From Enterococcus malodoratus ATCC 43197 (GTDB lineage: Bacteria; Bacillota; Bacilli; Lactobacillales; Enterococcaceae): a stretch of DNA of 64,000 nucleotides. Position 1 is the first letter of the stretch; each line of letters opens with the position of its first letter. This document shows positions 1 through 64,000 of the stretch, one piece after another. The translations under genes and the position numbers were made by a program. Below the pieces are notes generated by a model that searched no databases, was not told the DNA's origin, and saw only the letters and a program-made list of their open reading frames with translations. Location: positions 558,001 through 622,000 of the forward strand of contig NZ_KE136482.1 of NCBI RefSeq assembly GCF_000407185.1, given 5' to 3'.

Positions 1-12
1 TGTGTCCTTCAT
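1..12 (-). CDS. Start of an unidentified gene cut by the window edge
   Basis: Reading the minus strand, an ATG at 12 opens M-K-D-T and runs off the left edge. It is preceded by AAAGGAG about nine bases upstream. It follows the LysR gene on the same strand after about 115 bases. A TATAGT hexamer near 60 could be its -10. Nothing can be said about its function. Confidence 0.4.
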
Positions 13-128
13 GATTGCTCGCTCCTTTCAGAATTGTTCTATCTCTAGTAAATCAACTATACCAGCTGCTAACTTGCTTGCCTAATTGAGATTTTTTATG
101 ACTATTCATTGCTTTTTATTATGATGCA

Positions 129-1025
129 TCACTTCTCTTGCAATGTTTTCTTTAGTTCCGTTAGAAAATAAGTGCCAAGCTCAGTTGGTTTGCGCATCCG
201 GTTGCTTATCACTACCAAAGAGTGCTGGTCCGCATCCTCCAACGGACGCAAAACGATCTGATCTTTGGTTAATCCTTTGATTATTCCAAGACCAGAGGCA
301 TAAGCATCTGAAGCGGCCAATAAATTCATTAAGGTGCCTCGATCATTTGTATAATAGTTCGAGCGCTCCTTGGATATACCGATGGGGTCTTCGTTCAGGT
401 AGGCTGATCCGTGATCTTCTTGAATAAATCGAACCTGCGGATATGCCGACAGATCGTCTTTTGTTATTACCTCTTTAGCCGCAAGTGGATGATGAGCGCC
501 CAAATATATATGCGTTGAAAAATTACCTAGAACCTCAAAGTTCAGACTTTCTTGATTGAAATAGCGTTCCAGCATTCGTTTACTTTGCTGATTAAGATAG
601 ATGATCCCCAATTCGCTTTCAAAATCGCGGATACTTTCAAGAATTCGTTTGGTGGTTGTTTCATTCAAATAGAAATTTTGGCAAACTGACTGAAATTTTT
701 CTGCGACCTTCATAAACGGTTCATAGAGAAAATCATAATGCTGGCAACTCACCGTAAAACTCTGCTTAGTTCCCAACAAAAAATGCTTTTCCATTTCTTC
801 AACCTGGGCTAAAATTCGTTTAGCGTAGGTCAAGAAATCACTGCCAGCTTCTGTCAGGCACGCACCTGATTTTGACCTATGAAACAATTGTACGTCCAAC
901 TCGTTTTCCAGCTCCTTGATGGAACTGGAAAGACTGGGTTGAGTCACAAATAATTCTTTCGCCGCCTGACTGAAGCTTCCAACCGTAGCGATCGTTTGGA
1001 CATAGCGATATTGCTGTAAGTTCAT
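129..1025 (-). CDS. LysR-family regulator, probably of sulfur amino acid genes
   Basis: 298-residue LysR-type transcription factor. The N-terminal winged HTH (about residues 1-60) contains the usual SFSQAAKELFVTQPSLS stretch, followed by a linker helix and a substrate-binding domain that senses the coinducer. The ATG at 1025 was chosen over the upstream in-frame GTG at 1031 because AGGAG lies eight bases before it, while the GTG almost abuts the Shine-Dalgarno. It is the last gene of a patB-metI-lysR set; the gap to metI is 24 bases. It resembles the LysR protein at 6918-7841 (shared SVS/TVSxQHY motif and similar length), so the two look like paralogues of the CmbR/MetR/MtaR type that control Met/Cys genes in lactic acid bacteria. 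The specific target is inferred from context. Confidence 0.85.
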   Translation of the reverse strand: MNLQQYRYVQTIATVGSFSQAAKELFVTQPSLSSSIKELENELDVQLFHRSKSGACLTEAGSDFLTYAKRILAQVEEMEKHFLLGTKQSFTVSCQHYDFLYEPFMKVAEKFQSVCQNFYLNETTTKRILESIRDFESELGIIYLNQQSKRMLERYFNQESLNFEVLGNFSTHIYLGAHHPLAAKEVITKDDLSAYPQVRFIQEDHGSAYLNEDPIGISKERSNYYTNDRGTLMNLLAASDAYASGLGIIKGLTKDQIVLRPLEDADQHSLVVISNRMRKPTELGTYFLTELKKTLQEK

Positions 1026-1049
1026 GTTCACCTCTCCTGTCTCACGTTT

Positions 1050-2144
1050 TTACTCTTCAAAAGCGCCAAAGCCTTGAGCCAGATCCCTCAACAAATCTTG
1101 ACTATCTTCTATACCAATCGAAAGACGTAATAAATTATCTGTTAGCCCATAGGATTCTCGCAGGTCTTTCGGAATATCAGCATGGGTTTGAGTAGTCGGA
1201 TAAGTGATCAATGTCTCCACTCCGCCCAAACTTTCGGCAAACGTGATCAAATTCAAATTTGCTAAAAAGTGATTGATTTTACTCGCGTCTCTGACATAGA
1301 AGCTGATCATTCCGCCGATGCCGGGATACAATACTTTTTCGATCTGCGGAAAATCTTTTAAGGCTTTGGCGATTTCCTGCGCATTGCGTTCCTGTTGTTC
1401 AAAGCGGATTTTCAAGGTTTTTAAACTGCGAATGAATAACCAACTGTCAAAACTTGATAACGTTGGTCCGGTCGTATTGCTCAACCAAGCCAATCTTTCT
1501 CCTACATCCGACTCCTTCGCAACGACGACCCCCGCCAGCAAATCGTTGTGTCCGCTTAAAAATTTCGTGCCAGAATGAACGACGATATCAGCACCTTCTT
1601 TAAGCGGCTGCTGTCTTAACGGAGTAGAAAATGTATTGTCTACGATCAGACAAGCTTGGTACTTATGAGCTAGTTTGGCCGTATCAGCGATCGAAACTTC
1701 TTGCATTAAAGGATTCGTCGGTGTTTCCAAAAATACGGCGTCGATTTTTTTAGTTAGTTGACTCTCTAAGCTGTCAAAATCATCGAAATAATGAAACACG
1801 GAAGAATTCTGCCGTTCCAGCTCTTTGAAATAGCGATAACTGCCGCCGTAAAGATCACGAGAAACTAAAAATTCACTTTTCGCCGGAAACAAATTGAAAA
1901 CTAATTGGATCGCACTCATACCGGAGCTTGTCACGATTCCCTGACTTCCTGCTTCTAACTTCGCCAAGGCCCCCTCCAAAATATCTCTGGTGGGATTTTT
2001 CGTACGAGTATAATCATAGCCGGTACTCTGTCCTAATCCCGGATGAGAAAAAGTCGTTGATAAATAAATCGGTGCAGATACTGCTCCCGTTTGATCATCC
2101 TTATGATTGCCGATTTGTGCCAATTCTGTCGCTGTCTGATACAT
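1050..2144 (-). CDS. metI: Cystathionine gamma-synthase / O-acetylhomoserine thiolyase (MetI type)
   Basis: 364-residue PLP enzyme of the Cys/Met metabolism family (fold type I). It joins an activated homoserine with cysteine to give cystathionine, or with sulfide to give homocysteine. The PLP lysine is in VVHSGTKFLSGHNDL (about K194); YDYTRTKNPTR and ETPTNPLMQE are family signatures. Length and sequence order closely follow Bacillus subtilis MetI. The start is the ATG at 2144, with AAGGGAGG eight bases upstream; a longer frame to 2174 lacks a ribosome site. Its 5' end overlaps the patB-like gene by 44 bases, so its Shine-Dalgarno lies inside that gene and translation is probably coupled. Substrate preference (O-acetyl- versus O-succinyl-homoserine) cannot be read from the sequence. 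Confidence 0.9.
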   Translation of the reverse strand: MYQTATELAQIGNHKDDQTGAVSAPIYLSTTFSHPGLGQSTGYDYTRTKNPTRDILEGALAKLEAGSQGIVTSSGMSAIQLVFNLFPAKSEFLVSRDLYGGSYRYFKELERQNSSVFHYFDDFDSLESQLTKKIDAVFLETPTNPLMQEVSIADTAKLAHKYQACLIVDNTFSTPLRQQPLKEGADIVVHSGTKFLSGHNDLLAGVVVAKESDVGERLAWLSNTTGPTLSSFDSWLFIRSLKTLKIRFEQQERNAQEIAKALKDFPQIEKVLYPGIGGMISFYVRDASKINHFLANLNLITFAESLGGVETLITYPTTQTHADIPKDLRESYGLTDNLLRLSIGIEDSQDLLRDLAQGFGAFEE

Positions 2145-3345
2145 ATTGATTGCCTCCCTTAATTTTATGATCAAGCTTTATTAGATTTCTGATTGCTGTT
2201 TCTATGATTTCTGGACTTGTCGCCAAGTTAATACGGATGAAACCTTTAGTCTCAGGCGAAAACCATTCTCCATAATCGATCGCTAAGCCTGCTTCGTCCT
2301 GGATAAAGCGTTTCATATCTAAACTAGGCAGCCAAGCTCTCAAATCGAGCCAAGCCAAGTAGGTTCCTTGAAGCTCGCTGATTTCTATTTCAGGAATTTG
2401 CTTCGTCAATCGCTGCGTCAGTAATTGATAATTTCCCTCTATCACCGATAACAGATCAGCCAGCCATTCATCGCCTGTTCTATAAGCAGCCCGAGCGGCT
2501 GTTTGCCCAACCACGCTAATTCCTGTTTGACGATAAAGTTCTTCCCATTTCTCATATCTCTTGCGCAAGTTTTGATCCGGCAGCCAAATATGAGCATTCA
2601 GCAAGGATGCTAAATTAAAAGTTTTTGATGGCGCATTGCAGACAATCAAATGATCCAAAAAATCTAGTTCCGTCGCGATCGTCAGTGCTGAAATAAAAGT
2701 ATGCCCCGGTAAAATCAAATCAGAATGAATCTCATCAGAAATGACCAGTACATCATATTTTTGACACAGAGAAAGAATCGCCTTCAACTCTGTTTCTGTC
2801 CAAACCCGTCCAACTGGATTATGGGGCGAACAAAGAATGAACAGCTTAATCTCATTTTCAATCAATTGCCGTTCGAAATGTTCAAGGTCCATCTGATAGC
2901 CAGCCTCTGTTTCAACCAGCTCTGAGGTGATCAATTGTCGCTGCTGATTGTTCACAACATCGAAAAAAGGATAATAGACTGGCGGCTGAATAATAATCTG
3001 ATCCCCTACATTGGTGAAGCATGCGATCAAATCATGAATTCCTTGAACGACTCCCGTTGTAAAATGCAGCCACTCTGCTTGAAAGATCGTCTGTTCATGC
3101 CGACTCTGCCATTCCTGATATGTCGAGAAATAATCCGCTGGTGTTAGCGAATAACCGAACACACCATGAGTCATTCTCTCGATCAAGTCGGCTTGAACCG
3201 AATCAGGCGCCGCAAAATCCATATCCGCTACCCAAAGCGGGGTTAAATCCGCATTGTCATAACGCTCCTGCAGCGCGTCCCATTTTAATGAATCGGTTCC
3301 CTTTCTTTTTCGATAATACTTCTGAATAAATTTCGCGGCTTCCAT
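2101..3345 (-). CDS. PatB/MalY-type cystathionine beta-lyase (aminotransferase fold)
   Basis: 414-residue PLP-dependent fold type I protein of the MalY/PatB branch. It is expected to cleave cystathionine to homocysteine, pyruvate and ammonia, the step after MetI. Visible motifs are PLWVADMDF near residue 37, CSPHNPVGR near 172, SDEIHSDL near 203 and the PLP lysine in NAPSKTFN (about K241). The start ATG at 3345 has AAAAGGAG nine bases upstream and directly follows a T-box leader. The last 14 codons overlap metI in another frame, giving a C-terminal tail longer than the fold needs. It is first in the patB-metI-lysR operon. An aminotransferase role is possible, but the neighbours favour the lyase. 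Confidence 0.87.
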   Translation of the reverse strand: MEAAKFIQKYYRKRKGTDSLKWDALQERYDNADLTPLWVADMDFAAPDSVQADLIERMTHGVFGYSLTPADYFSTYQEWQSRHEQTIFQAEWLHFTTGVVQGIHDLIACFTNVGDQIIIQPPVYYPFFDVVNNQQRQLITSELVETEAGYQMDLEHFERQLIENEIKLFILCSPHNPVGRVWTETELKAILSLCQKYDVLVISDEIHSDLILPGHTFISALTIATELDFLDHLIVCNAPSKTFNLASLLNAHIWLPDQNLRKRYEKWEELYRQTGISVVGQTAARAAYRTGDEWLADLLSVIEGNYQLLTQRLTKQIPEIEISELQGTYLAWLDLRAWLPSLDMKRFIQDEAGLAIDYGEWFSPETKGFIRINLATSPEIIETAIRNLIKLDHKIKGGNQYVSDSDRIGTNRQS

Positions 3346-3366
3346 GTGCTCACTCCTTTTCCTTAA

Positions 3367-3632
3367 AAACAAAAAACGCCCCTTTGTCATTCGACAAAGG
3401 GACGGATCAGACCGTGTTACCACCCAAATTCGTATTATATAAAATACCTCGACAGTTCCAAAAAGAAACTCGGTGAGGTAACGGTCACTGCCGTCTAACA
3501 AGCGTTAACCCGTTAGAAAACTCAGAGCTCATCTTCATTGAGTTTGCCGTATCCTCTTTCTCACCAGCCGAGGTCTCTGTATCAAGCAGCGTCAATTACT
3601 CTTCTCTTCAACGTTCTATTATTTAAATCAAT
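3367..3632 (-). promoter_or_regulatory. T-box leader, probably methionine-tRNA responsive
   Basis: The leader RNA upstream of the patB-like gene carries the T-box core GGGTGGTAACACGG (about 3408-3425, reading the minus strand) that pairs with the acceptor end of uncharged tRNA, followed by a terminator hairpin. Upstream is a typical Stem I region with an AGTAATTGACGCTGCTTG start and a GGTGAGAAAGAGGAT segment. Two AUG triplets (3538-3536 and 3532-3530) lie where the specifier loop is expected, in agreement with the methionine genes downstream. The exact specifier was not fixed by folding. Confidence 0.88.
3369..3405 (-). terminator. T-box regulated terminator
   Basis: Perfect stem CCCTTTGTC / GACAAAGGG with a four-base loop, followed by GCGTTTTTTG on the minus strand. 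It is mutually exclusive with the T-box antiterminator and so controls read-through into patB-metI-lysR. Confidence 0.85.
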
Positions 3633-3635
3633 CTA

Positions 3636-3663
3636 ATTATAATCATTGTGCCATCTTTGTCAA
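3636..3663 (-). promoter_or_regulatory. Sigma-A promoter of the T-box operon
   Basis: Minus-strand TTGACA (3663-3658) and TATAAT (3641-3636) are both perfect and are separated by 16 bases. They lie just upstream of the T-box leader. Confidence 0.85.
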
Positions 3664-3676
3664 ATAAAACTTTAAA

Positions 3677-4534
3677 TTAACCTGCCTTGATTTGACCGTT
3701 CAATACGTTCTTTGTATTCTGACAAATGTGTTTGGCGACGTCGGCATTGTTCATCGTGTAGAGATGAATCCCCGCCACATCCTGCGTGGACAGATCCACG
3801 ATTTGATCGATCGCATAAGCCAAGCCCGCTTCTTTTAGCGCGATCGGATCGTACTCATATTTTTCTAAAATAGCCAAAAATTTTCGCGGCAATTTTGTAT
3901 TCGTAGTCTTGATCAGCCGCAACGCCTGATTGCGATTAACAATTGGCATGATCCCCGCTAAAATCGGGACCTTGATATCCGCTAGATAGCAGGATTCCTG
4001 AAATTGATAAAACAATTCGTTATCAAAAAACAACTGAGTAATCAGCTGCTCACAACCGACAGAAACCTTATGTTTCAGATTTTTAATATCCTCCACGCGA
4101 TTATGGGATTCGGGATGAGTTTCCGGATAACAAGCCCCGCTGATATGAAAATGCGGCGCCGCCTTTTTCACGTAATCGATTAAATCACTAGCATAGACAA
4201 AATCCTTTTTTGGCGGCAAATCGGGAAGAATATCTCCCCGCAAAGCCAATATCTGATTGATCCCGATCTGATCAAGCTGTGTTACAAGTTCGACCAACTG
4301 TGCTTGACTGAGATACGCGGCCGGCAAATGGGCGATTGTCGGAACATTTAGTTCTTTATGAATATAATCCGCAACTTTCAGCGTAGTCTCCTCAATCGTT
4401 TGACGGTTATTGCTGCAGGTGACACTAATAAAATCAGGCTGCAGCTGCTTTAGCTCCTTTAAAGTTTTGAAAAGTTTCTCGGCACCAATTTGCGTATTGG
4501 GCGGAAAAACTTCGAAGGAAATCGTACTAGACAT
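3677..4534 (-). CDS. metF: 5,10-methylenetetrahydrofolate reductase
   Basis: 285-residue flavoprotein of the MetF family, forming 5-methyl-THF for the methionine synthase encoded just upstream. It has the TIM-barrel markers ISFEVFPPN at the N-terminus, SVTCSNNR, LALRGD and GACYPETHPES. The length is typical of bacterial MetF. It begins three bases after the metE stop, and its Shine-Dalgarno (AGAGAGGA) lies inside the end of metE, so metE-metF is one transcript. Between its stop and the next gene lies only the promoter of the divergently controlled T-box operon, which is on the same strand. Confidence 0.93.
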   Translation of the reverse strand: MSSTISFEVFPPNTQIGAEKLFKTLKELKQLQPDFISVTCSNNRQTIEETTLKVADYIHKELNVPTIAHLPAAYLSQAQLVELVTQLDQIGINQILALRGDILPDLPPKKDFVYASDLIDYVKKAAPHFHISGACYPETHPESHNRVEDIKNLKHKVSVGCEQLITQLFFDNELFYQFQESCYLADIKVPILAGIMPIVNRNQALRLIKTTNTKLPRKFLAILEKYEYDPIALKEAGLAYAIDQIVDLSTQDVAGIHLYTMNNADVAKHICQNTKNVLNGQIKAG

Positions 4535-4537
4535 AGG

Positions 4538-6781
4538 CTATAATTCCTCTCTGACTTGCTTTACCGCTTCCGTCATGTTGGTCAAACTAGCGGTCGTTTC
4601 CGGGATACCGCGTGTTTTCAAGCCGCAATCAGGGTTGATCCAGACTTTTTCCAGAGGAACTTTCGCCAGAATCTTATGGATCGTCTGTTTGATTTCATTT
4701 ACTGCAGGCACTCGTGGAGAGTGGATATCATAAACACCTGGACCAACTGCTGTTCGGAAATGTTGCTGCTTCAGTTCGTCTAGTATTCCGAGATTCGAGC
4801 GGGAAGCTTCAAAAGAAATCACGTCCGCATCCATTTGATCGATCGCCGGAATAATATCGGTGAATTCGCTATAGCACATATGCGTATGGATTTGGGTCGC
4901 TGCCTGCACCTTGCTGTGAACCAATCGAAAGGCTGGAATCGACCAATCCAAATATTCAGAGTACCAATCGGTTTTTCTCAGCGGTAATTTTTCCCGCAAT
5001 GCGGCTTCATCAATCTGGATGACTCGAATCCCATTTTTCTCCAAATCAAGGACTTCTTCTTGAATCGCCAAAGCGATTTGCAGCGTCGAATCCTTCAAGC
5101 TGATATCCTCCCGTGGGAATGACCAATTCAAAATAGTAACGGGGCCCGTCAGCATGCCCTTCACGATTTTGTCCGTTTGTTTTTGCGCGTAGGTCGACCA
5201 TTTCACCGTGATAGGTTTTTCGCGAGCCACATCGCCCCAAATGATCGGTGGTTTTACGCCGCGGGTACCGTAAGATTGCACCCAGCCGTTCTTGCTGAAT
5301 AGGTACCCCGACAGATTTTGTCCAAAGTATTCCACCATGTCATTCCGTTCAAATTCCCCGTGAACCAAAACATCTAACCCAATTTTTTCTTGCCATTCCA
5401 GCCAGTCATTGATTTGCTGAGCGATAAACTGATCGTAAGCTTCTTCGCTAATTTCCTGCCGCTTGTATTTTGCTCGTGTTAATTTGACTTCTCTTGTTTG
5501 CGGAAATGAACCGATCGTCGTAGTCGGTAATACCGGATAATCAAAAGCTGATTTCTGAATAGTTTCCCGCTGCTCGAAGGTTGGTTGCCGCGTGTAATCC
5601 TTCTCTGTTAGAGCGTTGATTTTTTCTTGTACGGCATGATTTTCTGTAAATCGACTTTCCGCAAACAATTTCTGATTCACCTGCAACACGTCTTTTGCTC
5701 CAGTTAGTATATCTGCTATATCTACAAGTTCTGCCAGCTTCTCTTTGGCGAAAGCGAAATGCTGATTGATTTCTGCTGAAAAAGTTTCATTCTCAGTCGT
5801 AAAAGGTACATGCAGCAGAGAGCATGAGGTAGTCAGTACCAGCCTCTCAGATTCGATTTCTTTAAGAGCCTCAATCGTCTGCTGGTAATTATTGCGCCAA
5901 ATATTTTTTCCGTTCACGATGCCGGCGAATAATAGTTTGTCTTTTGGGAAACCTTGTTTCACTAATTCCAGCGTTTTGCGTCCTTCCACAAAATCCAAGC
6001 CGATCCCATCAAATGGCAGTGCGATAACTGTTTCGTAAGCATCACGAATATCACCAAAATACGTTTGCAGCAAAACTTTTATTTGAGGTTCCGTCAGTAA
6101 TTTTTCATAAATGGCTTTAAACTCTGCCAGCTCTTCGGTTGTTACATCCTTCACTAGACTTGGTTCGTCTAATTGAATCCATTCAGCGCCTAAAGCACCA
6201 AGTCTTTCAAAAATTTCTTTGTAAGCCGCAATCAGCTCATCAGTGATTCTCTGCTGATCCGTTCCCAGCTCAAACTCACTGAGCTGTAGCAGCGTATACG
6301 GTCCGATAATTACTGGCCGTGTCTCAATCCCCAGTACCTTGGCCTCATGATATTCTTTAAAAATTTTATCACCGCTGACAAAAATACTTGTACCTTTCTC
6401 AATTTTTGGCACGATATAGTGATAATTCGTATTGAACCATTTTTTCATCGGCCTTGCCTTGATATCCCCCTTTTCTCCCTGATAGCCGCGAGCCAAAGCA
6501 AAGTACTTCTCACTTTCGGTTAGGTTCAATGTCTTTACTTCTTGCGGAATGATATTTAATAAGCAGGCCGTATCCAAGGTTGTGTCATAAAAAGAAAAGT
6601 CGTTGCTGGGAATTCCGTCAATACCACTTTGCTTGATCAATTCCCAATGCTTCTGTCGCAGTTCTCTCGCAAAATCCGTTAATTCACTAATCGTTAACTC
6701 ATTTCTAAAATATTTTTCCGTAGCAAATTTTAATTCTCTATTTTCCCCAATTCTCGGGAAACCGATAATCGTTGTTTTCAT
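4538..6781 (-). CDS. metE: Cobalamin-independent methionine synthase
   Basis: 747-residue MetE, transferring the methyl group of 5-methyl-THF-polyglutamate to homocysteine. It has the two-barrel architecture, with catalytic C-terminal zinc ligands visible as H634 and C636 (THMCYSEF), E658 (SFEAS) and C719 ([10 protein letters not shown]), matching the E. coli ligand set shifted by seven. The N-terminus [14 protein letters not shown] is diagnostic. The start ATG at 6781 has GGAGGAGG upstream; an in-frame extension to 6826 lacks support. It is first gene of metE-metF and diverges from a LysR gene with MET-box-like palindromes in between, so LysR activation is likely. Confidence 0.95.
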
Positions 6782-6854
6782 ATTTTTTCCTCCTCCAGTT
6801 GTGTTACGGAACACAATAGCACGCATTTTTTTGCTTGAATAACTGAAAAAAGTA

Positions 6855-6892
6855 ATAACTAGTTATAGCCAATACCTATAACCTCCGTTATA
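6855..6892. promoter_or_regulatory. MET-box-like palindromes between metE and lysR
   Basis: Three overlapping inverted repeats are visible: ATAACTAGTTAT (6855-6866), TATAG-N7-CTATA (6864-6880) and TATAAC-N4-GTTATA (6877-6892). The 17-bp TATAG-N7-CTATA layout matches the MET-box (TATAGTTT-x-AAACTATA) reported for the streptococcal methionine LysR regulator. A possible -10 (TATACT, 6889-6894) for the rightward lysR gene overlaps the last repeat, which suggests autoregulation together with control of metE. Confidence 0.65.
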
Positions 6893-6917
6893 CTCTTAAA
6901 AAAAGCGAGGTGGAAAT

Positions 6918-7841
6918 ATGCGATTACAACAACTGATTTATTTTGAGAAAATTATTGAAAAAGGTTCGATCAACGAGGCTGCCAAAGCTTTATATCTGAC
7001 CCAGCCAAGCTTGTCCAACGCATTAAAAGAACTGGAAAGTGAAATGAAGGTGCAGCTGCTGGTGCGAAATAAGCAGGGGATCATTCCCACGTCGGAGGGT
7101 CGTGAATTTCTGATCTATTGCCGCCAAATTTTGGATCAGGTCAATTTGTTGGAGGAAAAATTTAAGAATGAACCGCTCCGTAAACAAAATTTTTCGGTCT
7201 CTGCCCAACATTATGCTTTCGTGGTACACGCCTTTGTAGAGCTGCTGCGGACAGTAAATGCCGATGAATACAAATTCACCTTACGTGAAACAGAAACGGA
7301 AAATATTTTTGATGATCTGGCTAGCTTCAAAAGTGAGTTGGGAATTTTGTATTTGAATTCCTTCAATCAGCAAGTATTAACTAAATTGTTCAAAGAAAAG
7401 GGACTCGAATTCACCCCGCTTTTCGAAGCAAAGCCGCATGTTTTTGTTAGCCGCAGCAATCCGCTCGTTGCCAAAAAATCACTAAAATTGGCGGATCTTG
7501 AAGATTATCCCTATCTGTCTTATGAGCAAGGCGAAACCAACTCTTTTTATTTTTCCGAAGAAATTCTCAGTACTTGGGATCGAAAAAAGAACATCAAAGT
7601 CAGCGATCGCGCCACCATTTTTAACCTGATGGTTGGACTAAATGGCTACACGATCAGTTCCGGTATTATTAGTAGTGAGTTGAACGATGACAAAATCGTG
7701 GCCATTCCCCTAGAATATAACGATGTGATCACGCTCGGTTGGATCAAACAGCAGCAACTGGAACTTTCTCCGGTAGCTCAAAAATATTTGGAGCTGCTCG
7801 AGGAACACATTCGCGGATATGGCTTTGACATAATTGTTTAG
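6918..7841 (+). CDS. LysR-family regulator divergent from metE (MetR/MtaR-like)
   Basis: 307-residue LysR-type regulator. The winged HTH (residues 1-60) includes SINEAAKALYLTQPSLSNA, followed by the effector-binding domain. The ATG at 6918 follows GAGGTGG at four to five bases. Its divergent position opposite metE, the MET-box-like repeats between them, and its resemblance to the LysR at 129-1025 argue for methionine control. It also lies upstream of the malolactic genes on the same strand, but 436 bases of AT-rich DNA with an independent promoter separate them. An MleR role is a weaker alternative. Confidence 0.85.
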   Translation: MRLQQLIYFEKIIEKGSINEAAKALYLTQPSLSNALKELESEMKVQLLVRNKQGIIPTSEGREFLIYCRQILDQVNLLEEKFKNEPLRKQNFSVSAQHYAFVVHAFVELLRTVNADEYKFTLRETETENIFDDLASFKSELGILYLNSFNQQVLTKLFKEKGLEFTPLFEAKPHVFVSRSNPLVAKKSLKLADLEDYPYLSYEQGETNSFYFSEEILSTWDRKKNIKVSDRATIFNLMVGLNGYTISSGIISSELNDDKIVAIPLEYNDVITLGWIKQQQLELSPVAQKYLELLEEHIRGYGFDIIV

Positions 7842-8214
7842 ACTCATCAAACAGTTATTTTAATACACAAACGATTGTCCGTTAAATAAAAATCGTTTTA
7901 AAATAAATTTAGTTTTATCCTTTAGACTAAAATCGTTTATCATGCCTATTTTTCCTCTTTTATCACCATTACCAATTTATTGTTAACACAATATCCTACA
8001 TTCCCTATCAACCACAAAATAATCCATCTATCGAAATCATCGTTATTTAAACTTTGTTTTCCCACGCGTTCAATGTCCAAACAAACTGCTAGTATATAAA
8101 ATTAATTCCTTCTAAACAACGATCTTTTCCTACTATATAATCGTATTTTCCCAACACAAATCTTCCACTTTTCATAACTCTTCATATAAATAATATTTAT
8201 CATTACCCAATGTT
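7842..8214. other. AT-rich non-coding stretch before mleS
   Basis: No open frame with a ribosome site was seen in either direction. The stretch is strongly AT-rich and holds several scattered ATCGTTT-like or ATCGTA-like words (near 7889, 7931, 8037 and 8142). These could be binding sites for a regulator of the malolactic operon, but they are not regularly spaced. No convincing terminator for the upstream LysR gene is visible. Confidence 0.4.
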
Positions 8215-8244
8215 TTGACTATGAACCTGCTCTCCTTTTATACT
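8215..8244 (+). promoter_or_regulatory. Sigma-A promoter of mleS
   Basis: TTGACT (8215-8220) and TATACT (8239-8244) are separated by 18 bases, about 34 bases before the mleS start codon. An AGGAGG Shine-Dalgarno follows at 8264-8269. Confidence 0.75.
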
Positions 8245-8277
8245 GCTCATGCAATCAAAATTTAGGAGGATTTACTT

Positions 8278-9909
8278 ATGCTTACAGGTTTAAATCGTTT
8301 AAACAACCCATTTTTAAATAAAGGAACGGCGTTTACAAAAGAAGAACGCGCAAAATACGGAATCACTGGTATGCTGCCTAGCACAGTTCAAACTTTGGAA
8401 CAGCAAGCCGTTCAAGCCTACGGACAATATTTAAGCAAACCATCAGATTTAGAAAAACGTATTTTCTTAATGAATATCTTCAATACAAACCGGACATTGT
8501 TTTTCAAATTGATGGGCCAACACTTAGTTGAATTCATGCCAATCGTTTATGATCCAGTCGTTGCTGACTCAATCGAACAATATAATGAAATCTTCGTTGA
8601 ACCGCAAGATGCTGCTTTCCTATCAATCGATGATCCAGCAAGCATCAAAGACAGCTTGAAAAATGCTGCTGACGGCCGCGACATCCGTTTGATCGTTGTT
8701 ACTGACGCAGAAGGAATTTTAGGTATGGGTGACTGGGGTGTCAACGGTGTAGATATAGCCATTGGTAAATTAATGGTCTACACTGCTGCTGCGGGTATCA
8801 ACCCTGCACAAGTATTGCCTGTATCTATCGATGCTGGTACAAATAACGAAGAATTATTAAACAACCCGCTTTACTTAGGTAACAGCCATGCTCGTGTTGA
8901 AGGCGATACTTATTATGACTTTATCGATCAATTTGTTGATGCAGCAACAGACCTTTTCCCTGAACTTTTATTACACTGGGAAGATTTCGGCCGCGGAAAT
9001 GCCGCAAACATTTTAGAAAAATATCAAGACAAGATCACGACCTTCAACGATGACATCCAAGGGACTGGGATTGTCGTATTAGCTGGTGTTTTAGGTGGAT
9101 TAAATATTTCTGGCGAAGCATTGAAAGACCAAACAATCTTGACATTCGGTGCTGGTACAGCTGGTGTCGGTATCGCCAATATCCTATTAAAAGAAATGGT
9201 TCGTCAAGGAACTCCTGAAGAAGAGGCACGCAAACACTTCTATCAAGTCGACAAACAAGGTCTATTATTTGAAGACACAGAAGGCTTAACACCTGGACAA
9301 ATCCCATTTGCTAGAAAACGTGCTGAATTTACTAATAGTGCTGACTTAACAAACTTGGAAGCAGTTGTAAAAGAAATTCATCCAACAATCATGATCGGAA
9401 CATCTACACAACCAGGTGCTTTCAGCGAAACAATCATTAAAGATATGGCTGCACACACACCTCGTCCAATCATTATGCCTTTATCAAATCCTACTAAGCT
9501 AGCGGAAGCAACTGCGGAAGATTTGATCAATTGGACAGACGGCAAAGCATTAATCGGTACAGGGATTCCTGCTGACGATGTTCAATACAATGGTGTGACT
9601 TACCAAATTGGCCAAGCCAACAATGCATTAATGTATCCTGGTCTAGGCTTAGGACTGATTGCTTCAACTTCTACTCGAGTAAATGACGAAATCATTTCTC
9701 AAGCAAGCCGTGCATTAGGCGGAATCGTTGACGTAACAAAACCTGGTGCATCTATCTTGCCTCCAGTAGCAAAAATTACTGAGTTTTCTCAAATTATTGC
9801 TGAAACAGTTGTAAAATCTGTGGTTGATCAAAAATTGAACCGCGAAGAAATCGCCGATGTTAAAGCAGCTGTTGAAGCGGCTAAATGGGTTCCTGAATAT
9901 AAAGACTAA
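8278..9909 (+). CDS. mleS: Malolactic enzyme
   Basis: 543-residue NAD- and Mn-dependent enzyme that decarboxylates L-malate directly to L-lactate and CO2 in the cytoplasm, consuming a proton. It belongs to the malic enzyme family. The N-terminal [16 protein letters not shown], the central [29 protein letters not shown] and the Rossmann motif [11 protein letters not shown] (about 306-316) follow lactococcal MleS very closely in order and length, which separates it from oxaloacetate-forming malic enzymes. The next gene is a 2HCT malate carrier, forming the usual malolactic pair that builds proton-motive force. The short gap contains a hairpin terminator that should reduce transporter expression relative to the enzyme. 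Confidence 0.95.
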
Positions 9910-9976
9910 TTCCAACCATTCATCCCTCTCTCATTGACTGGTTCATTAGATAAAATAGATATAACTCTCTTAAATG

Positions 9977-10010
9977 AGGGAGTAGATCGTCTTCTACTCC
10001 CCATTTTTTA
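9977..10010 (+). terminator. Intercistronic hairpin between mleS and mleP
   Basis: Perfect 9-bp stem GGGAGTAGA (9978-9986) / TCTACTCCC (9993-10001) with a six-base loop, followed by CATTTTTTAT. It has the form of an intrinsic terminator inside the operon, so some attenuation between enzyme and transporter is expected. Confidence 0.75.
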
Positions 10011-10050
10011 TGCTTCAAACATAGCTTCACTAAAGAAAGGATCTTTTAAA

Positions 10051-11373
10051 ATGGCACAAAAAGAAACATCAACTGCGATGCCGGTTGAAGAAAAAAAGAC
10101 CAGCTTCTGGTCAACAAAAATCACTGGCGTTAGTTTGCCGATCTATCTAATCATGGTCGTTGTATTGATCGTAGCGATGGCTTTAGGTAAATTGCCGACT
10201 AATATGATCGGTCCAATTGCGATCTTAGTAATTTTTGGGAACCTATTCCATTTTATCGGCAATAAAATTCCAATCGTTAAAAGTTATTTAGGCGGCGGTT
10301 CGGTCTTTGCGATCTTCGCTTCTGCTGCAATTGCGACTTTTGGCATTCTGCCTGACGCGGTCGTCAAATCAACTGAAAACTTTGTAACCAATATGGGTTT
10401 CTTAGATTTTTATATTGCTGCTTTGATTACCGGTAGTATTCTTGGTATGAACCGCAAATTATTGATGAAGGCCTCTGTTCGTTTTATTCCTGTTGCTCTT
10501 ATTTCAATGGTCGTCTCTTTCTTTGCTGTAGGACTTGTCGGTATGCTGATTGGTAACGGTTTTGCAAACTCTGTTTTATATATTTCATTACCTGCTATGG
10601 CCGGCGGTGTTGGTGCCGGTGCGGTGCCATTATCAACCATTTATGCGCATGTTTTGGGGACAGATGCTTCTTCGATCATCTCTCGCTTGATTCCTGCAAC
10701 TGCTATGACAAATGTTTTGGCGATTATTGGTGCAGCTTTAGTTGCTCGTGCTGGTCAATCATTACCTAAATTGAACGGTAATGGTAAATTGATGGAAAAA
10801 GGTGATCTTGGCGATGGTAAACCGCGCGAAGTAAAACCTGATATTGCACAGCTTGGTGTTGGTTTGATGGTCGCATTGACTTTCTTCATCTTAGGTCAAA
10901 TCTGCAATTTCTTCGTTCCAAAAATTCACGCTTATGCGTTCATGATCATCATCGTAGTTATTTGTAAAATTACGAATATCCTACCTGAATACTATGAAGA
11001 TGCAGCCATCATGTTCAATAATTTAATCGTTAAGAACTTAACTGCTGCAGTTCTTGCTGGTATCGGTATTGCTTTATTAAACTTAAATGTTTTAGCTTCT
11101 GCTCTAACTTGGCAATTTGTTGTTCTATGTTTGACCAGCGTTGTCGTAATCTCGCTTGTTTCTGGATTCGTGGGACGTCTGTTCGGATTGTACCCGATCG
11201 AATCAACAATTACTGCTGGATTATGTAACAATTCGATGGGCGGAACGGGGAACGTTGCCGTATTATCTGCCGCAAACAGAATGGAACTAATCGCTTTTGC
11301 CCAAATGGGTAACCGTTTAGGCGGCGCTATCGTCTTGATTATTTCTGGATTCTTGATGCAGCTGTTCTCATAA
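10051..11373 (+). CDS. mleP: 2-hydroxycarboxylate (malate/lactate) transporter, 2HCT family
   Basis: 440-residue integral membrane carrier with about eleven hydrophobic segments. The two re-entrant-loop GG motifs of the 2HCT family are visible in AGGVGAGAVPLS (first half) and NNSMGGTGNVAVLSA (second half). In the malolactic pathway it exchanges malate for lactate, or imports malate with a proton. The start ATG at 10051 is preceded by AAGAAAGGA; a longer frame to 9934 would read through the intercistronic terminator and has no ribosome site. Citrate transport is possible within this family, but pairing with mleS favours malate. Confidence 0.9.
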   Translation: MAQKETSTAMPVEEKKTSFWSTKITGVSLPIYLIMVVVLIVAMALGKLPTNMIGPIAILVIFGNLFHFIGNKIPIVKSYLGGGSVFAIFASAAIATFGILPDAVVKSTENFVTNMGFLDFYIAALITGSILGMNRKLLMKASVRFIPVALISMVVSFFAVGLVGMLIGNGFANSVLYISLPAMAGGVGAGAVPLSTIYAHVLGTDASSIISRLIPATAMTNVLAIIGAALVARAGQSLPKLNGNGKLMEKGDLGDGKPREVKPDIAQLGVGLMVALTFFILGQICNFFVPKIHAYAFMIIIVVICKITNILPEYYEDAAIMFNNLIVKNLTAAVLAGIGIALLNLNVLASALTWQFVVLCLTSVVVISLVSGFVGRLFGLYPIESTITAGLCNNSMGGTGNVAVLSAANRMELIAFAQMGNRLGGAIVLIISGFLMQLFS

Positions 11374-11380
11374 TAACTAA

Positions 11381-11420
11381 AAAACACGATGTCCTGTTTT
11401 AGGATATCGTGGTTTTTTAT
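11381..11420. terminator. Bidirectional terminator between mleP and the MATE gene
   Basis: Stem CACGATGTCCT (11385-11395) / AGGATATCGTG (11401-11411) with a five-base loop, with A-runs before and T-runs after, so it can serve the two convergent genes. Confidence 0.85.
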
Positions 11421-12725
11421 TTACACTGCTGATTTCATTATCACCTGTTCTTTGATCGTTTTGCGGTATTGTCGTAAAAAATAAAAGGAGAAAAGCAGCG
11501 TGAGCCCTTCTGTTACCGGCAAACTGACCCAAGCCCCGGTCAATCCCCATATACCTGCTAGTATAATCACCAAAGGAACTAAGAAAATATATCCACGGAA
11601 CAAAGACAAAGCAAAAGCTTGTTTCGCCTGACCGATGGCTGAAAAGAAAATACTAAATACGACATTCAGTGATGAGCCAAACAACGACAAAAAGAAAATC
11701 GGAATGCCAAAAGCGGCCAATTGAATCAGCATCGGATCATTCTCCCGATTGAAGGCCGAGATGATCGGATACTTCAAGAAAAACAGGATCAGATACAAAA
11801 CAACTGCCATAATAAAACTAGTTCTCAAGCCAAATGTCAGTGTCTTCTGAATTGTCAGTGTCTCTTTTTTGCTGGCGGCACGACTGATCAGCGGCTGAAT
11901 TCCCTGTGCAACCCCGGTAAATAAGGAAAGTGCCACAACGAGAATATTCGCCAATACGCCATAAGCGGCGATGGCGATATCCCCTCCTAAACCGATCAAT
12001 ACTTGATTGAAAACCAAGATACTGACACCGGTACTCATTTCAGCCAGAAAAGAGGACAAGCCTAATTGAATACTCTTAGTAATTGTCCTAAGCTTTGGCT
12101 TTACCCATTTCAACGAAAGCCGCCGTTTTGAGAAATTACGATGCGTACTTAAAATCGCCAAACTGAGCAATGGCGACAAAACGGTAGCTAAGGCCGCACC
12201 GGCCATGCCCATATTCAGCGGAAAAACGAAAATATAATCAAAAAGCATATTGAAAACACTGGAAAAAATCATCGCCTTCATCGCCAGCTGCGGATTCTGA
12301 TCATTCCGAATGAACGCTAGGCATAGATTATTCAGGATAAAAAAAGGCGCCATCACTAAAATGAAACGCATATACATCGTCGTCAAACCTACCGTTGCAC
12401 CACTGGCACCTAATAACAGCGCCAAAAAACGACTCGAAAAGAGACCTAATCCCGTGAAAAGAAGTCCAACACTTCCCCCAACAATCAGTAACTGCGAAAA
12501 ATAGTCGCCGCTTCTTCCCTTCAGTGCAAACAACGTTGCACCACCCATTCCCAACAACAAGCCGATGCCCGTCAGTAGGTTGAATACCGGAAGTGCAATG
12601 TTCAAGGCGGCTAATCCCAGCACGCCCACACCATTGGCGATAAAGAATGTGTCGGCTAAAATATACAATGACAACCCTAGTGTACTTAAGACGCTTCGTG
12701 TGACATATCCTTTGATTTCATTCAT
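11421..12725 (-). CDS. MATE-family multidrug efflux transporter
   Basis: 434-residue polytopic membrane protein with twelve predicted helices in two homologous halves (the first starts near GYVTRSVLSTLGLSLYILAD, the second near LGLSSFLAEMSTGVSILVFN), typical of MATE Na+/H+-coupled drug exporters of the MepA/NorM type. The ATG at 12725 has GGAGG upstream. The gene has its own promoter and a roughly 100-base structured leader (see 12726-12829). Its substrate is unknown. The acetyltransferase gene immediately upstream is on the same strand and may be functionally related, but the promoter between them makes separate control likely. Confidence 0.88.
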   Translation of the reverse strand: MNEIKGYVTRSVLSTLGLSLYILADTFFIANGVGVLGLAALNIALPVFNLLTGIGLLLGMGGATLFALKGRSGDYFSQLLIVGGSVGLLFTGLGLFSSRFLALLLGASGATVGLTTMYMRFILVMAPFFILNNLCLAFIRNDQNPQLAMKAMIFSSVFNMLFDYIFVFPLNMGMAGAALATVLSPLLSLAILSTHRNFSKRRLSLKWVKPKLRTITKSIQLGLSSFLAEMSTGVSILVFNQVLIGLGGDIAIAAYGVLANILVVALSLFTGVAQGIQPLISRAASKKETLTIQKTLTFGLRTSFIMAVVLYLILFFLKYPIISAFNRENDPMLIQLAAFGIPIFFLSLFGSSLNVVFSIFFSAIGQAKQAFALSLFRGYIFLVPLVIILAGIWGLTGAWVSLPVTEGLTLLFSFYFLRQYRKTIKEQVIMKSAV

Positions 12726-12829
12726 GTGATTCCCTCCAAAAAAAATAGCATCCTACCCTCCATTGGCCTACGGGGCAGACTGCTACTCAAAACAAAACCC
12801 GGCGATTTTGCTAAAAGTTCTTCATATTT
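12726..12829 (-). promoter_or_regulatory. Structured leader / putative attenuator of the MATE gene
   Basis: The minus strand contains a hairpin with outer arms TAGCA / TGCTA and inner imperfect arms TCTGCCC / GGGTAGGA, a loop containing CGTAGGCC, and then eight T residues directly before the GGAGG ribosome site. This is the layout of a transcription attenuator or small riboswitch. A tiny frame ATG-AAG-AAC-TTT-TAG lies near the start of the leader without a clear ribosome site. No known riboswitch consensus was recognised. Confidence 0.55.
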
Positions 12830-12836
12830 TTCATTA

Positions 12837-12865
12837 ATTTTAGCAACGAATCGATGAAAAAGCAA
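12837..12865 (-). promoter_or_regulatory. Promoter of the MATE gene
   Basis: Minus-strand TTGCTT (12865-12860) and TAAAAT (12842-12837) are 17 bases apart, just downstream of the acetyltransferase stop codon. Confidence 0.6.
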
Positions 12866-12875
12866 TCACTCATTT

Positions 12876-13322
12876 TTAAAAATCCAAATACATGATCCGC
12901 TCCCCGTTTTCCGGATCGTATTTTTGACTATCAATGAATCCAAAGCGCTGATAATACGCAATTATCTTTTCATTTTCCTCATGTACGCTTAAATAAATCC
13001 GCTCAATCTCATACTGCTGTTTCATGAAATCAATCAGCAAAGGGATGAACAAGCTGCCATAACCTTTCCCTTGAAATTGACTATCGATCATCAAACGGTC
13101 CAGCCACATACCATTGCCTTGTTTAGCACCAATCATCGAAAAACCGACTAGTTGTTTATCATGATATAGAGCTAATGGCTGCCACTGAAGCGATTTGTCA
13201 TAGGCTGCTTCCAATAGCGATTGTTCGTTTCTTTCGATAAAACCACGCTGGCTTTCTGAAACTGAAAGTGCGGCAATTGCCCGCCAATTCGTTTCATCCA
13301 CCTCTTTAATCAAAAAATCCAT
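12876..13322 (-). CDS. GNAT acetyltransferase, BltD/PaiA-like (possible polyamine acetyltransferase)
   Basis: 148-residue GNAT-fold protein. Motif A (acetyl-CoA pyrophosphate loop) is visible as QFQGKGYGSLF near residue 82, preceded by the beta4 strand WLDRLMID and followed by IYLSVHEENEKIIAYYQRFGF. The arrangement resembles BltD and PaiA spermidine/spermine acetyltransferases of Bacillus, in which bltD neighbours a drug exporter, and here a MATE pump follows. The start at 13322 has AGAGGAGG upstream. The substrate remains an inference from family and context. Confidence 0.8.
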   Translation of the reverse strand: MDFLIKEVDETNWRAIAALSVSESQRGFIERNEQSLLEAAYDKSLQWQPLALYHDKQLVGFSMIGAKQGNGMWLDRLMIDSQFQGKGYGSLFIPLLIDFMKQQYEIERIYLSVHEENEKIIAYYQRFGFIDSQKYDPENGERIMYLDF

Positions 13323-13366
13323 CGCGTAATCCTCCTCTATGCAATCATTTTACCGTACCCATCCTA

Positions 13367-13401
13367 CAAAAAACAGCAATCGATAAAATCGACTGCTGCT
13401 T
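13367..13401 (-). terminator. Terminator of the DHA2 exporter gene
   Basis: On the minus strand CAGCAGTCGAT and ATCGATTGCTG form a stem with a short loop, followed by TTTTTTG. It lies just after the stop codon of the MFS gene at 13424. Confidence 0.8.
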
Positions 13402-13423
13402 AAATGTACTATTGATTTGTATT

Positions 13424-14959
13424 TTACTCGATTATTTCTTTGCTTTCACGCATAAAGAACGCTGCTCCAATGGCTCCAATCAAAACGATCGCGCCAGCCA
13501 CATAGCAAATTTGAACCAGTCCTTTATCGAAAGCATTAACAACAACTTTTTGCAGTTCGTGGGCAAAGGGGGCTTTGCTTATGACATCAGAGAAAGCGAT
13601 CTGATGACCCGAAAATGGTCCTGCATTGATCAATCCCTGTGTTAATTTCGCGGGTAAATGCAGACCGGCCGCATGCTGATTGACAACATCTGCGTAGCGA
13701 TTCGCTTCGACCAAACCTAAGATTACCACGCCGAAGCTTGTCCCAAATTGACGGAACACATTCAGCAAACCTGAAGCCATCCCCATTTCATGTGGTGCGA
13801 CGCCTTCTAAACCAGCCGAATTCAACAGAGGGTTTACGATCCCGTTAGCAATACCGATCATGACTAATGTTGGCCATAATTGTGCATAACCCATTGTTGG
13901 AGACATTTGTCCAATCAAGAATAGGAAGCCTGCCCCACTGATCAATAATCCAGCTACGATCATCCATTTTTTTGAGAATCGATTACCAAGAATTCCTACG
14001 ACCGGACCTAAAATCAAAGACCAAACAGATAAGGCTAACTGACGAATCCCGGTATCAAAGGCCGACCAGCCGATATAATTTTGCATCAATACTGTAAGAT
14101 ACGTATTAAACGCATAAATGCCTGAACCTAAAGCAAAAGCCACCAGAGCTGAACCGACAAAGTTGATGTTTTTGAACATCTTCAAATTCATCATTGGGTT
14201 TTGGACCTTTGCTTCCGCATAGATGAACAACGCTAGGAAAACGACAGCTAGTACTAACCAGCCGCCAACGCGTAAGTCTGTCCAAGCCCAGTTGATATGC
14301 GTTTCCTTTTGGATCAACCCATAAATCGCACTAAACAGTGCGGCTGCGGATAAAATCATACCGATAAAATCAATTTTCTGATCTTTTCCATAGCTTGGTG
14401 TTTCATTGACAAAACGGATCGTCATCCAAACCGCAATGATACCAATCGGTAAGTTGATAAAGAAGATAGAGGACCAACCGAATGCATCGACCAGCAGCCC
14501 GCCAACCAACGGACCTGAGGCAGAAGATAATCCGATAACTGAGCCTAAAATACCTAGAGCTAAGCCACGCCGTTTGCCGTCAAAGTTGGAGGCCACCAAC
14601 GCCATCGATAGGGACATCATCCCTGCGCCACCGATCGCTTGTATACCGCGACCAATATCTAAAATCAATAATGTAGGTGCGAAGCCGTTAACTACCGAAG
14701 CGATCACAAATAGGATCAAACTGGCTAAAAAGACTTTCTTGCGCCCGTACATATCTCCCATTTTTGAAACGATCAGCAACGTAACAGCAAAAACCAATGT
14801 ATAAGCATTTAATACCCATTGTAATTGAGCAAAAGGTTCATTGAAGACCTTTTGCATTGTTGGTAACGCCACATTTACAACCGTAACATCCAAAAGCCCC
14901 ATGAAAACACCTAAAGACATCGCGATTAATGAGAACCATTTTTTTGAAGAATCTTTCAT
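13424..14959 (-). CDS. MFS drug:H+ antiporter, DHA2 (14-TM, EmrB/QacA type)
   Basis: 511-residue membrane protein with about 14 hydrophobic helices. Helix 1 carries the DHA2 motif LDVTVVNVALPTMQ, the loop 2-3 motif A region reads SKMGDMYGRKK, and motif C (a Gly/Pro-rich stretch around GSVIGLSSASGPLVGG) marks an antiporter. It probably exports cationic or amphipathic drugs by proton exchange. It follows the PadR gene after 52 bases on the same strand, so PadR likely represses both genes from the operators at 15574-15622. A terminator closes the operon. Confidence 0.9.
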   Translation of the reverse strand: MKDSSKKWFSLIAMSLGVFMGLLDVTVVNVALPTMQKVFNEPFAQLQWVLNAYTLVFAVTLLIVSKMGDMYGRKKVFLASLILFVIASVVNGFAPTLLILDIGRGIQAIGGAGMMSLSMALVASNFDGKRRGLALGILGSVIGLSSASGPLVGGLLVDAFGWSSIFFINLPIGIIAVWMTIRFVNETPSYGKDQKIDFIGMILSAAALFSAIYGLIQKETHINWAWTDLRVGGWLVLAVVFLALFIYAEAKVQNPMMNLKMFKNINFVGSALVAFALGSGIYAFNTYLTVLMQNYIGWSAFDTGIRQLALSVWSLILGPVVGILGNRFSKKWMIVAGLLISGAGFLFLIGQMSPTMGYAQLWPTLVMIGIANGIVNPLLNSAGLEGVAPHEMGMASGLLNVFRQFGTSFGVVILGLVEANRYADVVNQHAAGLHLPAKLTQGLINAGPFSGHQIAFSDVISKAPFAHELQKVVVNAFDKGLVQICYVAGAIVLIGAIGAAFFMRESKEIIE

Positions 14960-15011
14960 ATATTTTTCGCACTCCTACTAGCTATAATTAGCAATCTGCC
15001 GATTCATTAAA

Positions 15012-15548
15012 TTATTTCCGATCAGCGATTTGTTTCTTAATCCAAGTTAATTTTGCTTTCGCAATTTGGATATCCAATTCATAAGCCTCCACCAAAACAT
15101 GAAACCGTTCCGCTCTTTCTGGAAAACGTTTCTGATGGGCTTCCATATCCGCTTGCGCTGCTTGATAGAAGCATAAATCCTCTTCGATAAACCCTCGAAA
15201 TTCTTCCAAAATCCTCAATTGCTCCGGAAGTGTTACACTATCTAACGAACGTAATTTGAAATGCTGCGTGACATTACGTTTCGCATCAGAAGGTATTTTT
15301 TGTTTCATCAATTCAATAAAGCGATCTACACCCTTTTCAGTGATATGCCACAGCTTCATTTTTCGTCCTTCTTCATGCAACGTTGAAGTGACTAACCCTT
15401 CTTTTTCCAGCTTTTCTAGTGATGGATACAACACGCCGCTAGAAACTTTTCGCATAGGCTGCAAAGATGATCCGACAATTTTTTGTAATTTATAGCCCGT
15501 TTTATCATCTGGAATCAATGAACCCAGCAGCAGTAAATCGTACATCAT
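15012..15548 (-). CDS. PadR-family transcriptional repressor
   Basis: 178-residue PadR protein. The N-terminal winged helix (residues 1-85) shows the family pattern GYKLQKIV, SSGVLYPSLEKLEKEGLV and the beta-wing EEGRKMKLWHITEKG. The alpha-helical C-terminal half (PadR C-terminal type, about 95-175) is the dimer and ligand part. The start ATG at 15548 lies behind GGAGGGAGG. It is first in an operon with the 14-TM exporter. Two direct repeats overlap its promoter, which fits autorepression relieved by a transported drug. Confidence 0.9.
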   Translation of the reverse strand: MMYDLLLLGSLIPDDKTGYKLQKIVGSSLQPMRKVSSGVLYPSLEKLEKEGLVTSTLHEEGRKMKLWHITEKGVDRFIELMKQKIPSDAKRNVTQHFKLRSLDSVTLPEQLRILEEFRGFIEEDLCFYQAAQADMEAHQKRFPERAERFHVLVEAYELDIQIAKAKLTWIKKQIADRK

Positions 15549-15573
15549 ACCCTCCCTCCGACAAATTTCATAA

Positions 15574-15626
15574 GTCTTTTAGATATATTGCCTCACTTAT
15601 TATAGGTCTTTTAGACACATTGTCAA
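15574..15626 (-). promoter_or_regulatory. PadR promoter with twin operator repeats
   Basis: The promoter on the minus strand is TTGACA (15626-15621), 16-base spacer, TATAAT (15604-15599). Two near-identical 17-base repeats GTCTTTTAGA-x-A-x-ATTG lie at 15574-15590 and 15606-15622, 32 bases apart, one in the spacer and one just downstream of the -10. The second contains GTCT-TTT-AGAC, a small inverted repeat. These are good candidates for PadR binding sites. Confidence 0.75.
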
Positions 15627-15689
15627 CGGAAAAGTATTTTGTCTTTCTAAACGCAATTATCAGAAGATTTGACTCAATAATTCTGACCA

Positions 15690-15722
15690 ACAAAAAAACG
15701 AATTCAAAAGAATCCGTCTAAT
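15690..15722 (-). terminator. Terminator of the hydrolase gene
   Basis: On the minus strand ACGGATTC-TTTT-GAATTCGT is followed by TTTTTTG, directly after the hydrolase stop codon at 15727. Confidence 0.75.
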
Positions 15723-15726
15723 CTAA

Positions 15727-16644
15727 TCACTTCGTCTTCTCAATAAATCGGCGAACGGCTCGATCAACAAAATCACCGTTGCCGTCTATTGTATGACCGC
15801 CCGTTTCGCAAATCGCGGTGTCGGCCTCGACTCGTTGAAGCAGCTTTTCGATTTGTTCATATTTTGCCATTGGATCATCTTTCGCATGACAAACTAATAA
15901 CGGTACCTGAATTTGCTCTAGCGGATACTCATCATAGTTCAAAGTCATATCCGTATTGGTTACCTCACTATCGGCCTTAACACCTTTCCGTCTTGGAGTA
16001 GCCGGCAGCATCGTTTCGAATAAACTATTGGTCGAAACGGTTGATCCCATCATCTTGTTAAAGACAAAACCAAAATGTTTCATCGTAAACCATAGGATAA
16101 AATCATTCACAATGAAAGCTGGCGGTCCTTGCAATCCCATCTCTTTGACCTCTGCTGGTGTTCGTTTTTTATCTGGTGCACCGGAAGATAAAAGAATGAT
16201 GCCTTTTATACGATCAGGATAATCCAATGCCATTCGTAAAGTCGTCGCCCCACCCGCTGATGTCCCCAAAACATACCCCTTTTTGATCTGTAATTGATCC
16301 ATCAATTCGATAAAAGCCTTGGCTTGATTATTCGGTGTTGGCTTTTCCGGCAGATCCGAACCGATATAGCCAAAACGCGAAGGAGAAATTTTTCGTTGTT
16401 TATCTCCGACTACTTGACGAAGACTTGTCATTCCTTGATCGTAACCGCCAAAAATCCCGTGAGCAATAATTACTGCTTCACCTGAACCTTCATCAAGATA
16501 ATTCATTTTTCCAAAACTGGTATTCAATGATTTCACTTCATACCGATTCAATCGAACATACGCGGCTGTTATATCACGTCTAAATTGATATAGTTCAAAT
16601 CCAATGAAGCCAACAATTATTAGTAAAAGTAAATAAACCCACAC
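15727..16644 (-). CDS. Membrane-anchored alpha/beta hydrolase
   Basis: 305-residue alpha/beta hydrolase. An N-terminal hydrophobic segment (about 2-18) followed by FRR suggests a membrane anchor. The fold is marked by the oxyanion strand AHGIFGG (61-67), the nucleophile elbow GTSAGG (S129), an acidic residue in CHAKDDPM (about 252) and the catalytic His in ETGGHTID (about 284). The start is a GTG at 16644 with AAGGGGA upstream. It is divergent from a CsoR-family gene and ends at its own terminator. The substrate is unknown; esterase or lactonase activity is a reasonable guess only. Confidence 0.8.
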   Translation of the reverse strand: MWVYLLLLIIVGFIGFELYQFRRDITAAYVRLNRYEVKSLNTSFGKMNYLDEGSGEAVIIAHGIFGGYDQGMTSLRQVVGDKQRKISPSRFGYIGSDLPEKPTPNNQAKAFIELMDQLQIKKGYVLGTSAGGATTLRMALDYPDRIKGIILLSSGAPDKKRTPAEVKEMGLQGPPAFIVNDFILWFTMKHFGFVFNKMMGSTVSTNSLFETMLPATPRRKGVKADSEVTNTDMTLNYDEYPLEQIQVPLLVCHAKDDPMAKYEQIEKLLQRVEADTAICETGGHTIDGNGDFVDRAVRRFIEKTK

Positions 16645-16780
16645 TGTCTCATTCCCCTTTTTTATTATTGACTTAAGTATATCAAATAATTTAAATACCT
16701 ATAGCTGCCGTTTACAAAAATACTCTCCTCGTGATATCTTTTAGTGGCATGAACAATTTGCATTCCTAAGGAGAAAATGA

Positions 16781-17062
16781 ATGAGCCATTTACCTGAGCA
16801 CCAAGTGGATAACCTTGTCACTCGCATTAATCGCATCGAAGGACAAGTAGGTGGAATCAAAAAAATGATTATCGCGGAAAAGCCGTACAATGAAGTTCTG
16901 ATTCAGTTGAATTCTGCACGATCAGCGATTCAAGGCATTAGCAAGATCTTACTTGAAGCACGAGCAGATCATTCGTTGATGAATGTTTCTGACGGCGCCT
17001 CGTTGGATGATGAGCTAAAGCAATTGCGAGAAGTCATTAAACAGTACAATAAAATGAACTAG
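16781..17062 (+). CDS. CsoR/FrmR (DUF156) family regulator lacking all cysteines
   Basis: 93-residue all-helical DUF156 protein. The family signature RINRIEGQVGGIKKMI (17-32) and VLIQLNSARSAIQGI are intact. The C-H-C metal-ligand set of copper sensors is not: the first Cys position reads YNEVL, the His is retained in RADHSL, and the last Cys position reads MNV. The protein contains no cysteine, so a copper-sensor or sulfane-sulfur sensor role is unlikely. The start at 16781 has AAGGAG upstream. It is monocistronic, divergent from the hydrolase, and closed by a strong terminator. The ligand and target are unknown. Confidence 0.85.
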   Translation: MSHLPEHQVDNLVTRINRIEGQVGGIKKMIIAEKPYNEVLIQLNSARSAIQGISKILLEARADHSLMNVSDGASLDDELKQLREVIKQYNKMN

Positions 17063-17067
17063 ACATT

Positions 17068-17110
17068 AAAAGGAAGGAACGATTGAAAATTTCAGTCGTT
17101 CCTTCCTTTT
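17068..17110 (+). terminator. Strong terminator after the CsoR-family gene
   Basis: Arms AAAAGGAAGGAACGA and TCGTTCCTTCCTTTT are perfectly complementary over 15 bases, with a loop that itself pairs (TGAAA / TTTCA). It can also serve the convergent histidine kinase gene. Confidence 0.88.
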
Positions 17111-17133
17111 GGGTTCAACTACTATGGTAATTA

Positions 17134-18591
17134 TTAGTCTTTCTTCGGTATTCGAATCGTAAAGGTCGTTCCTTCATTTTTTTGACTGGCTACGTCAATT
17201 GTTCCGCCATGAAGCCGCACGAGCTCTTTCACGATCGATAATCCGAGTCCCGACTCGCCTATCTTTGTATTTTTTCTAGATGGGTCCACCTTGTAATAAC
17301 GATCCCAAATATTTTTTTGTTCCTCTTCCGTCATTCCGATACCATTATCCTCCACCGTCACAACAATATCCTGATCTGCTTCTTGTAGATTAATTTTTAC
17401 CGTTCCGTCCTCGGTAAATTGAATCGCATTCTGAATCACATTCACCATGATCTGAATGAAGCGGTCATGATCCGCGTACACTTCTATTGGTTTTTCGTTT
17501 AGCAAAAGCAATTGATCGTTCATCAAAGCAGCCTTCTCTTTTAACTGAGCAAGAATATTTTTGATCACTTCCGTTGCATTGAATGGTGTTTTCGTTAACG
17601 TGATCTGCTGACTTCGAATATTTTCATAATCTAGATTCTGCTTCACTAAGCGAATCAATCGGTCCGTTTCATTTTGCATCAGCAAAATCGCCTTTTCTTT
17701 CTGTGCTTCCGGAATGGCATCGTATCTTAGCCCCTCTAGCAGCCCTTTGACCGTGGTCAGCGGCGTTCGCATCTCATGCGAGGTATTGGCCATGAACTGT
17801 TTACGTAATTCTTCCTGCCTGACGATTTCCTTTTCGTTATCCTGCAAAGCCACCGCCATTTTATTAAAATCATGGGCCAACTCATTAAACTCGTCTTTAC
17901 TGTTCTTCTCTTCTATCTCGATCTCATAATTTCCGTTAGCAATTTGGTTCACTGCTCGTTTTAGATCGTTGATTTTCTTGACTTGTCTGGCTGCTAGCCC
18001 AAAACTGATTGCTCCGCCAAACAGAGAGGAAATGATAAATCCCTTCAGCAGATTATCCGAAATTAATTTCTCACTGTATTCCAGATCGTGAGCCGATTTT
18101 GATGCTATCAAGATCCCATCAATGTTATTTGAAAAAACTACCTTAGAAAGGACATACGAGGTTTGATTCGACTTTCCGTTGAAGTCGCGTTTGATTGTTT
18201 TCATTACCGGAAGGCCTTGTTCTATTTGCTGTTTTTCTGAATCATCTAAAATAGAATCCGAAATAGTAGAAATATTGTCTGGATAGATCACCTTTTTCTG
18301 ATTATCGATCAACACAAAATTAATACTTTGATTCGCTAAAATCGTTTCCGCATAGTACAAGGAATTTACTAATCGTTCTTCCGGGCTCAAATAATTATAC
18401 GAGCTTTCAAATTCGTTTACTTCCGGTTTACTTAGAATATTACCGACAGACTGCAGGTACCCACGAATTTGATTATAATTTTGATTGACCAACGTACGTT
18501 TATTAATGTTGGTAAAAGAAACACCAATTAACACCATCGTCAAAATAATAAGTAACCAGAAAGCTAATAACTGCTGATATAAATATTTCAT
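17134..18591 (-). CDS. Orphan membrane sensor histidine kinase
   Basis: 485-residue sensor kinase: TM1 (about 7-27), an extracellular sensor region of about 150 residues, TM2 (about 183-203), HAMP (about 205-255), HisKA with the H-box ANTSHEMRTPL (H272), and a HATPase domain with the N-box NVIQNAIQF, G1 DNGIGM and G2 GLGLSIVK. The ATG at 18591 was preferred to the one at 18597 because AGAGG sits six bases before it. No response regulator gene is adjacent on either side, so it is an orphan kinase in this window. The sensed signal is unknown. Confidence 0.88.
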   Translation of the reverse strand: MKYLYQQLLAFWLLIILTMVLIGVSFTNINKRTLVNQNYNQIRGYLQSVGNILSKPEVNEFESSYNYLSPEERLVNSLYYAETILANQSINFVLIDNQKKVIYPDNISTISDSILDDSEKQQIEQGLPVMKTIKRDFNGKSNQTSYVLSKVVFSNNIDGILIASKSAHDLEYSEKLISDNLLKGFIISSLFGGAISFGLAARQVKKINDLKRAVNQIANGNYEIEIEEKNSKDEFNELAHDFNKMAVALQDNEKEIVRQEELRKQFMANTSHEMRTPLTTVKGLLEGLRYDAIPEAQKEKAILLMQNETDRLIRLVKQNLDYENIRSQQITLTKTPFNATEVIKNILAQLKEKAALMNDQLLLLNEKPIEVYADHDRFIQIMVNVIQNAIQFTEDGTVKINLQEADQDIVVTVEDNGIGMTEEEQKNIWDRYYKVDPSRKNTKIGESGLGLSIVKELVRLHGGTIDVASQKNEGTTFTIRIPKKD

Positions 18592-18819
18592 AACCATCCT
18601 CTTCTATTCAGTTTATTGATTACCCTTACAATAACTTATTATCAAATCAAAAAAGCGGAATTCATTGAAAAATCAAATAATTTTCTTATTTAATGTAAGA
18701 ACAATCAATCAGGCTGATATGATAAAATCAGCTTTTTTATCCACCTGCAAAATGCTACACTTAAAAGGATTGGAAACGCATATATCATTTTCGAACGAAA
18801 AAAACTGCGAGGTGCTGGT

Positions 18820-19716
18820 GTGACAATTGATGAATCCAACGTAGATTCCGCGTTGCTTTTAAAAAAATACGTGCGGGATAAGCGCGTGTTAGACGTATCT
18901 GAAATCCAAAAGCTTTTAGAAAATTCAGAGGTCCTCGCTAAAATTTTGGCGGAGCCTTATCGTACAGATACTTTTACAGGGCTGCGCAAACTAGAATTTT
19001 TATTAATCGAACTATCAGAAATCCCCTATTTCGAACGCATGGAGCAAGTCCAAACAATGTTAGAAACGCTGCACTGCTATACAAATTACGCTGAAGGTTT
19101 TTCATTAACGGGAAAACAATCCGGCGTTTTAGCCTGCCACAATGCGATTTGCACATTGATTTTCCTGCGCGCCGAGAAAAAAGAATGGGCGGAAAAAGGG
19201 ATTCAATGGATCATTTCTTATTTTCCATTCGATAAGAATATTGCTTCAAACTGGCATGGCAAGGATCTCTTTCATCGTTTTGGCGGATGTGTTGGGAATT
19301 CTCCCTGCTGTGATGGTTTAGTCAAATCGGTTAAAGCTCTTTCAGAGTATACCGCTAAATACGGCGATTATCCTGAATTGAAAATAAAATTGCAGCAAGG
19401 ATTAGACTATATTTTGGAGCATCGCGTTATTTTTCATCAAAACAGCGATGAGTATTTATATGATGATTTAATCACGCTTTTCTATCCTTACCCCTATCGT
19501 ACGAATATTATTGAAGCATTAGGCGTTATGAAGACAGAGGATTTCTTGGATCGTGCTGAATGCCAGGCAGCCTTAGACTATTTGAAAGAAAAGCAACAGG
19601 ATAATGGTTTTTGGCAATCTGAAAAGATTTTTATGAAGAGTTCCTGGATTCCTTTTGATCCAATCAAAAAGCCCGGCACATGGATTACTGCTGAAATTGA
19701 ATGGCTCTTAGAATAA
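18820..19716 (+). CDS. Squalene-cyclase/prenyltransferase-like alpha-alpha toroid protein, function unknown
   Basis: 298-residue soluble protein starting at GTG 18820 (AGGTG upstream). The C-terminal pattern PYPYRTNIIEALGVM...QAALDYLKEKQQDNGFWQ resembles the QW-like repeats of alpha-alpha toroid terpenoid cyclases. A cysteine-rich FGGCVGNSPCCDG segment lies near residue 155. The DxDD or DxDDTA acid motif of true cyclases was not seen, so catalysis of that type is doubtful. It stands alone between a divergent kinase gene and a convergent Pnu-type transporter gene. Confidence 0.6.
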   Translation: MTIDESNVDSALLLKKYVRDKRVLDVSEIQKLLENSEVLAKILAEPYRTDTFTGLRKLEFLLIELSEIPYFERMEQVQTMLETLHCYTNYAEGFSLTGKQSGVLACHNAICTLIFLRAEKKEWAEKGIQWIISYFPFDKNIASNWHGKDLFHRFGGCVGNSPCCDGLVKSVKALSEYTAKYGDYPELKIKLQQGLDYILEHRVIFHQNSDEYLYDDLITLFYPYPYRTNIIEALGVMKTEDFLDRAECQAALDYLKEKQQDNGFWQSEKIFMKSSWIPFDPIKKPGTWITAEIEWLLE

Positions 19717-19717
19717 T

Positions 19718-19763
19718 AAAAAATGACCTTGATGACTATCTCCATGTCATCAGGGTCATTTTG
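19718..19763. terminator. Bidirectional terminator
   Basis: Long stem AAAATGACCTTGATGAC (19720-19736) / GTCATCAGGGTCATTTT (19746-19762) with one mismatch, between the convergent toroid-protein and Pnu genes. Confidence 0.85.
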
Positions 19764-19769
19764 CCATTA

Positions 19770-20513
19770 TTAGTGACTCAAATGGTAATACTCTTCTTCC
19801 ATCTGCTGCATTCTTTCCCGTTCCTTCTTGTTATACCATGGGGAAACTGTGAATGCCAGAACATCATTGATCAGATACACTGAACTATTTACAAACATCG
19901 CCAAACTTGCGGCGCCGTGTCTGAATGAAATGTACCAAAGAACCATTTGTGCAAGTCCTGAAGCCAGCCACCAGAAATATTGATTATTGTAACGTAAGAA
20001 GCTAATAATTCCTGCACTCAAACTGATTGAAAAGGCAATTGCATCAACCCAAGGACGTGGATCATCCGTGAAGCGTTGGATCAAATAACCAGAAACGAAG
20101 TAGACGACAATGGTACTGATAATGGCAGTAAACCAAGTTTTTCCAGTAAATTTCCGAATTTTAGACGCCATATTGTGGTTCCATTCTTTGCTTAGCAGCA
20201 CCGGAATATCCAGCGTGATCATATAGGCGATCTGTTCACCGATACTTAAATAGTTTTTTGCTGAATAACCGACATAAATAAAGCAGATTGCAGAAATAAT
20301 CCCTAGCACACCATTCACTGACTTAGCAGCATTGATTGAAAGAATACATAATACACCCAAAGTTGTTCCGATGAATGTGATCACTGTCAACAGTGTGAAG
20401 GGTTGATTGACTAAAGTCATGATTTGGCACCCTAAGCTGAAGAAAAAGAGATAATAATTTTGTTGCGGCCACCCTTTTAATTGGTGAAGTAAAAATTTGA
20501 AATAATTTAACAT
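19770..20513 (-). CDS. Pnu-type nucleoside/vitamin transporter, possibly for deoxynucleosides (PnuN-like)
   Basis: 247-residue membrane protein with seven to eight helices, of the PnuC family of facilitators that rely on intracellular phosphorylation to trap substrate. The C-terminal QYFWWLASGLAQMVLWY and FVNSSVYLIND segments are characteristic of the family's binding site. The start at 20513 has AGAAGGAG. It lies 55 bases after a deoxynucleoside kinase gene on the same transcript. With the NrdR box upstream of that gene, this favours a deoxynucleoside substrate (the predicted PnuN group) over nicotinamide riboside. No NadR-type kinase is nearby. Confidence 0.82.
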   Translation of the reverse strand: MLNYFKFLLHQLKGWPQQNYYLFFFSLGCQIMTLVNQPFTLLTVITFIGTTLGVLCILSINAAKSVNGVLGIISAICFIYVGYSAKNYLSIGEQIAYMITLDIPVLLSKEWNHNMASKIRKFTGKTWFTAIISTIVVYFVSGYLIQRFTDDPRPWVDAIAFSISLSAGIISFLRYNNQYFWWLASGLAQMVLWYISFRHGAASLAMFVNSSVYLINDVLAFTVSPWYNKKERERMQQMEEEYYHLSH

Positions 20514-20568
20514 GATTGGCTCCTTCTAAAAAACGGTCGTTCTTTTTTTGCTTTGAAAAATGGAAATA

Positions 20569-21276
20569 CTAAAAAATACCTTTTTCAATATTCCCAGTTG
20601 AATAATAGCTGGAGTGTTTAGGCTCCTGAAGATTCAATTTGTTTGTCTCTTCCTTGATCTGTTTGATCACTGTCTCGGCTGCTTGCGGATCAGCCACAAA
20701 ATCGTAACGGTCTCCGTCAATCTGAATTTTCGGACAGATATCAAAATTGTCATACCATTGCTGGTAGCGTTCGTTGACCATTCGATAATAGTCGTACAGC
20801 TCAGGATTCGCGGCGATTTGTTCATAATCACGTCCGCGTTTTTCGATCCGATCCAGCATCACATCAAAAGAAACCTTGATATGAACTAGCAGATCCGGTC
20901 TTTTTTTCGGTGCGGTGTGCTCCAATTCCTTTAACATCGTATCCAGTAAATTGTCGTATTGCAGCACCTCATCTTGACTTACCCGACCAAGATCGGCATT
21001 TAAGTGAAACAGCAGACTGTCCTCATAAATTGAACGGTCCAGCACATTATCTGCTTGTTTTAAGGCATCCTTCATCGCCAAAAAACGTTTATTTAAAAAG
21101 AATATTTGTAATAGAAATGTGTATTTTTCTGGATTCGAGTAAAACAATGGCAGTACTTCGTTATCATCCACGTTCTCATAAAATGGTTTTGAGTTCATTT
21201 CCTGCGACAACATATCTGTCAAACTGCTTTTACCCGCACCGATCGTGCCAGCTATTAATAGCATCGTTTCATCCAT
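20569..21276 (-). CDS. Deoxynucleoside kinase (dAK/dGK type)
   Basis: 235-residue kinase of the deoxynucleoside kinase family, phosphorylating imported deoxyadenosine, deoxyguanosine or deoxycytidine. The P-loop is GTIGAGKSSL (8-17); the substrate-binding ENVDDNEVLP, the DRS motif in VLDRSIYEDSLLF and the LID arginines in RIEKRGRDYE are all visible. The first ATG (21276) abuts AGAAGGG; the Met five codons in (MLLIAG) is an alternative start with better spacing. It is first gene of the kinase-Pnu operon, with a consensus NrdR box 110 bases upstream. Confidence 0.88.
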   Translation of the reverse strand: MDETMLLIAGTIGAGKSSLTDMLSQEMNSKPFYENVDDNEVLPLFYSNPEKYTFLLQIFFLNKRFLAMKDALKQADNVLDRSIYEDSLLFHLNADLGRVSQDEVLQYDNLLDTMLKELEHTAPKKRPDLLVHIKVSFDVMLDRIEKRGRDYEQIAANPELYDYYRMVNERYQQWYDNFDICPKIQIDGDRYDFVADPQAAETVIKQIKEETNKLNLQEPKHSSYYSTGNIEKGIF

Positions 21277-21385
21277 CCCTTCTCAATAACTAATTATTTC
21301 TTTTAAATCCTTGATAATAGTACTCCTAAATTTTTTTGAAGTAAAGTCTAGATTTTGTGTGTTTTTAGTGATATGTAAATAAACA

Positions 21386-21401
21386 ACACAATATATAGTG
21401 T
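21386..21401. promoter_or_regulatory. NrdR box upstream of the deoxynucleoside kinase operon
   Basis: ACACAATATATAGTGT matches the published NrdR consensus (ACAC-W-ATATAT-W-GTGT) at all 16 positions; it extends to CAACAC / GTGTTG arms. A minus-strand TATATT inside the box, 17 bases after TTATTC, could be the -10. A second NrdR box is expected about 31 bases away; only a half-match (TAGTGA, 21366-21371) is seen there. NrdR represses ribonucleotide reductase genes when dATP is high. Confidence 0.8.
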
Positions 21402-21449
21402 TGCTGAGAAACGAATAATGAAGGTGCTTTCTTGCCTTTTTGTACATAT

Positions 21450-21482
21450 AAAAAAACCTCAATGCTCAAGCAAAGAGGTTTT
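21450..21482 (-). terminator. Terminator of the deglycase PTS operon
   Basis: On the minus strand AAAACCTC and GAGGTTTT enclose an inner hairpin (GCTTGAGC) and are followed by TTTTA, six bases after the last SIS gene. Confidence 0.8.
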
Positions 21483-21488
21483 CCGTGA

Positions 21489-22493
21489 TTAATAATCAAA
21501 CTGACGATAGTAACGACGAATGTCCAAAGGATGACAATTCAGTTTTTCAACATGAGCATCGATTCGTTGAGTCACACAATGCATTAATAAGTGCGGCAAG
21601 ACTCTGCCGCGATTTTTTTCACTGATGCCTTCGATCGGATAATCCTTTGAGTCAATCAATGTATAGTTTCCACAGATACGCGGCAACAAATTTTTCACTC
21701 GTTCCGCCAATGGACGCTGCTCATCTTCGCCCAAGAATAGCGTTACTGCTGTTGTTTCATCAACAATTTCCAATGTACCATGCAAGAATTCTGCTGCATG
21801 GATTGATTTCGAACGCAGCCAGCTTTGCTCTTCCCAGTAGCACATTGCATAAGAGTATACGGCTCCCCATTGATTTCCGGCACCAATAAAGTAATGCATC
21901 GCGTCATGGCGATGTTTTTCAGCAAACTCACGACCAAAGTCATCCGCTTGTTTTTCTGCTTCAACAAGCCCTTTCGCTAGAGATTGTTCCAACTCACCAT
22001 AGTATTCTGCATAATCAGGAAAGTCGCCATTGTTCTTCAGCAGACGATCCGCCGCCATAAAGAATTTAATCTGCTCTGTTCCCGGTGCAGGATAGATGAT
22101 GACATGATCGCAGCTTTCAGCTAAGCTTGTTCCCGCTGTGTCAACAAAACCAAGTAACGTTGCCCCCACCTTTTTGATTTCATTGACTGCTTTTACCACT
22201 TCTTCGGTTGTTCCTGTCACAGAGGAAAGAATCACCAACGAATCTTTGGTCAGTCTTCGGTTGCCTGTCGTATAGTATTCCGCCGCATGCTGCACATAGA
22301 CAGGTAAATCACTGCGTCCATTGACATAGGTTACCGCCTGCATAGCCGAAGCATAAGTTCCGCCAATCCCTAAGTAAAAAATATTGTCGTAGCCTTTTTC
22401 CCAAACCTCATCAATGATTTTTTCTACCTGCGGACGTAATTCCAACGCGCCTTGAATATCCTCAATCTGTTGCTGCTCATCAAATTTCAACAT
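21489..22493 (-). CDS. SIS-domain deglycase, FrlB-like (fructoselysine-6-phosphate deglycase type)
   Basis: 334-residue protein with two SIS domains (about 40-165 and 190-310). It is like FrlB, which splits fructoselysine 6-phosphate into glucose 6-phosphate and lysine. The first SIS domain shows YLGIGGTYASAMQ and the Ser/Thr-rich SSVTGTTEEV phosphate loop. The C-terminal AAEFLHGTLEIVD, FLGEDEQRPLAERV and RRYY ending match FrlB landmarks (EFRHGPLEIVE, ERRYY). It is the last gene of the PTS operon, 19 bases after a second SIS gene. In E. faecium and Salmonella such pairs cover fructoselysine- and glucoselysine-6-phosphate; which of the two this gene handles is inferred from resemblance. Confidence 0.8.
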   Translation of the reverse strand: MLKFDEQQQIEDIQGALELRPQVEKIIDEVWEKGYDNIFYLGIGGTYASAMQAVTYVNGRSDLPVYVQHAAEYYTTGNRRLTKDSLVILSSVTGTTEEVVKAVNEIKKVGATLLGFVDTAGTSLAESCDHVIIYPAPGTEQIKFFMAADRLLKNNGDFPDYAEYYGELEQSLAKGLVEAEKQADDFGREFAEKHRHDAMHYFIGAGNQWGAVYSYAMCYWEEQSWLRSKSIHAAEFLHGTLEIVDETTAVTLFLGEDEQRPLAERVKNLLPRICGNYTLIDSKDYPIEGISEKNRGRVLPHLLMHCVTQRIDAHVEKLNCHPLDIRRYYRQFDY

Positions 22494-22512
22494 GTCATAA
22501 ACTCCTCAACTT

Positions 22513-23568
22513 TTATATTTTACTTTTTAATACAGAATCAAAATCATCAAAAATTCGTTTACTCAAATCAATTCCTTTTACCGTTGCGGTACGATAGGCG
22601 ATCAATTGGAAAGGAATGATCAGTAATAATGGAGAGAACATCTCCGAAATAGTGACATCTAAGCCTAAAACAGCGGCATCCGAACTTTTTTCCGTCGTGA
22701 CTTTTAAGATTTTTCCGACATAACTGTCCATGTAATCTGCTAATGCTTGCGATCGACTTTGGTTTACGCTAGGCGTTTCGATGAAGAATAATGTATGCTC
22801 CCAATCAGCTTCCAGATAAGGCCCGTGCATATACGCTTCTAATTCAAAGCCTTGACTTGGGCGGCGAACTGTTTCAGTGAACTTTGTTTCAAATTCCTTC
22901 GCCACACCCCAGTTTGGTCCGTAGCCCAACGCCACAAAACGACCGCCAAGTTTCAGCAGATTTTCGTGATGCTCAAAAAAAGCATTGGACTTATCGATCA
23001 CACTTTGAATGTTGCTGATTATTTCCAGTAACTCTTGCTTCAACTCTGCCAATCGCTGCTCATCGATCTGATTTTTCGAAACGCCGACTTTGATCGCCAA
23101 CAGGATCAATTGCATAACTGTCGCTGAAAATCCTTTCGTAACAAATCCGACTGTTTCAATGCCCATATTCAAATCGATTACCTTATTGACCACCTGAGCA
23201 ATCGGACTCGTTAAATCACTGGTTAAAACGATCCGTTGAATCTCACTTTTATGCGGATTCTGCATAGCATCGATCGTAGACGCACTTTTTCCGCTTTGTG
23301 AGACACCGATAATCGTATCCGTTCCTTTGATCAATCGACCATAATGATTGAAATTATAGGGCTCCTCGATCGTGATGCTGACATCAGCGAGTTTTTCGAA
23401 AGCAATTTTAGCCGATAAACAGGCATTAAAGGAGGAGCCAGTCGCCAAGACCGTTACGGTGCCCATCTTGGCTAAACTTGGATCACTAGAAAAATCATAC
23501 ATCTGCAAAATGTTCGTCAATGTCTCCTGCTCTTGATTGATATAATCAAACATCGTCATCGTTGTCAT
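22513..23568 (-). CDS. SIS-domain deglycase, second of the pair (glucoselysine-6-phosphate type suspected)
   Basis: 351-residue double-SIS protein related to the isomerase half of GlmS. The sugar-phosphate loops read ATGSSFNACLSAK (about 41-53) and VSQSGKSASTID (about 89-100). A catalytic-type Glu lies in FELEAYMHGPYLE, where GlmS-type proteins have the E-x(n)-K-HGP segment. It lacks the glutaminase domain of GlmS, so it is not an aminotransferase but a deglycase or deaminase. The order after the PTS genes matches the gfrABCD-EF arrangement. The start at 23568 has GGAGG six bases before it. Substrate assignment is an inference. Confidence 0.75.
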   Translation of the reverse strand: MTTMTMFDYINQEQETLTNILQMYDFSSDPSLAKMGTVTVLATGSSFNACLSAKIAFEKLADVSITIEEPYNFNHYGRLIKGTDTIIGVSQSGKSASTIDAMQNPHKSEIQRIVLTSDLTSPIAQVVNKVIDLNMGIETVGFVTKGFSATVMQLILLAIKVGVSKNQIDEQRLAELKQELLEIISNIQSVIDKSNAFFEHHENLLKLGGRFVALGYGPNWGVAKEFETKFTETVRRPSQGFELEAYMHGPYLEADWEHTLFFIETPSVNQSRSQALADYMDSYVGKILKVTTEKSSDAAVLGLDVTISEMFSPLLLIIPFQLIAYRTATVKGIDLSKRIFDDFDSVLKSKI

Positions 23569-23583
23569 ACTAATCCTCCATTC

Positions 23584-24411
23584 TTAAAAGAGACCGATCC
23601 ATGAACCTAGGATGCCGAAAATAGCTAATCCTAGTAAAATAGTCAGTGCCTTCACTTCTTTTTTTAATAGATAAAAGACAGCGCCAAAAGCTCCAAGGGA
23701 TAGGATTCTTGGTACGATATCATCAAAAATACTTTGAACCGTCACTGCGTTTTCACCTGTACCGATCTTCAATGGAATATTAATATCGATCATGGATGCG
23801 GTCATCCCGCCCACGACCATCAACCCGATGATTGAGGCGCCAAGTGTCAAACTGCCCATCATGCCATTTTCCTGGATTTTCTTTAAAAAGCCTGTTCCAA
23901 GCTTATAACCCCAAGATGTAGCGAAATAACGGAACAATAAATGGGGGATATTAAAGATCAAGACAAATAAAATCGGGCCTAAAATATTTCCCTGCACTGC
24001 CAGCGACGTTCCCACACCAGTAGCGATCAAACGCAGTGTGCCCCAAAAGAATGAGTCGCCGATCCCAGCCAATGGTCCCATCAGCGAGGTCTTGATATTA
24101 TCAATTGTGGAAACATCAAAATTGGCATCATTGGCGTTCTCTTCCTCCATCGCCGCATTGATCCCTAAGATCAACGTCACGATATGCGGTGTCGTGTTAA
24201 AGAATTCCAAATGACGCTTCAAAGCAGAGGACATACTTTCTTTGGTTCTATATAATTTTTTCAGGATTGGAATCATTGCGTAGCAGTAGGCGAGATTCAT
24301 TTGACGTTCATAATTCCATGAGAATTCCATTTGGAATGACCGCCAAAATACCTTACTCAAATCCTTCTTCGTGATCTTCAATTCCTTATTTTCATTAGAA
24401 GTCATCATCAT
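23584..24411 (-). CDS. PTS mannose-family IID component
   Basis: 275-residue IID subunit of a mannose-class PTS permease, which forms the membrane channel with IIC. The N-terminal LSKVFWRSFQMEFSWNYERQ, the middle LMGPLAGIGDSFFWGTLR and the C-terminal helices are typical. The start is the ATG at 24411, six bases after GGGAGG; the preceding in-frame codon is TTG. It overlaps the IIC gene by 17 bases, which implies translational coupling. With IIA, IIB, IIC and two SIS deglycases it most resembles the GfrD protein of glucoselysine/fructoselysine uptake. Confidence 0.92.
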   Translation of the reverse strand: MMMTSNENKELKITKKDLSKVFWRSFQMEFSWNYERQMNLAYCYAMIPILKKLYRTKESMSSALKRHLEFFNTTPHIVTLILGINAAMEEENANDANFDVSTIDNIKTSLMGPLAGIGDSFFWGTLRLIATGVGTSLAVQGNILGPILFVLIFNIPHLLFRYFATSWGYKLGTGFLKKIQENGMMGSLTLGASIIGLMVVGGMTASMIDINIPLKIGTGENAVTVQSIFDDIVPRILSLGAFGAVFYLLKKEVKALTILLGLAIFGILGSWIGLF

Positions 24412-25183
24412 CAACTACCTCCCCTGTTGACGTTTGTGCACTATTATTCTGTCCACCACGTACATTCATAATATTCACGACAACAACCGCTACGATCGCA
24501 CCAAAAATAGCGATTCCAGTAACCGGAATTTCTAAGTAAGCCGCCAAAGCGAAGCCTAAGAAGAAATACGGCGCGACTTGTTTGTTGATCAATAAACGTG
24601 CCAGCATCGCGAACCCGAGTGCCGGGATCAATCCCGTAGCTACCGATAAACCGTGTTGAATAAACGCTGGAATCATATCTAATAAATTCCCGACCGTTTT
24701 GCTTCCAACCATGAATGAGATCATAACCACTAAACCAAGCATCAACGATAGTCCAAAGCCGGCTGTCAAATGCATCCGTTCGACACCTTTATAATCGCCA
24801 TTTTCCGCATATTTATCGGCTTTTTGGTTCATGACAGGAATCATGATTCCTAAGTAAATATTTTTCAAAATCAATGTTAGTGTCGCGATCGGCAGTCCAA
24901 GTAACAAAGCAGTCTCCGTACCCGCACCAGCCGTAATCGCGAAAGCTGTTCCTAAAACGCCGCCAGTAACGACATCGGGCGGAATCGCTGCGCCTACAGA
25001 AAACGAACCAATAAATGCTAATTCCAATGTCGCACCCATGATAATTCCAGCCTTCATATCTCCCAGTACGATCCCGGTAAATAATCCGGTAACGATTGGG
25101 CGAGATAAAAGCGAGGTTCCTAACGCGTACTCAGATTGAGCGATAAAGGCAACTAACCCAAGTAAAATTGCTTGAAAGAGCAT
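24395..25183 (-). CDS. PTS mannose-family IIC component
   Basis: 262-residue IIC subunit with about eight hydrophobic segments. FIAQSEYALGTSLLSRPIV at the N-terminus and the Gly-rich GASFSVGAAIPPDVVTGG-type stretch (here GSFSVGAAIPPDVVTGG) are family landmarks and contribute the sugar-binding site. The C-terminus ends in an acidic VVDDDDF tail that overlaps the IID start. The ribosome site is weak (AAAGG). The gene sits 19 bases after IIB in the operon. Confidence 0.92.
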   Translation of the reverse strand: MLFQAILLGLVAFIAQSEYALGTSLLSRPIVTGLFTGIVLGDMKAGIIMGATLELAFIGSFSVGAAIPPDVVTGGVLGTAFAITAGAGTETALLLGLPIATLTLILKNIYLGIMIPVMNQKADKYAENGDYKGVERMHLTAGFGLSLMLGLVVMISFMVGSKTVGNLLDMIPAFIQHGLSVATGLIPALGFAMLARLLINKQVAPYFFLGFALAAYLEIPVTGIAIFGAIVAVVVVNIMNVRGGQNNSAQTSTGEVVDDDDF

Positions 25184-25202
25184 ATTTCTTCAACCTTTCT
25201 TT

Positions 25203-25673
25203 TTAAAGAACTTCAGTGACAGCGACTTTTTTATCTGTCGGGACTTGGCGAATTTCAACCTCGATCCCGTGATCAACCATTTCCTTCAATAAGACTTCCT
25301 CTTCCGGCAAGACATTCACCGCTTTTCCAATACTGCGCGTCCCTTCTTTGGCTTTGATCCCGCCTAAATTGATTTTTTGGATCTCCGGATGGGAGTCAGC
25401 TAATTTTTTCGCATCAGCGATAGACTCCACTACGATAAATAATTTGTACTTGTCGGTTACTCCGCTTTGTAATGCCGCAATCGAATCTTCGATGTTTTTG
25501 ATAACCAATTTTACGCCCTGGGGTTTAGCCAGCTTGATGGTCGTCTTTCGAATCTCATTTACTGGAACATCATCGTTAGCGATCAGAATACAATCCGCTC
25601 CCAAACCTTGAGTCCAAGAAAAGGCTACTTGTCCATGCAGCAAACGATGGTCTACTCTTGTTAATAAAATCAT
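25203..25673 (-). CDS. PTS mannose-family IIB component
   Basis: 156-residue cytoplasmic IIB domain. The phosphorylated histidine is in the N-terminal RVDHRLLHGQVAFSW segment (the HGQV His, about residue 14). It carries phosphate from IIA-His to the sugar. The start at 25673 has AGGAGG seven bases upstream. It is transcribed with the adjacent IIA, IIC and IID genes. Confidence 0.92.
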   Translation of the reverse strand: MILLTRVDHRLLHGQVAFSWTQGLGADCILIANDDVPVNEIRKTTIKLAKPQGVKLVIKNIEDSIAALQSGVTDKYKLFIVVESIADAKKLADSHPEIQKINLGGIKAKEGTRSIGKAVNVLPEEEVLLKEMVDHGIEVEIRQVPTDKKVAVTEVL

Positions 25674-25693
25674 TTTTCTTCCTCCTATGCTTT

Positions 25694-26116
25694 TTAAAAA
25701 TCTTCTTCCTCTATCTCACTGCTGATTAATTGGTTACAAAATTGAATCGATTGTTTAGCCGTTGTCAAAGTCGTTTCAATCAGCTTAGAAAGTGAATCAA
25801 CTAGCTGAAACTGCATCGCAAATTCAACCAAAAAGGGCAAGTTCATCCCAGCAACTAAATAGAAGTCCGCTCGATTAATATGTGCTAAAAATTCATTATT
25901 CACACTGCCTCCAAACAAATCTGTCACAACCACTAATTCATGATCACGATGACGTTCCATTATTTCACTGACCGCTTTTTCCAAATCAAAATCTTCTGTT
26001 AGATAGCAATCTAGCGTTTCGATGGGAGTAATTCCTCCGCAAATCAGCCTTAATGAAGAGTTCATTCCTGATGCTAATTTTCCATGTGATGCCAGAACTA
26101 GCTTTCTTTCCAACAT
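25694..26116 (-). CDS. PTS mannose-family IIA component
   Basis: 140-residue stand-alone IIA domain. The phosphorylated His is in VLASHGKLASGM (about residue 11), and VVTDLFGGSVNNEF is the conserved active-site loop. It is first gene of the PTS operon. A sigma-54 promoter lies about 36 bases before its start codon, at 26152-26167, and GCGAGGTG is the ribosome site. It receives phosphate from HPr. By context it is the counterpart of GfrA. Confidence 0.92.
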   Translation of the reverse strand: MLERKLVLASHGKLASGMNSSLRLICGGITPIETLDCYLTEDFDLEKAVSEIMERHRDHELVVVTDLFGGSVNNEFLAHINRADFYLVAGMNLPFLVEFAMQFQLVDSLSKLIETTLTTAKQSIQFCNQLISSEIEEEDF

Positions 26117-26148
26117 TTTTCACCTCGCAATCTGTCTACACTTTAATA

Positions 26149-26190
26149 AAAGCAAGCGGCGTGCCAACTTTAGTGGCGCACCGCTTGCTT
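26149..26190 (-). terminator. Hairpin after the activator gene, overlapping the sigma-54 promoter
   Basis: Arms AAGCAAGCGG (26151-26160) and CCGCTTGCTT (26181-26190) are perfectly complementary, extended by imperfect CGTGCCA / TGGCGCA around a seven-base loop. On the minus strand it ends in TTTTATT, so it can terminate the activator transcript. Confidence 0.7.
26152..26167 (-). promoter_or_regulatory. Sigma-54 (-24/-12) promoter of the PTS-deglycase operon
   Basis: The minus strand reads TGGCACGCCGCTTGCT, a complete match to the RpoN consensus TGGCACG-N4-TTGCW, with GG and GC at the required spacing. The predicted start is near 26141, about 25 bases before the IIA start codon. A LevR-type sigma-54 activator gene ends 26 bases upstream. 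The promoter lies within one arm of an inverted repeat (26151-26190). Confidence 0.9.
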
Positions 26191-26192
26191 TG

Positions 26193-28964
26193 CTAAAATT
26201 CTTCATCTTTCATCGCTGAATCTGTATTTTTATAAACAATATCAAAAATATAGGCGAGCTCAGAATCTGGGATCGTGACACTATAATCTCGCTCAATGAC
26301 ACTAAATGCCTGTTTAATGTTTTTCAGCAGTTCTTTTTGACACTGATACAAATCCGAGTAACCATCATACGTTTCAATCGGAACATTTCGAATGAGGCGT
26401 TCAATCAAACAGCTGACATGAACATACAATGCGAGTTTTTTTGCATTGGACAACTGAATCTTTCCAGCCAGCTCTAAATCACGCATAAATAGATCAATCT
26501 CACTCATGACCTTATCGGTATCTAGAATCGTCACAGAATCGATCACTTTTTCCAGAGAAAAATTACGAATCACATTGGTATTAAATATTTGATTTTCTTC
26601 TGAAGTCATCACTGGGGCCAACCACTCAGTCAGAACTTGCTGCTCATCGCCTGAGATTAATTCTTCCAAAGACAAATACGGGATTTCTGCGACCTGTGGA
26701 TCATCGGTCCCGATAATTCCAAGAACGTCATAGATTGAAAAGACTGTCTCCTCCTGCTTCTTTTCTGCTAAAACCCGGAATTCGTACGGAACGATTTTTA
26801 GTTCACAGGAGTTCGGCAAACTTTTTTCCAATAAATGACAAATCTGCGCAGCAGTCCCAATCCCCGTTTGACATGTTGTTAGCAGCGTCTTCGTTCGATT
26901 TTCTTCTGGATAAATAATTTCCCAATCAAATGTCGCTTCCGCCGCCGATTTGCTGGCTATTTCGTTCAATGTTCGCTGCTGCTTGATATTTTCTCCGATT
27001 GCAATTGCCAACGGGGTGGTGACATTGTTCATGATCACGATCGGCACGTTGATTTGTTTAGGGAAATATTGGTAAATTTCTTTTAGACTGCCCATATCGA
27101 CCAAAATCACTAGCCCGTTTGAAATATCATTATTTTCGCTGTAATCCAGAATTTCTTCCGCAATTTGTTGCGGCGTCACATCCAATGGCATATCGAAAGA
27201 CTCAAAAATATCATTTTCCAAAAATCGATTGGCTACATTGGCAATACTGCTGGCGGTCGCATAGCCATGGGCGACAATTACGGCCTTAGCTATTCCTTGT
27301 TCTTTGATCCAATCGGCCTTTTTTAAATACAAAGTCAAAACAATCCGATCCATCGCGGATATTTCAATGTCGATCTTAGGCCTGCACATTTCCAAGATTC
27401 TCTGAACATAGTGATAACTTGCAGGATAGGCCTCGGAGATTTGTCTTTCCAATTGTCGAATCAATTCACGAATATGAGGATCTTCTGGCAACCAGCGTCC
27501 AGCGCCTCTTTGAAATAAGTAATAGCCTACCGCATAAACACTGTTTCCATTAAATTTGATCTGATACGCACTTTCCATTTGACGAAAAGTCTCACGCACA
27601 TATTGTGTCAGATACAGCAGCATTTCATGCTTCTGCTGACGATCCGTTTCAAAAAGCAGATAATCAAACAACTGATCCACAAGCTCTTTCAGCTTTAGCT
27701 GGCAATCCACTAGTTGCCCCTGCGCATCTTGATACGCCAAAATCATTTTAGCAAACGAATCCTCCACTCTTTTTTGACTTTGAGTATTCGTCAGCATTAA
27801 ATTATCTAGTCTCGAATCACTATGAATCAAAATTTCTGCAGGCAAAGCCGTTTGCATACTTTGATGATTCATTGACAGTAACGCTTCCGGAAGCTGGTAA
27901 ATGGTCAATTTGATTGGCTGATCAGGTTCACTCTCGGATAAAGCTTTCGCGGTCATCACCTTAATAATATTTTTCAACTCACCAATGTTGCCCTTGAAAT
28001 TTCCACTGGCCAAAAGCTCCAGTGTTTGACCACTAATGATCAAATCACGCCGAATTGTAGCTTGTTCATTCAGTAAAAAGGAATAAATCAGTTCTAAACG
28101 CTCATTTCGACCTCTTTGTTGTAAGGAAGGAATGGTTGTTTGAATAGGGATTCGTCGAATAAAAGTGGTTAAAAAATTACTCGTCAGCTCTTCCGTCGTC
28201 GCAAAGAATAATCTTGTATGAACAGTGATTGGATGATTCGTATCCCCCATTCGATAGATTTGACCCTGATCCAAATAGGTGAATAATTTTTCTTGCCCCT
28301 CTGCGTTCAATCGATGAACTTCATCCAAAAACAGGATGCCGCCATCCGCCGCTTCAAAGGCTCCTTTACGATCCGAGTCAGCTCCTGTATAAGACCCTTT
28401 CACGCTCCCGAAAAGATTGCTGGTCAATAGTTCAGGATTATTCGCATACTGAGCACAATTCAACGTAATGAATGGGGCATCTTCAGGCAAAAGTTCCTTT
28501 TGGACACAGTAATGATGAATGAGTTCAACTAAATAGCTCTTCCCCGTACCGCTTTCTCCATTGATCAGAACAGGCAACCCGCCATCAGGATAATTGAGAG
28601 CCGCTTTGATTTGTTCAATCACACGTTTTAAGCTTTTATCATGACCAATCAAAAGTGATAAAAGCTCCTGCTCTTTTCCAAACATCGGCTGCTCAGTTTG
28701 AATAGCACGAACACTTTCATAGTGATTTTCCTTTAAAACAAAAAATTGTTTTTCAAAAGCGCCCTTATGAAAATAATAGACTGGGCGCGAATTTATTTTG
28801 ACTAGCTCGCCGGTCTCAGTTAACTGATTCAAGTATTGGCTCACCGTATTTCGTTTTACTTTAAATATTTCAGCCAACTTCGATGCTGTAAACAATTCAC
28901 TTAAGTCATCCAAGTTGAGAAAAGCGGTTTGATTTTTCAAATACTGCAATAATTCTTCTCTCAT
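26193..28964 (-). CDS. LevR-type sigma-54 activator with PRD and EII domains
   Basis: 923-residue modular activator. In order: N-terminal HTH (about 25-65), AAA+ sigma-54 interaction domain (Walker A GESGTGKS about 135-142; GSVKGSYTGAD, the variant of the GAFTGA loop; Walker B GGILFLDEVHRL), first PRD, a IIA-Man-like domain (VIVAHGYATASS), a IIB-Gat-like domain (TTCQTGIGTAAQ) and a second PRD (HVSCLIERLIRN). Such proteins are controlled by PTS phosphorylation at PRD and EII histidines and drive RpoN promoters. It precedes the PTS operon on the same strand, as gfrR does in Salmonella. A sigma-A promoter lies upstream. Confidence 0.92.
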   Translation of the reverse strand: MREELLQYLKNQTAFLNLDDLSELFTASKLAEIFKVKRNTVSQYLNQLTETGELVKINSRPVYYFHKGAFEKQFFVLKENHYESVRAIQTEQPMFGKEQELLSLLIGHDKSLKRVIEQIKAALNYPDGGLPVLINGESGTGKSYLVELIHHYCVQKELLPEDAPFITLNCAQYANNPELLTSNLFGSVKGSYTGADSDRKGAFEAADGGILFLDEVHRLNAEGQEKLFTYLDQGQIYRMGDTNHPITVHTRLFFATTEELTSNFLTTFIRRIPIQTTIPSLQQRGRNERLELIYSFLLNEQATIRRDLIISGQTLELLASGNFKGNIGELKNIIKVMTAKALSESEPDQPIKLTIYQLPEALLSMNHQSMQTALPAEILIHSDSRLDNLMLTNTQSQKRVEDSFAKMILAYQDAQGQLVDCQLKLKELVDQLFDYLLFETDRQQKHEMLLYLTQYVRETFRQMESAYQIKFNGNSVYAVGYYLFQRGAGRWLPEDPHIRELIRQLERQISEAYPASYHYVQRILEMCRPKIDIEISAMDRIVLTLYLKKADWIKEQGIAKAVIVAHGYATASSIANVANRFLENDIFESFDMPLDVTPQQIAEEILDYSENNDISNGLVILVDMGSLKEIYQYFPKQINVPIVIMNNVTTPLAIAIGENIKQQRTLNEIASKSAAEATFDWEIIYPEENRTKTLLTTCQTGIGTAAQICHLLEKSLPNSCELKIVPYEFRVLAEKKQEETVFSIYDVLGIIGTDDPQVAEIPYLSLEELISGDEQQVLTEWLAPVMTSEENQIFNTNVIRNFSLEKVIDSVTILDTDKVMSEIDLFMRDLELAGKIQLSNAKKLALYVHVSCLIERLIRNVPIETYDGYSDLYQCQKELLKNIKQAFSVIERDYSVTIPDSELAYIFDIVYKNTDSAMKDEEF

Positions 28965-28983
28965 AGACTCTCCTCCTTTCTCT

Positions 28984-29011
28984 ATCTTAAAAAAAGCGCA
29001 TCCAAAGTCAA
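28984..29011 (-). promoter_or_regulatory. Sigma-A promoter of the LevR-type activator gene
   Basis: Minus-strand TTGACT (29011-29006), 16-base spacer, TAAGAT (28989-28984), about 20 bases before the start codon region, where GGAGGAGAG serves as ribosome site. Confidence 0.65.
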
Positions 29012-29358
29012 TCCTGTTTTTTTAATTTCGAATGAATAAAATTGCAAAAATGCTCCTTGCAGTGTTATCTATTGCGGTCAATTCTTTCTTTTTCTATCTC
29101 GCAATTAATATGCCAAACACTGACTATCTCTATGATTAGTTACTAGATAAGGAAATATTCAAAGATTTTCAACACTCTTAAAAGGATTTCTAAACTGTTG
29201 GAAAAAGTGTTGCATCTGTCATGCTAAACAACGAACCTTTTTGATTAAAAACCGTACCCACAAAAAAACGGATGCAAATGGCCGCGTCCGTTTTTAATTA
29301 CTGTTCAATTCAATTTAAATGATCGCCATTGTTATTTCTAAAAACAATTAAATACAGA
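29012..29358. other. Non-coding stretch between activator gene and AraC-GyrI remnant
   Basis: No gene was found. It contains an inverted repeat CAACACT (29170-29176) / AGTGTTG (29206-29212) with a 29-base interval, and a strong hairpin AAAACGGATGC / GCGTCCGTTTT (29264-29296) flanked by A- and T-runs, which probably terminates the frameshifted regulator gene on the minus strand. Confidence 0.55.
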
Positions 29359-30217
29359 TTATTTCTTTTCAATTGGAATCCAAATTTCACTTTTGTACGT
29401 CGAACTGCTCATATCTCCTTGTGAGTACCATTCAATCTCAGGTGACGGTGTGTGCTGATAATCGGTCGTCGGAAAAAATTCAGAGAAAATTCTTCCCCAA
29501 ATCTCGCTCATAGCAGTTGGTAACGCTCCTTCTATTTCAAAAACGGCCCAAGTCTGCGCCGCTATATCCAACTTGACGAAATCCGCAGGACAATCTTCAG
29601 TAGTAATCACACCGATATAGTAGTCTGTGGTGTTGTCTTCATACATTTCACTATATGCGCCGACCAGACCACCAGGCTCAGCATTAGCTAAAGGCAGCAG
29701 CTTCCCCATCAATTTCTCGGAAACACTGTTCCACATTTTCCCAACACTTGCGCCTAGATCCTCTACATAAGAAAACCGTTCCTTTATACCAACAATCGAA
29801 AAAGCTTTTTTTTTCAACGATACGATAATTCATTTCTATAACTCCTTTCAAGGACAAAGCAAATGACACCCGCGGCTGCACCTTGAGACGCACATCTTTT
29901 TTTCGAGCCTGACTAGGTGTCACAGCGTGCATTCCTTGAAAAGCGCGGGAAAAAGCATCCGCCGAAGAATATCCATATTTCACAGCAATATCAATAACCT
30001 TGTCGTCAGTATTTTGTAAATCCAAGGCAGCCATCGTCAATCGGCGGCGCCGAATATATTCTGATAAAGGAATACCAATCAGAAACACAAACATCCGTTT
30101 AAAATGATACTGAGAGCACAAAGCTATCTGTGCTATTTTAGGATACTCAATCTCTCCAACAAGATTCTCTTCGATATAGTCGATCGCCCTTTTCATATTT
30201 TCAAGATTATCCATCAT
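29359..30217 (-). pseudogene. AraC-GyrI-like effector-binding regulator split by a frameshift
   Basis: Two overlapping frames together make one normal protein of about 285 residues. The first (from ATG 30217) has two AraC helix-turn-helix motifs (about 8-105: IAQIALCSQYHFKRMF and VIDIAVKYGYSSADAFSRAF). The second, in another frame, is a GyrI-like small-molecule binding domain (AFSIVGIKERF to WIPIEKK). They meet at a run of nine A residues (29806-29814). With eight, the frame reads VEKKAFSIVG straight through; with nine, the first frame ends at 29684. It may be a true loss, slippage-based switching, or a sequencing error. Upstream GGAGGG supports the start. Confidence 0.85.
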
Positions 30218-30308
30218 CGTTCCCTCCTCAATTAGAGTGTATAATAATTAACTATTTCATATCCGACAATAACGTGCAAGAAAAAGTCGGATTTGAAAAC
30301 AAACCACA

Positions 30309-30344
30309 TAAAAAAGATCAAACACCTGTTAAGATGATTGATCA
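30309..30344 (-). terminator. Terminator of the GntR-ABC operon
   Basis: Minus-strand ATCAATCA / TGTTTGAT stem followed by CTTTTTTATG, about 50 bases after the permease stop codon. Confidence 0.65.
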
Positions 30345-30394
30345 TAAAAGTTTTATATCTGTTAAATTCTGTTTTGGCTTAGTTGTCTAAGATT

Positions 30395-31051
30395 CTAAAG
30401 TTCCTTCTTTCCAATAATTCTGAGTGACAGACTATAGGAAATTATACAAACTGCCAATGCTGCAATAAATCCAATCGTTAGCGTTAGTAAAATCGGTATA
30501 TTAGAGATACGTTGGAAAATCGCATTTAAATTGATTCCTAGTCTTTCAATCATTGATCTGCCCAAGAAGGCGAAAAAGAAAATCACACCCATTACAATAA
30601 TCATGATCATTCTTTTTTTCTCTTCACCAAATTTGAAATGGATCGGCATCATCAAACTAATGTAAAAAGATCCTGCAATGAACAGACTGATTAAGGTAAA
30701 ACTGAAGTTCTCCAGATCAATCAACTTTCCCTGTATAGTAGTCATAATTAGAACAATTGCCACAGAAAGTAATAAAGCAACAATTGAACCAACGAGTGCT
30801 AATGAATACTTCTGAGCAACATACTTTTTACGCGAGATTGGCAAAGTAAACAGAAAGGTAAATCCGTGATTCATCTCATCATAACTCACGGTAGTAAAAA
30901 TTACAGTTACAAAGAAGAAGAGCATCAATGCTGGAACAATCGCCAAACTTTCAAGATTATAAGAATTCATCACAGTCAAAAAAATGGTTGCTAGAAAAAA
31001 TAGTTTTTGTTTAACCAGTAAGTGAATATCCTTAACATAGAGTCCTCTCAT
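30395..31051 (-). CDS. ABC-2 type transporter permease
   Basis: 218-residue membrane protein with six predicted helices, of the ABC-2 permease type (similar to the partners of YtrB/BcrA-like ATPases). The Phe-rich MNHGFTFLFTLPISRKKYVAQKY coupling segment, shown here as FTLPISRKKYVAQKY near residue 70, is typical. It starts just after the ATPase stop codon and is last in the gntR-ATPase-permease operon. The substrate is unknown; peptide antibiotic or cell-wall stress systems often have this arrangement. Confidence 0.82.
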   Translation of the reverse strand: MRGLYVKDIHLLVKQKLFFLATIFLTVMNSYNLESLAIVPALMLFFFVTVIFTTVSYDEMNHGFTFLFTLPISRKKYVAQKYSLALVGSIVALLLSVAIVLIMTTIQGKLIDLENFSFTLISLFIAGSFYISLMMPIHFKFGEEKKRMIMIIVMGVIFFFAFLGRSMIERLGINLNAIFQRISNIPILLTLTIGFIAALAVCIISYSLSLRIIGKKEL

Positions 31052-31052
31052 T

Positions 31053-31898
31053 TTAATTTCCTCCCATCATCATTAAGACGATTTCATCAATATTAGCTTT
31101 TTCAACTACAATATCCGGATAATTCTCACGATAATATTGCCGCTGTTTTGTTAGGCATTGGTAACCGAAACTAGCAGATTGCACTTTTGCTATGTGTTCT
31201 TTATCTAAATCAGAATACTGATCAGCAGTCAATTTTAGAATGCCGTATTCGTCTAATAATACATCCGTATCTTCATTTAAAATAATCGCTCCATGATCAA
31301 TAAAATACAGAGAATCGCAAATTTGTTCCAAATCTGTAGAAATATGTGAGCTAATTAAAATACTGCGTGATTCAACCTGCTCTAAATACTCCTGCAACAG
31401 ATTCAGAATTTCTTCTCGTGCGATAACGTCCAACCCAGCAGTCGGTTCATCCAAAATCAATAGATCTGCGTTGTGACTGATTGCGATTATTACATTTAAA
31501 CGAGCCTTCATTCCGGTAGAAAAATCCTTTAACGGCTTATCTAGAGGAAGTTGAAACTCATCACATTTCTTAAGAAAATACTGTTTTTGAAACTGTGGAT
31601 AGAAATTTTTAAGTATCGAAATAATTTCCTTGATAGAAAAAAGTTCATTAAAACCTGATTCTCCTAACGAGGCGCCAATACGCTGACGATCTTTATCAGT
31701 GATTTTATTAATTGGTTTTCCGAAAAGTTCAACCGTTCCATCATCAAAAGGGATCAATCCCAGAGCAATTTTAAAGGCTGTACTTTTTCCTGCACCATTT
31801 CGACCGACCAGTCCGATAATTCGGCCCTTTTGAAGTGTCAAAGAACAATCTAATCGGAAATCTTGGTACTCCTTTTTAACCTTTTTTAATGTAATCAT
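31053..31898 (-). CDS. ABC transporter ATP-binding protein
   Basis: 281-residue ATPase. Walker A is GRNGAGKSTAF (about 33-43), the signature is FSTGMKARLNV (the Cys-free variant STGMK), Walker B is LLILDEPTAGLD, and the switch His is in LISSHIST. A C-terminal extension of about 70 residues follows the nucleotide domain, as in YtrB-type drug or peptide ABC-2 ATPases. It overlaps the GntR stop by one base (TAATG), with GGAGG inside gntR, so the two are translationally coupled. Confidence 0.92.
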   Translation of the reverse strand: MITLKKVKKEYQDFRLDCSLTLQKGRIIGLVGRNGAGKSTAFKIALGLIPFDDGTVELFGKPINKITDKDRQRIGASLGESGFNELFSIKEIISILKNFYPQFQKQYFLKKCDEFQLPLDKPLKDFSTGMKARLNVIIAISHNADLLILDEPTAGLDVIAREEILNLLQEYLEQVESRSILISSHISTDLEQICDSLYFIDHGAIILNEDTDVLLDEYGILKLTADQYSDLDKEHIAKVQSASFGYQCLTKQRQYYRENYPDIVVEKANIDEIVLMMMGGN

Positions 31899-32272
31899 TA
31901 TGATTCCTCCAGTAGTAATTCCAAAAGTTCCATCAAGTCTTTATCTTTCATACCAACCAATCGTGCCTTAGTGACTATTCCCTCAAGTTCATCTTGAATC
32001 CCTTTTAGCTGCTCTTCCCATTTCAACGCAGGATTCACACCGCAGACAAAGCTTCCTTTTCCGTGTACAGTTGTGATCATTCCTTCTTGCTCCAATGCAT
32101 CGTAAGACTTTTTAACTGTTAGTGCGCTAATCTTCAATTCCTTCGCTAAAGATCGTACTGATGGTAATGCATCATTTTCTTTTAACTCATTTTGAAGGAT
32201 TGCTGCTTTTATCTGTTCAACCAGCTGCTCATAGATTGGCATCATTGATGAGTGTTGAATAATAATTTTCAT
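31898..32272 (-). CDS. GntR-family regulator, YtrA subfamily
   Basis: 124-residue short GntR repressor. It has an N-terminal winged HTH (about 5-75: PIYEQLVEQIKAAI, LPSVRSLAKELKISALTVKKSYDALEQEG, cited in parts) and a roughly 45-residue helical tail for dimerisation, the YtrA layout. The start ATG at 32272 has GAAGAGGAG eight bases upstream; an extension to 32293 lacks one. It heads the operon with an ABC-2 transporter and likely represses it from the ACAGT repeats upstream. Confidence 0.9.
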   Translation of the reverse strand: MKIIIQHSSMMPIYEQLVEQIKAAILQNELKENDALPSVRSLAKELKISALTVKKSYDALEQEGMITTVHGKGSFVCGVNPALKWEEQLKGIQDELEGIVTKARLVGMKDKDLMELLELLLEES

Positions 32273-32293
32273 GATTAATTCTCCTCTTCGCAA

Positions 32294-32324
32294 ACAGTGT
32301 ATAACAGTATAAAACAGTTGTCAA
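32294..32324 (-). promoter_or_regulatory. GntR operon promoter with phased ACAGT repeats
   Basis: Minus-strand TTGACA (32324-32319) and TACACT (32301-32296) have a 17-base spacer. On the plus strand ACAGT recurs at 32294, 32304 and 32314, exactly ten bases apart, covering the spacer and the -10. This is a plausible YtrA-type operator. Confidence 0.65.
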
Positions 32325-32407
32325 TATTAGATTCATTGATTGATAATCGTAAACAAGCGACCATCTCCTCAACCTTAAAAATTCCTATAGCCAGTTTCAA
32401 AGGAATC

Positions 32408-32444
32408 TGACACAATAAAGAGAGAAAATTTGGATTTTGTGTCA
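32408..32444. repeat. Inverted repeat upstream of the sigma-factor gene
   Basis: TGACACAA (32408-32415) and TTGTGTCA (32437-32444) are perfect inverted arms with a 21-base interval, about 47 bases before the sigma-factor start codon. It may be a regulatory site; no sigma-A promoter of good quality was seen beside it. Confidence 0.5.
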
Positions 32445-32490
32445 CACCTACCATTTTTGTTTGTCTAATTAATAAAGGAGGTAAATAGGG

Positions 32491-33345
32491 ATGCAGAACA
32501 AACGTGAAATACTGTTAGTGCAATCTTCATTGGCAGGAGATGTCGATTCACTAACAGAATTATTGAATGAGGTAAAAGACAGTATCTTCAATCTGTCCTT
32601 ACGAATGTTAGGAAATATCTATGATGCAGAGGATGCCACTCAGGAAATTCTACTGAAAATTATCAGCAACCTATCTTCGTTCAAGCAGCAAAGTCGCTTC
32701 AGTACTTGGGTTTATCGGATCGCTGTCAACTATTTAATAAACGATCATAAAAAGAGAGGGTTTCGTGAACAGTTAACTTTTGAGTTTATGGAAAAAGACC
32801 TTGAACAACCGCTCCCAACGATGGTTCTGGCCTTCGATGACTTAGAAACAGCGGAACTGGCGGAGGAATTGAAACTGTCCTGTACGAATATCATGCTGCA
32901 ATGTTTGAGTCCACAGGATCGTTGCGTGTTCATTTTAGGAACGATGTTCAAAATGAACAGTCAGCTAGCAAGTGAGCTGTTGAGCATCACACCAGACGCT
33001 TACCGAAAAAAACTTTCTCGCACGCGAAAAAGAATGGGAACATTTTTGACTGATTATTGCGGAGTTGCCGGCGGAATTTGCGACTGCAAAAAAAGAATCC
33101 CTTTTGCGATCAAACAAAAGCGACTCGATCCGACACAACTTGACTATTCTTCTTTAAAAAGACTCGATTTAGCAGAGATTTTCCAACAAAAAAAGAATAT
33201 GGATTTTCTAGATGAACAAACACTCCTATTCGAGACGCTGTCTTGTTACCAATCTACCTTCAACCCCAAATTATTTTTGAACGAGCTTCTTGTATCAAAG
33301 CAATTCTCAGATTTAATCAAGGAGGATGCTATCTATGACCTATGA
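32491..33345 (+). CDS. ECF-type sigma-70 factor with C-terminal Cys-rich extension
   Basis: 284-residue sigma factor. Region 2 (about 20-90) shows LSLRMLGNIYDAEDATQEI and FSTWVYRIAVNYLIND; region 4 (about 125-180) shows LSPQDRCVFILG and the recognition helix LASELLSITPDAYRKKLSR. Beyond region 4 it carries about 100 extra residues, starting with YCGVAGGICDCKKRI, a possible metal-binding or redox motif. No anti-sigma gene is adjacent, so the extension may take that part. RBS AAAGGAGG precedes ATG 32491. Its end overlaps a DUF2461 gene by 11 bases. Confidence 0.82.
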   Translation: MQNKREILLVQSSLAGDVDSLTELLNEVKDSIFNLSLRMLGNIYDAEDATQEILLKIISNLSSFKQQSRFSTWVYRIAVNYLINDHKKRGFREQLTFEFMEKDLEQPLPTMVLAFDDLETAELAEELKLSCTNIMLQCLSPQDRCVFILGTMFKMNSQLASELLSITPDAYRKKLSRTRKRMGTFLTDYCGVAGGICDCKKRIPFAIKQKRLDPTQLDYSSLKRLDLAEIFQQKKNMDFLDEQTLLFETLSCYQSTFNPKLFLNELLVSKQFSDLIKEDAIYDL

Positions 33346-34030
33346 TAAAATTTTTACCTACCTCTCCGCTTTAGAAGAGAATAATAACCGGGAATGGTTC
33401 CATGAAACTAAACAAGAACGGATAGAGATTATTCAAGAATTTAATCAGATCGTTGATAGCTTCTCGAAAATCCTTCATGAAAGGGACTCTCAAATTCCGT
33501 TGATCCCAGCTAAAAACTTAACTTTCAAGTTCAATCGCGACACCCGATTTAGTTATGATAAATCACCATACAATCCTGTACTGCGTGCACATATCGGACC
33601 AAATGGAAAGCTGCCGATTCCTTGTGGCTATTTTATCTTTTTGAAGCCGAACAATCAGTCCTTCTTAGGCGGCGGACTATTTGCGGACATGTTCTCTGAG
33701 GCGACTAAGCTGATTCGTCAAGCATTGATCGAACATGAAACAGCTTTTTTTGACATTATTGAGAATTCTGAGTTCAAAAAGCAGTTCATTGTACTGGGCA
33801 AACAGCTAAAAAGAATGCCTCGCGGATACGAGGCATTCGCCGATTCTTCCATCGCTGATTATCTAAAATACAAAAATATGTATTTGGAATTTCCTTTAAC
33901 CGATCAAGAAATCCTCACATCTAAGGACTTTGCGGCAGAAGCTGTTGAAAAATTCTTATTGATGAAAGACTTCAATCACTTCTTAAATTCATCGTTGAAA
34001 GACTTTCGCTTCCCAGATAGAAGAATTTAA
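33335..34030 (+). CDS. DUF2461 family protein
   Basis: 231-residue conserved protein of the DUF2461 family (TIGR02453-like), of unknown biochemical function. The family landmarks are the N-terminal LSALEENNNREWFHETK, KFNRDTRFSYDKSPYNP in the middle and the FLGGGLF Gly-rich turn. The start ATG at 33335 is nine bases after AAGGAGG; an ATG at 33326 abuts that site and is less likely. It overlaps the sigma-factor gene, so both are made from one message. Confidence 0.85.
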   Translation: MTYDKIFTYLSALEENNNREWFHETKQERIEIIQEFNQIVDSFSKILHERDSQIPLIPAKNLTFKFNRDTRFSYDKSPYNPVLRAHIGPNGKLPIPCGYFIFLKPNNQSFLGGGLFADMFSEATKLIRQALIEHETAFFDIIENSEFKKQFIVLGKQLKRMPRGYEAFADSSIADYLKYKNMYLEFPLTDQEILTSKDFAAEAVEKFLLMKDFNHFLNSSLKDFRFPDRRI

Positions 34031-34039
34031 TAAACTCTC

Positions 34040-34083
34040 TGTCCTTCCTATTGAAACTCACTACTGGTTTTCAATAGGAAGGA
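34040..34083. repeat. Long perfect hairpin between convergent genes
   Basis: A 16-bp perfect stem GTCCTTCCTATTGAAA (34040-34055) / TTTCAATAGGAAGGAC (34068-34083) with a 12-base loop, just after the DUF2461 stop. There is no T-run after either arm, so it is at best a weak terminator; an mRNA 3' end stabiliser is possible. Confidence 0.6.
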
Positions 34084-34127
34084 CTGCTTAGTATCAAAAA
34101 CAATGTAATTCATTTCTCAAAATCATA

Positions 34128-34802
34128 TTACCAAATGTATGGAAGTAACCGGTAATTTACCTTTTTCTGGTATTCTTTATAACCAGCTAATTCTTCCGCC
34201 AGTATCGCCTCTTCATTCATTATTCTCTTAATTATTAAAAAAGGATAGATCAAAAAGATTGGCACCGCGAACAATGATCCTAGAATGAATGGAATTGACA
34301 GAAACATTAGCAACGTCGCAAAATACATCGGATGTCTGACTAGCCCATATAATCCAGTATCGATAACGGTTTGATTTTCTTGTACTTCTACTGTTCTTGA
34401 AAGATAGGCATTTTCACGCATGACTTCTGCGTACAGCAGATATCCTGCCAAAAATACAATAGACGCTATGATGACTACCCAATCGGGCACCATACTCCAT
34501 TTAAATCTGAAGTCCAATCCCGCTAATACAAAACCTAAAATGAACATGATCAACGAACCCGCAATAACTTCTTTTTGTTCAGTTTCCCGTTCCTTCGTAT
34601 TCAACCTTTTTTCTAACAAGTCCGGGGCTTTTAGCCATAGTATGATGCCCAAAGCAATCATCGGCAGAAATAATAGACTGATAAATAGCCAAGCGTTCCA
34701 AAATGTGAACGATCCTGCGGGAAAAAACAGAAGTATCCCCAACATTATAAAACCGATAACAAACTTAAAAAGCGCTGTTTTTAATAAATGTCTTGCTTTC
34801 AT
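34128..34802 (-). CDS. Isoprenylcysteine carboxyl methyltransferase-like membrane protein
   Basis: 224-residue polytopic protein with about five helices, of the ICMT/NnrU-like methyltransferase family (integral membrane, SAM-dependent). The conserved cofactor region is visible as TGLYGLVRHPMYFATLL (about 150-166) and a C-terminal EEAILAEELAGYKEYQKKV. No CaaX prenylation exists in bacteria, so the true methyl acceptor is unknown. It has no obvious operon partner. Confidence 0.78.
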   Translation of the reverse strand: MKARHLLKTALFKFVIGFIMLGILLFFPAGSFTFWNAWLFISLLFLPMIALGIILWLKAPDLLEKRLNTKERETEQKEVIAGSLIMFILGFVLAGLDFRFKWSMVPDWVVIIASIVFLAGYLLYAEVMRENAYLSRTVEVQENQTVIDTGLYGLVRHPMYFATLLMFLSIPFILGSLFAVPIFLIYPFLIIKRIMNEEAILAEELAGYKEYQKKVNYRLLPYIW

Positions 34803-34950
34803 CTTCTTTCACTCCGATCCTTTCAGCTGTATTTACATACGTAAGTCCCTCTCTTAAATTGTATGTCTTCCAGTCAGAATAAAAATACCTTTCACCAGAA
34901 AATCAGTGAAAAGTCCTTTTTTAAAATAAATTGGAGTAGTTTAGTCATGA

Positions 34951-34990
34951 AAAACGCCGATAAACCATCGTATTCATAGATACATCGGTT
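34951..34990 (-). terminator. Possible terminator of the secreted C39 protein gene
   Basis: Minus-strand CCGATG and TATCGG arms enclose a second short pairing and are followed by CGTTTTTC. The stem is weak. Confidence 0.4.
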
Positions 34991-34999
34991 ATATTTTTG

Positions 35000-36577
35000 T
35001 TATCTCACCACAACTGCGGATTTTCTCAAATTATAACTTGCTTCAAACTTACTAGCAGAAACCCAATATTTTCCGCTGTTTGGATCAGATATGTGATAGG
35101 TATTGTTTGATTCATTAAAGCCGTCCAATGTTACAACATGCGCATTATCGATTCCAGTTCCCCACCAATATTTTCCATAGCGCGGCGAAGCATAATTTCC
35201 CGTTACGTAAACAACTACCGGATTGCCCTTCCGCAACTCATCTTTTAATGTCTCAACAGAACTTCCCGAGATATCTGCCACCTTACCATATTTATTCCCC
35301 CACTGCGTTAATGGTTTAGCATAAATAGAATGATAAATATTAGGCTTAATCACATCTGGTCTGCCGGAGAACCCATTATTAGGATTGTTATTGGGCGACA
35401 TCGGCATTTCCTTGATGAAATTTTTTAGATTATAATTTTTTGCATAGCCTTTTTGCTGCAAAGCCTGCAACAGTGACGCGGCCTCGCACCCCATTGGAAA
35501 ACCAGCACTGTTTTGATTGATATATGGTGCATTTAGCAGAACATAAGAAGCGACACTTTGTGAACCTCCTGCCGTATACCAAGCAATTCCTTCATTTCGC
35601 CATCCTCTTTTGACCAGATCATTTCGTTCACTGACTAGCATCGTGTAATGATGCGATCCTGCACCTCGTGCATTTGGATTGAAGACTCGATACATTGGTT
35701 GACCTGTTTTAGGCGTTTTCCAGGCAATCCCCTCATAGCGCCATCCATGCTTCTTCAAGTTATCCCGTTCACCCGCAACCAATGTGTAAAAATGTTCACC
35801 AGAATTCGGATTGTACAGTCGATAGAGTTGATTTCCGGTTCCATCCACATACATACTAATTCCTTCATTTCGCCAACCAAGACGTACTAAGTAATCCCGT
35901 TCACCCGCATTCATTGTATGCAGATGCTCACCAGAATTCGGATTGTATACTCGATAGATTGCGATTTTCGCGGCTTTTGCTGCAGCGGATCTCGCTGTGG
36001 CTGCAGAACTTTGTGTCGCAGCCTTATTCGAAGACTGAACGGTTTGGTTCTCAACCGCTTTTGTTGAGTCATTGGTGGGCGCCTCTGGTGTATTCTCAGA
36101 ATCAGAAGTCGTTTCTGCCTTTGAATCTTCAACAGTGGACTCTGTTGACACGGTTTCGTCCGCGACTTCTTCCGTTGAAACTTCTGTCACAGCCTCTTTT
36201 GGCGCTTGAATTTCTTTATCTATTTCTTTATCCGGTTCAATATCTTTTTTTGCTTCCGCATTTACTGTAGTTTCAGGTTGTTCAGTAACAACTGGCTGCG
36301 GCTCGTTTTCTTCAACACTTTTAGTTTGGTCACTAATCACCAAATCTTCGTGACTTGTTTCTGACTCCCCTCCAACTGGTTGTTCTACAGCCTCATTAGT
36401 AGTCGATTCAATTGGAACATCTTCTGCTACCTGCTGGATTTGAGCAGTTTCTACAGCGGCATAAGCTTCATTTTTATCTACAGCCAAATCTGTCGCAACC
36501 AAAATACCTAGAAAAATGATTGGAGCTATTACCCAACTCTTTCCTTTTTTATACATTTTAAAACGTTTCTTTTCCAT
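35000..36577 (-). CDS. Secreted C39-like cysteine peptidase with DUF5648 repeats and KxYKxGKxW signal
   Basis: 525-residue secreted protein. The N-terminus KMYKKGKSW (7-15) is the KxYKxGKxW motif, followed by a hydrophobic segment and AYA-A cleavage site near 41. Residues about 42-205 are an acidic Thr/Glu/Ser-rich low-complexity linker. Three repeats of about 40 residues follow, each starting YRxYNPNxGEHxxT-like and ending GWRxEGIxW (DUF5648 type, found in surface or lytic proteins). The C-terminus (about 345-525) is a peptidase C39_2-like domain with Cys in FPMGCEAASL, His in NAHVVTLDG and Asp in ISDPNSG. No LPXTG is present, so it is probably released or bound through the repeats. Confidence 0.85.
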   Translation of the reverse strand: MEKKRFKMYKKGKSWVIAPIIFLGILVATDLAVDKNEAYAAVETAQIQQVAEDVPIESTTNEAVEQPVGGESETSHEDLVISDQTKSVEENEPQPVVTEQPETTVNAEAKKDIEPDKEIDKEIQAPKEAVTEVSTEEVADETVSTESTVEDSKAETTSDSENTPEAPTNDSTKAVENQTVQSSNKAATQSSAATARSAAAKAAKIAIYRVYNPNSGEHLHTMNAGERDYLVRLGWRNEGISMYVDGTGNQLYRLYNPNSGEHFYTLVAGERDNLKKHGWRYEGIAWKTPKTGQPMYRVFNPNARGAGSHHYTMLVSERNDLVKRGWRNEGIAWYTAGGSQSVASYVLLNAPYINQNSAGFPMGCEAASLLQALQQKGYAKNYNLKNFIKEMPMSPNNNPNNGFSGRPDVIKPNIYHSIYAKPLTQWGNKYGKVADISGSSVETLKDELRKGNPVVVYVTGNYASPRYGKYWWGTGIDNAHVVTLDGFNESNNTYHISDPNSGKYWVSASKFEASYNLRKSAVVVR

Positions 36578-36756
36578 TTTGCGCCTCCTGATTTCAGAAC
36601 GAAAAAAACAACTATCTATTCGGGAAATTAACCGCTTTTATAAATACAAATGCATTTTATCAAATTTTTAGTCAATATAACAGATATTTGTTATTAAATT
36701 CGATTATTTGAAGTGTGTACTGAATAATATATGACTTTTCATCTAAATTTTTCCAA

Positions 36757-36790
36757 ACAAAAAAGCCATCAGAGAAAACTGATGACTTTC
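36757..36790 (-). terminator. Terminator of the amidohydrolase-MFS operon
   Basis: Minus-strand CATCAG-TTTTCT-CTGATG is followed by GCTTTTTTG, about 15 bases after the MFS stop codon. Confidence 0.8.
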
Positions 36791-36803
36791 AGAAAATGTA
36801 TTC

Positions 36804-38018
36804 CTATTTTTGTCGTTCTAATTCTCCGATCGCTTGTTTACTATCTTTTGTTTGGATAGCGAGTGACACGAGCCCTGCTAAAACAAAAACTAATGCAATG
36901 AAACTGAAGGCGCCGCCATATGATCCACTCGTATTTACTAACCAGCCTATGATCATAGGCGCGAAGAATCCGCCAGAAACACCTACTGCATTGATAATCG
37001 AATACTTGGTTGAAACTTCACGTTCTGCAAAAAGTTTGACTGGCAAACTCATTAAGGTCGCAAAACCAATACTTGCTGCAGCCACGGCCAATGCCAAAAA
37101 TAGCATACTTAGAACTAATGAATGACTTTTTGATAGAAGGAAAGCAACGAGTCCACCTAGTGCCGAAGCAATTAGAATTACTTGTTTTTCTCGATCCTTG
37201 AAATGACGTCCGATCATTGAGCCTGCAAACATCGCACTGATCATCATCACAAATCCAATCAACGCGCTCAGCATTGCCATTCTATTCATCGTTAAATTGA
37301 ATTCATCCACTAAATAGGATGCGATCCATCCAGTCATCCCATAAACTGCTGCATTGATGAAAAATGCCGCCAGCACCATGATCCAAACATTGCGATCTTT
37401 GATAACTTGAAAGAAAGAAATGTTCGATTGATTGGCAGAAACGATGGGCTCGCCAGCCGTTTTCGGAATACCTTTGATCATTAAAAAGCCGATCACTAAC
37501 ACGATTACGCCATAAACGAAATAAGTTGTCTTCCAACCGACCAACGTCAATAAGGGCGCTACCAACAATGGTCCAACGATTCCCGCAAAACCTGATGAAG
37601 CAATCATAGACGATTGGACCGAACCCCTTTTTGCTGGCTCGACTTCCCTTGTAACAAACGCACTAACAGCTGACGGATACCCTGCGTGAGCAAACGATCC
37701 CGCCGCAAAACGTATCATCAATAAATATATCAGCGAAAAGCCAAAACCTAAACAAATCATTAAAACACCGATAAGCAGAATCGCCAAGGTCATGATCTTC
37801 CGACTGCCTAAACGATTGCCCAAAAAGCCAAATGGAATTTGAAATAGCGTGTAGCCAAGGAAAAAGGCACTTAATATTAATCCCTTTTGCCCAGCATTGA
37901 TTCCTAGGTCCTGAGCGATTGGAATCACCGACAAACTAATAATATTTTTATCCAAGTAAACGCAAGTATACCCAAGAAATATTAAGATTAGTGAACGGTT
38001 AATTTTGCTTTTCCCCAT
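36804..38018 (-). CDS. MFS transporter, anion:cation symporter-like
   Basis: 404-residue, 12-helix MFS protein. LDKNIISLSVIPIAQDLGI in the first helix and GFLGNRLGSRKIM in loop 2-3 fit the ACS/organic acid symporter group. It starts three bases after the amidohydrolase stop, so it probably imports the acylated amino acid or a related anion that the amidohydrolase cleaves. An export role is possible. Confidence 0.85.
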   Translation of the reverse strand: MGKSKINRSLILIFLGYTCVYLDKNIISLSVIPIAQDLGINAGQKGLILSAFFLGYTLFQIPFGFLGNRLGSRKIMTLAILLIGVLMICLGFGFSLIYLLMIRFAAGSFAHAGYPSAVSAFVTREVEPAKRGSVQSSMIASSGFAGIVGPLLVAPLLTLVGWKTTYFVYGVIVLVIGFLMIKGIPKTAGEPIVSANQSNISFFQVIKDRNVWIMVLAAFFINAAVYGMTGWIASYLVDEFNLTMNRMAMLSALIGFVMMISAMFAGSMIGRHFKDREKQVILIASALGGLVAFLLSKSHSLVLSMLFLALAVAAASIGFATLMSLPVKLFAEREVSTKYSIINAVGVSGGFFAPMIIGWLVNTSGSYGGAFSFIALVFVLAGLVSLAIQTKDSKQAIGELERQK

Positions 38019-38021
38019 AGG

Positions 38022-39194
38022 CTAGACGCTTTCTAAAAAGGCTAAAGCAGCTTCCACATAAACATTTGCGCCGAAATTCAGCACTTCCTCTTCCAAGACA
38101 ATTTTCGGATTATGCAGCATTAATTCCGTATCGGCCGCAGTGATGAACATCGTAGTTGTTGGAATTTGATGGCTAATCTCGCCAAAATCTTCACTTCCCA
38201 TCATTGGGACTGCCAATGGCGAATGCTGAAGGACATTCGCTGGAAAAACTTCTTCCAATCCCGCTTTGACCGTCTCAGTCACTTTTTGATCAATTTCGTT
38301 ACTGCAGCAGCCGTTAGTAAAATCAACCGTCACTTTTGCACCGAAAGCCTGACCGATCGATTCTGAAATTTCTACCATTCGTTTTTTGATTTGCTGACGA
38401 ACTTCTTCCTTAAGGGTACGAAGCGTTCCCTTCATATATGCTGAATTCGGGATAACATTTGATGAGCCGGGTGTTCCGCCGACAAACTCACCGATCGTTA
38501 AAACAAACCGTTCTGCTGAACTGATTTCTCGTGCAGATAGAGTTTGCAGTGCATCGTATATTTTAGTCGCTACATTGATTGGATCGACTGAAACCTCTGG
38601 CATCGATCCGTGACTGCCGACACCTTCAACTTTGATCTCATACCAATCAGCACTAGCCATGAACGTTCCAGCGGGTGCGACAAAAACATTTTTAATCGGC
38701 AGGTCTTTAAACGGAAATACATGGATCATCGCTCCGGCATCGACTTTGGGATTTTCCAATACGCCAGCTTCCAAGCAATCCTTCGCACCTTGTAAAATCT
38801 CTTCGCCTGGTTGGAAAAGAAGTTTTACTACTCCAGTCAATTCGGCTTCTCGTTCCTTTAAGATCTTCGCTGCGCCTAATAGCATAGTTGTATGCATATC
38901 GTGTCCGCAAGCATGCATCGCTCCATTTTCTGATCGGAACGGCAAATCCGTATCCTCATTAAGTGGAAGCGCATCCATATCACCGCGCAATAAAAAGGTC
39001 TTCTCTCCTTGACCGATTGTGCAGGTGATACCCATCTTGCCACAGGCTAGCGGCTCATAGCCATATTCCACCAGTTTTTGCCACACAAAATCCTTTGTAG
39101 CTGGCAGGTCCATTCCGACCTCTGGATTTTGATGTAAATGGCGGCGAATTTCTACTAACTCTGTTTGCAATGGTGTTTCTTTGATTTTTTCCAT
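38022..39194 (-). CDS. M20-family amidohydrolase (N-acyl-amino-acid/hippurate hydrolase type)
   Basis: 390-residue metallo-amidohydrolase of peptidase family M20D. The metal-site motifs are ACGHDMHTTMLLGAA (about 92-106), the acidic LFQPGEE near 125, and the C-terminal MMGSEDFGEIS. The dimerisation (lid) domain sits between about 180 and 290 with GSHGSMPE. It hydrolyses N-acylated or aromatic-acylated amino acids; the exact substrate is unknown. The ATG at 39194 is preceded by AAAGGGGG; an extension to 39221 lacks a ribosome site. The following MFS gene is in the same operon. Confidence 0.88.
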   Translation of the reverse strand: MEKIKETPLQTELVEIRRHLHQNPEVGMDLPATKDFVWQKLVEYGYEPLACGKMGITCTIGQGEKTFLLRGDMDALPLNEDTDLPFRSENGAMHACGHDMHTTMLLGAAKILKEREAELTGVVKLLFQPGEEILQGAKDCLEAGVLENPKVDAGAMIHVFPFKDLPIKNVFVAPAGTFMASADWYEIKVEGVGSHGSMPEVSVDPINVATKIYDALQTLSAREISSAERFVLTIGEFVGGTPGSSNVIPNSAYMKGTLRTLKEEVRQQIKKRMVEISESIGQAFGAKVTVDFTNGCCSNEIDQKVTETVKAGLEEVFPANVLQHSPLAVPMMGSEDFGEISHQIPTTTMFITAADTELMLHNPKIVLEEEVLNFGANVYVEAALAFLESV

Positions 39195-39307
39195 TATGTT
39201 TCCCCCTTTAAAAAAAATCATAGCACAAAAAAAATTTTGAACCTGATTTTCTTTTAAAGATCAAAAAAAGAAAATCAATACGTTTCTTAAATTAGCGTTA
39301 TTTAAAA

Positions 39308-39343
39308 ACAAAAAAGAGAAATCAGTTTTACCTGATTTCTCTA
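39308..39343 (-). terminator. Terminator of the dha operon
   Basis: Minus-strand AGAGAAATCAG / CTGATTTCTCT stem with a six-base loop followed by TTTTTTG, about 16 bases after dhaM. Confidence 0.88.
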
Positions 39344-39358
39344 ATCTATTCATAAATT

Positions 39359-39727
39359 CTATTTGATTTTCAATTCTGCTAATTGCTTTTCGATTTCGGT
39401 CTCTTCTGCATCTGCCGCTAATAACGCGCAGGCAGTATAGGCACTTTCAACAAATGCCGTATCGAAAAGAGTCACCTTTTTCTCCGTCATTTCAATTGCC
39501 AGCTCTAAGTTCATTTTGGCACTGCCTAGATCATAAAAAGCTAACAACTCATCAGCTGAATTTTCCTCGATAGCTTGTGAGATTCGTTCCATCGAAGTCC
39601 CGATACCGCCATCTTCCAATCCTCCGGCAGTTGTGACAGGAACATTTTTAGCGACTTCACCAATCAATCGTTTTAATCCTTCTGGTATTTCTTTCGTATG
39701 GGATACTAGCACTACACCTCTACTCAT
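39359..39727 (-). CDS. dhaM: Dihydroxyacetone kinase phosphotransfer subunit DhaM
   Basis: 122-residue IIA-Man-like domain with the phosphorylated His in VLVSHTKEIPEG (about residue 9) and the ELLAFYDLGSAKMN segment typical of DhaM. It lacks the HPr and EI-like domains of the E. coli protein, as usual in Firmicutes. It passes phosphate from HPr to ADP on DhaL. The ATG at 39727 overlaps dhaL by eight bases (ATGAGTAG), with AGGTG upstream; a longer frame to 39745 is less likely. Confidence 0.9.
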   Translation of the reverse strand: MSRGVVLVSHTKEIPEGLKRLIGEVAKNVPVTTAGGLEDGGIGTSMERISQAIEENSADELLAFYDLGSAKMNLELAIEMTEKKVTLFDTAFVESAYTACALLAADAEETEIEKQLAELKIK

Positions 39728-40298
39728 TAAAGACACCTGCCTCAATCATCGATTCAAATAAATATGCTGACGACATCGCTCCAGGATCAATATGCCCAAT
39801 TGAGCGTTCGCCGAGATAGGACGCACGGCCTTTTGTCGCTTTCATATTTTTTGTTTTTTCAACCAATATTTCGATTGTTGCTGGATTCAAAGTGCCGTTA
39901 TTTAAATTTTCTACTGCCGGCACCCATAAATCTAACATTGTTTTTTCACCTGCTGTAGAATTGCCTCTTTTTTCAATTCCGGCAACAGCAGCCTTCAATA
40001 ACATTTCCGGATCATTTGAGTCTTTGCTGGCTTTCATCATTTCCATCATAGCTGTTCCATAGAGAGGACCTGATGCTCCACCAACCTTGCTGATCAACGC
40101 CATTGCGGTCGCCTTGAAAATAGCAGGCAAATCGCCTGATAAATCCGCCGCCATAACCGCATCCATGCCGCGGGCCATGTTGTTTCCATGGTCGCCATCG
40201 CCAATCGGTGTATCTAGCTCGCTCAAATAATCTTTCTTGATTTGAATCTTTTCATTAAATAGTTCTAGGGTTTTTCGCAAATTTTCTGGTGTAAACAT
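39720..40298 (-). CDS. dhaL: Dihydroxyacetone kinase ADP-binding subunit DhaL
   Basis: 192-residue all-helical DhaL, which holds ADP/ATP as a phosphate carrier for DhaK. The Asp cluster for Mg-ADP is TPIGDGDHGNNM (about 30-41), and KVGGASGPLYGTAMM plus GRASYLGERSIGHIDPGA are conserved. The start at 40298 has AAGGAGG six bases before it; the frame continues to 40391 without support. A 97-base gap with an intercistronic hairpin separates it from dhaK. Confidence 0.93.
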   Translation of the reverse strand: MFTPENLRKTLELFNEKIQIKKDYLSELDTPIGDGDHGNNMARGMDAVMAADLSGDLPAIFKATAMALISKVGGASGPLYGTAMMEMMKASKDSNDPEMLLKAAVAGIEKRGNSTAGEKTMLDLWVPAVENLNNGTLNPATIEILVEKTKNMKATKGRASYLGERSIGHIDPGAMSSAYLFESMIEAGVFNE

Positions 40299-40340
40299 AG
40301 TGGGCCTCCTTGAATACTTTTTGCTTACGATAGTATAAAT

Positions 40341-40379
40341 CTCAGTCCAGATATAAATGATGTTTAGACCCGGACTGAG
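40341..40379 (-). repeat. Intercistronic hairpin between dhaK and dhaL
   Basis: Arms CTCAGTCC (40341-40348) and GGACTGAG (40372-40379) are perfectly complementary with a 23-base interval and no T-run. It may adjust the ratio of DhaK to DhaL/DhaM through mRNA stability or partial termination. Confidence 0.55.
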
Positions 40380-40395
40380 TTCAATTTTCAATTAA

Positions 40396-41379
40396 TTACC
40401 AAGCGATTGTATGAACTGGTTCATTTAGTAAGCGCAAACGTTCTTCGTCTAATTTGATCATGGTAATTGATGCACCTGCCATTTCAAGTGAAGTCATATA
40501 GTTGCCGACCTTACTAAAGGTGATCTCAATCCCTTCTTCTGAAAGAATTTTTTTCGCATCGTTAAAATAGATAAACAATTCCATCAATGGCGTAGCTCCC
40601 ATACCATTAACGAATAATCCGTATTTCTCACCAGCTTGCCAATTGAATTCTGCTTTAAGTTTGCTAATGATTTCTTTAGCGATGTCATAAGAAGGTTTGA
40701 TCTTTTCACGACGATAGCCGGGTTCGCCATGAATTCCGACACCGAACTCCATCTCATCATCAGCTAAAACAAAGCCAGGTTTGCCGACCTCTGGAACAGT
40801 TGCTCCAGATAAGGCGATTCCCACCGTTTTAATATCATTTACTAAATCTTTTCCATAACTTGCTAATTCTGAGACCGTTTTGCCTTCACGAGCCAAACCA
40901 CCTAGAATTTTGTGAACAAGGACTGTTCCGGCTACACCGCGACGACCTTGGGTAAACGTGCTGTCTTCTACCGCAATATCATCATCTACTAAAACAGAAT
41001 CCACCTCGATGTCATCCATCGCTGCTAGATCCTTGGCCATATCAAAATTCATGACATCGCCTGAGTAGTTCTTGACGATCATTAATGTTCCTTTTCCTTT
41101 ATTAGTCGCTTTGATTGCTTCATAAATTTGGTCTGGAGTCGGCGAAGTGAACACATGTCCGCAAACCGCAGCACTTAGCATTCCATCCCCGACAAATCCG
41201 GCATGAGAAGGCTCGTGACCGCTGCCGCCGCCGCTGACTAATGCCACTTGATCATACTCGTCACTACGAGTTACTACCAGTGTTTCTGGAACTTGCTTCA
41301 CATAATCCGGGTACGCGCCAACCAATCCGCTGACCATTTCATCTACGACATTCTTTGGGTCATTGATAATTTTTTTCAC
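40396..41379 (-). CDS. dhaK: Dihydroxyacetone kinase substrate-binding subunit DhaK
   Basis: 327-residue DhaK, which binds dihydroxyacetone covalently through a His in EFGVGIHGEPGYRR and receives phosphate from DhaL-ATP. Conserved features are ALVSGGGSGHEPSHAG (substrate loop) and VLVDDDIAVEDS. The chosen start is GTG 41379, giving MKKIINDPKNVVDEM as in other DhaK proteins, with GGAGG eight bases before it; an ATG at 41394 has a site too close. It follows glpF on the same strand, so glycerol or DHA uptake and DHA phosphorylation are clustered. No glycerol dehydrogenase gene is present in the window. Confidence 0.92.
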   Translation of the reverse strand: MKKIINDPKNVVDEMVSGLVGAYPDYVKQVPETLVVTRSDEYDQVALVSGGGSGHEPSHAGFVGDGMLSAAVCGHVFTSPTPDQIYEAIKATNKGKGTLMIVKNYSGDVMNFDMAKDLAAMDDIEVDSVLVDDDIAVEDSTFTQGRRGVAGTVLVHKILGGLAREGKTVSELASYGKDLVNDIKTVGIALSGATVPEVGKPGFVLADDEMEFGVGIHGEPGYRREKIKPSYDIAKEIISKLKAEFNWQAGEKYGLFVNGMGATPLMELFIYFNDAKKILSEEGIEITFSKVGNYMTSLEMAGASITMIKLDEERLRLLNEPVHTIAW

Positions 41380-41509
41380 TTGCTCTTCCTCCATATTCCT
41401 TTAAGATATTTTTTATCCTTTATAATCGCTAAATCAATCACTCTTCTTCCAAACAATCCTCTGTTAATTAGAAGAAAATAAATGTATACTTTTAAATTTG
41501 ATCAAATTG

Positions 41510-42232
41510 TTACATAGGCAGGACCATGAACAACAGGGCAGCCAAAATACCACCAATGATTGGTCCAACTACTGGTACCCAAGAATAGCCCCAGTCGGAG
41601 TCTCCTTTATTTGGAATTGGCAGAAAAGCATGGGCAATCCGAGGACCCAGATCTCGAGCTGGATTAATCGCATAACCAGTGGTCCCGCCAAGTGATAGTC
41701 CAATAACTAAAATTAAGATCCCAACCGCAATTGGATTCAAGCCATCACCAAACTTGCTCATTCCAAAAGTTAACAAAGCGAAAACCAGCATAAAGGTTCC
41801 GATAATTTCACTAATCAAGTTGGCACCTAGACTTCGAATCGCAGGTCCCGTTGAGAATACACCTAAAATTGCTGCCGAATCTTTGGTTTCCTTCCAATGA
41901 GGATAGTAATGAATATACACTAGCACTGCACCAATAATTGCGCCAATCATTTGTCCCAATATATATGGAACAACCATATCCCAACCAATTTTTCCGGCAA
42001 TTGCCATACCAATGGTCACTGCTGGATTTAGATGTGCAAAGGACATATACCCCGCAGCATAAGCACCGATCGTAACTGCGGCACCCCAACCTAGTGTAAT
42101 AGCGATCCAGCCGGCACCTTCAGCCTTAGTTTTGCGCAAGCTTACACCAGCTACCACTCCATCACCTAGTAGTACTAAAACCATCGTTCCAATAATTTCT
42201 CCAATTACCTGCGTTGACATGCTCGTATCCAT
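41510..42232 (-). CDS. glpF: Glycerol uptake facilitator (aquaglyceroporin)
   Basis: 240-residue MIP-family channel with six helices and two half-helix NPA motifs: HLNPAVTIG (about 67-75) and AINPARDLGPR (about 188-198). The Asp after the second NPA (NPARD) and the length mark a glycerol facilitator rather than a water-only channel. It admits glycerol, and perhaps dihydroxyacetone, for the flanking kinases. The start at 42232 is behind AAGGGGGA. Confidence 0.92.
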   Translation of the reverse strand: MDTSMSTQVIGEIIGTMVLVLLGDGVVAGVSLRKTKAEGAGWIAITLGWGAAVTIGAYAAGYMSFAHLNPAVTIGMAIAGKIGWDMVVPYILGQMIGAIIGAVLVYIHYYPHWKETKDSAAILGVFSTGPAIRSLGANLISEIIGTFMLVFALLTFGMSKFGDGLNPIAVGILILVIGLSLGGTTGYAINPARDLGPRIAHAFLPIPNKGDSDWGYSWVPVVGPIIGGILAALLFMVLPM

Positions 42233-42260
42233 GAAACATTCCCCCTTAGTTTTTTATTAT

Positions 42261-42317
42261 GCCAGCCAACACAGCCCTTTTTCTCTCATAAAGGTTTTGT
42301 TTCGCTGCGCGGCTGGC
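42261..42317 (-). repeat. Intercistronic hairpin between glpK and glpF
   Basis: GCCAGCC (42261-42267) and GGCTGGC (42311-42317) are perfect arms, with an inner AGC / GCT pairing around a long loop. There is no T-run after it, so it is more likely a processing or stability element than a terminator. Confidence 0.5.
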
Positions 42318-42326
42318 TTAATTAGA

Positions 42327-43862
<1,536 letters not shown>

Positions 43863-45665
43863 TTACTTTTTTAAATCCGTTAATTGTGTTTCTTTGATTT
43901 GCTGCTCTAATTCGGCTTGATAGGATTTCTTCAATGCAGCATCCCATTCAAAATAGTTGGCCATAGCATCTACAACTGCATCCTTGATTTCCATCAAACG
44001 ATGGCTGATAAACAGCATATAGTTGGTTCGCCTCAATAAATAATCTACCGGTGTCAAGGTCATCTCAGCTTCCATGGCATAACGTAATGACATAGACTCA
44101 GCTAATGATAATCCTTCAAATGTTCCCTGATCCTTCATTGCAAAAACCTGTTCTGCGTTCGATCCGTAAAGTTCTGCTAAATATTTGGCGTCCTCAGCAC
44201 TCAAACCTTGTTTTTCACCTTTTTTAGCAATTTCTTCTAATTCTTCGTCAACGTTTTTCGGATCGATTTCTCCGCCAGACACTGGATAGTTTTCGGAATC
44301 GATTAACTCAAACTCATTCTCTGGCAATAAGGAAACGATTTTCTTCATTGCACCAGTAGCCATTAATCGATAATCAGTCAACTTTCCGCCGGATAAAATT
44401 AAGAGTCCATCTTCAGCTATGGTCAGATCACTGCCTCGCGAAACTGCGGATGGATTGTCTTTCGGCTCTTCCTTTGCGGCATTCGTGATTGTTTTTTCCA
44501 CTTGCGGACGTGATTGTTTGCCGTTGGAATAATCTCCTGCCGCCTTTATGATCTTCTCGAAGTTTTCATCACTGATTTTTTCTTTTTTTGTCCCATTGTA
44601 ATCGCCGCCAGCTTCACTGATTAACGGACGTAATCCTGCCCAGGCTGCTTCAATATCATTCACCGTCAAGTCCGCTTCAGGATAACGACGATTGACGATT
44701 TTTAATAGATAATCTACATCGGATTGCTCAACTGTCGGATGATTGTAATCCCCTTGATAGTCTGTATCCGTTGTTCCAAAATAGGTCTTGCTTTCTCTAG
44801 GAATGACAAAAACCATCCGTCCATCATTCTCGCCTGTATCAAAATATGTCGGCTGCGGAACCTTCAATTTTTCCCCATCAACGACTAAATGTACACCCTT
44901 CGTTGGACGCATATGCGGTTTATGGTCAATCTTTTTATCTAATTTATTAACAAAATCAGACCATGGACCTGCTGTGTTGATCACTAATTTGCTAGTGATG
45001 TCGATTACTTGGTCATTCAATAAATCCTTGGCTTTTACACCTGAAACTTTGCCATGTTCATCATGGACGATTTCTTCTACCTTCATGCGACTAACTGCAA
45101 TTGCGCCGTCTGAAACTGCTCGTTTAATATTTTCAATCACTAGTCGGGCATCATTATTGCGATAATCTAAATAAACGCCGCCGCCTAATAATCCATTTGA
45201 TTCTAATTGTGGTTCTCGCTCTAATATTTCTTCCTTACTCAACATATAATTAGCATATTTACCACCGGTAATTCCCGCCAAATGATCATAGAGATCCATC
45301 GCTACCTTGACGGAAAATAAATTGAAGGTAGATCCCGGTTCATCAAAAATCGGCAGAATCATTGGATCCGCTTTCGGAATATGCGGGGCAATTCCCTGAA
45401 TAATTGCTCGTTCGCTTACCGTATCTGCCACTACCTCGACATCAAAAGTTTTAAGATAACGCAGTCCTCCGTGTACTAGCTTAGTAGATCGTGAGGATGT
45501 TCCTTCGGCAAAGTCTTGCATTTCTAATAACGCCACTGAAAGTCCAGAAGCCGCCGCTTGCAATGCTACTCCCGCACCCGTGATCCCGCCGCCGATAATC
45601 ACCAAATCAAACGTTTGATCACTCAATTTATCAATCATCTTAGATCGGTCTCGAAAAGAAAACAT
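43863..45665 (-). CDS. glpO: Alpha-glycerophosphate oxidase
   Basis: 600-residue FAD oxidase that converts glycerol 3-phosphate and O2 to dihydroxyacetone phosphate and H2O2. The dinucleotide motif is VIIGGGITGAGVALQAA (about 22-38), followed by SRSTKLVHGGLRYL. An extra Lys/Glu-rich segment of about 50 residues (about 360-410), absent from GlpD dehydrogenases, marks it as the oxidase found in enterococci and streptococci. It is first gene of a glpO-glpK-glpF set; the more usual order is glpK-glpO-glpF. RBS GCGAGGTG. An IS21 element lies about 160 bases upstream. Confidence 0.93.
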   Translation of the reverse strand: MFSFRDRSKMIDKLSDQTFDLVIIGGGITGAGVALQAAASGLSVALLEMQDFAEGTSSRSTKLVHGGLRYLKTFDVEVVADTVSERAIIQGIAPHIPKADPMILPIFDEPGSTFNLFSVKVAMDLYDHLAGITGGKYANYMLSKEEILEREPQLESNGLLGGGVYLDYRNNDARLVIENIKRAVSDGAIAVSRMKVEEIVHDEHGKVSGVKAKDLLNDQVIDITSKLVINTAGPWSDFVNKLDKKIDHKPHMRPTKGVHLVVDGEKLKVPQPTYFDTGENDGRMVFVIPRESKTYFGTTDTDYQGDYNHPTVEQSDVDYLLKIVNRRYPEADLTVNDIEAAWAGLRPLISEAGGDYNGTKKEKISDENFEKIIKAAGDYSNGKQSRPQVEKTITNAAKEEPKDNPSAVSRGSDLTIAEDGLLILSGGKLTDYRLMATGAMKKIVSLLPENEFELIDSENYPVSGGEIDPKNVDEELEEIAKKGEKQGLSAEDAKYLAELYGSNAEQVFAMKDQGTFEGLSLAESMSLRYAMEAEMTLTPVDYLLRRTNYMLFISHRLMEIKDAVVDAMANYFEWDAALKKSYQAELEQQIKETQLTDLKK

Positions 45666-45736
45666 GTTTACACACCTCGCTCTTTCTAAATGATTTATTT
45701 TTCTAAATGAAAATATTTACTGCTAGATTGCCTAGG

Positions 45737-45797
45737 TTTACATGTAAATAATGAAGTGAACAGCCCCTTTTCTAATAAATAAATCGTTGAAGTGAAC
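45737..45797. promoter_or_regulatory. Palindrome and direct repeats upstream of glpO
   Basis: A perfect 12-bp palindrome TTTACATGTAAA (45737-45748) overlaps the first of two direct repeats of the form TAAAT-xx-TGAAGTGAAC (45745-45761 and 45780-45797), about 35 bases apart. They occupy the leader between the IS and glpO and look like binding sites for a regulator of glycerol genes. On the minus strand TTGTAA-17-TATTTA could be a promoter passing through the distal copy. Confidence 0.55.
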
Positions 45798-45910
45798 CTT
45801 ACAAAATCAGTGTATCATAACAAAAATGTCAAGGGCAGCTTAAAATTGTAGGTTTTCGGCAGGATAAAAATGTAGGTTTTCGGCAGTAATAATTGTCGGC
45901 AATCGACACT

Positions 45911-46651
45911 TTAGATCTTGTCTCTCATACGATAAGACTTGCCTGTAATCTTGAACACTTTGACGTGATGTACTAAACGGTCAAGGATGGCAGCTGCGAT
46001 CTCAGGACTTTGGAACAACTCGCCCCAACGAGATAAGACAATGTTCGTCGTAATGATCGTAGAGCGGTGTTCATAGCGCATGGCAAGAAGCTGAAAGAAT
46101 AAATCAGCTTCTTGTTTATGAATCGGAAGATAGCCAATTTCATCAATAATCAAGACGTCATAGCGAGCGTATCGGTTGAGGACACGTTCTAGGGTACCTT
46201 TTTCATAGGCTGTTCGCAGACGCAAAAGTAGCTCATGACAGGTGATGAATAGTGTCCGATAGCCTTGACGGCATGCTTCAATTCCCAATGCAATCGTCAG
46301 ATGCGTCTTGCCCACACCAGGACTGCCGATAAAGACTAAGTTCTCATGTTTTTCCACAAAACCCATGTGCTTTAAGTCTAGTACTTCACGCTTATTGATA
46401 CTTGGCTGGAAGGCAAAATCAAACTCTTCCAGGCTGGTTCTCTTAGGAAAGCGGGCGCGTGCCACCACACGATTCATTTTTTGCTTATTTTGATGATCCA
46501 CTTCTCTGCGTGTCAGCTCAAGAAGGGCTTCCGTTAAAGAAAGCTCCTCTCGATTGGCCACTTCGATGTAGTTAGGAACATATTCCCGCATATGATTCAA
46601 ACCAAGAGTCTCTAAGTTGGTCATCAGTTCTTGGTAATGGCTATTCTTCAT
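45911..46651 (-). CDS. istB: IS21 helper ATPase IstB
   Basis: 246-residue AAA+ ATPase of the DnaC/IstB type that assists the transposase. Walker A is GSPGVGKTHLTIAL and Walker B is VLIIDEIGYLP; the N-terminal LGLNHMREYVP segment is family-typical. The start ATG at 46651 follows GGAGG by six bases and overlaps the istA end by 11 bases. Confidence 0.93.
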   Translation of the reverse strand: MKNSHYQELMTNLETLGLNHMREYVPNYIEVANREELSLTEALLELTRREVDHQNKQKMNRVVARARFPKRTSLEEFDFAFQPSINKREVLDLKHMGFVEKHENLVFIGSPGVGKTHLTIALGIEACRQGYRTLFITCHELLLRLRTAYEKGTLERVLNRYARYDVLIIDEIGYLPIHKQEADLFFQLLAMRYEHRSTIITTNIVLSRWGELFQSPEIAAAILDRLVHHVKVFKITGKSYRMRDKI

Positions 46652-47879
46652 CAGCAACCTCCACCAGATCATATTGCTTGAGACTTTCACGAGTATACGC
46701 TCTGATTTCATCGTCTTCTTTGTGACTCATGACATCGGATTTCAAGATTTGGAAATAGTCTTCCTCGTGGTAGTTCAGTTGTTTTGTCGTTAATGGATGC
46801 GACCGAATCAGTTCTCCGTTATAATAAATCTGTACTTGGTCTTCTTTATCGGAGAGTTCGATCTCGACTTCTTTACCGATATAGCGAGGCGCCACAGAGT
46901 ACCTGCATTTACGGAAAATGACCATTGCTTCCTTGGTGACTTTACGGCGAATAAAGTCTTCAAAATAGGGATTCAAAAGGTTTTTTGGGTATGGATGCAG
47001 GTGCTCTTTTTCGTTTGTCTGCCAACGATCATCTGGTGTTTGGTCAGTTGATTGAGAAACCTCGTTATTTAGCTCAACACAAAGGTCATTCACTAAATGG
47101 CACAGCTCAACGGCATCATAAAATTCATGATTATAGACCCGTAGGCGGTCAACAGTCCTGGCTAAAGCTTCGACACAGCCCTTTGTTTGCGGGCGAAATG
47201 CCCGACAGGCAATGGGCGTGAAGCCGGCATCCTTACTGAAGGCATAAAAACGTTCATTGAAATGCGGTTTGGAAAACTGACTACGAGAATGGTCAACGAC
47301 TGTCTTCATATTATCGAACCAGATTTCTTTGGGAACGCCACCGGTTTGATAAAACGCGTCATCTAAGCACTCAAAGAGTGTGTCTTGTTTCCGGTCGAAA
47401 GTTAGTGTGACATATTTTTTCTTGGAATATGGCAAGACGTACAAAAAGATATTGAATTCAAAAATTTCGCCATGATTACTGATTAGTCGCATATCTTCCT
47501 TCCAGTCAACCTGAGCAGAAAGCCCGGGACTATGTTCGACTCGGACGGTTGCCTTGTGTACTTTCGCCTGCTTAAGCTGACGACAATAGGTCTTTACTAA
47601 ACTGTAGCTTCCTCCAAATCCTTTGCGCTCAATAAACTTAAAAATACTGTAAGCACTGCATTGGTCTTTAATTTTATCTTGGATGATTTCTCTGTAGGGA
47701 CCTAACTTACTCGGGCGCTTCTTACGTTCTGGAGGTTTTGATTCTTTATCTTGAGCTTCTTCGTAAGCACGCTTAACTGTTCGGTAGTCGCAGTCGTATT
47801 GTTTTGCCAGTGCAGCATAATTGGGTTTGATTTCATTGATCATGTAGATCATCACTCCTTCGCGTATGTCTTTTCTCAT
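46641..47879 (-). CDS. istA: IS21 transposase IstA
   Basis: 412-residue DDE transposase. It has an N-terminal HTH (about 15-40, AALAKQYDCDYRTVKRA) and an rve catalytic domain with D in AQVDWKEDM, D in IWFDNMKTVV and E in KGCVEALARTVDRL. RBS TGGAGG is seven bases before ATG 47879. The frame is uninterrupted, so the element may be active. Confidence 0.93.
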   Translation of the reverse strand: MRKDIREGVMIYMINEIKPNYAALAKQYDCDYRTVKRAYEEAQDKESKPPERKKRPSKLGPYREIIQDKIKDQCSAYSIFKFIERKGFGGSYSLVKTYCRQLKQAKVHKATVRVEHSPGLSAQVDWKEDMRLISNHGEIFEFNIFLYVLPYSKKKYVTLTFDRKQDTLFECLDDAFYQTGGVPKEIWFDNMKTVVDHSRSQFSKPHFNERFYAFSKDAGFTPIACRAFRPQTKGCVEALARTVDRLRVYNHEFYDAVELCHLVNDLCVELNNEVSQSTDQTPDDRWQTNEKEHLHPYPKNLLNPYFEDFIRRKVTKEAMVIFRKCRYSVAPRYIGKEVEIELSDKEDQVQIYYNGELIRSHPLTTKQLNYHEEDYFQILKSDVMSHKEDDEIRAYTRESLKQYDLVEVADEE

Positions 47880-47984
47880 CCCTGAGCCTCCATTTCATTT
47901 GGGATAAGAAGAGCATACAAAAATGTAGGAAAACCAACAATTTTAAATTGCCGTTTTCCTACATTTTAAAGGTGCCGTTGACAC

Positions 47985-47998
47985 AAAAAACGCTTTCA
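47985..47998 (-). promoter_or_regulatory. Candidate cre (CcpA) site, displaced by the IS
   Basis: Minus-strand TGAAAGCGTTTTTT matches the cre consensus TGWAANCGNTNWCA at 12 of 14 positions. Before the IS insertion it would have lain about 155 bases upstream of glpO; it now also precedes the divergent PLD gene. It could serve either. Confidence 0.45.
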
Positions 47999-48079
47999 AA
48001 AAATTTAGATTGTAAATTATTGCTCAATTGGACTTAAATACTGTCTTTTTTTGTTTACATCATTTCTTTCATAATTATT

Positions 48080-48118
48080 CTTCTATATTTTTTATATGAT
48101 AAACTATTAATATAGAAG
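48080..48118. repeat. Inverted repeat upstream of the PLD gene
   Basis: CTTCTATATT (48080-48089) and AATATAGAAG (48109-48118) are perfect 10-bp arms with a 19-base interval, ending 32 bases before the start codon. It may be an operator or an mRNA leader hairpin. Confidence 0.5.
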
Positions 48119-48150
48119 TTTCTTTTTTCTGTGACTGGAGGGATGGTAGA

Positions 48151-49566
48151 ATGCGCTTCTTTTCTTTGCTTAAAAAAATTGGTCTTGGATTACTAGTCTA
48201 CTTCATTTATCTGGGTCTTTCTGTTTGCTTTTACAATATTCAGCAAATCAATTCAGTCACCAAAGATGCTAAAAAGAGCGATCCTAAACCTTTGAAAACT
48301 CTCTATACAAACAAAATTCAAAACGAATCAGCCTGTGTTACCGCCGATCTAAATCAGGCCTTGGCTTTACGCTGTCAACTAGTTGATGAAGCTAAGGAAA
48401 CGTTATTTGTTTCCCAATATGCTATATCCGATGATGACAGCGGTCTAATTTTTATCGGAAAATTATTAGAAGCCGCACAGCGCGGTGTAAAGGTTAAATT
48501 ACTTCTGAATAGTCTAGCTACTGAAATGACCATTACCAGTCGAATCCCTTTCGAAATTTTTCGTGATGAAGAAAATATTGAGATCAAAACAATTGGCGGC
48601 CTGAATCTTTTGAAGCCATGGGAAGTCAATAACATTCTCCATGACAAGCTTATTCTAGTTGACGATAATTATTTTATTTCTTCCGGACGTAATATTGGCA
48701 ATCGTTTCATGCTGAAATCAAAAGATTATGAAGCAACCTACGATTTTGATTTGATTATAAAAAAAGATGGCCAGCCTTCAAAAAACTCATTAATCAAGCA
48801 AGGAAACGTCTATTTTAACGAACTATGGAAGGCCCCTTATGCGGTAGACAAATCTCATTCCTCACGCCCTTTTACTGGAAAAGCAGTAAAAAACCTGCAA
48901 AATGAAATTAGAAAAGCACGCAATCGACATGAATTGGTGCTTAGACAAGACGTCCTTTCAAATTTGTCGTTCCATAGGATTAATGCAGGAATGCTGATTC
49001 ATAATCCGGTGGGGAAGATTGTTAAATCACCTGTGGTTTGGCAGAAAATAGTTCATTTTTTGGAAGACTCTCAAGAGGCAACTTTACAAAGTCCTTATGT
49101 GATAATTTCTGATAAAATGAAGCAATTTCAAACACGGCAGCTGCCTGATAAGCTATCTTTAATTACTAATTCCGCGGCTACCTCACCTAACTTATTCGCT
49201 TACGCAGGTTATTTGAAACAAAAAGAACAGTTAAACAGCAAAATGGACATCTGGGAATACCAAGGCGACGGTTCTCTTCATCATAAAGCTTTGCTGCTCG
49301 ATCGAAGAGTTGGTGCAGTCGGCTCATTTAATCTGGATTCTAGGTCTGCCTTTTTAAGTAGTGAGAACATGGTCTTTATTGATAGTCCGGGTTTTCATGA
49401 TCAGTTGAAAGAAATTATGACAAGCTATCAAGCCGAGAGTTTGCAAGTCAAAAATCAAACGACTTATAAAAAGAGCGACCGTCATCCGCGCATCGTCCAT
49501 CCTACAAAGGAAAAGCTTTTAACTTTGATAAGTAAGATCATCAAGCCGCTTGAATTTCTATTATAA
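48151..49566 (+). CDS. Membrane-anchored phospholipase D / cardiolipin synthase-like protein
   Basis: 471-residue PLD-superfamily protein with an N-terminal membrane helix (about 10-30). Two HKD motifs are present: ILHDKLILVDDNYFISSGRN (about 163-182) and LHHKALLLDRRVGAVGSFN (about 376-394). The second region GSFNLDSRSAFLSSEN resembles ClsC-type cardiolipin synthases more than the double-TM ClsA form. It could make cardiolipin from phosphatidylglycerol or act on another phosphodiester. It is monocistronic with a clear terminator; RBS TGGAGGGA. Confidence 0.82.
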   Translation: MRFFSLLKKIGLGLLVYFIYLGLSVCFYNIQQINSVTKDAKKSDPKPLKTLYTNKIQNESACVTADLNQALALRCQLVDEAKETLFVSQYAISDDDSGLIFIGKLLEAAQRGVKVKLLLNSLATEMTITSRIPFEIFRDEENIEIKTIGGLNLLKPWEVNNILHDKLILVDDNYFISSGRNIGNRFMLKSKDYEATYDFDLIIKKDGQPSKNSLIKQGNVYFNELWKAPYAVDKSHSSRPFTGKAVKNLQNEIRKARNRHELVLRQDVLSNLSFHRINAGMLIHNPVGKIVKSPVVWQKIVHFLEDSQEATLQSPYVIISDKMKQFQTRQLPDKLSLITNSAATSPNLFAYAGYLKQKEQLNSKMDIWEYQGDGSLHHKALLLDRRVGAVGSFNLDSRSAFLSSENMVFIDSPGFHDQLKEIMTSYQAESLQVKNQTTYKKSDRHPRIVHPTKEKLLTLISKIIKPLEFLL

Positions 49567-49572
49567 CTATCA

Positions 49573-49602
49573 CAGCACAACAATTTTGTGCTGTTTTTTT
49601 CG
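49573..49602 (+). terminator. Terminator of the PLD gene
   Basis: CAGCACAA-CAATT-TTGTGCTG stem followed by TTTTTTT. Confidence 0.9.
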
Positions 49603-49670
49603 GGTATTCTCTCATTCCATTATTGAATTAAGCTATACTTAAACCAATTGATACTAAGAAGGAGAACACC

Positions 49671-50354
49671 ATGAAAATCCTGATAATTGAAGACAATGAG
49701 CAAATCGTGAATGTTTTAACTCGCTATTTGAATGATGCTGGTTATGAAACAGCGACTGTTTGTGATGGAAAAGCAGCCCTTCCTTACTTCGATACGCATC
49801 CAGTTGATTTTATTTTATTAGACATTATGTTGCCGAACCTGAATGGTTTTGAGATTTGTCAGAGTATTCGAGAAAAATCAACTGTCCCTATTATCATGAT
49901 CACAGCAAAATCAGAAGATGCCGATCGTATTCTAGGTTTAGAAATTGGTGCCGACGACTATATTATCAAGCCCTTTTCACCTAAAGAAGTTCTCTATCGA
50001 ATCAAAGCGATTATGCGGCGCATTCATTTTGAAAAAGAAGCGATTGTAGATCAGTTAGCTCTGGGTTCTTTAAGCTTGCATTTAGAAAATCGACAAGTGT
50101 TCGCTCACAATCGTGAAATCAAACGGACTAAAAAGGAATTTGAGTTATTAATTCTATTCGCAAAATATCCTAAAAAAGTTTTTACTCGGGATAATCTGTT
50201 AGATGCGGTTTGGGGCTATGATTATTACGGTGATAGCCGGACGGTTGACAGCCATATCAAAAGATTGAGAGCAAAGCTGAATAATGCTGGCGTTACCGAT
50301 TGTAAAATCGAGACCGTTTGGGGTAAAGGCTATCGAATCGAGGAAACGCCATGA
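49671..50354 (+). CDS. OmpR-family response regulator
   Basis: 227-residue response regulator: receiver domain (1-120) with acidic pocket EDN, phospho-acceptor Asp in FILLDIMLPNLNG (about D51), Thr in MITAKSE and Lys in IIKPFSPKE; winged-helix OmpR effector domain (about 130-225) with TVDSHIKRLRAKL. Its stop overlaps the kinase start by four bases (ATGA), so both are coupled. AGAAGGAGA is the ribosome site. Confidence 0.93.
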   Translation: MKILIIEDNEQIVNVLTRYLNDAGYETATVCDGKAALPYFDTHPVDFILLDIMLPNLNGFEICQSIREKSTVPIIMITAKSEDADRILGLEIGADDYIIKPFSPKEVLYRIKAIMRRIHFEKEAIVDQLALGSLSLHLENRQVFAHNREIKRTKKEFELLILFAKYPKKVFTRDNLLDAVWGYDYYGDSRTVDSHIKRLRAKLNNAGVTDCKIETVWGKGYRIEETP

Positions 50355-51784
50355 AAAAAATCACAACTCGGCTGATACAGCAATTTGTCGGCTTATTATT
50401 GGTTTTTGCGACAATGATCGCCCTTTTCTTCGGCATTCTTTTTGCGAAACAAACGGAGGATCTTCATCAAGAAGAAATGACCCATCGCAGTGAACTGATC
50501 AGTAAGACGCTAGCCGATTATTTTGAAAATACTCCGCGCTCTCACACGAATCATGATAGCTCCTCTAATGGATACGGTGCTTTTTTGCGTTTTCTGAATC
50601 AAATTGCGGGCGAGGATATTTGGATTTTAGACGAGCAAATGAATTCGCTTATTGATTATCATCATCTCAATCAAGGGCACCCGCCCGCTAATGCCAAAGA
50701 TCTAGTAACCGACACTTTCAAAACAAAAAAGACGCAGGTGGCAAAAAAACGCGAATTTTTCCAATTGCAGGAATTAAGCGTCGGCACACCGATTCTTTTA
50801 GATGGAAAGATCAAAGGCGTGGTATTAATGCGCTCTCAAGTGGATGCCATCCATAAGAATCAGCTATCTGGCTATTGGATGCTGCTGGTGAGCTTAATTG
50901 TCTCCGTTCTAATCGCTAGTTTATTGGCATGGCGTTTATCGAAGCGCTTTGTTAAGCCAATCGAGGAGATGCGAATTTATGCTGATCAACTTGCACAAGA
51001 AAATTATCAGGCTCCACTTGCGATCCAAACTAAAGATGAGCTGCAAGAACTTGGTGACCAGCTTAAGCTTTTAAGCCAACGTCTGACTACGGCAAAGAAA
51101 GCACGTGAAAATAAAACACAGGCTGAAAAAGATTTTCTGTCGCAGATATCTCATGAGCTGCGTACACCAGTTATGGTTATCAAAAGCTCTTTGGAGGCAA
51201 TCAACGAAGGTCTGTTAAACTCAGCTGAAGAAAAAGCTTATTTGCAACAGCTTTTACTAGAAAGCACCAACCTTGAGCGATTAGTCAATGATCTTTTGGA
51301 ACTAAGCCGCTTGCAATCCGTCGAGTTTCGATTGCAAAAAGAAAAGATTAACCTTCTGGATTGTATTGATGATGCCATTCGCAGCTATCGTTTGCCTTTG
51401 AAGGAAAAGCAGCAGCAAATCCAAATCTCTAATCAATTGGACACTCCAAGAATGATCAATGGAGATTATTTACGGATCACACAAGCTTTAAAAATTTTAA
51501 TTGATAATGCCAATAAGTATGCACCAAACAGCTCAATGATTACTTTACAAATTACCGAAAAAGGAGAATATTTGGAACTTATCCTTGAGAATTCATTGAT
51601 GGAGCCACTCACGGATGTTTCCCATCTTTTTGATTCTTTTCAACGGATTGAACAGAATCATACTTCGGGTACCGGCCTTGGGTTAGCTATCGCAAAACAA
51701 GTCATTCATCGACACCAAGGAAAAATTCGGGCAGAGGCCGATGAAAATAGATTTAGAATGATCCTTTTACTTCCCTATCTCTAA
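50351..51784 (+). CDS. Sensor histidine kinase partner, with degenerate G1 box
   Basis: 477-residue membrane kinase: TM1 (about 10-32), extracellular domain with a His-rich TPRSHTNHDSSS stretch, TM2 (about 174-194), HAMP, HisKA with SQISHELRTPV (H268) and a HATPase domain. The N-box (ILIDNANKYA) and G2 (SGTGLGLAIAK) are intact. In place of a DxGxG G1 box it reads ILENSLMEPL, so nucleotide binding may be altered, as in some other kinases that use NSG-type boxes. It is followed after 55 bases by a small secreted protein gene. Confidence 0.9.
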   Translation: MKKITTRLIQQFVGLLLVFATMIALFFGILFAKQTEDLHQEEMTHRSELISKTLADYFENTPRSHTNHDSSSNGYGAFLRFLNQIAGEDIWILDEQMNSLIDYHHLNQGHPPANAKDLVTDTFKTKKTQVAKKREFFQLQELSVGTPILLDGKIKGVVLMRSQVDAIHKNQLSGYWMLLVSLIVSVLIASLLAWRLSKRFVKPIEEMRIYADQLAQENYQAPLAIQTKDELQELGDQLKLLSQRLTTAKKARENKTQAEKDFLSQISHELRTPVMVIKSSLEAINEGLLNSAEEKAYLQQLLLESTNLERLVNDLLELSRLQSVEFRLQKEKINLLDCIDDAIRSYRLPLKEKQQQIQISNQLDTPRMINGDYLRITQALKILIDNANKYAPNSSMITLQITEKGEYLELILENSLMEPLTDVSHLFDSFQRIEQNHTSGTGLGLAIAKQVIHRHQGKIRAEADENRFRMILLLPYL

Positions 51785-51839
51785 TTGCCACACTTTTGAC
51801 ACATTTACTTCTTATCATATAGTTGAGGAGGAGATTAGC

Positions 51840-52319
51840 ATGGGAAAAAAGAAAATAGCAATTAGTTTGTTGATGTTTATCGGCTTTTTAAGTATTTCGA
51901 CTAACACAGTTGAAGCTGCATCTACACATCACGCGCTGAATCAAATGCACTACCATAGGATCAATAATATTTATAAAACACCACAAAACTGTAGCATTTT
52001 ACAAAATCGTGTTTTAGACCAGTACGGAAAACAAACGACCGCAAAATCAGTCACTCAAAAACGTCAAAACGATTCCAAAGCGCGGGCGGCCGTTGTACAG
52101 ACTAGCGAAAATGAGACGAATGAATCAATTACCCAAGAAAATATTGTTCAACAACAAGTACCTGAAACAACAACCTATGTAGAATCGCCACAAGACAACA
52201 CGGACTATCAAGCACAACAAGAAGTTCAGCAACAAGCTAATCAACAACAGGCAACTCAGCAACAAGCGCCACGCGTTCATCATAACGACACCCCGCAACG
52301 GACGAACGGACATCATTAA
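51840..52319 (+). CDS. Small secreted Gln-rich protein of unknown function
   Basis: 159-residue protein with a clear signal peptide (lysine-rich start, hydrophobic SLLMFIGFLSIS, cleavage near TVEAAS, about residue 26). The rest is polar: His-rich patches, then a Gln-rich tail (QQANQQQATQQQA). No known domain and no anchor were seen. A leader TGAGGAGGAG precedes the ATG. It is downstream of the two-component system on the same strand, so it may be a signal-sensing partner or target. It ends in a strong terminator. Confidence 0.7.
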   Translation: MGKKKIAISLLMFIGFLSISTNTVEAASTHHALNQMHYHRINNIYKTPQNCSILQNRVLDQYGKQTTAKSVTQKRQNDSKARAAVVQTSENETNESITQENIVQQQVPETTTYVESPQDNTDYQAQQEVQQQANQQQATQQQAPRVHHNDTPQRTNGHH

Positions 52320-52362
52320 AAAACCAGCAAAATTTCGTTTTTGAAATTTTGCTGGTTTTTAT
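52319..52362. terminator. Bidirectional terminator
   Basis: Perfect long stem AACCAGCAAAATTTC / GAAATTTTGCTGGTT with flanking A- and T-runs, between the secreted protein gene and the convergent metal ATPase gene. Confidence 0.92.
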
Positions 52363-52380
52363 TTATAGTATTAATCTAGC

Positions 52381-54177
52381 TTAGCGATCTTTTCTTGCTC
52401 TCAAAGCGGACAAGATTGAAACTGTATCAATTACTTCTTGCAAAGCGGCTCCTAATAGAGCGGGAATTATTCCTGTACTTGCAATCAACATCAGAACTAC
52501 GCAAATGACGATTCCAATCAAAACCGATTGTTTTGCGATGCGCATCGTATCTTGAGATAAACGAACGGCCTCTGAGACTCGACTTAAATCATCTTTTAAA
52601 ATTACTGCATCTGCACTCTCACTGGCAGCAGTTGATCCATGAGCCCCCATTGCGATACCAATATCAGCAACTGCTAAAGCCGGCGCATCATTGACTCCGT
52701 CACCTACCATGATCCCAGGCCGGTCTTCTTCACTTAAAGATTTTAACACATTGATTTTTTCTTCCGGCATACATTCCGCATGAACTTCAGTGATGCCAAC
52801 TTCACTGGCTATTTCATTTGCGATTGACTGATGGTCACCCGTCAGCATAATCGTCTTCTTAATTCCTAGTTCTTTTAATTGTTTAATTGTATCTGCGGAC
52901 TCTCTACGAACAATATCAGTAAAAGTAATGTACCCGATGGATTGATCATCCAAGGAAACATAGACAGCTGTATGTTCATTACTCAATTCGATTTTTGAAC
53001 CAACAAAAGACGCTTTTCCAACACGAATTTTCTTGCCATTAATAGTTGCTCGGATTCCTTCACCTGTTACTTCTTCCAAATCTGCTACTGGAAATAATGT
53101 GAGCTTTTCTTCTTTTGCGTAAGCAACCAATGAGCGAGCCAAAATATGACTAGATTCTTGTTCTGCGCTAGCCACATAGGTAATCAACTCTTCCTTTGAA
53201 AAGTCGCCAGCAGTAACATGAATATCTTCGACTGAAAGTTTTCCTTCCGTTAATGTTCCGGTTTTATCAAAAGCAATACTTTGTGCTCGAGCCAATTTTT
53301 CAATCGTCGTTCCCGTTTTTACTACGACACCATTTCGACTCGAACGACTCATCCCTGCTACGAGTGCAACTGGTGCTGCCAAAATCAGTGGACAAGGTGA
53401 TGCAACGACTAAAACTTCTGCGAAACGAACCGGATCTTTTGAAACGAACCATGCAACACCGCCAATTACATAAGCAATAAGGGTGAAAGGTACCGCATAC
53501 CGATCAGCCAATCGAACAAAGTGAGCCGGTTTAGCTTCGGATTCTTTGACTAGTTTAACTAATGTTTGATATTGGCTGTCTTTCGCTGACTTGGTTACTT
53601 TAAACCGAAGCGCCGCATCACCATTGATCGAACCAGACATCAACTCATCATGTAATTTTTTTTCGATCGGTTTAGATTCCCCTGTTAAAGAGGATTCATC
53701 AACAGAAGATTCTCCTGCAACTACCCGACCATCGACTGGAACCAACTCACCAGGTTTAACTAAAATCAAATCACCAACCTGCACCTCATCGACAGCAAGT
53801 TCACTGATCTCTTCCCCATCGATTCGATGAGCGACTTGTGGTGAATTATCTAAAAGTGAACGCAATTCGCGACTTGCTTGATGACTAGCGTAATCTTCTA
53901 AACTGTCTCCGCCGGTCAACATAATCAAAACTACCAAGCTGGCCCAGTAATCCCCAACCAGTAATGTTGCTACGATTGCGGTAATTGCTAAAATATCTAC
54001 TCCATATTTTCCTGAGCGCAGTGTTTTGATCATCCCAATCAGCATCGAGATCGTCATGATTCCACCAACGATCGAAACAAGCCAAAAAGCCCATTGATTT
54101 TGATGGAAACCAAATTCCAGAATTAATGCGACGACTCCAACCATCGCTGTTAACAAAAATTTCTTTACATTACTCAT
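52381..54177 (-). CDS. Heavy-metal P1B-type ATPase with SPC motif
   Basis: 598-residue P-type ATPase. The transmembrane metal motif is SPCPLILAAP, the actuator loop is SLTGESKP, the phosphorylation site is FDKTGTLTEG, and the hinge is GDGVNDAPAL. There is no N-terminal Cys-x-x-Cys metal-binding domain. An SPC rather than CPC motif is typical of P1B-4 transporters (Co/Fe/Zn export), but the substrate is not certain. The ATG at 54177 follows GGAGG by eight bases; an upstream in-frame ATG at 54192 abuts it. A 27-bp inverted repeat lies upstream. Confidence 0.88.
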   Translation of the reverse strand: MSNVKKFLLTAMVGVVALILEFGFHQNQWAFWLVSIVGGIMTISMLIGMIKTLRSGKYGVDILAITAIVATLLVGDYWASLVVLIMLTGGDSLEDYASHQASRELRSLLDNSPQVAHRIDGEEISELAVDEVQVGDLILVKPGELVPVDGRVVAGESSVDESSLTGESKPIEKKLHDELMSGSINGDAALRFKVTKSAKDSQYQTLVKLVKESEAKPAHFVRLADRYAVPFTLIAYVIGGVAWFVSKDPVRFAEVLVVASPCPLILAAPVALVAGMSRSSRNGVVVKTGTTIEKLARAQSIAFDKTGTLTEGKLSVEDIHVTAGDFSKEELITYVASAEQESSHILARSLVAYAKEEKLTLFPVADLEEVTGEGIRATINGKKIRVGKASFVGSKIELSNEHTAVYVSLDDQSIGYITFTDIVRRESADTIKQLKELGIKKTIMLTGDHQSIANEIASEVGITEVHAECMPEEKINVLKSLSEEDRPGIMVGDGVNDAPALAVADIGIAMGAHGSTAASESADAVILKDDLSRVSEAVRLSQDTMRIAKQSVLIGIVICVVLMLIASTGIIPALLGAALQEVIDTVSILSALRARKDR

Positions 54178-54203
54178 TTGCTGCGCCTCCATTTTTCTTC
54201 ATT

Positions 54204-54230
54204 ATTAGATTAGCACTCTGCTAATCTAAT
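54204..54230. promoter_or_regulatory. Candidate metalloregulator operator upstream of the P1B ATPase
   Basis: A perfect inverted repeat with 12-bp arms, ATTAGATTAGCA and TGCTAATCTAAT, separated by CTC. The halves TTAGATTAG / CTAATCTAA resemble DtxR/MntR-type half-sites, but with a wider centre. It lies 27 bases before the start codon, where a repressor would act. Confidence 0.6.
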
Positions 54231-54308
54231 TGAAAATGAGAACAACTAAATGAGAAAGATAATCATTAACAACTGTATACTCAAGTGATCACTTTAAAAT
54301 AATTATAA

Positions 54309-54947
54309 TTAAGCGTTATCATTAATCCGTTCATTTTCTTTCACAATTCGATAAAAGATCCATGTGCTGGTTGCTTCTTTTTGAATAAGAAATAATCCTA
54401 AATCGGATAAATACTGCTGAAATCGTTCGGCATCTTTGAGATTCGGCAAGTAATAGTTCAGTTTAGAGTGCTCACAGGCAATGAGCAACTCTCCCTCATC
54501 CGCAAGAATTCTTTTTATCTCTACTAGAGCTATCTTCAAATCCTCCCAGTGGAAATGTGTTTGAAAAGCAAAGATCAGGTCAAAAGACCTTGCTGGATAT
54601 TCTGTTTTTAAAATATTTTTCGTTTCAAATTTCAGTCTTTCAGTAGAATAATTTTTCTTTGCTTGTTCAATCGCAATATCCGAATAATCAATTCCATATA
54701 TTGTACTTGCTGTAAAATAATTTTTGAGAAGATTGGAAGAAGCACCATTCCCAACTCCAATGTCTAAAATATTTTTGGGCTTGATCAACGTCACAAAACC
54801 TAATGACCAATTGACCATCGGCAGATATGCTCGATTCCATATTTTCATCATTTGGATGCCTACTTTGCCGGAAGGTGCTTTTGACTGCTGAATCAGCTTT
54901 TTAAAAAGATAGATCATTGCTAGACCAAGCACTGTTATTGTGGCCAA
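54309..54947 (-). CDS. SAM-dependent class I methyltransferase with N-terminal membrane helix
   Basis: About 212 residues. The SAM motif I is NILDIGVGNGASS and motif post-I is YGIDYSDIAIEQA; FDLIFAFQTHFHW is motif II. An N-terminal hydrophobic helix precedes it. The start is uncertain: no ATG has a proper ribosome site; TTG 54947 is used here, while an in-frame ATG lies at 54917 and an ATT near 54956 sits behind GGGGTGA. The methyl acceptor is unknown. Confidence 0.7.
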   Translation of the reverse strand: MATITVLGLAMIYLFKKLIQQSKAPSGKVGIQMMKIWNRAYLPMVNWSLGFVTLIKPKNILDIGVGNGASSNLLKNYFTASTIYGIDYSDIAIEQAKKNYSTERLKFETKNILKTEYPARSFDLIFAFQTHFHWEDLKIALVEIKRILADEGELLIACEHSKLNYYLPNLKDAERFQQYLSDLGLFLIQKEATSTWIFYRIVKENERINDNA

Positions 54948-55022
54948 AATAATAATTGCTGATTCACCCCACTTTCGTTTGTCCTTCTCAATAGCATACT
55001 AAATTCTTAGAGCCATAGATAT

Positions 55023-55050
55023 AAAAAATGCCGATTGATTAATCGACATT
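55023..55050 (-). terminator. Terminator of kdpDE
   Basis: Minus-strand TGTCGATT / AATCGGCA stem with a four-base loop, followed by TTTTTTA, about 17 bases after kdpE. Confidence 0.8.
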
Positions 55051-55066
55051 ATAAAATCCTATTTTA

Positions 55067-55759
55067 TTATTGTTCGGATCGATAATCTCTTAAACGATAA
55101 CCCACGCCTATTTCCGTAATCAGATATTCTGGCTTTAACGTATCGCTCTCGATTTTCTTTCGAATATTGGACATGTTTACCCGCAATGTCTGAGAATCAT
55201 TGCTATAGGGTCCCCAAACCTCTGTTAGTAAATTTTGATAGGTGACGACTTTCCCGAGTTGTCTAAACATCAAACCCAAAATTCGAAACTCATTTTTTGT
55301 TAAATGAATTTCTTGATTCTCTTTATAAACTAATTGTTTTTCAAAATCAATTTTCAACGCTTTGTTCTCTATGACGGATAATTCTTCCGTTTTGACATTT
55401 TGATGACGCAGTGCCGTCCGGATTCGAGCCAACAACTCGTTCGTACCAAAAGGCTTGGTCACGTAATCATCCGCTCCTAGATCTAACGCCGTCACTTTTT
55501 CGTTTTCATTATTTCTAGCAGAAATAATAATGATCGGCAGCTTCATCCGTTTGCGCAGAATTTTCAAAAGATCGATCCCATCGATATCTGGTAGTCCTAG
55601 ATCTAGCAAGACTAAATCAAAAGAATTTGTTTGAAATGCCGTCAAGGCCTCCATCCCAGTACTGGCAATGGTCAATGGATATCGTTCCTGTGTTAAAACA
55701 ACTTCCATAAAATCCGTGATATTCGGATCATCTTCAATCAATAAAATGGATTGCTTCAT
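55067..55759 (-). CDS. kdpE: Response regulator KdpE
   Basis: 230-residue OmpR-type regulator. Receiver: EDDPN, Asp in LVLLDLGLPDIDG (about D53), Lys in YVTKPFGTNELLAR; C-terminal winged helix with TLRVNMSNIRKKIE. It activates kdpFABC under K+ limitation. It lies ten bases after kdpD in the same operon. Confidence 0.93.
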   Translation of the reverse strand: MKQSILLIEDDPNITDFMEVVLTQERYPLTIASTGMEALTAFQTNSFDLVLLDLGLPDIDGIDLLKILRKRMKLPIIIISARNNENEKVTALDLGADDYVTKPFGTNELLARIRTALRHQNVKTEELSVIENKALKIDFEKQLVYKENQEIHLTKNEFRILGLMFRQLGKVVTYQNLLTEVWGPYSNDSQTLRVNMSNIRKKIESDTLKPEYLITEIGVGYRLRDYRSEQ

Positions 55760-55769
55760 AACTATTCCC

Positions 55770-58343
55770 TCACTTCAAATAAATTCTTACCATCGTTTTG
55801 CCATTGCCAACCGTCATTTCCATTTTTCCATTGTGTGCATGGATAATCGTTTTTACAATACTCAATCCGATTCCCAACCCATTTTTCGAATCCACCGGCA
55901 CTTCGTTCGTACTGGATAAATTTGTTTGAATCTTTTGGAATTGCTTCAATGGAATCTCGCCATAATTTTCAATCTCAAAAACAGTCTGCTCCTGTTGCAG
56001 ACGAACCGTTAATTTGACTGGCTGTTCTTTTGCACCATGACGAAAAGCATTTTCTACTAAATTGAATAGTGCTTGCTCAATCAAGATCGGGTCTGCTTGA
56101 ATAAAAATTACATCCTCTGGCAACTCAATCTTGATTTTTCCTTCCGGATAAACCTTTTTTAAATGTTTATAGACTGCTTCAATGATTTCTTCAACAGGTT
56201 CGGCGGTTTTATCGACTTTCATTGTATCCATGTTGATTCGCGTGATCGATAATAGATTCTCTACCATGCGAATCAGCCATTGCGATTCTTCTTGAATATC
56301 TGTTAGGAGCTTCTGTCGTGTTTCCTCTTTCAAATCACTGCCGATGCCTAATGTTTCCGCAATTCCTGAAATAACTGTCAACGGTGTTCTAAGATCATGG
56401 GAAACTGCTCGTAATAAATTGCTGCGGACTTTCTCTCGCTCGTTTTCTAACTCGACCTGCTCTTTTTCGTTTTTCAATTCTGTCTGCTCCAGAATAACCG
56501 CAATTTGAGTCAAAACCAATTTCAAATAATTCAATTGACCATTTTCCAGATCAAGACTGGCATTTCTTTCGATTCCTAAGACTGCAAGTGTTTTTCCGCT
56601 CGCCACGATTGGCAGATAAAATCCTTTTGCACCAATCAACGTATCCGTGCCATTTCCCGCTTCTTTTTGATTCTTTGCAGTCCAAAAGGCTACAGCTGCC
56701 TCTTCTTTTGTATTTAAAATTGATTGATGTCCAGTGACACAGTAGACACTTTCTACCTTGGCCTGACGATCAAAAATAATTACTTCCCGTTCTAGCAATC
56801 TGGATAGATAGGTGGCAGAAATATCGAGTATTTGTTTGCGACTCTCGGCTAAAACATATTGCTTATTCAACTCATATAGAATTTCCATTTGATGTTCTTT
56901 TTCCATTGAATTATCGGCCTGCTTTTTCAAGCGAACCATCAAATTGCTGATCATCAAAGCGACGACCAGCATAATCAGCAGCGTAATCGGATAGCCTTGT
57001 TTATAAACTGTTAGAGAATATAAGGGCTCGACAAAAAACCAGTTGAAGGACAAGACGCTCAAAATAGACGCAAGTGCGCTCCAAAAATAGCCTGATGTGG
57101 TCCGGGCTACTAATAGAATAAAAAAGATATACACCAGCATTAGGTTTTGATCGCCTACATGAATGTATTGCATCAATTCCGTCACAATCGTCGCTAAGAA
57201 AACACCGCCAACGGCAATTGCTAAATCTTTTCCGCCGCCTTCGATCACTTTACGTGTTCTAAAAAATAGCGATTGTTTTTCTTCCTTGAACGGGATCAAA
57301 TGGAGTTCAGTATCATTCAAACGTTTCAACAAACGATCATCAAAGGCTTCAACAAAAATTTTTTCATACCAAGGCTGACGCAGGTTTTTCCCCATAATTA
57401 TATCAGTAACACCAGTCATTTTAGCAAATTCGACAATTGTTTCAAAACTATCATCTTCCTCGATACTCACTACTTCCGCTCCCAGCTTTTCTGCTAAAGG
57501 AATATTCGTTGAAGTGTTTTCTTGTGTACGGACTTGAATCACTGTCCATTCCGCACCCAAGCCTTGCGCTAAACGTGCAGTCCAGCGAATACATTTTTCA
57601 GTCATTTTGGGAAAAGCATCATTCACGACAGTCAGAAGCTTGCTTTGAATCCCAATCGTTTTCCCGCTAATTCGATTAATATGATCCGAAGCTCGTTGAA
57701 TCGCCAATCCTCGCAGTTGATCTAGTTTGTGTGGAATGAAGAAATTCTGCAGCGCGCGTTTCGCGTTCTCGTTTGCGTAGATTTTCCCCTGCTCTAAGCG
57801 CTCGATCAACTCATCCGGTTCAACGTCGATCACTTTGATCGTTGCTTGTTGTAAAAAAGTATCGGGTACTGTCTCCTTAACTTCGATCCCCGTAACCTCT
57901 TCTACGATATCGTTTAAGCTTTCGATATGCTGAACATTGACCGTGGTAAATACATCAATTCCAGCATTCAATAATTCATCGACATCCTGATATCGCTTGC
58001 GGTTACGAGAGTCTTTAGCATTTGTGTGTGCCAGTTCATCAATCAATACGATTTCAGGTTTTTGTTGAATAATACGATCGATATCCGGTTCGGTCAGAAT
58101 TATTTGCTTATACGAAATTTTCTTTGGAGGAATTTGAGGCAACCCCTCCAACAAACGATTTGTATCGGGGCGATCATGCGGTTCAATGTAACCTACAACC
58201 ACATTTTTCCCCATTAACAGCAACTCATGGGCCTCAGCCAACATTCCATATGTTTTCCCAACACCAGCAGCGAAACCAAAGAACACTCGTAACCGCCCTC
58301 TACGACCATCCCCTAAGGATGTTTCCTTTTCTTGTTGCACCAG
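55770..58343 (-). CDS. kdpD: Sensor kinase KdpD
   Basis: 857-residue sensor: N-terminal KdpD domain with Walker A GFAAGVGKTYGML (about 25-37), a USP domain (about 240-365), four transmembrane helices (about 385-490), a GAF-like region, HisKA with AVSHDLRTPLTVISG, and HATPase. The canonical c-di-AMP motif (SxS and FTAxY) of Staphylococcus KdpD is not obvious; the equivalent segment reads WTARLAQGLGAEWTVIQV. The start is GTG 58343 behind GGAGGG; a longer frame to 58376 lacks support. Only 42 bases with a hairpin separate kdpC from the longer frame. Confidence 0.92.
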   Translation of the reverse strand: MVQQEKETSLGDGRRGRLRVFFGFAAGVGKTYGMLAEAHELLLMGKNVVVGYIEPHDRPDTNRLLEGLPQIPPKKISYKQIILTEPDIDRIIQQKPEIVLIDELAHTNAKDSRNRKRYQDVDELLNAGIDVFTTVNVQHIESLNDIVEEVTGIEVKETVPDTFLQQATIKVIDVEPDELIERLEQGKIYANENAKRALQNFFIPHKLDQLRGLAIQRASDHINRISGKTIGIQSKLLTVVNDAFPKMTEKCIRWTARLAQGLGAEWTVIQVRTQENTSTNIPLAEKLGAEVVSIEEDDSFETIVEFAKMTGVTDIIMGKNLRQPWYEKIFVEAFDDRLLKRLNDTELHLIPFKEEKQSLFFRTRKVIEGGGKDLAIAVGGVFLATIVTELMQYIHVGDQNLMLVYIFFILLVARTTSGYFWSALASILSVLSFNWFFVEPLYSLTVYKQGYPITLLIMLVVALMISNLMVRLKKQADNSMEKEHQMEILYELNKQYVLAESRKQILDISATYLSRLLEREVIIFDRQAKVESVYCVTGHQSILNTKEEAAVAFWTAKNQKEAGNGTDTLIGAKGFYLPIVASGKTLAVLGIERNASLDLENGQLNYLKLVLTQIAVILEQTELKNEKEQVELENEREKVRSNLLRAVSHDLRTPLTVISGIAETLGIGSDLKEETRQKLLTDIQEESQWLIRMVENLLSITRINMDTMKVDKTAEPVEEIIEAVYKHLKKVYPEGKIKIELPEDVIFIQADPILIEQALFNLVENAFRHGAKEQPVKLTVRLQQEQTVFEIENYGEIPLKQFQKIQTNLSSTNEVPVDSKNGLGIGLSIVKTIIHAHNGKMEMTVGNGKTMVRIYLK

Positions 58344-58373
58344 TATCCCTCCCTTCACTTTTTGTATGCACAA

Positions 58374-58405
58374 CAATTCACCAATCCTATTAGATTAGTG
58401 AATTG
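58374..58405 (-). repeat. Hairpin between kdpC and kdpD
   Basis: CAATTCAC-C-AATC and GATT-A-GTGAATTG arms form a 12-pair stem with one mismatch and a six-base loop (58374-58405). No T-run follows, so it may reduce or process transcription into kdpDE rather than stop it. Confidence 0.6.
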
Positions 58406-58418
58406 CTGAATAGTCTAC

Positions 58419-58943
58419 TTATAGTTTATCTAATGCAATGTTTAACTGCAAAACATTGACATATTGCCGATTGGAAAACCAATCCTTTTGAACGTTTTCT
58501 TCTATTACATTGTGAATTTTACTTTGCTTAATCCCGCGTTCCTTTGCGATTCGAGCAGCTTGAAATTTTGCGGCCGATAAACTGATATCAGGGTCTACAC
58601 CACTGGCTGAAGCTGTCACTAAATCATTTGGAACTTTACTTTCGGTTGAATTCTTTGCTAATTCAGCTGCCGTACGCTTTTCAACTAGCCGTTTTTGTTC
58701 CGTCGAAACAGGTGATAGCTGACTAACCTTTTCGCTGCGGCCTGAGAAATATTTGTCCTGTTCAAAGTTCTGTCCAATGAGTTTTGAACCGACAACTTGA
58801 TTGTTCACCGTCACTTGACTACCATTTGCTTGATTCGAAAAAAATAATTGGCCAATACCGGTAACGGCAATCGTATAAAGTCCGCCAAAGACGACCAAGC
58901 TCAGTAATAAAAATCGCAGACTGCCTAGAATACTTTTTTTCAT
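58419..58943 (-). CDS. kdpC: K+-transporting ATPase subunit KdpC
   Basis: 174-residue single-span subunit with the N-terminal helix (about 8-28) and conserved GSKLIGQNF, YFSGRSEK, and the C-terminal SASGVDPDISLSAAKFQ region. It assists ATP binding in the KdpFABC complex. It follows kdpB by 16 bases. Confidence 0.93.
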   Translation of the reverse strand: MKKSILGSLRFLLLSLVVFGGLYTIAVTGIGQLFFSNQANGSQVTVNNQVVGSKLIGQNFEQDKYFSGRSEKVSQLSPVSTEQKRLVEKRTAAELAKNSTESKVPNDLVTASASGVDPDISLSAAKFQAARIAKERGIKQSKIHNVIEENVQKDWFSNRQYVNVLQLNIALDKL

Positions 58944-58959
58944 CGTTCTTACTCCTTCT

Positions 58960-60990
58960 TTATAAAATGATCATTGAAAGTATTACGTCAATGAACTTGA
59001 TAAAAATGAACGGTGCTATGATCCCACCAAGGCCATAGATCAGCAAATTGTGTCGCAAAATCTGACTGGCTGGCTTTTCTTGATACTTCACACCCTTTAG
59101 TGCTAGTGGAATTAACGCAACGATGACCACCGCGTTATAAATGACCGCCGATAAGATCGCAGTCAGTGGACTGCCCAATCCCATAATATTCAACCGATCC
59201 AATTGCGGATAAATACTGTAAAACAGTACTGGAATCACCGCAAAATATTTAGCGATATCGTTAGCGATACTGAAAGTTGTTAAAGCGCCGCGTGTCATTA
59301 ATAGTTGTTTGCCGATTTGCACGACCTGTAAAAGTTTGGTTGGACTGGAATCCAAATCGATCATATTTCCCGCTTCTTTTGCTGCTTGTGTTCCAGTATT
59401 CATCGCCATCGCTACATCTGCTTGAGCCAAAGCGGGTGCATCATTTGTACCATCTCCGGTCATTGCGACCAAATGGCCCTTTTCCTGATAATCGCGGATT
59501 AGATTCATTTTATTTTCTGGTGTTGCTTCGGCTAGAAAATCATCCACGCCAGCTTCCGCCGCAATTGCTGCGGCGGTCAGTGGATTATCCCCGGTGATCA
59601 TGATGGTCTTGATTCCCATCTTTCGCATATCAGCAAATTTTTCCTTTACGCCATTTTTTACGATATCCTTCAAATAAACAACGCCCATCACACGGTTATT
59701 CTTTACAACTACTAAAGGGGTACCACCTGCCCGCGCTATCTTAGCTACAAACTCATCACATTCTGGCGGGTAAGTTTCACCTTTAGATTGGACATAATTT
59801 TTCATCGTATCGGCAGCACCTTTGCGAATCTCATCTCCGCGATAATCAATTCCGCTCATTCGCGTCTTCGCACTAAAATCAATAAATTTTACTTCTGCTT
59901 GCTGGAATTCTCTTTCCCGCAAATTAAAACGTTCTTTCGCCAAAATCACGATACTGCGTCCTTCCGCTGTTTCATCTGCTAACGAAGAAAGTTGTGCCGC
60001 ATCTGCAAGCTGTTCCTCACTGACACCATTGACTGGTAAAAATTCGCTTGCCCGGCGGTTTCCCAACGTAATGGTTCCTGTTTTGTCGAGTAAAAGAACA
60101 TCTACGTCTCCTGCCGCCTCGATGGCCCGACCACTCATCGCGATCACGTTTTCTTTTGTCAAACGGCTCATACCAGCGATCCCAATGGAAGAAATCAAAG
60201 CGCCGATCGTTGTTGGTGCTAAACAAATCAATAGAGCAATCACGATAATCATTGATAACGCTTCGCCTTTGCCTGATAACTGACTGCTGAAATCGGTAAA
60301 TGGCACTAAGGTAATCGATACGGTTAAGAAGATGATGGTCAAAGTGATCAAGAAAATTTGTAATCCGATCTCATTCGGCGTCTTTTTCCGCTGCGTTCCT
60401 TCTACCATAGCGATCATTTTATCTAAGAAAGATTGTCCATTTTCTGAGGTCACGCGAATCACTAAATAATCTGATACTACCGTCGTTCCGCCAGTGACTG
60501 CGCTGCGGTCTCCCCCGGATTCCCGAATAACTGGAGCAGATTCACCAGTGATCGCACTTTCATCAACCGAAGCCGCGCCTTCAATCACATCGCCATCCGC
60601 AGGAATCTGTTCTCCAGATTGGACATAAACCAAATCGTCGCGTTTTAAATCAGAAGAACGAATTTCTGTGAAATTTTCTTCCTTAATATCCTCTAAACGT
60701 TCAATTTTATAGGTCATGACTTCTTTTTTCGCTTGCTTCAAACTATCTGCCTGTGCTTTTCCACGACCTTCTGCAACAGCTTCAGCGAAATTCGCAAAAA
60801 GCAGAGTCAACCATAGAAAAACGGTTATCGAAATACTGAACCAGACAGGTACACGCATGGGGTAAAAACATAATATCGTTGTGATGATTGCTCCTAAATA
60901 AACAACGAACATCACAGGATTTTTGATTTGTTGGCGCGGGTCTAGTTTTTTAAAAGATTGTCCCACGGCCCATTGATAGATTTTCTTCAT
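58960..60990 (-). CDS. kdpB: K+-transporting ATPase catalytic subunit KdpB
   Basis: 676-residue P-type ATPase: AITGESAP in the actuator domain (about 146-153; the Ser inhibitory site of TGES is present), phosphorylation site [11 protein letters not shown] (D302) and hinge [16 protein letters not shown]. The [12 protein letters not shown] membrane motif is typical of KdpB. It energises KdpA with ATP. It is transcribed with kdpA (15 bases) and kdpC. Confidence 0.95.
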
Positions 60991-61005
60991 CTTTAATCAC
61001 TCCAT

Positions 61006-62682
61006 CTATTTCATCGTAAAGAACTCAGCCACTGGGCCAAGAGCCAATACTGGCAAGAAACTTAAGGCTCCAATTACCAAAATGACAATAAGCAGCATAG
61101 AAACAAAGGTTGCACTAACGGTAGATAATGTTCCTGAATTTAAAGCCGCTTTCTTTTTACCACCCATATTTTCTGCTAAGAACAGGATGGCAATAATCGG
61201 TAAATATCTTGAAACAGCCATCATTAAACTGCCGAGAACATTCAAGAAAGGCGTGTTTGCTAATAAACCGCCAAAGGCACTTCCGTTATTATTCGCTAAC
61301 GAGGTCGCGCCATATAATAATTCACTGAACGCATGGGGTCCGCGATTAGTCAGCCAACTAAACACATCTGGATGCAAGACCAGTGCCATTGCACCAAAAA
61401 GAGTCAACATCAATGGCGTTAGGATCACAAGACTGGCCATCTTAATATCAAAGGCCTCGATTTTTTTGCCTAAATATTCTGGTGTTCGACCAACCAAAAG
61501 CCCAGCAATAAAGACGGCTAGTAGTAGGAATGCCAACATTCCGTATAGGCCGCTGCCCACTCCGCCAAAGATGATTTCTCCCAGCTGCATCAAGAACATT
61601 GGAATTGCTCCGCCAAGTGGGGTGAAACTATCCAGCATTGCATTCACTGAACCATTAGAAGCCGCGGTCGTTCCAACTGACCATAAGCTTGACCAGCCGA
61701 CACCAAAACGAATTTCTTTCCCTTCCAGATTGGTTGAACCTAAGACATGTGCAAATTCTGGTCCATAGTATTCGCTAAAAGCCACTCCGACAAAAGCTAA
61801 TAATAGGAAGAATAGTGAAACAATCATGATCGTCCGGCCTTGCTTCCAATCTTTGACCCAAAAACCAAAGGCAAAAATCAATGCAGCCGGAATCAATAGA
61901 ATCGTGATGTTTTCTAAAAAGTTCGAGAACAACGTAGGATTTTCAAATGGATAAGCCGAATTTGCTCCAAAAAAGCCGCCACCATTTGTTCCAAGCTGTT
62001 TGATCGCCACTTGACTGGCTACCGGTCCTAAGTAAAGCCAAAGATTCTTTCCTTCAAGACCTTGATAAGCAACCCCTGAATTGAAGGATTGGACTGTTCC
62101 TTGCGAAACCAATAGAATGGCAAAAACAAATGCCAGCGGCAATAAAACATAAACCAAGCCGCGAGTTAAATCCTGCCAGAAATTGCCAAGGGCTTTCTTT
62201 TTCACTTGCGACAATCCGCGGAGTAAAGCGACTAAGACAGAAAGTCCTACACCTGCTGAAACAAAGTTTTGAACAGTTAAGCCAAACATTTGTGAGGCAT
62301 TCGATAACGTTGTCTCACCGGCATAGGCCTGCCAGTTAGTATTCGTTACAAAGCTAACCGCCGTATTCAAGGCTAAGGACAGTGATAAATTTTTCACCGC
62401 AGCACCTCCTGGCAGCCAATGTTGTGTCATTAAAATAATAATCAACAATACCATAGAAGAGCAGCTCAGTAAGATGACATTTAAGGCATATCGTTTAGCC
62501 GACATTTCTTTCTTGCTGATTGGGCCAATTACTTTATAGAAAAATTTTTCCAGCGGTTGCAAAAAACGTACACCCCTTGGAGTATTTCCCTGCATAATTT
62601 CTTTGATATACCAGCCTAATGGCAGCGCCAATACTAATAAAATAAACAAGAAAAATAATCCTTGATAGATAACACTGCTCAT
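61006..62682 (-). CDS. kdpA: K+-transporting ATPase channel-like subunit KdpA
   Basis: 558-residue, ten-helix K+ selectivity subunit of the SKT superfamily. Selectivity-filter segments such as FVTNTNWQAY, QLGTNGGGFFGANSA, GTTAASNGSVN and ATSLANNNGSAFGG mark the four pore loops. The start codon overlaps the kdpF stop (ATGA). Confidence 0.95.
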   Translation of the reverse strand: MSSVIYQGLFFLFILLVLALPLGWYIKEIMQGNTPRGVRFLQPLEKFFYKVIGPISKKEMSAKRYALNVILLSCSSMVLLIIILMTQHWLPGGAAVKNLSLSLALNTAVSFVTNTNWQAYAGETTLSNASQMFGLTVQNFVSAGVGLSVLVALLRGLSQVKKKALGNFWQDLTRGLVYVLLPLAFVFAILLVSQGTVQSFNSGVAYQGLEGKNLWLYLGPVASQVAIKQLGTNGGGFFGANSAYPFENPTLFSNFLENITILLIPAALIFAFGFWVKDWKQGRTIMIVSLFFLLLAFVGVAFSEYYGPEFAHVLGSTNLEGKEIRFGVGWSSLWSVGTTAASNGSVNAMLDSFTPLGGAIPMFLMQLGEIIFGGVGSGLYGMLAFLLLAVFIAGLLVGRTPEYLGKKIEAFDIKMASLVILTPLMLTLFGAMALVLHPDVFSWLTNRGPHAFSELLYGATSLANNNGSAFGGLLANTPFLNVLGSLMMAVSRYLPIIAILFLAENMGGKKKAALNSGTLSTVSATFVSMLLIVILVIGALSFLPVLALGPVAEFFTMK

Positions 62683-62759
62683 AATTCTTCCCCCTTAAAT
62701 AAAAACCAGAAAAGATAGATCATTACTAAGATCCCGATAATTCCCAAAATAATCGTCAT
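62679..62759 (-). CDS. kdpF: K+-transporting ATPase stabilising peptide KdpF
   Basis: A 26-residue single membrane helix, starting MTIILGIIGILVMIYLF and ending FKGEEL. It is shorter than most gene finders report. Its ATG at 62759 follows AAAAGGAGAG by seven bases, and its TGA overlaps the kdpA ATG. Position, size and hydrophobic profile fit KdpF, which stabilises the KdpABC complex. This gives the full kdpFABC-kdpDE set. Confidence 0.9.
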   Translation of the reverse strand: MTIILGIIGILVMIYLFWFLFKGEEL

Positions 62760-62825
62760 TTCATTTCTCTCCTTTTTTCAAACCGGATATCAAAAAAGCG
62801 ATCCAGTATCCTTTACTCTGTAAGC

Positions 62826-62897
62826 ATAAAAAAAAAGACCTAAAGATAGTGTGAATCTTGCGATCATTTCTTTACACTATCTTTATATGGTCTTTTA
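62826..62897. terminator. Terminator upstream of kdp, after the flavin-oxidase-like gene
   Basis: Long stem-loop with outer arms AAAAGACC (62833-62840) / GGTCTTTT (62889-62896) and inner AAGATAGTGT / ACACTATCTT, followed by nine T on the minus strand. It isolates kdp from the gene at 62908. Confidence 0.85.
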
Positions 62898-62907
62898 ATT
62901 TGATGGT

Positions 62908-63312
62908 TCAAAAAGGAGTCACTTGGAAATTTTGATAAAACTCTCCATGAGCGAAAGTAAACTTAAGCACTGTAAAATCCGATAATCCGCCGCCCTTCTC
63001 GTAATAAATTTGATAGTCCTCCTTCCAAAACGCAATCTTCTCACTTTCCTGCGATAATACCTGCATCTCTCCAATCAAGGTAATTCCTGTAAAAGTTGCG
63101 GCATCATAAAAATATAAGCAAGCTTTGGGATTATCTAAGAACTGCCGAACCTTATTTGAAGTGGTATTAGTATGAAGATATAAATAATTTTGATCAATTT
63201 TTATCGGTCTCAGCATCGCACGAATCATTGGATATCCCTCATCTGTGATTGACCCTAGAAAACATAGCTCCTGTTGTTCCACCAACTCAATCAATTCCTT
63301 TTCAAAACTCAT
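62908..63312 (-). CDS. Pyridoxamine 5'-phosphate oxidase-like FMN-binding protein
   Basis: 134-residue split-barrel protein of the PNPOx-like/general stress family. N-terminal GSITDEGYPMIRAMLRP and KVRQFLDNPKACLYFYD strands are typical of FMN- or F420-binding barrels. It is too short for PdxH and lacks its substrate loop. It may be a heme or flavin reductase-type protein; the function is unknown. It is monocistronic. Confidence 0.75.
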   Translation of the reverse strand: MSFEKELIELVEQQELCFLGSITDEGYPMIRAMLRPIKIDQNYLYLHTNTTSNKVRQFLDNPKACLYFYDAATFTGITLIGEMQVLSQESEKIAFWKEDYQIYYEKGGGLSDFTVLKFTFAHGEFYQNFQVTPF

Positions 63313-63377
63313 ATTATCACCTGTCCTTTTGTCCAGTATTTCAAACTATAAACGACATTACAATCATGAATATTATC

Positions 63378-63411
63378 AAAAAAAAACACGCCAGCCGTAA
63401 TGACTGACATG
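63378..63411 (-). terminator. Terminator of the truncated MFS gene
   Basis: Minus-strand CATGTCAGTC and GGCTGGCGTG pair over ten bases (with G-U pairs) around ATTAC, followed by nine T. Confidence 0.75.
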
Positions 63412-63419
63412 CTTCCTGT

Positions 63420-64000
63420 TTAATCCTTGACTGTGTGAACGTCGCTTTCTTTGGTTTCTTTAAACATCATGAAGCAGACGCCAGAAATGATGAGAACTAA
63501 AAGACTAATGAAAAGCAATGGCATGAAAACGGTGGTGGTAGTATTTCTGAACAAAAGGCCCATCAATAATTGACCTAACGGCACCGCACATTGAGCGACC
63601 GCAATAATCGTTGCCATGACTTTACCAAGGTTTTCTTTCGGCGTAATTCGCTGAACGAGCGAGATCAAATAGATAGAGATTGCACTTAACATCATTCCAA
63701 TGATGATCTCCATGACGATTATTACCATAAACCCTACACCTGCGCTGGTTGTACTTAATAAAATGTTCATAATCAGCAATAGAATCCCTGAGTAGGTGAA
63801 CACGCGATAAAAATTACTGAATTTCAAATTCTTGGTTAATGGGCCGGCCAAAACGGCTCCCACGATACTGGATAAGCTGAAGACACCCATTCCTATCCCG
63901 TACATCGTGTCATTCACTTGCAGTATCATCCGAAGAATTACCGGTAATCCAACAATAAAGAAAGAAGTCATTACAAAGTTGATCGCCGCCGCAATGACAA
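63420..64000 (-). CDS. MFS transporter, C-terminal part, cut by the window edge
   Basis: The reading frame continues past the right edge of the window (VIAAAINFVMTSFF runs through 64000), so the ATG at 63971 is internal. About 193 residues with six helices are visible, corresponding to the second half of a 12-helix MFS exporter. The central loop reads RITPKENLGKVMATI, and the protein ends in a charged tail. No substrate can be assigned. Confidence 0.8.
   Translation of the reverse strand, partial: VIAAAINFVMTSFFIVGLPVILRMILQVNDTMYGIGMGVFSLSSIVGAVLAGPLTKNLKFSNFYRVFTYSGILLLIMNILLSTTSAGVGFMVIIVMEIIIGMMLSAISIYLISLVQRITPKENLGKVMATIIAVAQCAVPLGQLLMGLLFRNTTTTVFMPLLFISLLVLIISGVCFMMFKETKESDVHTVKD

Follow-up and report, generated by a model that had tools for sequence, protein, structure and literature searches.

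Inspection of the window, i.e. the whole 64,000-nucleotide stretch of DNA analyzed here, revealed a two-gene operon, dNK-pnuN, encoding a deoxynucleoside kinase (dNK1) and a transporter of the Pnu family. As far as can be predicted from the sequence, this operon is probably a salvage unit that is repressed by NrdR and would serve the import and trapping of deoxynucleosides. Control of dNK-pnuN by NrdR appears very likely, and import of deoxynucleosides by the predicted transporter likely. The cell probably switches the salvage of DNA building blocks together with their synthesis.

The kinase-transporter operon and its operator

Features of the operon and its upstream region are summarized in Table 1. 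Both genes lie on the minus strand and are separated by 55 bases, which agrees with a preliminary description of this DNA that placed an NrdR box upstream of co-directional kinase and Pnu genes. The solved protein chains nearest to dNK1 are 8puu (a deoxynucleoside kinase) and 2jas and 2jaq (both deoxyguanosine kinases), and none of the NCBIfam models matched this protein above cut-off.

Table 1. Features of the dNK-pnuN operon and its upstream region (positions in the window).
Feature	Position	Strand	Remarks
Pnu-family transporter, PnuN group, 247 aa	19770..20513	-	PF04973, 1.7e-31
Deoxynucleoside kinase dNK1, 235 aa	20569..21276	-	PF01712, 1.7e-40; 139.4 bits (cut-off 27)
NrdR box 2 (kinase-proximal), the weaker of the two	21345..21360	-	ACACAAAATCTAGACT; 4 mismatches to the stricter consensus
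NrdR box 1 (kinase-distal)	21386..21401	.	palindromic ACACAATATATAGTGT / ACACTATATATTGTGT; 0 mismatches; kept in relatives
Terminator-like hairpin and adjoining T run	21451..21484	-	-15.4 kcal/mol, z -4.1; 0/200 shuffles equally stable

For box matching we used ACACWATATMTWGTGT, which we take to be the NrdR consensus. Box 1 shows 0 mismatches to ACACWATATMTWGTGT on both strands, and only two such perfect boxes are present in the 4.62-Mb genome, one before dNK1 and the other before nrdD; approximately 0.05 would be expected in random sequence (by arithmetic, 40% G+C being assumed). The perfect box reported in the preliminary description was thereby confirmed. That description had recognized one box only and overlooked the second: the operator is a pair, in which the distance from box 1 to box 2 (41 bases, start to start) corresponds to a 25-bp spacer. 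Genome matches with up to three mismatches occur at background level (94/100 versus 94/98 for a reversed-pattern control), so lone weaker sites carry no weight. A broader box pattern likewise performed no better than its control, and one weak pair of places with three mismatches, C1:954310-954357, located inside a reading frame resembling aldehyde dehydrogenase (named by eye), was dismissed. Pairs were scored with a strict consensus, ACACWATATATWGTGT, which penalizes boxes with C/G close to the center, as found in Levilactobacillus.

The hairpin is located 3′ of the upstream gene encoding a SIS-domain protein, between this gene and the dNK-pnuN operon; it is absent from the output of a stricter terminator scan. 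Beyond the box only the 3′ end of the SIS gene is found, which makes the kinase-transporter pair the natural target. In a promoter scan of the dNK-pnuN region the sites were no better than the shuffle level, and we infer the promoter position, like the binding of NrdR. The operon leader gave no Rfam match at the gathering score, and two sub-threshold matches were taken as chance; control by a riboswitch was rejected, since neither the leader nor 40 Pnu loci produced an Rfam match at that score.

NrdR and its other sites in the genome

The genome encodes class Ib and class III ribonucleotide reductases. It also contains a single nrdR gene (C1:85013; TIGR00244, 201.6 bits), whose product has Zn-ribbon and ATP-cone domains. 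The nrdD, nrdE, nrdH and nrdR genes were identified with family models, the nrdD and nrdE queries being clipped by locus ends. Both the regulator and the reductase sites on which the preliminary description counted are thus present, though the second box of each reductase pair is weak. The boxes before nrdD are 41 bases apart, with 0 and 6 mismatches, and six-mismatch partners occur at further offsets too (+62, +71 and +97). Those before nrdHEF are 31 bases apart, equivalent to a 15-bp spacer, with 2 and 5 mismatches.

A second deoxynucleoside kinase gene, dNK2, was found elsewhere in the same genome (C1:1656k; L004, 779-1441, minus strand). Its product is 59% identical to dNK1, and the gene sits directly behind its own NrdR-type pair, with the boxes 41 bases apart and 3 mismatches in each. 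In two relatives of the same genus the dNK2 pairs have spacings of 42 and 41 bases and mismatch sums of 7 and 8, above the strict limit defined below, and two kinase genes from another genus are without an NrdR pair (sums of 14).

Spacers between NrdR boxes are usually 15-16 bp long, and 25-26 bp in most streptococci (PMC12051234). The nrdDG and nrdHEF operators bound by NrdR of Streptococcus pneumoniae are paired boxes with 25-26 bp between them, and the repressor binds best when the boxes are separated by an integer number of helix turns (PMC12051234). The dNK-pnuN operator, with its 25-bp spacer and integer number of turns, resembles these sites; unlike the reductase operators described there, it precedes a salvage operon, and in the main text of PMC12051234 words starting with “kinase” or “transporter” do not occur.

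The reductase genes of both classes, Ib and III, have the same type of site as dNK-pnuN, so salvage would supplement ribonucleotide reduction and not replace it. The preliminary description, which regarded import as an alternative to reduction, needs to be amended in this respect.

Conservation of the box pair

Two sets of genomes were analyzed for conservation of the operator. Among 295 genomes of the order, a Pnu match was found in 85, of which 36 encode a protein with at least 55% identity to the window transporter (PnuN genomes). A locus was available for 34 of these 36 (all except G080 and G118), and G005, which has one internal stop, was excluded from the pair counts. The second set comprised the best 80 of 184 orthologues in named genomes of Enterococcus and Lactobacillaceae, the nearest of these being from E. 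hulanensis and E. raffinosus (96%), which makes an origin of the window in the Enterococcus avium group probable. Some species are probably represented both among the 80 named loci and among the 33 loci of the order. A degraded remnant in G165 was excluded from PnuN and a fragment in G287 from the PnuC-like group, and genera were assigned by record title, L138 (uncultured Lactobacillus sp.) being counted, as a guess, under Lactiplantibacillus.

A strict pair was defined by phased spacing and a mismatch sum of at most 6 over both boxes; half-turn spacings provided the off-phase control, and shuffles were Markov resamplings made region by region. Strict phased pairs precede pnuN in 58 of the 80 named orthologues, against 0/80 off phase and 0/1600 shuffles, and in 18 of the 33 order loci, against 0 off phase and 0/660 shuffles. 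When a sum of 8 is allowed, phased pairs rise to 68/80, with 27/80 off phase, and the control is no longer clean. Over the two sets, the strict spacings fall into clusters at 28-32 and 41-43, and none is found at 33, 35-38 or 45-47. All eight named dNK-pnuN operons have a pair at 41 or 42, and in seven of them the mismatch sum does not exceed 6.

The 22 named orthologues lacking a strict phased pair are from Levilactobacillus (10 of 11), Secundilactobacillus (2 of 2), Apilactobacillus (2 of 2), Enterococcus (3 of 18) and five others. The pair of E. pseudoavium misses the strict limit narrowly. No NrdR box was found upstream of the pnuN orthologues of E. pallens (L114) and E. sp. 669A (L112), and these genes have possibly escaped from the NrdR regulon. 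An NrdR pair was found at none of 20 PnuC-like loci, which represent 19 of 31 genomes in a set collected with the window protein and thus missing distant PnuC.

Classification of the transporter

The transporter scores 89 bits with TIGR01528 (cut-off 42.45), so automatic annotation (NCBIfam) would name it PnuC. In its structural model (mean pLDDT 74.9), the sole match at E <0.001 is PnuC (4qtn; TM 0.65-0.67). In a tree of 50 Pnu proteins, 13 PnuN rows form a clade of their own (100/100) against the 37 others. The 21 PnuC-like rows, among them PnuC of E. coli, lie outside this clade; several of them are on long branches, and the deeper joins are uncertain. At two alignment sites, which were picked from the same alignment, PnuC-like rows have W (20/21) and N (18/21), while PnuN rows have Y (13/13) and G (12/13), represented in the window transporter by Y179 and G186. 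Y at the first of these sites is common to 11 of the 13 sister-group rows, and N at position 209 is found only in PnuN among the 50 rows.

The window transporter thus probably fits the group called PnuN (PMC7749635), as the preliminary description had proposed, its clade being apart from the PnuC-like rows. The predicted system resembles PnuC/NadR (4qtn; PMC7221760) in the fold of its transporter and in its logic, facilitated entry followed by phosphorylation. It differs in the clade, the kinase and the NrdR-type operator, and in the replacement of the W and N typical of PnuC-like proteins.

Partner kinases and further Pnu lineages

A dNK gene is present in all 36 PnuN genomes and in 226 of the 295 genomes overall. 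Strong NadR matches (E <1e-30) were found in 57 of the 295 genomes (that of G180 being of half length), with 11 passing the curated cut-off, and in none of the 36 PnuN genomes; Fisher tests of such co-occurrence ignore kinship among genomes and are only indicative. The genome containing the window also has no strong NadR match (best TIGR01526 hit, E 3.9e-4). A strong NadR match was obtained in 16 of the 31 genomes with PnuC-like hits, and in 13 of these 16, read by eye from the tables, it adjoins the transporter gene.

Neighboring pnu and dNK genes were observed in three arrangements, two of which are under phased NrdR pairs. Kinases in the locus counts were located by their P-loop motif, and none was found in L189. 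The order dNK-pnuN, accompanied by phased pairs, occurs in 8 of the 80 named and 4 of the 33 order loci, while pnuN-dNK occurs in three of the 33 order loci (L049, L050 and L055) without a pair (sums of 12, 12 and 10). By the motif test, 72 of the 80 named pnuN genes are without a kinase neighbor.

The third arrangement belongs to a second Pnu lineage (L070, L071, L072 and L178-L184), whose transporters share 26-30% identity with that of the window. All ten genomes, which are of the same family, have a pnu-dNK operon with a phased NrdR pair, and the PnuC-type N is kept in the three rows aligned. It is conceivable, though less likely than not, that the NrdR-dNK module recruited Pnu transporters more than once, in which case deoxynucleoside transport may have arisen twice. 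The lineage is placed on the PnuN side of the tree with support of 90/87, which is not firm, and this position may instead indicate one older origin.

A further Pnu group (L057-L069; 28-35% identity) has T or S at position 209. A strict pair was identified in one of its 13 loci (L062), and L060 and L067 come close, with a sum of 7.

Proposed mechanism and alternative explanations

When dATP is plentiful, NrdR carrying ATP and dATP would bind the box pair, whose members are four helical turns apart, and would shut off dNK-pnuN together with nrdD, nrdHEF and dNK2. When dATP falls, NrdR would leave its sites, and PnuN, acting as a facilitator, would admit deoxynucleosides. These would be phosphorylated by the kinase and, trapped in this way, would feed the dNTP pools.

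This reading presupposes that the boxes are a genuine NrdR operator. That they arose by chance or serve another regulator is scarcely conceivable: matches with up to three mismatches are indeed at background level and box 2 is weak, but box 1 is perfect, the pair is phased and kept across genera, and pairs also precede the nrd genes. A chance box was rejected on the basis of the genome-wide rarity of perfect boxes and the conservation of phased pairs. The substrate of the transporter is a separate matter. The score above the TIGR01528 cut-off and the fold nearest to PnuC (4qtn) would suit a nicotinamide riboside transporter that lies beside the kinase by chance, yet such a function is very unlikely, given the separate clade, the W-to-Y and N-to-G replacements, the NrdR pair, absent from 20/20 PnuC-like loci, and the lack of strong NadR in this and the 36 PnuN genomes, set against its presence in 16/31 PnuC-like ones. 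We rejected PnuC function on the grounds of NadR absence, clade and residues, the search having covered NadR rather than stand-alone riboside kinases.

It is rather unlikely that PnuN is a nucleoside facilitator of broader or other range, accepting ribonucleosides too or restricted to one base, under the same control by NrdR. A dNK gene lies directly ahead of only 8 of the 80 named pnuN genes, and enzymes of the dNK family differ in substrate, which we also count in favor of such a range; control by a sensor of deoxynucleotides and the adjacency of dNK in three arrangements, two with phased pairs, speak against it. The direction of transport could also be questioned, as PnuC operates by facilitated diffusion (PMC7221760), with the direction set by trapping, and PnuN might accordingly let out surplus deoxynucleosides. 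We regard this as most unlikely, because NrdR, which represses when dATP is high, would shut such an outlet at the very time it is needed, and the adjacent kinase traps inward. Import and trapping of deoxynucleosides under NrdR remains the preferred reading.

Earlier reports on PnuN

PMC7749635 credits Rodionov and Gelfand (2005) with the prediction that PnuN of Lactobacillus acidophilus is a deoxynucleoside transporter. The transporter described here resembles that PnuN of lactic acid bacteria in its family and predicted substrate (PMC7749635). It differs in that its gene is second in an operon, behind dNK, and in the pair with a 25-bp spacer that precedes the kinase gene. NrdR is among the regulons of lactic acid bacteria whose peripheral genes differ (PMC3616900). 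An RNA-seq table for two strains of Levilactobacillus brevis lists an “NrdR-regulated deoxyribonucleotide transporter, PnuC-like” as upregulated (log2 4.67 and 3.22), along with the class II reductase (4.41 and 2.86) (PMC8419935). This joint rise is a correlation observed in another species, and most Levilactobacillus loci fail the strict box test.

The idea is therefore already in print, as a prediction (PMC7749635) and as an annotation name with a link to NrdR (PMC8419935). The present analysis adds the dNK-pnuN operon with its 25-bp-spaced boxes, the site before dNK2 and a second lineage of Pnu transporters, and provides comparative support for the known prediction. In the open-access literature searched, we found no direct transport assay of PnuN. 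With the clade, residues and operons described above, the prediction can be tested directly, and such a test would tell how bacteria balance salvage and ribonucleotide reduction by means of one repressor.

Surroundings of the operon

Several further features of the window were distinguished. A reading frame of 298 aa (18820-19716, plus strand) is convergent to the dNK-pnuN operon; neither Pfam nor NCBIfam gave a match for it at E 0.001. Beyond the opposite end of the operon, positions 21489-28964 are occupied by a mannose/sorbose-type PTS operon (IIA, IIB, IIC and IID). The SIS-domain enzyme of this operon weakly resembles fructoselysine-6-phosphate deglycase, below the cut-off, and a second SIS-like frame was named by eye. 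The PTS operon also encodes a regulator of the sigma-54-activator type with PRD. At positions 3395-3620, on the minus strand, a T-box leader (RF00230) was identified with 93.4 bits, just above the gathering score of 93.
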